Virus record (IMG/VR): IMGVR_UViG_3300044846_001790
Location: 1-22,271 of that record
DNA from: a virus
DNA: 22,271 bases
Strand: one strand, 5' to 3'
Positions 1 to 22,271 of this stretch are shown here, piece by piece (position 1 is the first letter of the stretch; every line of letters begins with the position of its first letter). Both the position numbers and the translations under genes were made by a program. Under the pieces are notes generated by a model. That model did no database searches. It was not told the origin of the DNA and worked only from the letters and a program-made list of their open reading frames with translations.

Positions 1-594
1 AGAGCAAGAACATTGCCTGCCAGCATGGTTTCTAAAATGTGGAATGAAGTGCAGACTAACCTTGGAGCTTTTCAAATATTTTTTGGAAACAGTTTTCATA
101 TCATTGATAACTCAGAAAAGTCAGACTATCAATCACAAATTAATACTGTATATAAAAGAATTCTTGGTTGGTCTAGAAAACTTCCTACTAATTCAATGGC
201 TTCTTCATGGATTAAAAGCCAAAGAAAAGGAATGAACGAAGATATTACACAAGTACAAGTAAATGATTTAGAAAAATTTGCTGATAAACTACTTAACAAA
301 TATGACATTGATATCGAATTCACTAGACATTTTGTTGATCGTTTAAATGACCCGCGCAACACTCCAGATATTAAAATTTCCGAATTGCAAAAACTGTTTA
401 AGAAGATAGAAAAAACTAAAGGTAAATCTTTAAAGTCGCTTGGGCCAGACATTGAAGTAGTTTTAAAAGATATGGAAACAGATTTAAATCTTCCTGTTAT
501 TATTCGCTATAATAATGGAGAATTTGAAGTCACTCACAAAACAATTATGCGTAAAAAGAATTTCGCTACTACTAACCAGAAGGTGGAGATATGA
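1..594 (+). CDS. Conserved T4-like phage protein, 3' part only
   Basis: The frame is open to the left edge, so the true start lies outside the window and only the last 197 codons are seen. The C-terminal half contains the stretches FTRHFVDRLNDPRN and LNLPVIIRYNNGEFEV and ends with TIMRKKNFATTNQK. From memory, this type of C-terminus recurs in proteins of marine T4-like phages, near structural genes, with no assigned function. The first half is helical and lacks a motif I recognise. The stop overlaps the next start (ATGA-like, 591-594), so it is probably co-transcribed with the candidate internal head proteins that follow. A structural or head-related role is inferred from position only. Confidence 0.75.
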   Translation, partial: RARTLPASMVSKMWNEVQTNLGAFQIFFGNSFHIIDNSEKSDYQSQINTVYKRILGWSRKLPTNSMASSWIKSQRKGMNEDITQVQVNDLEKFADKLLNKYDIDIEFTRHFVDRLNDPRNTPDIKISELQKLFKKIEKTKGKSLKSLGPDIEVVLKDMETDLNLPVIIRYNNGEFEVTHKTIMRKKNFATTNQKVEI

Positions 595-1481
595 TTAGGT
601 TTAAAGAGTTTCACGAAGCATGCTGGGACACTCACAAGCAAATTGGCATGAAGAAAAAAGGCAATCGCATGGTGCCTGATTGTGTTCCAAAGAATGAAGA
701 AACCGAATTAGAAGAAACTTGGTCGAAGACCGGTAAAGAAGCTACTCATATACCAACAGGTCAAAAAACTTACGAATACGCCAAGCTTGATAAAGAAGGC
801 AGACCTACTGGTAAGAGACATTATCGCAATGCACAAGGTAAGGTAATGGGAGAATCTGTAGAAGAGTCTAAAGATTTTAGCAAATATATTATGAAGGCAA
901 CTAAAACTGAACCTAAAATAGTTCGCAAAACCAATCCGGCCGGAAGAACTACTGACCACGTCGAATACGAAGTTCACGGTACACTATCTTCACATAAGAG
1001 AACTTTTAAATCTAAAAAAGAAGCTGAAGCATATTTCAATACTGTTAAAGAAGATGTTGAACTTGACGAAGCTATTAAGCTTAACACAAAAGTTAAGATC
1101 CACCACCCAGGTAAGTCATATCATGGTGAAGTTGGACATGTAGGCGAGATTAGACATGGATTATTTAAAGGCGCGCCAAAGAAATATACAGTCGATTATG
1201 GTGATCGTAAGTCTATTCAATTAGATAAAGCAAATATAAGATTGCACAAAGAAGAAGCAGATTTAGAAGAAGGTGCTGGCGGTTCTGAAACTTGGGAAGC
1301 TGGTTATAAACGTCGTGTTGTTAAAACAACTAGTGCTGACCATAAAGAAAAAGGTTACAACTGGCGTATTAAAGGCAAAGAACGTCCAGAAATTTCTATT
1401 AAACTATATAAAGAAAAGCCATCACAAGCCGAGTTTAATAACCAAATGAGAAGAGTTGCCGGTCACGAATTTGGAGGTTAA
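591..1481 (+). CDS. Modular lysine-rich protein, candidate internal head protein
   Basis: A 296-residue protein, very rich in Lys and Glu, with no recognisable enzyme domain. It begins MIRFKEFHEA, like the amphipathic capsid-targeting leader of T4 internal proteins. A Cys-containing block follows (residues 11-34: CWDTHKQIGMKKKG then VPDCVPK), which I know from memory as recurrent in marine T4-like phages. Acidic linkers rich in L-x-E lie at residues 35-44, 88-95, 153-161 (KEDVELDEA) and 220-228. Between the last two is a beta-rich segment (162-220, TKVKIHHPGK... KKYTVDYGDR) that looks like a small KOW/SH3-like module. A similar module occurs in the protein at 1854-3473. I infer a packaged, possibly protease-processed DNA-associated protein; no function is proven. 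Confidence 0.85.
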   Translation: MIRFKEFHEACWDTHKQIGMKKKGNRMVPDCVPKNEETELEETWSKTGKEATHIPTGQKTYEYAKLDKEGRPTGKRHYRNAQGKVMGESVEESKDFSKYIMKATKTEPKIVRKTNPAGRTTDHVEYEVHGTLSSHKRTFKSKKEAEAYFNTVKEDVELDEAIKLNTKVKIHHPGKSYHGEVGHVGEIRHGLFKGAPKKYTVDYGDRKSIQLDKANIRLHKEEADLEEGAGGSETWEAGYKRRVVKTTSADHKEKGYNWRIKGKERPEISIKLYKEKPSQAEFNNQMRRVAGHEFGG

Positions 1482-1482
1482 T

Positions 1483-1803
1483 GTGAAAACATTTAGACAA
1501 CTAATAGAAGAAATATACGAAGAAAAAGACTCTCGCCTTGCTAATGCTGGTGTAGAAGGTTTTAATAAAGCTAAAAGAACACCGGGCCATCCAACAAAAA
1601 GTCATATTGTTGTAGCAAAAGATGGTGACAAAATTAAAACTATTCGCTTTGGTGAACAAGGTGCTTCTACTGCTGGCGATCCTAAACCAGGTGAATCAGC
1701 CAAGATGAAAGCAAAGCGCAAATCTTTTAAAGCCCGTCACGGTAAAAATATTGCCAAGGGTAAGATGAGTGCTGCTTATTGGGCAGATAAAGAAAAGTGG
1801 TAA
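1483..1803 (+). CDS. Small basic conserved phage protein with internal-protein-like leader
   Basis: I chose the GTG at 1483 because GGAGG (1473-1477) sits five bases upstream and gives the leader MKTFRQLIEE; an in-frame ATG at 1456 lies inside the previous gene and has no such site. The product is 106 residues and strongly basic. The body is a domain known from many phage genomes without assigned function: KAKRTPGHPTKSHIV, then IRFGEQGAS, KRKSFKARHGKNI and SAAYWADKEKW. The N-terminus closely resembles MKTYQEFIAE, the capsid-targeting leader of T4 internal proteins that is cut after Glu. A DNA-binding protein packaged in the head is a fair inference, but the sequence alone does not show it. 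Confidence 0.85.
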   Translation: MKTFRQLIEEIYEEKDSRLANAGVEGFNKAKRTPGHPTKSHIVVAKDGDKIKTIRFGEQGASTAGDPKPGESAKMKAKRKSFKARHGKNIAKGKMSAAYWADKEKW

Positions 1804-1809
1804 TCTTTT

Positions 1810-1817
1810 TATAAATA
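1810..1817 (+). promoter_or_regulatory. T4-type late promoter
   Basis: A perfect TATAAATA lies in the 50-base gap before the gene at 1854. In T4 this octamer is the only strong element of late promoters, and transcription starts about 13 bases after its first T, here near 1823. That leaves a leader of about 30 bases. Confidence 0.6.
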
Positions 1818-1853
1818 TCGTTAGTAAAACAATAATAAACACGAAAGCGTAAA

Positions 1854-3473
1854 ATGCAAAGTTTTAAGAAGTATATCAGTGATATGCCAGAATTGGACGA
1901 AGGTAAAGGCAAACCTGGTCTATGGGCTAATATTCACGCTAAAAGAAAGCGTGGAGAGCGTCCGGCTAAACCAGGCGAAGAAGGTTATCCTAAGACTCTT
2001 GATATCGAAGAAAGCGGCAAGGGTTATCAACCCGGATGGATGTTAAAGAAAGATCCAGAGCTTGCTAAAAAACTTAAAGATAAGATTGATTTAGCTAAAA
2101 AGCGTCAAGCATCTTATGGCAACCCAGCGGCTGGTAAATCCGTTAAAGAAAATAAAGATGAACACGATATTAACTCTTTACAAAAACATTTTGGACCAGC
2201 TGTCGCATATGACGCAGCAAGTCATGGTCCAGCAATGATGAAGAGAAAAGATATTTCTGGAAAATCACACACTTTAATAAAACAATCTAATGGAAAATAT
2301 AAATCTGTTAAAGAAGATGTTGAGCAACTAGATGAAGCAGTTGATCCTAGTGAAATTGCTGGTAATCCAAAAGCTTACGGCGTAGATACTGTAAAAAAAG
2401 CATACTACCACAAAAAAGCCTCTACTTCAGACAAAGAATCTTTAGCGCGCCATCTAGATAGATATCATGGTCATAAAGAATGGCGCAAACCGCTTGTAAA
2501 AGAAGAAACTGAGCTGCAAGAATTATCAAAAGAAACTTTAGGTTCGTATAAGCATAAGGCTGAACTATCAATTCCTAAAGATGATCGCGAATATGCTAAT
2601 CGCTCAAAAGGTATTGATAAAGCAGAAAAGAAACTTAAAGAATCTGCTATCAAAGTTGGCGATACTGTTGTTTATAACAAAAATAAAACTGCCGAAACAG
2701 TCGGTAAAGTACACAAGATTGAAGCTAACGACTATATTTTACACCACACTAGAACAAATACTTATCACAGAGTTCCAAAGAAAGGCTCTGAACTGGCAGA
2801 ATCAGTAGAACAACTTGACGAGCTTTCACCAAACCTATTGCACAGATATGTTAAGAAAGCTACCGGCAACATGGGTATGCATGCCGTAGATCATGGCAAA
2901 TACGGTGATCAGCAAAAAGACAAGAAGAGTCTTAATAAAGCTATTAAGCGTTCAGATGGTATTGCTTCTGCTTCAGGCCGTATGGCTGATAAAGCTAATA
3001 AGAACGAAGAGTTTACACCTGCTGAAAAAGCCGCATTTCTTGCAGCTGCTAATAAAAAAGCATCACTAGATTATTGGAAGACACACGCAGAACTAAAGAA
3101 GAACGATCCTAGAGTATCAAAGACTCCTAAGAAAGAAAGTGTTGATCTTGACGAATCAGAAATTAATGACTTAGCTGCTCAATACATTAACGAAAACAAT
3201 ATTACTCTAGAACAACTAGAGAATATGACTGAAGCAGAATTAAACGAGTTAATCGGTGCTGCTATTGGCGGTGCTTTTAAACTTGGTGCGAAGGCTGCGG
3301 TTGGAGCTACTCGTTTAGCCGGTCGAGCAATTAACAGAATGACCACTTCTGGAAGAGCAGATGCTGCTGAAAAGAAAGCATCTACTTTAGAAAAAAAGAA
3401 TGCAGACCGTGAGAGAATCAGAGCTGCCCAGGATCGTTTGCGTAAAGCAAAAGAAGCCGCAAGTAAAAGATAA
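1854..3473 (+). CDS. Large modular lysine-rich protein, candidate processed internal head protein
   Basis: 539 residues built from small basic modules separated by acidic linkers. The leader is MQSFKKYISDMPELDEG, again like a T4 capsid-targeting sequence ending in an L-x-E site. A GKPGLWANIHAKRKRG block (19-34), common in marine phages, comes next. Linkers lie at residues 49-54, 152-162 (VKEDVEQLDEA), 215-225 (VKEETELQELS), 315-325 (AESVEQLDELS) and 428-437. Residues 224-264 and 323-382 are two versions of one helical module (ELSxxxLxxY). Residues 266-311 form a KOW/SH3-like module related to one in the gene at 591-1481. The C-terminus (465-495) is Ala/Gly-rich and hydrophobic, followed by a charged helix. 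No enzyme motif is visible. Processing by a prohead protease is inferred. Confidence 0.85.
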   Translation: MQSFKKYISDMPELDEGKGKPGLWANIHAKRKRGERPAKPGEEGYPKTLDIEESGKGYQPGWMLKKDPELAKKLKDKIDLAKKRQASYGNPAAGKSVKENKDEHDINSLQKHFGPAVAYDAASHGPAMMKRKDISGKSHTLIKQSNGKYKSVKEDVEQLDEAVDPSEIAGNPKAYGVDTVKKAYYHKKASTSDKESLARHLDRYHGHKEWRKPLVKEETELQELSKETLGSYKHKAELSIPKDDREYANRSKGIDKAEKKLKESAIKVGDTVVYNKNKTAETVGKVHKIEANDYILHHTRTNTYHRVPKKGSELAESVEQLDELSPNLLHRYVKKATGNMGMHAVDHGKYGDQQKDKKSLNKAIKRSDGIASASGRMADKANKNEEFTPAEKAAFLAAANKKASLDYWKTHAELKKNDPRVSKTPKKESVDLDESEINDLAAQYINENNITLEQLENMTEAELNELIGAAIGGAFKLGAKAAVGATRLAGRAINRMTTSGRADAAEKKASTLEKKNADRERIRAAQDRLRKAKEAASKR

Positions 3474-3476
3474 ATA
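3469..3476 (+). promoter_or_regulatory. Probable late promoter (GATAAATA)
   Basis: GATAAATA differs from the T4 late consensus at the first base only. It contains the TAA stop of the preceding gene and lies 40 bases before the ATG at 3509, which has its own AAAGGAG ribosome binding site. Confidence 0.45.
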
Positions 3477-3508
3477 GAATAATAAAAAGCCTTTAAAGGA
3501 GAAATCAA

Positions 3509-3826
3509 ATGGCACTATGGGGAAAAACAGACGCTTTAGCTAGCGTACCAAAATGGTTAGAAGACGATGCAAATAATACTAACAAATCACACGATATTGA
3601 TAACGCGGTATTTGTTGACTTGACAGAAGCTGGTGTAGCAACTAACCGTGCAAAGGGTCTTAAGACTCCGGGTTGGAATCTATATCATACGTATACAGAT
3701 GCTTTAGGTAATACTCGTCATAAAACAGAATCACTTGTAGTAATGAAAGTATCGGCTGCTGATGCAGGCGATGACGGTATTGGAAGTAATACCGAAATTG
3801 AAGATACTACTGTAGCAGACAGTTAA
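3509..3826 (+). CDS. Conserved phage protein, probably virion-associated
   Basis: 105 residues with a good ribosome binding site (AAAGGAG, 3495-3501). The N-terminus MALWGKTDALASVPKWL, the central AVFVDLTEAGVATNRAKGL and GWNLYHTYTDALGNTRHK, and the acidic C-terminal tail match a small protein I remember from marine T4-like phages, usually annotated as hypothetical. It has no transmembrane segment, signal peptide or catalytic motif. The isolated late-type promoter and strong Shine-Dalgarno site suggest high late expression, which would suit a structural protein. That role is inferred from context, not shown. Confidence 0.85.
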   Translation: MALWGKTDALASVPKWLEDDANNTNKSHDIDNAVFVDLTEAGVATNRAKGLKTPGWNLYHTYTDALGNTRHKTESLVVMKVSAADAGDDGIGSNTEIEDTTVADS

Positions 3827-3842
3827 TCATTAGATTATAGTA

Positions 3843-4217
3843 ATGATATTGAAAGAATCAACCTTTCTACTGTTTGCATCAAAACATTATGATAATCCTC
3901 AGTGTTCTGACGTATCAGAATTTGAAGAGGATTTAAAGCGATTTCAGTACCTGCGTAAACTTTTTGGTAGGTACAGACAAGATGACGAGCTAAAAGAAAG
4001 GCTGATTCTCAATCACTTGATTATCATATATAATGTTTTTGGGCCGGAAGCAACCAATATGTTATTCATGAAGTTACATGAATTTCACGAGTGTTTAAAA
4101 CCGTTTGTAGAATATTTAAATTTTATGCCTTACATTATACAATATGACGATGTTGTACTAAGTGCAGACAATATAGTTTCAGACGATTATGTCGCTGAAA
4201 AACTCAAAGGAATATGA
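3843..4217 (+). CDS. Conserved T4-like phage protein of unknown function
   Basis: 124 residues, helical. The pattern LLFASKHYDNPQCSDVSEF, EDLKRFQYLRKLF, ERLILNHLIIIYNVFG and YLNFMPYIIQ is well conserved in T4-like phages of marine bacteria, where I recall it next to the following gene. The ribosome binding site is poor, but the start lies 16 bases after the previous stop, so translation may be coupled. No catalytic or membrane motif is present. The fixed pairing with the next gene suggests the two act together, probably in the virion or its assembly, but no function is known to me. Confidence 0.88.
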   Translation: MILKESTFLLFASKHYDNPQCSDVSEFEEDLKRFQYLRKLFGRYRQDDELKERLILNHLIIIYNVFGPEATNMLFMKLHEFHECLKPFVEYLNFMPYIIQYDDVVLSADNIVSDDYVAEKLKGI

Positions 4218-4220
4218 CGA

Positions 4221-4781
4221 ATGATCGTCGATCTGTTTTTAGTTTATCAATTTATACGTAGGCTTGCCACGCCCTTCGAAAGCTGGGACGCTTACAAGCA
4301 AGGTGTAATTGATAAAGATGGAAAGATACTTGTAAAGAAAAACGATCGTAGTAGTATACAAAGAAGCTCTTGGGGTACCTTTGATGTTATGGTTGCTAAT
4401 CTTAAGAAGCTATTAGCTAAGGTACCTGGTGGTAGTTCTAAGATTGCATCTTATGCTGCTGCTCTGTATTTGATTAGAGAGTGGAATCATTTCACATCAG
4501 ATTCTCTACTAACCGAAGATATTACTGAAGAGCAATTAGATGAGTCACTATCTATATTTAACGACCGATATGTCGATTATATATTGATTGCAGAAAATGT
4601 CAACAACAATATTAACGTAAAACCTGAATTAGACGAAGAACCTGTAAATAGTGTTGGCAGTGGTAATATAGCCGGCATGGATGGATCAGCTTTTTCTAAA
4701 TCAGCCCAAAGCAAGTGGACTTCACAAAATAAGTCTTCTAAAAAGAAAAGATTAAGAGATATAATTGGAGGAAAAATATGA
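4221..4781 (+). CDS. Conserved T4-like phage protein with SGNIAG motif
   Basis: 186 residues. Two stretches are typical of a family found widely in marine T4-like phages: LFLVYQFIRRLATPFESW at the N-terminus, and KKLLAKVPGGSSKIASYAAAL followed by REWNHFT in the middle. The later VGSGNIAGMDG block and lysine-rich C-terminus are also characteristic. An acidic segment with TEEQLDES resembles the linkers of the upstream modular proteins. The start follows the previous stop by three bases, and the stop overlaps the endolysin start (4778-4781, ATGA), so the three genes form one translational unit. The function is unknown; virion or assembly protein is the best guess. Confidence 0.85.
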   Translation: MIVDLFLVYQFIRRLATPFESWDAYKQGVIDKDGKILVKKNDRSSIQRSSWGTFDVMVANLKKLLAKVPGGSSKIASYAAALYLIREWNHFTSDSLLTEDITEEQLDESLSIFNDRYVDYILIAENVNNNINVKPELDEEPVNSVGSGNIAGMDGSAFSKSAQSKWTSQNKSSKKKRLRDIIGGKI

Positions 4782-5659
4782 TTACATTAGAACAATTCAG
4801 TGCAATGATTGCAAAAAACAAAAATCCTGGTCCGTGGTATGACGCGGCCTGCGACTTGTTTGAAAAATATGATATTAAAACACCAAACCGTATTGCAGCA
4901 TTTATGGCACAGTGTGGCCACGAATCTGCTGACTTTACCATGTTGGAAGAAAATCTTAATTATAGCGAAGATTCACTTAACAAAGTGTTTGGTCGTTATT
5001 TTGGACCAACTGCAAGAAACGCTAAAGAGTACGCTCGTAACCCAGAAAAAATTGCAAACTACGTTTATCAAGATGAATTTAGATCTAAGCAAGGTGCAAT
5101 GGGTAACGTTAATCCAGGCGATGGCTGGAAATTCCGCGGTCGTGGCATCAAGCAATTAACTGGTCGTAACAACTATACAGCATTTGGAAAAAGCGTTGGT
5201 ATGTCTGCAGACGAAGCAGCAGACTATGTAGCTACACCAAAAGGCGCTTTCGAATCTGCTTGCTGGTTCTGGGCTACAAACAAGTTAGAAAAATTTGCCG
5301 ATGCCGATGATAACCTTGGGTTAACAAAAAAGATTAATGGCGGTACAATTGGCTTAGAAGACAGAAATAAGCGTTACGCTGCTGCTAAATCTATTATTGG
5401 TGGAGCCGTTGGCGCATCTGTAGTAAAATCAGTAGTATCTGCTGTAGTTTCAGCTGTTAGTGGTACAGATGAAGTAAGAACTCTTAAGCAAGGTCTAAAG
5501 GGTGACGATGTTGCAAAAATGCAAAAAGCTCTTGGTATTGCAGCAGATGGTGACTTTGGCTTTGGAACTCAAACAGCACTTAAGAAGTGGCAAAAGCTTA
5601 ACGGTCTTGTAGCTGACGGCGTGGCAGGACCTGCCACACAAGCTAAGTTATTTGGATAA
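4778..5659 (+). CDS. Endolysin: GH19 chitinase-like domain plus peptidoglycan-binding domain
   Basis: 293 residues. Residues 1-205 are a glycoside hydrolase 19 (lysozyme/chitinase-like) domain. The likely catalytic glutamates are E49 in CGHESADF and E58 in EENLNYS, with the family blocks WKFRGRGIKQLTGRNNY (117-133) and KKINGGTIGLEDRNKRY (184-200). An Ala/Val/Ser-rich linker (205-230) leads to a peptidoglycan-binding type 1 domain (about 235-291, LKQGLKGDDVAKMQ, GFGTQTALKKWQ). It should cleave the glycan strands of peptidoglycan at the end of infection. No signal peptide is visible, so a holin is needed for export. GGAGG at 4768-4772 supports the start. Confidence 0.95.
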   Translation: MITLEQFSAMIAKNKNPGPWYDAACDLFEKYDIKTPNRIAAFMAQCGHESADFTMLEENLNYSEDSLNKVFGRYFGPTARNAKEYARNPEKIANYVYQDEFRSKQGAMGNVNPGDGWKFRGRGIKQLTGRNNYTAFGKSVGMSADEAADYVATPKGAFESACWFWATNKLEKFADADDNLGLTKKINGGTIGLEDRNKRYAAAKSIIGGAVGASVVKSVVSAVVSAVSGTDEVRTLKQGLKGDDVAKMQKALGIAADGDFGFGTQTALKKWQKLNGLVADGVAGPATQAKLFG

Positions 5660-5665
5660 TAAATA
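5658..5665 (+). promoter_or_regulatory. Probable late promoter (AATAAATA)
   Basis: AATAAATA overlaps the last two bases of the endolysin stop codon and lies 35 bases before the next ATG. It differs from the T4 late consensus at the first base. Chance occurrence is possible in AT-rich DNA. Confidence 0.4.
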
Positions 5666-5692
5666 GTAAATAATCAATTAAAGGAGATTAAT

Positions 5693-5938
5693 ATGTCTTT
5701 AGAAAAAATCGTTGCAGAAGCACTTGCGGGTCGCCCACTAGAAATGAAAGAAGCGTTTGAAGCCGAAATTCAAACTCGCATCCAAGCTCGCCTTGAAGCA
5801 GAATACATGGATGTGCTTGAAGCAAAAGGTAAAAAAGAAGATGATGAAGATATGGAAGATGACGACACGGAAGACGAGGATGAGGACGAGGATGAGGACG
5901 AGGATGAGGACGAAGAAGACGAGGATGAAGACAAGTAA
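5693..5938 (+). CDS. Acidic-tailed small protein, candidate prohead core protein (gp67-like)
   Basis: 81 residues with an AAGGAG ribosome binding site. The first 45 residues form an amphipathic helix (MSLEKIVAEALAGRPLEMKE... EAEYMDVLEAK). The rest, from about residue 48, is almost wholly Asp and Glu. T4 gp67 (PIP), a scaffold-core protein of the prohead, has this same plan: a short helical head and a long acidic tail. The likeness is architectural; I cannot show homology, and the gene is not beside portal or protease genes as in T4. Translating other frames of the acidic repeat gives long basic open frames, which are artefacts. Alternatives are a DNA-mimic or a lysis regulator, given its place between endolysin and spanins. 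Confidence 0.8.
   Translation: MSLEKIVAEALAGRPLEMKEAFEAEIQTRIQARLEAEYMDVLEAKGKKEDDEDMEDDDTEDEDEDEDEDEDEDEEDEDEDK
5873..5908 (+). repeat. 12-bp tandem repeat (GACGAGGATGAG x3) in the acidic tail
   Basis: Three perfect copies of GACGAGGATGAG, each coding Asp-Glu-Asp-Glu, followed by a partial copy. The unit is a multiple of three, so copy-number changes by slippage would lengthen or shorten the acidic tail without a frameshift. Confidence 0.9.
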
Positions 5939-5954
5939 TCTAGTCTAATATATT

Positions 5955-6482
5955 ATGCCAACGTTTGTTTATGTAGGAATACTTTTGGTAGCCTTGGGTG
6001 GAGGTATGGCAGCATACTATAAATCCACCCAAGCTAAAATTGAAACCTTGACAGAATACAATGCTACGTTAACGGCAAATGTTAACCAGTTAGAAGAAGT
6101 AAATAGATCTAACGTAGATGCTATTGCTAGAATAAAAGCAGATTTTGAACGTAAAAGACAAGAATACGATAAAGCGCAAGAAAGCTTTGGCGAAATACGT
6201 GCCCAAAATAGTCAGCTTAAAGAAAAATTAGGTAAGCACGATCTTGGTGTATTAGCCGCTGCTAAACCCGGTCTAGTAGAAAAAATTATTAACACTGCGA
6301 CAGAAAAAGCATTTCGATGTTTTGAATTAGAGTCTGGCGCACCATTGACACAAAATGAGAGGACTGCAAAAGATGCTAAATCGTTTAACAGTGCTTGTAC
6401 TTGGGTTTATGATGATCTTGTCGCTCGCGGCGTGCTCGTCAAAGCCGATAGTACCACCAGCCAAAATAGTAACAAAAACTGA
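5955..6482 (+). CDS. Inner-membrane spanin subunit (Rz-like)
   Basis: 175 residues. An N-terminal hydrophobic segment (about residues 4-22, FVYVGILLVALGGGMAAYY) without a cleavage site is followed by a long charged, heptad-like coiled coil (about 25-95) and a C-terminal part with two cysteines. This is the usual plan of an i-spanin: anchored in the inner membrane, with the periplasmic coiled coil reaching the outer-membrane partner. The partner gene starts inside its 3' end in another frame, as in lambda Rz/Rz1. Together they would fuse inner and outer membranes in the last step of lysis. The ribosome binding site is weak. The assignment rests on architecture and context rather than recognised sequence identity. 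Confidence 0.82.
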   Translation: MPTFVYVGILLVALGGGMAAYYKSTQAKIETLTEYNATLTANVNQLEEVNRSNVDAIARIKADFERKRQEYDKAQESFGEIRAQNSQLKEKLGKHDLGVLAAAKPGLVEKIINTATEKAFRCFELESGAPLTQNERTAKDAKSFNSACTWVYDDLVARGVLVKADSTTSQNSNKN

Positions 6483-6756
6483 GTACGTTACTCCAACTGC
6501 GCCGATAGTACCAAAACCGGATGTACTCTCTTTAAGAGACATCAAGTTTATTATTATTACGCCTGAAAACGCTGCAGAAGTTTTTGCAAAATTAAAAGAC
6601 GAAAAGGTTTTATTTGCATTAACTGCAAAAGGATATGAAGATACTGCTTTAAATTTAAGTGACATTAGAGCATACATGAGACAACAAAACAGAGTTATAA
6701 TTTTATACCAGGACGCGTTTAAACCAGTTAATCCAGAGCCAGTTAAACCAAATTAA
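6373..6756 (+). CDS. Outer-membrane spanin lipoprotein (Rz1-like)
   Basis: 127 residues from the ATG at 6373, preferred because GAGAGGA (6357-6363) lies nine bases upstream; an in-frame ATG at 6355 would add six residues and has no binding site. A signal peptide (MLNRLTVLVLGFMMILSLAAC) ends in the lipobox LAAC, so Cys21 should be lipid-modified. A short proline-rich stretch follows (KPIVPPAK, TPTAPIVPKP), as in Rz1 proteins. The C-terminal 70 residues (IIITPENAAEVF, LFALTAKGYEDTALNL) form an extra small domain that lambda Rz1 lacks. The gene overlaps the i-spanin by 110 bases in a different frame. It should link the outer membrane to the i-spanin. Confidence 0.85.
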   Translation: MLNRLTVLVLGFMMILSLAACSSKPIVPPAKIVTKTEYVTPTAPIVPKPDVLSLRDIKFIIITPENAAEVFAKLKDEKVLFALTAKGYEDTALNLSDIRAYMRQQNRVIILYQDAFKPVNPEPVKPN

Positions 6757-6763
6757 ATAAATA
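6756..6763 (+). promoter_or_regulatory. Possible late promoter (AATAAATA)
   Basis: AATAAATA begins at the last base of the o-spanin stop codon. By T4 spacing the transcript would start near 6769, just before the hairpin at 6777-6801, so that hairpin would form the 5' end of the mRNA for the gene at 6828. Confidence 0.35.
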
Positions 6764-6776
6764 TAACATATATTAG

Positions 6777-6807
6777 AGCCTTGTGAATAGTTTGCAAGGC
6801 TTTTTTT
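6777..6807 (+). terminator. Rho-independent terminator
   Basis: AGCCTTG (6777-6783) and CAAGGCT (6795-6801) form a seven-base-pair stem with an 11-base loop, followed directly by a run of T to 6807. It ends the spanin transcript unit and lies before the XhlA-like gene. It could also act as a 5' hairpin of the next late mRNA. Confidence 0.75.
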
Positions 6808-6827
6808 ATACAAACGGAGAATCAGTA

Positions 6828-7319
6828 ATGGCTGAGCAAGATGTAAATTTAAAAACTGACGTGGCACTTATACAAAAAGACTTAAAACAAATCGAAAGGT
6901 TTTTTACTAAATTTGACGCCGCTTTAACTGCTATGGCAGACATGTCTCAAAAGGTTGCTGTTCAAGGAGAAATCCTTAAAAATACCGCTGAGAAGTTACA
7001 AAGTTTAGAATTAAAAATGTCAGAGCACAAAGCAGATGATATTACACGTTCACAATTGCTCGGTGAAAGACTAGAAGAAACCCGCAAAGCTGCTTATAAC
7101 GATCATGAAAAACTTGCAAAAGAAAGCCAGCAAAATCGTAAAGAACGCAACGAAGAAATAATGACGCAGTTGGCAAAAATGAATGGTTCTTTAGATGCTA
7201 GACTTGAAAAAGTAGATGAACGCATTAAAACTTTAGAATACTGGAAATGGTATATGATGGGCATAGGCGCTATTGTGCTGGCTATAGCAGCAAATATTAA
7301 GTGGTCAGGTCTATTTTAA
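6828..7319 (+). CDS. XhlA-like coiled-coil, tail-anchored membrane protein; candidate holin or lysis accessory
   Basis: I chose the ATG at 6828: it has ACGGAGA a few bases upstream, whereas the in-frame ATG at 6783 lies inside the terminator hairpin. The 163-residue product is a long charged coiled coil (about 10-138, ending DARLEKVDERIKTLE) followed by one hydrophobic segment (about 139-157, WKWYMMGIGAIVLAIAANI) near the C-terminus. This plan is that of XhlA-type proteins, which assist holins in some phages. No other holin candidate is seen in the lysis region, so it may itself be the pore-forming or accessory component. That function is inferred from architecture and position. Confidence 0.8.
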   Translation: MAEQDVNLKTDVALIQKDLKQIERFFTKFDAALTAMADMSQKVAVQGEILKNTAEKLQSLELKMSEHKADDITRSQLLGERLEETRKAAYNDHEKLAKESQQNRKERNEEIMTQLAKMNGSLDARLEKVDERIKTLEYWKWYMMGIGAIVLAIAANIKWSGLF

Positions 7320-7321
7320 TG

Positions 7322-7350
7322 TTGACAACACTACCACAATAGTGTATAAT
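7322..7350 (+). promoter_or_regulatory. Sigma70-like promoter upstream of primase
   Basis: Consensus TTGACA (7322-7327) and consensus TATAAT (7345-7350) are separated by exactly 17 bp, directly after the last late gene. This is a perfect match to the host vegetative consensus and should be active at once on infection. Confidence 0.85.
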
Positions 7351-7374
7351 GTACTAATTCGATGTAACTTTATG

Positions 7375-7403
7375 TGTACATCTTAGTACTTTTGTGATAT
7401 AAT
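7375..7403 (+). promoter_or_regulatory. Second sigma70-like promoter upstream of primase
   Basis: TGTACA (7375-7380), 17 bp, then TATAAT (7398-7403) preceded by TGA as an extended -10. It is in tandem with the promoter at 7322 and shares the TGTACA -35 form of the other promoters in this region. Confidence 0.7.
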
Positions 7404-7439
7404 TGTACATACGTACAAACTTTGTGAGAAATCTTTATT

Positions 7440-8456
7440 ATGGCAGAATTTATTGACATCCAATACGCTCAGATGCTTTCTGGGCGTCTTGAGCATTTCA
7501 AAATTAAGCATACAAATCCTTATAAAATCAACTTTCGTTGCCCGATCTGTGGTGACTCGACTAAGAATCGTTCTAAGGCTCGTGGCTGGTTGCTTGAAAG
7601 AGATAATAAGTTTTCCTATTATTGCCATAATTGTGGTGCAAGCCAAAGTTTTAATTTCTTTCTTAAAACAGTTGATCCATTACTATTCAACGATTATATT
7701 ACTGAGAAGTTTGTAGCAAATACACATACAAAAGATACAAAAGAAGTTAATACAGAACAGTTTAAATCTGAAGCAGTAACATTTAATTCTGATCCTCTTA
7801 AAAAGATTAAAAAGATTAGTCAGCTTGAGCATGATCATCCAGTTAAACGTTATATTCTAAAAAGACAAATCCCATCTCATCAGCATTATCGTTTATATTT
7901 TGCTCCAAAGTTTAAAGCTTGGATTAATGAAATCATTCCAGACAAATTTGATCCTGAGAAAATAGGTAAAGACGAGCCTCGATTAGTTATTCCTTTTTTA
8001 GATGAAAATGGTAAATGCTTTGGTGTGTCAGCTCGTTCATTTGACCCAAAAACAACCCTTCGTTATATTAGTATTTTGTTTGATAATCGTCCAAAGATTT
8101 TTGGTTTAGATAAAGTTAATCTTAATGAACCATATTATATTGTAGAAGGCGCTCTTGATAGCATGTTTCTATCTAATGCTATTTCGATGAATGGCGCTGA
8201 AGGTAATGGTAATTCTGCAAATGAAAATGCAATTTATGTATTTGACGCAGAACCTCGTAATAAAGAGATTCATTCTCGTATGGAAAAAGTAATTAAGAAT
8301 GGTCATAAAATTTGTATTTGGCCATCCGATGTTCCAGGTAAAGATATTAATGAAATGATTTTGAACGGTTTGAAAGAAGTAGAAAAAGTTATTGAAGATA
8401 ATACATATAAAGGTTTACAAGCTGAATTAAAATTTGCAGCATGGAGAAAAACATGA
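7440..8456 (+). CDS. DNA primase, T4 gp61-like
   Basis: 338 residues, close to T4 gp61 (342). An N-terminal zinc ribbon has C34-x2-C37 (CPICGDS) and C62-x2-C65 (CHNCGAS). A TOPRIM-like core follows: the acidic motif IVEGALDS (234-241), then IYVFDAEPRNKEI (265-277) and SDVPGKDINEM (296-306). It would make short RNA primers for lagging-strand synthesis together with a replicative helicase, which is not in this window. It is the first gene after a double early promoter and is followed, with an ATGA overlap, by DHFR. The Shine-Dalgarno sequence is weak. The fold assignment is firm; T4-like type is judged from length and motif order. Confidence 0.93.
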   Translation: MAEFIDIQYAQMLSGRLEHFKIKHTNPYKINFRCPICGDSTKNRSKARGWLLERDNKFSYYCHNCGASQSFNFFLKTVDPLLFNDYITEKFVANTHTKDTKEVNTEQFKSEAVTFNSDPLKKIKKISQLEHDHPVKRYILKRQIPSHQHYRLYFAPKFKAWINEIIPDKFDPEKIGKDEPRLVIPFLDENGKCFGVSARSFDPKTTLRYISILFDNRPKIFGLDKVNLNEPYYIVEGALDSMFLSNAISMNGAEGNGNSANENAIYVFDAEPRNKEIHSRMEKVIKNGHKICIWPSDVPGKDINEMILNGLKEVEKVIEDNTYKGLQAELKFAAWRKT

Positions 8457-8941
8457 TTAGAGCTATATTAGCACATGATTCAGAATGGGGAATTGGCAAA
8501 AATGGTAATCTTCCTTGGCCAAAGAATAGTGAAGATTTAAAATGGTTTAAAGAGTGCACAACCGGTAGCACTATTATGATGGGTCGTAATACTTGGGAAA
8601 GCTTACCATTCAAACCATTGCCCAATAGAATTAACGCAATCGTAACATCTAAAAGAACAAAAGATACTCTTGGTTGCGTTGTTGCTGATATAAAAGGCAT
8701 GTTAGACATCTTACCACAGTTAAAAGAGCAAAGAGATATTTGGGTTATTGGTGGTGCTCAATTGCTCGAAAGTATGTTACCTTATATAGATGAAATCTGG
8801 TTAAACAACGTTGGCGGTAATTATAATTGTGACATATTTTTACCAGAAGAAAAAATTAAACAAATGTATTACATTGAAGATGTTGAAGTAAAAAGTTTTG
8901 GAATTGTTACAAAATGGTTGAAAAAAGGTGTACAAACCTAA
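8453..8941 (+). CDS. Dihydrofolate reductase
   Basis: 162 residues from the ATG at 8453, which overlaps the primase stop (ATGA) and has GGAG (8443-8446) six bases upstream; an in-frame ATG at 8441 would bury that site. Family motifs are clear: WGIGKNGNLPWP (12-23), the catalytic acid D28 in SEDLKWFK, MMGRNTWESLP (42-52) for NADPH and substrate, and WVIGGAQL for cofactor binding. It regenerates tetrahydrofolate from the dihydrofolate produced by thymidylate synthase, whose gene lies at 21126. In T4 the frd and td genes are adjacent; here about 12 kb separates them. The last bases overlap the -35 region of the next promoter. Confidence 0.97.
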   Translation: MIRAILAHDSEWGIGKNGNLPWPKNSEDLKWFKECTTGSTIMMGRNTWESLPFKPLPNRINAIVTSKRTKDTLGCVVADIKGMLDILPQLKEQRDIWVIGGAQLLESMLPYIDEIWLNNVGGNYNCDIFLPEEKIKQMYYIEDVEVKSFGIVTKWLKKGVQT

Positions 8942-8957
8942 AGTTTTGTGGTATAAT
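8929..8957 (+). promoter_or_regulatory. Sigma70-like promoter overlapping the end of DHFR
   Basis: TGTACA (8929-8934) lies in the last codons of DHFR, then 17 bp and TATAAT (8952-8957) preceded by TGG (extended -10). It drives the small genes from 8991 onward. Confidence 0.75.
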
Positions 8958-8990
8958 AAATCCATACCAAGCAAACAAAGAGATTAAATT

Positions 8991-9197
8991 ATGATGAACT
9001 TTGAAGACCGCTGCATTGCAATCACACAGTCAGTTACAGACAAACGTGCTTACTTTTTCCAAGGCACTATGTTCTTAGAGACTGAAGACTCAAAGATTGC
9101 TACTGACGTGTACAATGCTTTGTCAATCAACAATCAGAGCATCGGCATCATCTTTGGCAAGTGCGGCCAATCTGAAACATCTTACGATTTTGTCTAA
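8991..9197 (+). CDS. Small conserved phage protein, unknown function
   Basis: 68 residues; starts at ATGATG (8991 or 8994) after a weak AAAGAG site and a strong promoter. It reads MMNFEDRCIAITQS, then a beta-rich stretch (KRAYFFQGTMFLE) and a helix with DVYNALS. It contains two cysteines and no membrane segment. Its position as first gene after an early-type promoter and its small size suit an early host-modifying protein, but nothing in the sequence shows a function. Confidence 0.75.
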   Translation: MMNFEDRCIAITQSVTDKRAYFFQGTMFLETEDSKIATDVYNALSINNQSIGIIFGKCGQSETSYDFV

Positions 9198-9206
9198 AGA
9201 GCTGTT

Positions 9207-9356
9207 ATGAACCTGCGTGAACTAATGACCGAACAAATTCTCTTTGCTATCAGTGATAGTGATTTGGCCGCACAATACAACATTGTACCGAGTGAGATTG
9301 AGACTCTGTCGGATCTCGACTTCCTGGAACTTTATCAAGACGTTACGTACGCGTAA
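9207..9356 (+). CDS. Very small conserved phage protein (49 aa)
   Basis: ATG at 9207 with AAAGAG a few bases upstream, nine bases after the previous stop. The product begins MNLRELMTEQILFAISD and ends in a helical ETLSDLDFLELYQDV motif. Short proteins ending in an LSDxxxLELY-type helix are common in T4-like phages, as I recall. The function is unknown. The gene fills what would otherwise be a 176-base gap in this closely packed run. Confidence 0.7.
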   Translation: MNLRELMTEQILFAISDSDLAAQYNIVPSEIETLSDLDFLELYQDVTYA

Positions 9357-9373
9357 CACATTAAGGAAACAAA

Positions 9374-9799
9374 ATGAAACTAGTTATCAACCGTTGTTAT
9401 GGCGGATTTGGCATCAGCCATGAAGGTATGATGCGTTACTTTGAAATTAAGGGTCAGAAAGTTTGGCCAGAGCAAGGTGGTGGTTACTGGAAGTTTTGGA
9501 CTTATTGGACAGTAAAGCCTGAAGATCGTCCTGAGTCTAAGGAAGGTGACGACTTCTACAAGCTGCCTTTAGAAGAGCGGGCTGCATATAATAAAGCACA
9601 GTCTGAACTTACTGTATACCAGCGTGATGTTCCTCGTAACGACCCAGCACTTGTTCAAATGGTTGAAGAACTTGGTAAAAAAGCTGATGGCGAACATGCT
9701 GAACTTGTTGTTGTTGAAATTCCAAATGATATATCTTGGGATATTGCAGAATATGATGGCATGGAACGTGTTGAAGAAAAACATCGTGCTTGGTATTAA
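9374..9799 (+). CDS. Conserved phage protein, unknown function
   Basis: 141 residues with an AAGGAAA ribosome binding site. The N-terminus MKLVINRCYGGFGISHEGMM, the central VPRNDPALVQMVEELG and the C-terminal VVEIPNDISWDIAEYDGMER are the signature of a family common in phages and some bacteria, always annotated as hypothetical. It has alternating strands and helices, no membrane segment, and aromatic-rich loops (WKFWTYWTVKPED). It is probably a small cytoplasmic enzyme or binding protein. No catalytic motif can be named. Confidence 0.88.
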   Translation: MKLVINRCYGGFGISHEGMMRYFEIKGQKVWPEQGGGYWKFWTYWTVKPEDRPESKEGDDFYKLPLEERAAYNKAQSELTVYQRDVPRNDPALVQMVEELGKKADGEHAELVVVEIPNDISWDIAEYDGMERVEEKHRAWY

Positions 9800-9802
9800 T
9801 TC

Positions 9803-10216
9803 ATGAATAAAGAGCAAAGAGAAGAACTTCATCGGCAGCTTGAAGAAGATAAAATAACCGCTAAAGCAAATATCGCTCAACTAATGCAGGAAGAGCTTCT
9901 TGATGAAGATGGTTATCCTACTGAAGCTGCATTAACCATTGTACGCATTTGGCACTGGAGTGATAGCAAAGGCTGGTTTGAATTTATCAGGTCTATCTGG
10001 TATCTTGCATCGTGGGGCTGGAAAGAAGGCGAAGCAGATCACGATTATCGTAAAGATGAAAAAGTTTATCGCTATAATATTAGCACTGCTGGATGGTCTG
10101 GTAATGAAGCTATCATTCGTGAGATGGAACAAAATAGTATGATGTGGCATCTAAATTGGGTGCAGTCTCGCCGTGGTGGCCATTACATTTTTGAATTAAA
10201 AGATTTTGATGAGTAA
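9803..10216 (+). CDS. Conserved phage protein, unknown function
   Basis: 137 residues, starting three bases after the previous stop. A charged helical N-terminus (about 1-40) precedes an unusually Trp-rich domain: IWHWSDSKGWFEFI, IWYLASWGWKEGE, YNISTAGWSGNE and NWVQSRRGGHYIFEL. I know this last half as a recurring domain in phage and bacterial hypothetical proteins. No membrane segment is likely despite the tryptophans, since charged residues are interspersed. Tight spacing with the previous gene suggests joint expression; the function is unknown. Confidence 0.88.
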   Translation: MNKEQREELHRQLEEDKITAKANIAQLMQEELLDEDGYPTEAALTIVRIWHWSDSKGWFEFIRSIWYLASWGWKEGEADHDYRKDEKVYRYNISTAGWSGNEAIIREMEQNSMMWHLNWVQSRRGGHYIFELKDFDE

Positions 10217-10221
10217 TTATA

Positions 10222-10371
10222 ATGTACTTTGGAAGTAGCGGCGGTGGCATTGGATGGATGTTCGAAAAATCAACATGGGTATTCCTTGCCATTATGTTTG
10301 GATTGGCAGTATGGAAAATAATTGACATTCTATATTGGGTGTTAACACACGTAACTATTTCATGGAGTTGA
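10222..10371 (+). CDS. Small single-pass membrane protein (49 aa)
   Basis: ATG at 10222, five bases after the previous stop. It has a Gly-rich N-terminus (MYFGSSGGGIGWMF) and one hydrophobic segment (about 18-44: TWVFLAIMFGLAVWKI then IDILYWVLTHV). The next gene starts two bases after its stop. There is no known family. Small inner-membrane proteins of this size are often host-takeover or exclusion proteins in phages, but that is only a possibility. Confidence 0.65.
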   Translation: MYFGSSGGGIGWMFEKSTWVFLAIMFGLAVWKIIDILYWVLTHVTISWS

Positions 10372-10373
10372 AT

Positions 10374-10571
10374 ATGACTAAAATGATGATGAATCCGGCT
10401 GATATAAAAGTAATTCAAGAAATTATTGAAGAAAATAATATTACTGGAAATTTTGAATTGATCCATAATAATGGTGGCATTGGTTATTCGATTGATTTAA
10501 TATACGAAGCTGATATTAAAAACAGAAATGCTAAAATTACTATTCCTGTTTGTGGTGCGGAGAATTGGTAA
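10374..10571 (+). CDS. Small conserved phage protein, unknown function
   Basis: 65 residues from the ATG at 10374, chosen because GGAG lies seven bases upstream; an ATG at 10335 in the same frame would run through the previous membrane-protein gene. It begins MTKMMMNPADIKVIQEII, a short helix, followed by a beta-rich part (GNFELIHNNGGIGYSIDL). Its stop overlaps the next start (TAATG, 10569-10573). The function is unknown. Confidence 0.72.
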   Translation: MTKMMMNPADIKVIQEIIEENNITGNFELIHNNGGIGYSIDLIYEADIKNRNAKITIPVCGAENW

Positions 10572-10954
10572 TGAGTCAATCATACACTATATCATCTACT
10601 GCTTGGCGTATTGAGCAACAAGATGACAAAACTCACTTAGTCATTAATAACAATACTGGAGAGCAACATACAGCGCTTTCATATAGAAGTGCGTATTTTC
10701 TGCAGCAAATGTTTAATGACCAAGACTATTGGTACAATTATGAACGTAATGGCACTACGATTACATGGGCTGGCAGTACGTTAACGACAAGTTCAACTTA
10801 TAGTATTGGAAGTCTTCATACTGCAAACTGGAGATTTTGTTTTGGTGATTCAAAAGATACTTTCTTTCAATTCTATTTAAAAAAAGGACCTAACGCATTT
10901 CATCGTTGGATGTATCGTAAACTCCTAGGTATTAGATGGGAAAAGGTTAACTGA
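10571..10954 (+). CDS. Conserved phage protein, unknown function
   Basis: 127 residues from the ATG at 10571, which overlaps the previous stop and has GGAG nearby; a longer start at 10550 lies inside the upstream gene. It is a beta-rich, polar, aromatic-rich protein (SYTISSTAWRIEQQ, HLVINNNTGEQHTALSYRSA, TYSIGSLHTANWRFCFGD) with a basic C-terminal helix (FHRWMYRKLLGIRW). No known family or catalytic motif is recognised. It ends nine bases before a conserved inverted repeat, so it closes this transcription unit. Confidence 0.75.
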   Translation: MSQSYTISSTAWRIEQQDDKTHLVINNNTGEQHTALSYRSAYFLQQMFNDQDYWYNYERNGTTITWAGSTLTTSSTYSIGSLHTANWRFCFGDSKDTFFQFYLKKGPNAFHRWMYRKLLGIRWEKVN

Positions 10955-10962
10955 AGTATTAC

Positions 10963-10980
10963 TGTGTCAAAAATGATACA
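10963..10980 (+). promoter_or_regulatory. Conserved inverted repeat, copy 1 (operator or weak terminator)
   Basis: TGTGTC-N6-GATACA, followed by CTTTTT. Its flank from 10951 (CTGAAGTATTACTG) is shared with copy 2 at 13911. The repeat ends 15 bases before the -35 box, the same distance as in copies 2 and 3. As RNA, TGTGTCA-AAAA-TGATACA plus the T run is a plausible weak terminator for the preceding gene. Confidence 0.65.
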
Positions 10981-10995
10981 CTTTTTAAAAAGTTG

Positions 10996-11023
10996 TGTAC
11001 AAACTCGAAAACTATGATATAAT
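10996..11023 (+). promoter_or_regulatory. Sigma70-like promoter downstream of inverted repeat copy 1
   Basis: TGTACA (10996-11001), 16 bp, TATAAT (11018-11023) preceded by TGA. It drives the gene at 11054. Confidence 0.75.
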
Positions 11024-11053
11024 AGATCTATCAACAGCAAAAAGGAATAGATT

Positions 11054-11476
11054 ATGACTATGCCAGCAGGTACATACTACATCGGCGATCTTTGTTATGT
11101 TATGAAGCCCGAGTGGGAAGAGTTTTGCGATATTACTATCGAAGGCTACGGCTGCAAAGACGGAGAGTTTACTCTCAAAGATGGCCGCAAGTTTGCTACA
11201 TACGGCACTTTGTACGGCGACGGTACATACCGTTCTAACATCGGTAGCTATCATTCAGTTGATGCAGGTTTGATTGGATGTATTCGTATTGAAGACATTC
11301 GTGATCCTGAAGCTACTGAAGAGCAAATGCGAGATCTTGGCACAATTGTTGAATTTGACGAGCCATTTGAAACGTCTGAGGCTGAAGGCGTAATTACATT
11401 TGGTTGTGTTGAGATTGACACTGCCGGTGATTCTAATTGTGATGAAGATGAATATGAATATGATGAAGAGGAATAA
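11054..11476 (+). CDS. Conserved phage protein with GTYYIGDLCYV motif
   Basis: 140 residues with an AAAGGAA binding site and its own promoter. The blocks PAGTYYIGDLCYVMKPEW, DGEFTLKDGRKFATYGT, YGDGTYRSNIGS and DAGLIGCIRIEDI define a family I know from many phages and some bacteria, with no assigned function. The last 15 residues are almost all acidic (DEDEYEYDEEE). It has several cysteines but no classical metal site, and it is soluble. Its promoter type and isolation suggest early, abundant expression. The stop overlaps the next start (TAATG). Confidence 0.88.
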   Translation: MTMPAGTYYIGDLCYVMKPEWEEFCDITIEGYGCKDGEFTLKDGRKFATYGTLYGDGTYRSNIGSYHSVDAGLIGCIRIEDIRDPEATEEQMRDLGTIVEFDEPFETSEAEGVITFGCVEIDTAGDSNCDEDEYEYDEEE

Positions 11477-11799
11477 TGAATACAATAAGTACATTTAAAT
11501 TAAATGGATGGAAAATTAGTACTGCAGTTTTAGCAGTACTATTACTTGCTAGTTGGATATGGATGCTAATTGTAAGCACACTTAACAACGCAACAATGGA
11601 AACTGTTCGTTCTCAACAATTTTTATTGCGCGAAATTACTAACAAAGTAATTACATTAGAAATACAAGTTTTAGATTTGCAATCACGTAACAAATCATTG
11701 TATGAGCGTATAGAATCATTCAACACTTTGCGGCAACGCGATCATGAATACTTGCAAAATCAAATTAATCGTAATAACGCTGTTAAAGTAATTCGTTAA
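11476..11799 (+). CDS. Single-pass membrane protein with coiled coil
   Basis: 107 residues; start overlaps the previous stop. A short cytoplasmic N-terminus precedes one hydrophobic segment (about 14-34, ISTAVLAVLLLASWIWMLIV), followed by a charged helical, coiled-coil-like region (about 45-100). The plan resembles an i-spanin, but it lies far from the lysis cassette, among early genes, beside two other membrane genes. A membrane-anchored scaffold or exclusion protein is possible. No family is recognised. Confidence 0.78.
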   Translation: MNTISTFKLNGWKISTAVLAVLLLASWIWMLIVSTLNNATMETVRSQQFLLREITNKVITLEIQVLDLQSRNKSLYERIESFNTLRQRDHEYLQNQINRNNAVKVIR

Positions 11800-11809
11800 G
11801 GAGAAGTAA

Positions 11810-11986
11810 ATGATAGTTGGATTTTTTCTACTAGTAGCAATTGCTACTGCAATTGGAATTGGTATTGTAGTTTGGAGTGGTATGAAAACTGAAGATAAAT
11901 TATCTGCAGTAAAAACCGCTGGTTTCGCAATGATCTGTTGTCTATTGGCACTGATAGTATTGTCTTTTATTGTTATTTTATTCTAA
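11810..11986 (+). CDS. Small two-span membrane protein (58 aa)
   Basis: ATG at 11810 preceded by AAGGAG, one of the best binding sites here. The product is almost wholly hydrophobic: segment one (about 2-23, VGFFLLVAIATAIGIGIVV), a short charged loop (KTEDKLSAVK) and segment two (about 38-58). A two-helix hairpin of this size fits small holins, antiholins or superinfection-exclusion proteins such as T4 Imm in general form, but no sequence family is recognised. Its location before an SPFH lipoprotein suggests a shared membrane role. Confidence 0.75.
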   Translation: MIVGFFLLVAIATAIGIGIVVWSGMKTEDKLSAVKTAGFAMICCLLALIVLSFIVILF

Positions 11987-12079
11987 TGATATTATGTTTC
12001 CCGATTTTCTTATCAGGCCATTATATTTTATTCTTGGTTTTCTTTTGTGTTTTAATCTTTTTTCTTATGGAGTTATCTA

Positions 12080-12880
12080 ATGAATCGTTTTGTAAAATTG
12101 TCTCTTATTGCTTCTGCTGTTGTTTTGGCGACAGGCTGTACTCGTATTGAAACGGGTGAGGTTGGTGTTCGTGTTGGCTTTGACAAGCAAGTTCAACCTG
12201 GAGAATTGCTCCCAGGTTCTTTCAATCAATCTTTGATTGGTAATATTCTAACGTTCCCAATTAAGGACGTTAACGTTGCTCTTAACGATATGACTCCTGT
12301 CGCCAAAGACAACAGCACTATGAAGGACTTTGATGCTGTAGTAGTCTATAATATCAACCCTGCACAGGTAGCAGAATTGTACTCTACAAAGAACAAGAGC
12401 TTCCACGCCGAATCTAAAAATGGCGATACACTTGTGATGTATAACTACATTGTCCAAAACGCTCGTAATGCTATCTACAAAGCAGCACGTAAATACGACG
12501 CATTGGATATGGCAGATGCCCGTTCTGATATGGAAAACTTTATCAAAGAAGAAATCGCTCGCAATCTTACTGAAGAAAAGTTGGATGGCTCTATCATGAT
12601 CAGCCAAGTGCTTATTCGTAACGTAGTTCCAGCTGATTCAGTTGTAGCAAGCGCTAACGAATTGGTAAAGGCTAAGAATGAATTGAAGCAAAAGGAAGTT
12701 GAAGTTAAGACTGCTGAAGCTGAAAGCCGTCGTATGGCAGCATTGGCTAACAACTCTGGTAGCTCTATCGCATTCATGCAAGCTCAAGCTATGTTGAATA
12801 TCTCTGAAGGTATCAAAGCTGGCAAAGTTCAAACAATCGTTGTTCCTTCAAACTTCAACGCGTTGATGATGAACAAATGA
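12080..12880 (+). CDS. SPFH/prohibitin-like lipoprotein
   Basis: 266 residues, GGAG upstream. Residues 1-20 form a lipoprotein signal (MNRFVKLSLIASAVVLATGC) with Cys20 as the likely lipidated residue; position +2 is Thr, not Asp, so outer-membrane sorting is expected in a proteobacterium. An SPFH (band 7) domain follows, about 21-190: ETGEVGVRVGF, PIKDVNVALNDM, FDAVVVYNINPAQVAELY and ISQVLIRNVVPADSVV. A charged helix (about 191-235) then leads to a C-terminal QAMLNISEGIKAGK...VVPSNF segment, like other prohibitin-type proteins. SPFH proteins form large ring or cage assemblies on membranes and often guard proteases. A phage role in protecting or remodelling the host envelope is inferred. Confidence 0.88.
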   Translation: MNRFVKLSLIASAVVLATGCTRIETGEVGVRVGFDKQVQPGELLPGSFNQSLIGNILTFPIKDVNVALNDMTPVAKDNSTMKDFDAVVVYNINPAQVAELYSTKNKSFHAESKNGDTLVMYNYIVQNARNAIYKAARKYDALDMADARSDMENFIKEEIARNLTEEKLDGSIMISQVLIRNVVPADSVVASANELVKAKNELKQKEVEVKTAEAESRRMAALANNSGSSIAFMQAQAMLNISEGIKAGKVQTIVVPSNFNALMMNK

Positions 12881-13119
12881 TTACAATCGATGGTCTGACC
12901 AAGCAGCAAGTTGATATGCTTGACCATATGTGGACCATCGATTCGTATGAAGATCTTTTGGAATGGCAACAGTCATTAAGTTGCGAGGAACGCCAGATGA
13001 GTGAAACTCTGGCTGAACTCGTAACTTTGGCCGAGATTGATGAACTGGTGTTAACTCAAGAAACATATATCGATGCCGACAATCTTATCAGTAAAATAAA
13101 GAAAGCAATTAAACAATGA
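12877..13119 (+). CDS. Small acidic phage protein, unknown function
   Basis: 80 residues; start overlaps the SPFH stop (ATGA, 12877-12880) and its stop overlaps the next start in the same way. It is helical and acidic (KQQVDMLDHMWTIDS, EDLLEWQQSL, LAEIDELVLTQETYIDAD). Short proteins of this type, with a D-x-M-W helix near the N-terminus, are frequent in T4-like phages. No function can be assigned. Translational coupling suggests stoichiometric expression with its neighbours. Confidence 0.8.
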   Translation: MITIDGLTKQQVDMLDHMWTIDSYEDLLEWQQSLSCEERQMSETLAELVTLAEIDELVLTQETYIDADNLISKIKKAIKQ

Positions 13120-13556
13120 GGACTGATAAGACAATAATGACGTTCAATATTAATACTCTAGACCCAACAGAATTTATGGGTTATGTACAGACCATTTATC
13201 ATATGACCCGCATGTCTCAGTATGTGACAACTGGCGAATATTTTATGAACCTGTATGATGAAGATCTTGAAGAGTTGTTAGAGTCTATTGATAAAATCAC
13301 AGTGCCGGAAGGTTTTGAAGATCCTATTTCGTTTAAAAACGTTACAATGCTAACAATATTGTTACGCATCGCTGAAGGATTGCCAGATACTTCAACAGAA
13401 GATTTACATAAAAGCATGGGCACAATATGTACTTATGCTGCGTTAGAAGGTTTGGCTCGTAAGGGTCATGTAGAAATTTTCCATCAAAATATGTGTGTAG
13501 GCGGCGATGAGTTAGCTGACAGCAAAATTATTGCAAAAAGGATTCAAGATGAGTGA
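13116..13556 (+). CDS. Helical phage protein, unknown function
   Basis: 146 residues if translation starts at the overlapping ATG at 13116; an in-frame ATG at 13137 with GAGG upstream would give 139, and the choice is open. The sequence is mostly helical and acidic (FMGYVQTIYHMTRMSQ, EDLEELLESIDKI, LTILLRIAEGLPDTS, YAALEGLARKGHV). No motif or membrane segment is recognised. It is tightly packed: the next start (13549) overlaps its last eight bases. Confidence 0.78.
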   Translation: MRTDKTIMTFNINTLDPTEFMGYVQTIYHMTRMSQYVTTGEYFMNLYDEDLEELLESIDKITVPEGFEDPISFKNVTMLTILLRIAEGLPDTSTEDLHKSMGTICTYAALEGLARKGHVEIFHQNMCVGGDELADSKIIAKRIQDE

Positions 13557-13908
13557 AAAAGCAATACGGCATATCGAGCCGTTTACAAACCAATTTGGCG
13601 ATGTTATTCAACCTGGTGATGCTGTATATTCTATTACAATGTGTACTAAAAATACGCACATTGCAAAAGGTGAGTATCTTGGTGTTATCAAACGTGAAGG
13701 TTGGCGCGGAGAAGAACAACTTTCTGTGCAGGTTCTTGTTGACGCAGAAAAAACAGCTTGGCGTTGGAAAGACACTAAAGAAGATACCACATGGTTTGCA
13801 TATTATAGCCAAAGCCGCGAACCTAATTCTCGTGATGTCGAAGCCTACGGCGTACCATACAAACGTGTTTCTACACTACAATTGAATCGTATTGTTCCAG
13901 CAATGTAA
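13549..13908 (+). CDS. Conserved phage protein, unknown function
   Basis: 119 residues from the ATG at 13549, favoured by AAAAGGA (13535-13541). An in-frame ATG at 13531 lies deeper in the previous gene. The fold looks like a small beta barrel: a DVIQPGDAVYSITM stretch, HIAKGEYLGVIKR, LSVQVLVDAEKTAW and a C-terminal VSTLQLNRIV. The GDxV...GxYLG pattern is typical of SH3- or KOW-like domains. The function is unknown. It is the last gene before the second conserved promoter element. Confidence 0.8.
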   Translation: MSEKAIRHIEPFTNQFGDVIQPGDAVYSITMCTKNTHIAKGEYLGVIKREGWRGEEQLSVQVLVDAEKTAWRWKDTKEDTTWFAYYSQSREPNSRDVEAYGVPYKRVSTLQLNRIVPAM

Positions 13909-13910
13909 TA

Positions 13911-13940
13911 CTGAAGTATTACTGTATCTTTTTTGACACA
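13911..13940 (+). promoter_or_regulatory. Conserved inverted repeat with flank, copy 2
   Basis: CTGAAGTATTACTGTATC (13911-13928) matches copy 1 at 17 of 18 bases. The inverted repeat TGTATC-N6-GACACA spans 13923-13940, and CTTTTGC follows. It ends 15 bases before the -35 box. Confidence 0.65.
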
Positions 13941-13955
13941 CTTTTGCAAAAATAG

Positions 13956-13984
13956 TGTACATTTGTTCTGAAATGATGTATAAT
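13956..13984 (+). promoter_or_regulatory. Sigma70-like promoter downstream of inverted repeat copy 2
   Basis: TGTACA (13956-13961), 17 bp, TATAAT (13979-13984). It drives the 64-codon gene at 14015. Confidence 0.75.
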
Positions 13985-14014
13985 TAATCATAGATTGAAA
14001 AAAAGGAATAAATC

Positions 14015-14209
14015 ATGAAAATCACTACTGCAATTTCTATTCTCGAAAAAGAACGTAATTTCTTGGGTCTTGGTCTCTTAGAGTTGCTTCAAGACGTTCA
14101 AAAAAACGGTCGTATGGTTTATTCTAATCAAGTTGTGGAAGCAACATCTGTCTTTATGACTGAAGGCGCAAAGCTTTTTGCCCCTGTTGAAGATGAAGAA
14201 ATTTGCTAA
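14015..14209 (+). CDS. Small phage protein (64 aa), unknown function
   Basis: AAAAGGAA binding site and a dedicated promoter. The product reads MKITTAISILEKERNFLGLG, then LLELLQDVQKNGRMVYSNQV and an acidic C-terminus ending EDEEIC. It looks helical and soluble. Small proteins of this type are common in T4-like phages. It forms a single-gene unit between two copies of the inverted-repeat promoter, which suggests strong separate expression. The function is unknown. Confidence 0.82.
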   Translation: MKITTAISILEKERNFLGLGLLELLQDVQKNGRMVYSNQVVEATSVFMTEGAKLFAPVEDEEIC

Positions 14210-14214
14210 TTAAG

Positions 14215-14232
14215 TGTATCATTTTAGACACA
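14215..14232 (+). promoter_or_regulatory. Conserved inverted repeat, copy 3
   Basis: TGTATC-N6-GACACA, six bases after the preceding stop and followed by CTTTGCAAAAAA. It ends 15 bases before the -35-like TGTAAA, exactly as in copies 1 and 2. The upstream CTGAAGTATTA flank is not kept here. Confidence 0.62.
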
Positions 14233-14247
14233 CTTTGCAAAAAATCT

Positions 14248-14276
14248 TGTAAAAATTTCTAAAACTGTGGTATAAT
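14248..14276 (+). promoter_or_regulatory. Sigma70-like promoter downstream of inverted repeat copy 3
   Basis: TGTAAA (14248-14253), 17 bp, TATAAT (14271-14276) preceded by TGG (extended -10). It drives the gene at 14307. Confidence 0.72.
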
Positions 14277-14306
14277 AGATATATCTACTGAAAAAGGACT
14301 ACTAAA

Positions 14307-14597
14307 ATGGCTAAGCTTTTGATCACAACCCAAGTTTACGAAAACTACGGCAGCGCTGATGAACCTTACTGGAAACCTAAAGGTGGTTCCGATTACGTAG
14401 TTAAGAAAATTAACGTTAACAAAGTCACAGAAACTGTGATGGGCTTGCGTCCTCAAATTGAGTGCGATAACAAAGGTTATCGCGAGTACATCTTGGGCTG
14501 GGAAGTTGTTGCTAATGACTACCTCACAGAGTTCGAAAAAAGCCAGTTGGAGTACGACGGCCGAATTGTTTATCCTGCAAAAGAGTTGGTTTGGTAA
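14307..14597 (+). CDS. Conserved phage protein, unknown function
   Basis: 96 residues with an AAAAGGA binding site. MAKLLITTQVYENYGSADEP, YWKPKGGSDYVVKKI and ILGWEVVANDYLTEFEKSQ are blocks I recognise from a small family in phages and some bacteria, without assigned function. The N-terminal strand plus YENYG suggests a compact alpha/beta fold. It is the first gene of a unit that probably continues into the RNA ligase 24 bases downstream. Confidence 0.85.
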   Translation: MAKLLITTQVYENYGSADEPYWKPKGGSDYVVKKINVNKVTETVMGLRPQIECDNKGYREYILGWEVVANDYLTEFEKSQLEYDGRIVYPAKELVW

Positions 14598-14621
14598 ACT
14601 CTTTATTATGAAAGAAATGAA

Positions 14622-15638
14622 ATGCGTAAACTAGCAAGCATTCGTGTTATTGATAGCATTGGTCCAATTGAAGGGGCTGATGCTATTGAAGTTGCTACCG
14701 TTGGTGGCTGGAAAGTTGTTGTTAAAAAAGGTGAGTTTGCAGTTGGCGATCTCGCTGTGTACCTTGAAATTGATTCTTGGGTTCCTACTGAACTTGCACC
14801 ATTCTTGAGCAAGGGTAAAGAGCCGCGTGAATTCGAAGGCATTAAAGGCGAACGTCTGCGTACTGTAAAATTGCGTGGACAATTATCTCAAGGACTATTG
14901 CTACCGCTTGAGCCAACTTGCGCTAACATTGAGAGCGAGTTGTTTGATGGTCTTGATGTTAGCTTTCCTTTGAACATCGTGAAGTGGGAAAAGCCAATGA
15001 ATGCTCAGCTCGCTGGTATGGCTAAGGGTAACTTTCCTTCGCTGATTCCAAAGACCGACCAAGAGCGTGTACAAAACTTAACTAAAGAAATCAATAACGC
15101 TATTGAACAACGTTTGCGCTTTGAAGTTACTGAAAAGCTAGAAGGTTCTTCAATGACTTGCTACTTGATTGATGGTGTGTTTGGTGTTTGTTCACGCAAC
15201 TTGGATTTGAAAGAAACTGAAGGTAATTCTTTTTGGTCTACTGCTCGCCGTGATGACATTGAAGGTAAGATGCGAGCAATCGATGAGCACTGGAATTTTG
15301 CTATTCAAGGTGAATTGATTGGTCCAGGTATTCAAGGAAATATCTACAACTTGTCTAAACTAGAATTCCGTGTATTTGATGTTTACAACATTCAAATGGG
15401 TGGATACCTAGATCCAGAAGCACGCCGTGATCTAGTTGCTCGTATGGGATTGGAACATGTTCCTGTTCTTACTTCTTTTATGATGGCGATTCCTGTGCCT
15501 GATCTTTTGACTCTTGCAGAAGGCAAGTCAGTTATGGGAATGATTGGTTGCGAACGTGAAGGACTAGTCTTCAAAGAAGTTAACGGTGGCATGTCGTTTA
15601 AAGCCATCTCTAACAAGTATCTTCTTGGCGAAAAATAA
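14622..15638 (+). CDS. RNA ligase, Rnl5 (DraRnl-like) type
   Basis: 338 residues, near the 342 of Deinococcus DraRnl. Residues 1-110 look like the N-terminal OB-type domain of that family (IRVIDSIGPIEGADAIEVA, KKGEFAVGDLAVYLEIDS). A nucleotidyltransferase domain follows: motif I E171-K172-L-E-G175 with Lys172 as the expected AMP-acceptor, CSRNLDL (190-196), motif III FAIQGELIGPGIQ (227-239), motif IV EGLVFK (313-318) and motif V SFKAISNKYL with Lys327 and Lys332. Such ligases seal template-held 3'-OH RNA/5'-phosphate ends using ATP. Repair of tRNA or mRNA cut by host defence nucleases is a likely phage use, by inference. No partner kinase is seen in this window. Confidence 0.92.
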   Translation: MRKLASIRVIDSIGPIEGADAIEVATVGGWKVVVKKGEFAVGDLAVYLEIDSWVPTELAPFLSKGKEPREFEGIKGERLRTVKLRGQLSQGLLLPLEPTCANIESELFDGLDVSFPLNIVKWEKPMNAQLAGMAKGNFPSLIPKTDQERVQNLTKEINNAIEQRLRFEVTEKLEGSSMTCYLIDGVFGVCSRNLDLKETEGNSFWSTARRDDIEGKMRAIDEHWNFAIQGELIGPGIQGNIYNLSKLEFRVFDVYNIQMGGYLDPEARRDLVARMGLEHVPVLTSFMMAIPVPDLLTLAEGKSVMGMIGCEREGLVFKEVNGGMSFKAISNKYLLGEK

Positions 15639-15641
15639 ATA
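15634..15641 (+). promoter_or_regulatory. Possible late promoter (AATAAATA)
   Basis: AATAAATA contains the RNA-ligase stop codon and lies 29 bases before the next ATG. It is one base off the T4 late consensus. Confidence 0.35.
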
Positions 15642-15662
15642 AGTTATTTAGAGGAAATCAAA

Positions 15663-15824
15663 ATGCAACTTAAACTCGACGATAAAAACGGCGTATATGT
15701 TTGGGTAGACGACAACGATGATAAAATCGAGTTGAGTCCGCATTTTGATTACGAAGAAGACGCTTTCCAGTGGTACAGCAGCATTCAAAAAGATCTTTTT
15801 TCTTTTTTGAAGAATTTTGGATAA
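15663..15824 (+). CDS. Small acidic phage protein (53 aa)
   Basis: ATG at 15663 with AGAGGA seven to ten bases upstream. The product begins MQLKLDDKNGVYVWVDDNDD, contains a short EEDAFQWYSSIQ helix and ends DLFSFLKNFG. It is strongly acidic, about one quarter Asp plus Glu. It has no membrane segment and no recognised family. Its stop codon lies inside another late-promoter-like octamer that precedes the next gene. Confidence 0.75.
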   Translation: MQLKLDDKNGVYVWVDDNDDKIELSPHFDYEEDAFQWYSSIQKDLFSFLKNFG

Positions 15825-15827
15825 ATA
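15820..15827 (+). promoter_or_regulatory. Possible late promoter (GATAAATA)
   Basis: GATAAATA contains the stop codon of the preceding 53-residue gene and lies 32 bases before the ATG at 15852. Confidence 0.38.
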
Positions 15828-15851
15828 AGATTAACATACAAAGGATTTATA

Positions 15852-16337
15852 ATGATTACATTGAAAGAGTGGATGGAACTGGTGGAATATCGTATTACTG
15901 AAGGTAGTACTTATAATCTGTACAGTAGCGATGCTTATAATTTGTCTTCGTGGAGTGGTGAACAAGACGGATACAGTATGGCAATTACATTTGATACTGT
16001 TACGCAAATTGTTTATTGTGTAGAAGCTTGTGACTATGCTAATAACCGTGCGTATCGTATTGTCAATCCTGCTTACAAAGGTGTTGATAAGCATGCTGAA
16101 GCGTGGGACGACGTTAACTGGATTGACTTGGAAGTCGATGACGACTTTATTCAAAAGTGCTTGGCTATTAAAGAAGGTGAAGACTACGACAATCGAGTTA
16201 TGATTCCGCTTACACTTCCAGACAACGAAATGTTTGAAATCATGAAAATGGCACATGAACGCGACATGACTCTTAACGCTTTTATTGAAGAAGTTCTTGA
16301 AGACTATGTGACTAAGCATGAGCATATGATAAAATAA
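15852..16337 (+). CDS. Conserved T4-like phage protein, unknown function
   Basis: 161 residues with an AAAGGA site. MITLKEWMELVEYRITEGS, SSWSGEQDGYSM, ITFDTVTQIVYCVEACDY and AYRIVNPAYK are typical of a family common in marine T4-like phages. The last 50 residues (LPDNEMFEIMKMAHERDMT then LNAFIEEVLEDYV) resemble a short helix-helix segment like the second half of a ribbon-helix-helix protein, which may mean DNA binding or dimerisation. The domain resemblance is weak and no function is known. Confidence 0.87.
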   Translation: MITLKEWMELVEYRITEGSTYNLYSSDAYNLSSWSGEQDGYSMAITFDTVTQIVYCVEACDYANNRAYRIVNPAYKGVDKHAEAWDDVNWIDLEVDDDFIQKCLAIKEGEDYDNRVMIPLTLPDNEMFEIMKMAHERDMTLNAFIEEVLEDYVTKHEHMIK

Positions 16338-16350
16338 TTAAAGGACAAAT

Positions 16351-17007
16351 ATGCTAGAAACAATTTGCGATGTAATGCTAGATGCTTACAAGCGCAACTG
16401 GATTACGAGTCGTGATGGTAATGTAAGTATACGCCATCACGACCGTGATCATTTTTATATTACGCCAAGTGGTGTGCGTAAGCAAACATTACAGCCTGAT
16501 CAGTTTAAAAAGATCAGCATTGACAAAAGCATACATAGTGGTTATGGATTAGCCGCATTTAATTACAGTTGGCGAGATCTTCCTTACACTGATATTAGTT
16601 CTAATCTAAAGCCAAGTGGAGAAATTCCTTTACACTTTGGTTTGCAAAAACAAATGGGCCAACACAAAGATGATGTTCGTGTAGTAGTTCACGTGCATCC
16701 TACTTATTGTATTGCTGCAATGCATGCTGGAATTGATCTTAGTACCATTAGTAATGCATTCCCTGAACTTAATCGCTATACTAAAGTCGCACCCAATGTT
16801 GGTGATGTACCTCCCATTAGTCAAGAACTCGCTGATAGATGTCACGAGAATCTTCAACTCGATGATCGCGGCACCATCGCGTATGACATCGTAGGCATCA
16901 AAGGACATGGTGTAGTTGCCATTGACACGAGCCCGTGGAGAGCGTACGAGCATATTGAACGTCTTGAGCACATTTGTAAAATTGTACTTGCGTCAGGAAA
17001 AATATGA
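16351..17007 (+). CDS. Class II aldolase/adducin-family protein
   Basis: 218 residues with AAAGGA upstream. It follows the L-fuculose/L-ribulose-phosphate aldolase plan: SRDGNVSIR (20-28), YITPSGVRK (36-44), the catalytic-type Glu91 in [11 protein letters not shown], the zinc ligands His114 and His116 in [11 protein letters not shown] and His186 in GIKGHGVVA. All three histidines are present, so a metal-dependent enzyme is likely. Family members cleave or isomerise sugar phosphates; some act as methylthioribulose-1-phosphate dehydratase. The substrate cannot be decided. Its stop overlaps the start of the ErpA-like gene (17004-17007, ATGA), so the two are translationally coupled. Confidence 0.9.
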
Positions 17008-17327
17008 TTAATATTACTGACGCTGCAGCAATCAAGATTGCCGACATTGTCGCAGAAGAAAATAATCCCAAAGTTAAACTACGAACCTTTGTTCAAGGTG
17101 GTGGATGTAGCGGATTTAGTTATGGGTTTACTTTAGATGAAGAACAAAATGAAGACGACTTTGTAATAGAAAAATCCGGAATTGTAATTTTGGTTGACTC
17201 TATGAGTATGCAATATTTGCAAGGTGCAATCATAGACTATAAAGATGACCTTAGTGGTAGTCAGTTTGTAATCAATAATCCAAATGCACAATCATCTTGT
17301 GGATGCGGTAGTAGTTTTTCAGTATAA
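17004..17327 (+). CDS. A-type iron-sulphur carrier, ErpA-like
   Basis: 107 residues. The three cluster-binding cysteines of the A-type carrier family are present: Cys35 in [13 protein letters not shown], and Cys99 and Cys101 in [11 protein letters not shown]. The [25 protein letters not shown] and [14 protein letters not shown] blocks match the ErpA subgroup more closely than IscA. Such proteins receive Fe-S clusters from the assembly scaffold and pass them to target enzymes. Host targets are unknown; class Ia ribonucleotide reductase is not an Fe-S enzyme. It is coupled to the aldolase upstream and followed after 21 bases by an IscA-like gene. Confidence 0.94.
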
Positions 17328-17348
17328 GAAAATAAAGTATGCTAACAC

Positions 17349-17675
17349 ATGATTACTATAACTGATCTTGCTTATCAGAAAATTAAAAGAAGTCTAACTA
17401 AACGCGGTAATGGTGTTGGTATTAGGATTGCAGTAAGGACAACAGGATGTTCAGGACTTGCTTACGTATTAGAATATGTAGATAAACTTGAATGTGAAGT
17501 TGGTATAACAAATTATGCGCAGCCAGACTTTGCAGTGTTAGTAAGTACTAAAGACGAACCATACTTGAACGGTTTAACGATGGATTGGGTTCGTAACGGA
17601 CTCAATGAAGGCTTTGATTTTAAAAACCCAAATGAGCGTGACCGATGTGGTTGCGGAGAAAGTTTTAGAGTATAA
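17349..17675 (+). CDS. A-type iron-sulphur carrier, IscA-like
   Basis: 108 residues, about the length of bacterial IscA. VRTTGCSGLAYVLEYVD (Cys34) and GLNEGFDFKNPNERDRCGCGESF split across the C-terminus (Cys100, Cys102) match IscA rather than ErpA. All three ligand cysteines are kept, so the protein should bind a cluster or iron. Gene order and the different subgroup show that this is not a simple recent duplication of the preceding gene. The ribosome binding site is weak; coupling to the upstream gene is possible. Confidence 0.94.
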   Translation: MITITDLAYQKIKRSLTKRGNGVGIRIAVRTTGCSGLAYVLEYVDKLECEVGITNYAQPDFAVLVSTKDEPYLNGLTMDWVRNGLNEGFDFKNPNERDRCGCGESFRV

Positions 17676-17686
17676 GGAAATTAACA

Positions 17687-18019
17687 ATGCACTCTCAAAT
17701 ACCAGCAGAAGGAATATTAAAGATAAACGACTGGGGTAGTTCTCGCGTTTATCAAGTTGTGTGTGGTTGCAACAATCCAGATCATAGTCATAATGTTTGG
17801 GTTGAAGCAGATGAAAGCGGTGTAAACGTTATAATCTATACAACGAATACTAGTAAGTTTTGGACTAAAAATCGTTGGCGACAAATTTGGGAACTCTTAA
17901 CAACAGGCCAAGTTGAGCAAGAAGTTGGCCTTATAATGAGCGAGCAACAGACTCTTAACTATGCAAAAAGTTTAACACTAGCTATAGAGGATGTAAAAGG
18001 TTTTAAAAAGAAGCGATGA
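17687..18019 (+). CDS. Conserved phage protein with Cys/His cluster
   Basis: 110 residues with an AAGGAAA site. The central VVCGCNNPDHSHNVWVEAD carries Cys26, Cys28, His33 and His35, a possible C-x-C-x4-H-x-H metal site. WTKNRWRQIWELLTTGQVE and a helical, basic C-terminus (VKGFKKKR) follow. I recall this as a recurrent hypothetical protein of marine phages. Metal binding is inferred from the residue pattern only. It directly follows the Fe-S carrier genes, but a functional link is not shown. Confidence 0.85.
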   Translation: MHSQIPAEGILKINDWGSSRVYQVVCGCNNPDHSHNVWVEADESGVNVIIYTTNTSKFWTKNRWRQIWELLTTGQVEQEVGLIMSEQQTLNYAKSLTLAIEDVKGFKKKR

Positions 18020-18026
18020 GATTTTA

Positions 18027-18590
18027 ATGGATGACTGCGACGTTTGGAAGTTTATAGATAACGAAGACGCTTGGATTTATGATAAACTCATATTATCCAA
18101 GCGTCTTGGTTATTATTGCGGGCCTTCTGGTGTTGCACCTGAAAAGTCTGACACATATATTGTAAGACCAATATCTAACTATCGCATGATGGGCCGTGGC
18201 TCAGGATTCTTGTTTATTAATGCGGGTGAAGATATTATACCCGATGGTTATTTTTGGTGCGAAATATTCACTGGAAGACATTTAACCTTTGATTATAATC
18301 GAGGTGTTCAGACACTTGCCGTTGAAGGATTTAAAGATGATGCAAGAACAGATAGGTTTGCATCGTGGAAAAAAACAAATGACGTTTTTAAATTGCCAGA
18401 AATGTTACTGGCAATTGCTGTTAAATATGAATGGATGAATGTAGAAGTCATTGACAACAAAATTATAGAAGTTCATTTGCGATATAACGATGATTTTGCA
18501 GGGCATGACGCTGACGAAGTTATTCCAATATGGAAAGAAAACTTTTATGATAGCCCATGTGGTGATAGAATAGGTTTTCTACTTAAATAA
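18027..18590 (+). CDS. Conserved T4-like phage protein, unknown function
   Basis: 187 residues. WIYDKLILSKRLGYYCGPSG, YIVRPISNYRMMGRGSGF, GYFWCEIFTGRHLTFDY and VIDNKIIEVHLRYN are blocks conserved in marine T4-like phages. The N-terminal segment and the VRP, WCE and IEVHLR strands are reminiscent of ATP-grasp proteins, but no complete nucleotide-binding set is visible, so this is only a suggestion. It starts seven bases after the previous stop and probably belongs to the same transcript. Confidence 0.86.
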   Translation: MDDCDVWKFIDNEDAWIYDKLILSKRLGYYCGPSGVAPEKSDTYIVRPISNYRMMGRGSGFLFINAGEDIIPDGYFWCEIFTGRHLTFDYNRGVQTLAVEGFKDDARTDRFASWKKTNDVFKLPEMLLAIAVKYEWMNVEVIDNKIIEVHLRYNDDFAGHDADEVIPIWKENFYDSPCGDRIGFLLK

Positions 18591-18594
18591 TTAT

Positions 18595-18720
18595 ATGTTT
18601 GATATTATATTAACAATCATTAAGTCTATTACGCTCATGTTAATCGTGGCTATATGGTCATTGCTTATTTTGGCACTTAGTTTTAAGTTTATAAAATATA
18701 TTATTAGTCTATTAGGTTAA
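18595..18720 (+). CDS. Very small membrane protein (41 aa)
   Basis: ATG at 18595, four bases after the previous stop. The product is almost entirely hydrophobic (MFDIILTIIKSITLMLIVAI, then WSLLILALSFKFIKYIIS), one long or two short membrane helices with scattered lysines. There is no convincing Shine-Dalgarno sequence, so coupling to the upstream gene would be needed. Its reality is moderately likely because it fills the gap between two tightly packed genes. The function is unknown. Confidence 0.5.
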   Translation: MFDIILTIIKSITLMLIVAIWSLLILALSFKFIKYIISLLG

Positions 18721-18742
18721 GCACAGATTCAAAGGAAATTTT

Positions 18743-19927
18743 ATGGGTGGGAATAAAAGAGTAGCAGTTATTGGTGCTGGTATTGCTGGGATTACTACAG
18801 CATATTACCTTGCTAAAGAAGGATATACTGTGCGTGTATACGAACAAGAACCATATCCAGCAATGCGCACTAGTTTTGCTAATGGTGGACAAGTTTCAGT
18901 GAGTAATAGTGAAGTTTGGACGACATGGAGCAATGTTAAAAAAGGCATCGGCTGGATGTTTAAAAAAGATGCTCCATTGCTAATTAGGCCTAAACTAGAT
19001 CTAGCTCAATGGAAGTGGATGGCAAAATTTTTGTATCATACTGCAATAGGTTCATATGAAGAAAATACAAAAGAAACTATTAGGCTGGGTCTTGAAGCTG
19101 ACAAACTTTATAAAGAGATTATTGCAGAAGAAGGTCTTGCGTTCGATCAAACACAATGCGGCATTCTGCATTTTTATAAAAGCGCTAAATACTTTGAAAG
19201 CGCAAAAGTTGTGCAATCATTATATCAAAGCAGCGGATCAGCGTGGGATATTCTAGGACCTATGCAAACAAAATCTTTAGATAAAGCGTTAATAGATATT
19301 AAAGGTGTTGTCGGTGGTGCTTGGACACACCATGATTGGACTGGAGATATTCACAAATTCTGTTATCAGTTGTCTAAAGTATTAGAAAAAGAATATGACG
19401 TAATGTTTCATTACAATTGCAAGCCAGCAACTCTGAATTATCTTTTAACAGATTATGACGCTATAGTTATAGCCGCTGGTGTAGGTTCTGAAAAATTAGC
19501 AAATACCATTGGTGATAGTCTAGGCATTTATCCAGTTAAAGGATATTCAATTACAATTAATAACGTTGATCCAAGATATTTACCTAGAGTAAGTTTGCTT
19601 GATGATGAAGCTAAGATTGTAACTAGCTCACTTGGAAACCGTTTTAGAGTAGCAGGTACTGCAGAACTTACTGGCGAAAACTATGATATTCGTAGAGATC
19701 GCATTCAGCCTTTGCTAGACTGGGTACATAAAAACTTTCCAAACATTAATACTCGCGATTATACGCAATGGGCATGTTTGCGACCAATGACACCTAATAT
19801 GATGCCAATTGTTAAACAGAGCAAAAGAAACGATAAAGTATTTTATCATGCTGGTCATGGTCATTTGGGTTGGACACTAAGTCCTGCTACTGCTAAACAA
19901 GTAGTTGAGTTAATTAAAAATGCTTAA
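18743..19927 (+). CDS. D-amino-acid dehydrogenase-like FAD oxidoreductase (DadA family)
   Basis: 394 residues, a little shorter than bacterial DadA (about 415-435), with an AAAGGAAA site. An N-terminal dinucleotide-binding fold has VIGAGIAGITTAYYLA (9-24) and the FAD-ribose acid at VYEQE (33-37). TSFANGGQVSVS (43-54) is the DadA-type signature. The C-terminal FAD motifs are LRPMTPNMMPIV and YHAGHGHLGWTLSPATA. It should oxidise D-amino acids or a related amine to the keto acid and ammonia, passing electrons to a quinone at the membrane. The substrate in infected cells is unknown. Its stop overlaps the next gene by eight bases. Confidence 0.92.
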   Translation: MGGNKRVAVIGAGIAGITTAYYLAKEGYTVRVYEQEPYPAMRTSFANGGQVSVSNSEVWTTWSNVKKGIGWMFKKDAPLLIRPKLDLAQWKWMAKFLYHTAIGSYEENTKETIRLGLEADKLYKEIIAEEGLAFDQTQCGILHFYKSAKYFESAKVVQSLYQSSGSAWDILGPMQTKSLDKALIDIKGVVGGAWTHHDWTGDIHKFCYQLSKVLEKEYDVMFHYNCKPATLNYLLTDYDAIVIAAGVGSEKLANTIGDSLGIYPVKGYSITINNVDPRYLPRVSLLDDEAKIVTSSLGNRFRVAGTAELTGENYDIRRDRIQPLLDWVHKNFPNINTRDYTQWACLRPMTPNMMPIVKQSKRNDKVFYHAGHGHLGWTLSPATAKQVVELIKNA

Positions 19928-20405
19928 TATGTTTGGTGAAATGCTGCCAGGATTAGAAATAATTCAGCATGTAAAGCATAAAGATAGTCGTGGAGACTTT
20001 TGCGAAGCATGGAAACTTGGCAATGATAGTATGCGAGGTCCAACACACAACGGCTGGCCATTTCGCCAATTAAACATAGCAACATCTTCTAAAAATGTTC
20101 TAAGAGGAATGCACAGGCAAAATCAATTTAAATGTGTTATGCCGGTTTACGGCAAAATATTCGATGTAGCATTAGAACCAGAATCAGGTAAATGGTTTGG
20201 TATAGAATTAGATGAAACTTGCGCTTTACTAATACCACCACAATACGCTCACGGATATCTAGTTATGTCAGACAAAACTGTTGTACAATATATAGTTGAT
20301 AGACCCTACAATAAAGCAGAAGAAGAAAATTTTAATTGGAACAAATACGGGATTGAGTGGCCTATTCAAGGTACTCCAATCCTGTCAGTTAAGGATACAG
20401 AATGA
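19920..20405 (+). CDS. dTDP-4-dehydrorhamnose 3,5-epimerase-like protein (RmlC family)
   Basis: 161 residues, shorter than typical RmlC (about 180); an in-frame start at 19929 is also possible. Cupin-type blocks match the family: SRGDFCEAW, RQLNIATSSKNVLRGMHRQ with His65, QFKCVMPVYGKIFDVALE with Lys71, and IPPQYAHGYLVMS with His111. The WNKYGIEWP segment (140-148) corresponds to a WNDP-like site in classical RmlC, and Lys142 seems to stand where the catalytic Asp partner is expected; by eye this is uncertain. It may be a sugar 3-epimerase or 3,4-ketoisomerase relative. No other dTDP-rhamnose genes are present. The stop overlaps the next start (ATGA). Confidence 0.88.
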   Translation: MLNMFGEMLPGLEIIQHVKHKDSRGDFCEAWKLGNDSMRGPTHNGWPFRQLNIATSSKNVLRGMHRQNQFKCVMPVYGKIFDVALEPESGKWFGIELDETCALLIPPQYAHGYLVMSDKTVVQYIVDRPYNKAEEENFNWNKYGIEWPIQGTPILSVKDTE

Positions 20406-20890
20406 AAATAGGATTTAATTGTAGCAGTTTTGATCTGCTGCATGCAGGTCACGTGACTATGCTAAAGATGGAAAAACAATTATGCGATTATTTAATTGTT
20501 GCTTTACAAATCGACCCAACAATGGATCGTCCTGGAATTAAAAATAAACCAGTACAAAGCGCATATGAAAGATATGTGCAATTACAAGCTTGTAAATATG
20601 TTGATGAAATACTTGTTTATGAAACTGAATATGATCTATTGCAATTACTACAAACACAAACAATTCATATTCGTTTTTTAAGTGACGAATATCTAAATAG
20701 AGATTTTACTGGTAAGCAATGGTGTATGAATAATGGTATTGAATTACATTACCATAAACGTCAACACGATTATAGTTCAAGCGAACTTAGAGCTCGTACT
20801 GCAGAATTGGAAAATTCTAAAAAATCAAACTCTTCTAAAGGACCAGACATTCCTCAGTACAGCCCCGAATTAATAAGAGGTAATAAATAA
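20402..20890 (+). CDS. Cytidylyltransferase, glycerol-3-phosphate type (TagD-like)
   Basis: 162 residues. The nucleotidyltransferase HxGH motif is in FDLLHAGHVTML (His14, His17). KPVQSAYERYVQLQACKYVDEIL (split at 49-60 and 61-71) is the TagD-type second block, and YSSSELRAR (124-132) corresponds to the RTxGISTT-like catalytic end. It should transfer CMP from CTP to a phosphorylated alcohol, giving an activated precursor for a surface or lipid polymer. The last 25 residues (SKKSNSSKGPDIPQ...) are an extra low-complexity tail absent from usual TagD. The start overlaps the epimerase stop and its own stop overlaps the next start (TAATG). Confidence 0.9.
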   Translation: MKIGFNCSSFDLLHAGHVTMLKMEKQLCDYLIVALQIDPTMDRPGIKNKPVQSAYERYVQLQACKYVDEILVYETEYDLLQLLQTQTIHIRFLSDEYLNRDFTGKQWCMNNGIELHYHKRQHDYSSSELRARTAELENSKKSNSSKGPDIPQYSPELIRGNK

Positions 20891-21129
20891 TGAACGATAA
20901 AATATATTCACTTAGAGTAAAGGCTGTAACTACAATTGAAATTGTAAATCCAGATACTGGCATTACACATCATAGAGAATTTTTTGATGAAGAAAAGTTC
21001 GCCGAGTTGATTATTAAAGAATGCGCCAAGTCTCTATGGACCGAAGAATGCTATAACAGTGATTTAGCATTAGAAGAGTTTGAAAGAAACGGCGCTAAGA
21101 TTAAAGAACATTTTGGAGTTGAAGAATGA
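20890..21129 (+). CDS. Small conserved phage protein, unknown function
   Basis: 79 residues, overlapping neighbours at both ends (TAATG upstream, ATGA with thyA downstream). It has a beta-rich N-terminus (YSLRVKAVTTIEIVNPDTG) and a helical acidic C-terminus (EEKFAELIIKECAKSL, EEFERNGAKIKEHFG). From memory, this is a common hypothetical protein in T4-like phages. It has no membrane segment or catalytic motif. Confidence 0.83.
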   Translation: MNDKIYSLRVKAVTTIEIVNPDTGITHHREFFDEEKFAELIIKECAKSLWTEECYNSDLALEEFERNGAKIKEHFGVEE

Positions 21130-22028
21130 AACAATATCATAAATTATTAAAAGATATTTTTATTAATGGTGAAGATGTAAGCGATCGCACAGGTACAGGC
21201 ACTCGATCTGTATTTGGATATCAAATGAGGTTTAACTTGCAAGACGGGTTTCCTGCAGTTACTACTAAAAAGCTTGCATGGAAATCTGTAGTTGGAGAAC
21301 TACTTTGGTTTCTCGAAGGTAGCACAAACGAACGTCGATTGGCTGAACTTACTTACGGAAAAGATTCTGACGAGTTAGTTGATAAAACTACTATTTGGAC
21401 TGCAAACGCTGATGCGCAAGGAAAAGCGTTGGGATACGTAAACGATAAGTTTAGAAAAGATCTTGGTCCTGTTTACGGATATCAATGGCGTAACTTTGGT
21501 GGTTCATCATGGCCACGAGATCATGTTGAAGGATTTGATAAAGGTGGCTTTGATCAAATTAAATGGATTATTAACGAAATCAAAACAAATCCTGATTCAA
21601 GAAGACTCATTCTTTCTGCGTGGTCTGCTGACCAGATTCATCTTATGGCTCTACCACCTTGTCATACAATGGCTCAGTTTAGAGTACTTAACGGCAAACT
21701 AAGTTGTCAAATGTATCAACGATCTGCTGATGTGTTCCTCGGTGTTCCATTTAATATTGCGTCATATGCTCTGTTAACTCATATTATTGCTCGCGAATGT
21801 GATCTAGATGTTGGTGATTTTGTACATACTATTGGTGATGCTCATATTTACAGCAATCATTTCGAACAAGTACAAGAACAATTACTACGAAAAGAATATA
21901 AGCTTCCTACTTTAGATATTGATGAGAAATTTAAAATAAAAGATGTATATGACCTAGACACTGTAAACATGTTTAAGTTGACAAATTATAAGCATCATGA
22001 TACAATAAAAGCTAGTATGGCTGTATAA
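21126..22028 (+). CDS. thyA: Thymidylate synthase (ThyA type)
   Basis: 300 residues. All landmark sites are visible: phosphate-binding Arg21 in DRTGTGTRSVFG, WFLEGSTN (61-68), Arg159-Arg160 in DSRRLILSAW, the catalytic Cys179 in LPPCHTMAQF, QRSADVFLGVPFN with Asn210 (the base-selecting residue, so dUMP rather than dCMP as substrate), and GDAHIYSNH (237-245). It methylates dUMP to dTMP using methylene-tetrahydrofolate, leaving dihydrofolate for the DHFR at 8453. The start overlaps the previous stop. The 3' end carries a sigma70-like promoter for nrdA. Confidence 0.98.
   Translation: MKQYHKLLKDIFINGEDVSDRTGTGTRSVFGYQMRFNLQDGFPAVTTKKLAWKSVVGELLWFLEGSTNERRLAELTYGKDSDELVDKTTIWTANADAQGKALGYVNDKFRKDLGPVYGYQWRNFGGSSWPRDHVEGFDKGGFDQIKWIINEIKTNPDSRRLILSAWSADQIHLMALPPCHTMAQFRVLNGKLSCQMYQRSADVFLGVPFNIASYALLTHIIARECDLDVGDFVHTIGDAHIYSNHFEQVQEQLLRKEYKLPTLDIDEKFKIKDVYDLDTVNMFKLTNYKHHDTIKASMAV
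21978..22006 (+). promoter_or_regulatory. Sigma70-like promoter inside the end of thyA
   Basis: TTGACA (21978-21983), 17 bp, TACAAT (22001-22006) preceded by TGA as extended -10. It lies in thyA coding sequence and points at nrdA. Confidence 0.65.
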
Positions 22029-22031
22029 ATA
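22024..22031 (+). promoter_or_regulatory. T4-type late promoter motif before nrdA
   Basis: A perfect TATAAATA contains the thyA stop codon, 51 bases before the nrdA ATG. A late promoter before a nucleotide-metabolism gene would be unusual, so it may be coincidental. Confidence 0.4.
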
Positions 22032-22074
22032 TTGTTTTACCAGCAGAAGTATATCATAAAAGGAAAGAAGACGG

Positions 22075-22271
22075 ATGAATCAAGCTATTCAAGTAACAAA
22101 AAGAAACGGTTCAAAAGAGCTGCTGGATGTAGAAAAATTACACAAAGTTGTATTTTATGCTTGTGATAATATCACAGGTGTTTCTCCAAGTGAAGTTGAA
22201 ATCAAAACACAAATTCAATTCTATAATGGAATGAAGACTTCGGAGATTCAAGAAACGCTTATCAAAGCAGC
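22075..22271 (+). CDS. nrdA: Ribonucleoside-diphosphate reductase alpha subunit, 5' part only
   Basis: The first 65 complete codons (and two bases of the next) are visible, from the ATG at 22075 with AAAGGAAAG upstream; the rest lies beyond the window. MNQAIQVTKRNGSKELLDVE, VVFYACDNITGVSPSEVEI and TQIQFYNGMKTSEIQETLIK match the N-terminal ATP-cone of class Ia NrdA almost position for position. This domain is the overall activity site, so the enzyme may be shut off by dATP like the host enzyme. It makes dNDPs for phage DNA synthesis and follows thyA directly, as in T4 (td then nrdA). Confidence 0.95.
   Translation, partial: MNQAIQVTKRNGSKELLDVEKLHKVVFYACDNITGVSPSEVEIKTQIQFYNGMKTSEIQETLIKA

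Follow-up and report, generated by a model that had tools for sequence, protein, structure and literature searches.

A variable locus of probable leader-tagged head cargo in an aquatic T4-like phage

Three adjacent genes starting at positions 591, 1483 and 1854 likely encode proteins that are packaged as cargo in the phage head. They lie in the window, the 22,271-nt stretch comprising positions 1 to 22,271 of IMGVR_UViG_3300044846_001790, and the locus is with high probability a variable cassette of an aquatic T4-like phage. As a whole, it is probably explained as a cassette of leader-tagged, protease-cut and probably injected cargo. In the proposed mechanism, a T4-type leader of 10-16 residues would steer each product into the prohead core, and a gp21-type S77 protease would cut after L/I-x-E, removing the leader. 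The same protease would also cut internal acidic V-E-(Q)-L-D-E sites; the products of 1854, of 591 and of an upstream NMNAT fusion would then be polyproteins releasing several small, mostly basic pieces. These pieces, together with a few enzymes (NMNAT-like, P-loop kinase, DUF6267, putative nuclease), would remain close to the packaged DNA, probably pass into the host alongside it and act ahead of any phage gene expression.

Gene content of the locus

The features of the locus are listed in Table 1. A sequence-only reading of this DNA had described three adjacent genes with T4-form leaders and very basic bodies. All three leaders were confirmed, with qualifications at 591 and 1854, and the products of 591, 1483 and 1854 had net charges of +13, +12 and +24 and pI values of 9.4, 10.0 and 9.5, respectively. 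Pfam and PHROG searches gave no function for any of the three, and the AlphaFold model of the 1483 product, based on an alignment with 76 relatives, was poor (pLDDT 56).

Table 1. Features of the cargo locus in the window. A slash marks a known or predicted cut, here and in the text.
Feature	Position	Strand	Remarks
Kinase gene, 3' part, P-loop (zeta-toxin/AAA_33-like)	1..594	+	full gene L004:3710-4741
Leader-bearing modular basic protein, 296 aa	591..1481	+	ATG start, overlaps preceding gene's stop; N-terminus MIRFKEFHEA
Leader MIRFKEFHE/	591..617	+	putative cut; relatives' leaders precede same module
Module CWDTHKQIGMKKKGNRMVPDCVP, end ETELEE/	618..716	+	PHROG 9737/38880/727 matches; putative cut
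Module, end KEDVELDE/	717..1070	+	acidic LxE site; predicted internal cut
Module, end EEADLEE/	1071..1271	+	PHROG 26930 match, residues 147-225; predicted internal cut
Module GSETWEAGYKRRVV...AGHEFGG	1272..1478	+	directly behind leader in other phages
Leader MKTFRQLIEE/ and PHROG 7595 basic module, 106 aa	1483..1803	+	GTG start, N-terminus read as MKTFRQLIEE; PHROG 7595 3.1e-40
Candidate cargo polyprotein, 539 aa: leader and about seven pieces	1854..3473	+	ATG start; LxE sites
N-terminal leader MQSFKKYISDMPELDE/	1854..1901	+	Asp at 10; predicted LDE cut
Module GLWANIHAKRKR..., end TLDIEE/	1902..2012	+	tblastn matches in cyanophages, residues 1-57
Module, end EDVEQLDE/	2013..2336	+	residues 49-99 recur alone in L019-L024
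Module AVDPSEIAGNPKAYG..., end EETELQE/	2337..2522	+	recurs alone in L007-L012
Module LSKETLGSYKHKA..., end ESVEQLDE/	2523..2822	+	acidic LxE site
Module LSPNLLHRYVKKA..., end ESVDLDE/	2823..3155	+	acidic LxE site
Acidic spacer, end AELNE/	3156..3248	+	charge -8
C-terminal basic piece	3249..3470	+	charge +12, pI 11.5
Conserved head-protein gene, PHROG 613	3509..3826	+	PHROG 613 5.6e-21; right end of cargo locus

A second contig (L004) represents the same phage, with 0 mismatches across an overlap of 3,564 bp. It extends the cargo locus by a leader-bearing zeta-toxin-like kinase, an NMNAT/cytidylyltransferase polyprotein, DUF6267 and a putative nuclease. The locus exceeds the three genes first described, and it includes enzymes that had not been noticed. 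A fourth leader gene, passed over in the earlier reading, has its 3' end at window positions 1-594. On L004, the full kinase gene opens with a leader followed by the body (MISFKQYTQINE/GVNDPAIFKAVFLAGGPGSGKS), and Pfam matches were obtained to AAA_33 (2.5e-10) and Zeta_toxin (1e-8). At the position of the PHROG 613 gene, S-SCSM1 has a gene (record 92158-92691, also with a MALWG start) whose product is a virion protein. The gene set at the locus varied strongly between relatives.

The AlphaFold model of DUF6267 was good (pLDDT 84), with a disordered leader. A fold search with this model against the PDB gave no significant match, and PDB sequence searches with the putative nuclease, DUF6267 and the kinase returned nothing usable. 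The KWDG, EGFV and VKIV motifs of DUF6267 suggest, as a lead only, a ligase-like nucleotidyltransferase; no description of DUF6267 was found in the open-access literature.

Leader sequences and protease

The two T4 genes compared, ipII and ipIII, start with MKTYQEFIAE/A. In the T4 leader, positions 4 and 7 set targeting, and positions 8 and 10 set processing (PMC9026906). The T4-position pattern used here comprised an aromatic residue or Leu at position 4, an aromatic residue (or Leu/His) at 7, an aliphatic residue at 8 and Glu at 10. The 1483 leader fits at all four positions. The 1854 leader fits at 4, 7 and 8; Asp at position 10 permitted targeting and blocked cutting in T4 leader mutants (PMC9026906), and LDE at residues 14-16 is predicted to offer an alternative cut after residue 16. 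In 591 the leader lacks one residue relative to the canonical form, with E at 9 and F at P3.

DUF6267 leaders of 60 relatives had F/L/Y at position 4 in 58/60, F/Y at 7 in 53/60, and I/L/V at 8 and E at 10 in 60/60 each. As read from these counts, the constraint falls on exactly the T4-critical positions. Across 80 related loci, the leader was found in 48/249 genes upstream of the conserved head gene versus 2/361 downstream; internal Met positions, used as chance control, matched in 10/1,894 cases. In 40 kb of the phage itself, the T4-position pattern was found in 5/12 genes of the span, with the kinase fitting another pattern, and in 1/48 genes outside it (p=0.0008; p-values here and below are optimistic because related loci are not independent). 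The single outside match, thymidylate synthase, is a chance match.

The leader is carried by otherwise unrelated proteins, among them enzymes (kinase, NMNAT-like, HD, RimK, DUF6267), and is rare elsewhere. It was missing from PHROG 7595 homologues of the 1483 product in 58/58 cases from contigs without clear T4-like context and in 6/6 named phages inspected; homologues in other phage types, small phages included, start at the module itself. The DUF6267 copies of P-HM2 and S-CAM1 are also without a leader. No description of such leaders in cyanophages or pelagiphages was found in the open-access literature.

A gp21-type (S77) protease is encoded in 5/5 relatives longer than 110 kb, the informative ones beside 18 shorter contigs that were searched too; the gene is not on the 22-kb fragment. 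Capsid proteins of the long relatives have LxE near the expected cut (LLQE/T, LLSE/T, MLSE/A), and in several relatives the portal-to-protease genes have similar starts.

The resemblance of the leaders could be due to chance or to a compositional habit of the lineage, the proteins being ordinary cytoplasmic ones. Such a motif is short and K/F-rich, and thymidylate synthase matched it by chance. This explanation is already largely refuted and extremely improbable, given the invariant E10 and position-specific constraint in the 60 relatives, the contrast between upstream and downstream genes, and virion detection.

Virion proteins of relatives

In the published virion proteome of S-CREM2 (PMC10665884), 4/4 genes with a tight leader encode virion proteins (p=0.003), a test of four genes only with a pattern refined in the course of the work; p was 3.5e-4 after removal of named structural proteins, and a looser pattern gave 4/5 (p=0.012). 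The T4-position pattern was used for S-CREM2 because the strict marine-locus pattern does not pick up cyanophage leaders in which F4 is followed by D, giving 1 match in this phage. Carry-over in the CsCl preparations could not be excluded by the authors of the proteome (PMC10665884). In the published S-SCSM1 proteome (PMC9602691), 1/2 leader genes were detected, which is not significant (p=0.32). The NMNAT of S-SCSM1, with the leader MKSFLQFLKE/A, is a virion protein, and so are five products encoded next to it at the equivalent locus, all without a tight leader. The cytidylyltransferase family was also reported in S-SM1 virions (PMC3037559). Packaging by a T4-type leader, as originally proposed, is well supported by the constraint, the add-on nature of the leader, the S77 protease of long relatives and virion detection in relatives.

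It is very unlikely that the products are prohead core or scaffold-like proteins of the gp67/gp68 type, which would be cut to peptides, be mostly expelled before packaging and have no host role. T4 core proteins are indeed cut into numerous fragments, which then exit the head (PMC9026906), and genes at the gp67/gp68 position have similar starts. However, the pieces predicted here are mostly basic rather than acidic, the gene set is highly variable between relatives, and leaders are borne by enzymes, which persist in finished virions.

Modules and internal LxE sites

Repeated internal LxE sites in 1854 and 591 had escaped the sequence-only reading. Gene 1854 has 4 acidic LxE sites versus 0.07 expected from shuffles, and gene 591 has 1 versus 0.04 expected. 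In leader proteins, 38 acidic V-E-L-D-E-type sites were seen versus 2.9 expected, and in control genes 10 acidic LxE sites versus 15.9 expected. Plain [LI]xE counts were enriched in control genes too, and only the acidic form was specific. The internal acidic V-E-L-D-E sites in cargo are a new observation.

Post-leader modules also occurred internally, and [LIVM]xE stood exactly before them at 37 of 90 such positions, compared with 19 of 1,001 in controls. The first module of 591 is preceded in relatives by the leaders MKSFKKFVKE/ACWTGYK and MKRFKQYLDE/DCWSGYK. For the last module of 591, the start GSETWEAG follows the leader MKSFKEFISE/ in one setting and internal VEIDE/, DIEE/ or DLEE/ in others, and L010 reads EEVELDE/AVDPSEVAGN at the counterpart of the 1854 module AVDPSEIAGNPKAYG. 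Because modules found behind a leader in one phage stand behind internal LxE sites in another, the alignments indicate that multi-module cargo (1854, 591 and many relatives) would be gp21-cleaved polyproteins. This equivalence of junctions supports, indirectly, a probable cutting of the leader cargo.

Alternatively, the products may be packaged and stay whole, the acidic LDE stretches being flexible linkers or recombination joints. Domains are commonly joined by long acidic linkers, and leader-less modular relatives exist in cyanophages. We consider this unlikely, since the residue after Glu aligns exactly with the first post-leader residue elsewhere and since the site, beyond mere acidity, specifically obeys the gp21 rule of L/I/V-x-E (PMC9026906).

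The pieces predicted from polyprotein cleavage are mostly basic (pI 8-11.5), except for a small near-neutral piece and the acidic spacer. Most have a pI of 9.4-11.5, and the basic internal proteins of T4 make DNA contacts through lysines (PMC3012670); a role restricted to charge neutralisation in the head, as DNA-packing proteins and not effectors, would agree with this. It is nevertheless rather unlikely, as the kinase, NMNAT-like, HD, RimK and DUF6267 cargo has no packing role and T4 Ip1-3 are each a restriction inhibitor (PMC12373910).

Comparison with known systems and significance

The leader cargo described here is likely a new form of the T4 internal-protein system. Leader length, residues 4/7/8/10, the (here predicted) L/I-x-E cut rule, basic bodies, gene variability between relatives and the S77 protease (here in long relatives) are shared with T4 IPI/IPII/IPIII. 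In contrast to these, the system belongs to marine and freshwater T4-like phages, the leaders are also found on enzymes and multi-module LxE proteins, and the bodies are without detectable relation; no T4 internal-protein family was matched among the Pfam/PHROG annotations. T4 Ip1-3 themselves have only the leader in common (PMC12373910). T4 Alt, an enzyme in a T4-like head that is gp21-processed in T4 (PMC9026906), is a packaged and injected ADP-ribosyltransferase, whereas the enzymes here are of other classes (NMNAT-like, kinase, HD, RimK, DUF6267). Polyvalent proteins (PMC5512222) are also multi-domain cargo, with presumed packaging and delivery; in the present case protease-type sites link small modules, the phages have a T4-type core and protease, and none of the polyvalent signature domains (ArdC-N, ART, MuF, others) was matched by Pfam in 591, 1483 or 1854.

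Homologous cargo is known from cyanophages as cytidylyltransferase/NMNAT (T4-GC190), encoded at an equivalent locus near gp61 and present in virions of S-SM1, S-SCSM1 and S-CREM2, with the entry route left unexplained (PMC3037559, PMC9602691, PMC10665884). NMNAT copies with a capsid-targeting leader were found in S-SCSM1, S-CREM2, P-SSM2, S-CRM01 and S-N03. The leader offers an explanation for such long-puzzling virion enzymes.

Injection of the cargo is fairly likely. Early host take-over is a tentative role, and counter-defence is an equally tentative one. T4-like phages rank with the most abundant aquatic viruses, and knowledge of injected non-DNA cargo and of its delivery comes mainly from T4 infecting E. 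coli. With a readable leader, hypothetical genes become predicted virion cargo, and the locus is a hot spot for finding early-acting, possibly anti-defence proteins. We lean slightly towards the view that protease-cleaved polyproteins fill the heads of many aquatic T4-like phages, with VELDE cut sites linking small interchangeable modules and enzymes, one core-targeted chain yielding several injected effectors, and modules moving freely between such chains and leader genes that stand alone. If this polyprotein layout is true, one tag would deliver many small proteins.

Leader genes and extent of the locus

The three adjacent genes proposed in the sequence-only reading to carry T4-like leaders (capsid-targeting N-termini of the T4 internal-protein type) were confirmed as frames, and their products are basic, with whole-protein pI values of 9.4 (gene 591), 10.0 (1483) and 9.5 (1854). 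The form MKTYQEFIAE, which had been ascribed to T4 IPI-IPIII, was read from the T4 record as the start of ipII and ipIII (MKTYQEFIAEA). The three-gene extent was too small. IMG/VR contig 3300042563_002444 overlaps positions 1-3564 of the window with 0 mismatches and adds upstream sequence from the same phage. Across the 40.4 kb of the two combined, the T4-position pattern was found in 5 of 12 genes inside the locus span and 1 of 48 outside (p=0.0008); the kinase fits the other leader pattern, giving six leader genes in the span. The sole outside match, a thymidylate synthase, is clearly due to chance and was rejected. For the 265-aa protein, which contains YSDVLV...WIEVK, no Pfam match was obtained.

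Genes of the extended locus from left to right, followed by other features observed (a slash marks the inferred cut point; L-numbers denote compared contigs or records)
Feature	Position	Start and remarks
gp41-like helicase		In the upstream extension
265-aa leader protein	L247:9005-9802	MKSFKDFIGE; putative PD-(D/E)xK-like nuclease (by eye)
DUF6267 gene	L247:9802-11031	MLSFKSYLVE; DUF6267 match 3.3e-113
436-aa protein and glycosyltransferase or methyltransferase-like genes
911-aa NMNAT/cytidylyltransferase protein		Variant start LKGFKEFDPSKYIDTEPTIEE/A
P-loop kinase	3' end at window 1-594	MISFKQYTQINE
Gene 591	591-1481	MIRFKEFHE; ATG start
Gene 1483	1483-1803	MKTFRQLIEE; GTG start, 1 base after preceding stop
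Gene 1854	1854-3473	MQSFKKYISDMPELDE
PHROG 613 head gene	3509-3826	Right end of locus
Rz-like spanin and lipoprotein frame	window 5955-6482 and 6355-6756	Overlapping in another phase; likely nested spanin pair
Apparent lipoprotein	window 12080-12880	Prohibitin/SPFH-like (by eye); unusual for a phage
IscA-like iron-sulphur carrier genes	window 17004-17675	Two in tandem behind an aldolase-like gene (by eye)
D-amino-acid-dehydrogenase-like, sugar epimerase-like and nucleotidyltransferase-like genes	window 18743-20890	In a row (by eye)
HD_4 (SpoT/MESH1-like) hydrolases	L015:4721-5278; L079:1233-1793	Leader present; candidate packaged alarmone hydrolases
RimK-like ATP-grasp protein	L071:223-1671	Leader present; Zn-protease-like domain at C-terminus
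S-CREM2 gp12, virion protein	L155:4705-7314	Annotated Cas9 (doubtful); RFASFMAEAA near N-terminus, possible displaced leader
S-SCSM1 69-aa virion protein	L334:5627-5836	Leader-like KKRTFKEFLEYIE at C-terminus
Successive genes of Agrobacterium phage Atu_ph07	L154:4587-9191	MRWEQLTE, MRWEQLNE, MKWNDLNEA; YRGM motifs; possibly ADP-ribosyltransferases with a different leader type; one also holds a GVNDKHIFKAIF kinase module

Distribution and constraint of the leader

The same leader was sought on other genes of relatives in 80 related loci collected via the head gene, and was found on 48 of 249 genes upstream versus 2 of 361 downstream of it; 0.5% of internal Met positions fitted. The leader-bearing proteins are highly diverse (66 non-redundant matches, a few off-target) and include NMNAT-like, zeta-type kinase, HD_4 (SpoT-like), RimK ATP-grasp, HAD phosphatase and DUF6267 families.

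Among 60 DUF6267 relatives, whose bodies share 54-74% identity with the first, E occupied position 10 in 60/60, I/L/V position 8 in 60/60, F/Y position 7 in 53/60 and F/L/Y position 4 in 58/60; positions 3, 6 and 9 were variable. This constraint is the strongest sign of selection on the leader. In T4 mutants, residues 4 and 7 affect targeting, and residues 8 and 10 processing (PMC9026906). Residues 1-15 are predicted to be disordered in the AlphaFold model. The DUF6267 proteins (the one listed and L248-L327) have a near-perfect T4-form leader and an invariant KWDG, plus EGFV and VKIV, which recall nucleotide ligases; no PDB fold match was found.

PHROG 7595, the body of the 1483 protein, is common among podoviruses and siphoviruses. 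All 58 resolved homologues on contigs without clear T4-like context lack the leader, as do those of six named phages (CRP-1, S-CBS2, ICBM2, SIO1, HMO-2011 and S-EIVl), and begin at the body itself (..KKDPRLARAGV). In T4-like relatives, MKTFKQFLEE or MKSFKQFLEE sits exactly ahead of it. The leader is also absent from five more homologues with at least two matches to the T4-like reference set, in one of which (L167) the body is embedded in a bigger protein. From this comparison, the leader is an add-on to the PHROG 7595 body.

Predicted internal cleavage sites

The 1854 protein contains four acidic sites ([VIL][EDQ]{1,2}[LIV]xE) versus 0.07 from shuffles. Such sites numbered 38 versus 2.9 expected in 63 leader proteins, and 10 versus 15.9 in 310 control proteins; plain [LI]xE was not specific to leader proteins. 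More informative was a test of position, in which residues right after each leader cut were located inside other proteins and the preceding residues scored. [LIVM]xE stood exactly before 37 of 90 such places (46 within one residue) versus 19 of 1,001 places for control stretches of the same proteins, counts that are optimistic since the loci are related to each other. Leader cut and internal site are thus interchangeable joints of the same modules, as expected if a single protease cuts at both. About eight different modules display this equivalence, for example MKSFKQYLEE/KLKVSDGLGAWI with ESVELEE/KLKVSDGLGAWI and ESVELSE/KLKVSDGLGAWI, MKSFKQFVVE/GAVAVSTVEK with ESVELDE/GAVAVSNVEK, and MIRFKKFISE/GVNDPSIFKAIF with LELIE/GINDPGIFKAVF.

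Prohead protease and virion content

The LxE-type prohead protease suggested for follow-up was absent from the 22-kb fragment, which encodes no S77 (gp21-type) gene, and present in 5/5 relatives >110 kb. There, scaffold and capsid proteins are encoded beside it, the capsid proteins showing LLQE/T, LLSE/T or MLSE/A close to the expected cut; in several, the portal-protease interval encodes a protein with a start similar to the leader.

For cyanophage S-CREM2, 52 virion proteins are listed among 219 genes (PMC10665884). All four tight-leader genes are in this list (p=0.003; p=3.5e-4 without named structural proteins): gp6 (annotated SAM hydrolase), gp13, gp14 (kinase) and gp154, an NMNAT/cytidylyltransferase starting MKNFSSFLTE. 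With a looser pattern, 4/5 were in the virion (p=0.012). The authors left these enzymes unexplained and considered carry-over possible (PMC10665884). In S-SCSM1, the equivalent locus adjoins gp61 and holds a series of virion-annotated proteins including an NMNAT with MKSFLQFLKE/A; genome-wide, 1/2 tight-leader genes were detected in the virion (p=0.32). The remaining virion proteins of this locus start differently, and the leader is therefore not the sole route into the virion. The T4-GC190 cytidylyltransferase is present in S-SM1 virions (PMC3037559).

Interpretation

The locus is best explained as a variable cargo cassette that would be loaded into the head via T4-type capsid targeting, with a gp21-type protease stripping leaders and cutting polyproteins, and cargo delivered along with the phage DNA. 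Capsid targeting is well supported and gp21-type cutting indirectly so. Delivery into the host and cargo function are suggested by analogy, because the T4 analogues Alt, an enzyme, and Ip1-3 are injected into the host. Injected Ip1-3 inhibit GmrSD-type restriction (PMC12373910).

Variable internal proteins sharing one leader are known from T-even phages, and NMNAT is known from cyanophage virions. As far as the literature searched shows, two features are new: the occurrence of the leader on cargo of marine and freshwater phages, enzymes and DUF6267 among it, and the arrangement as polyproteins in which leader and internal joints can replace one another. The basic modules of the window may serve in counter-defence, DNA packing or early take-over.
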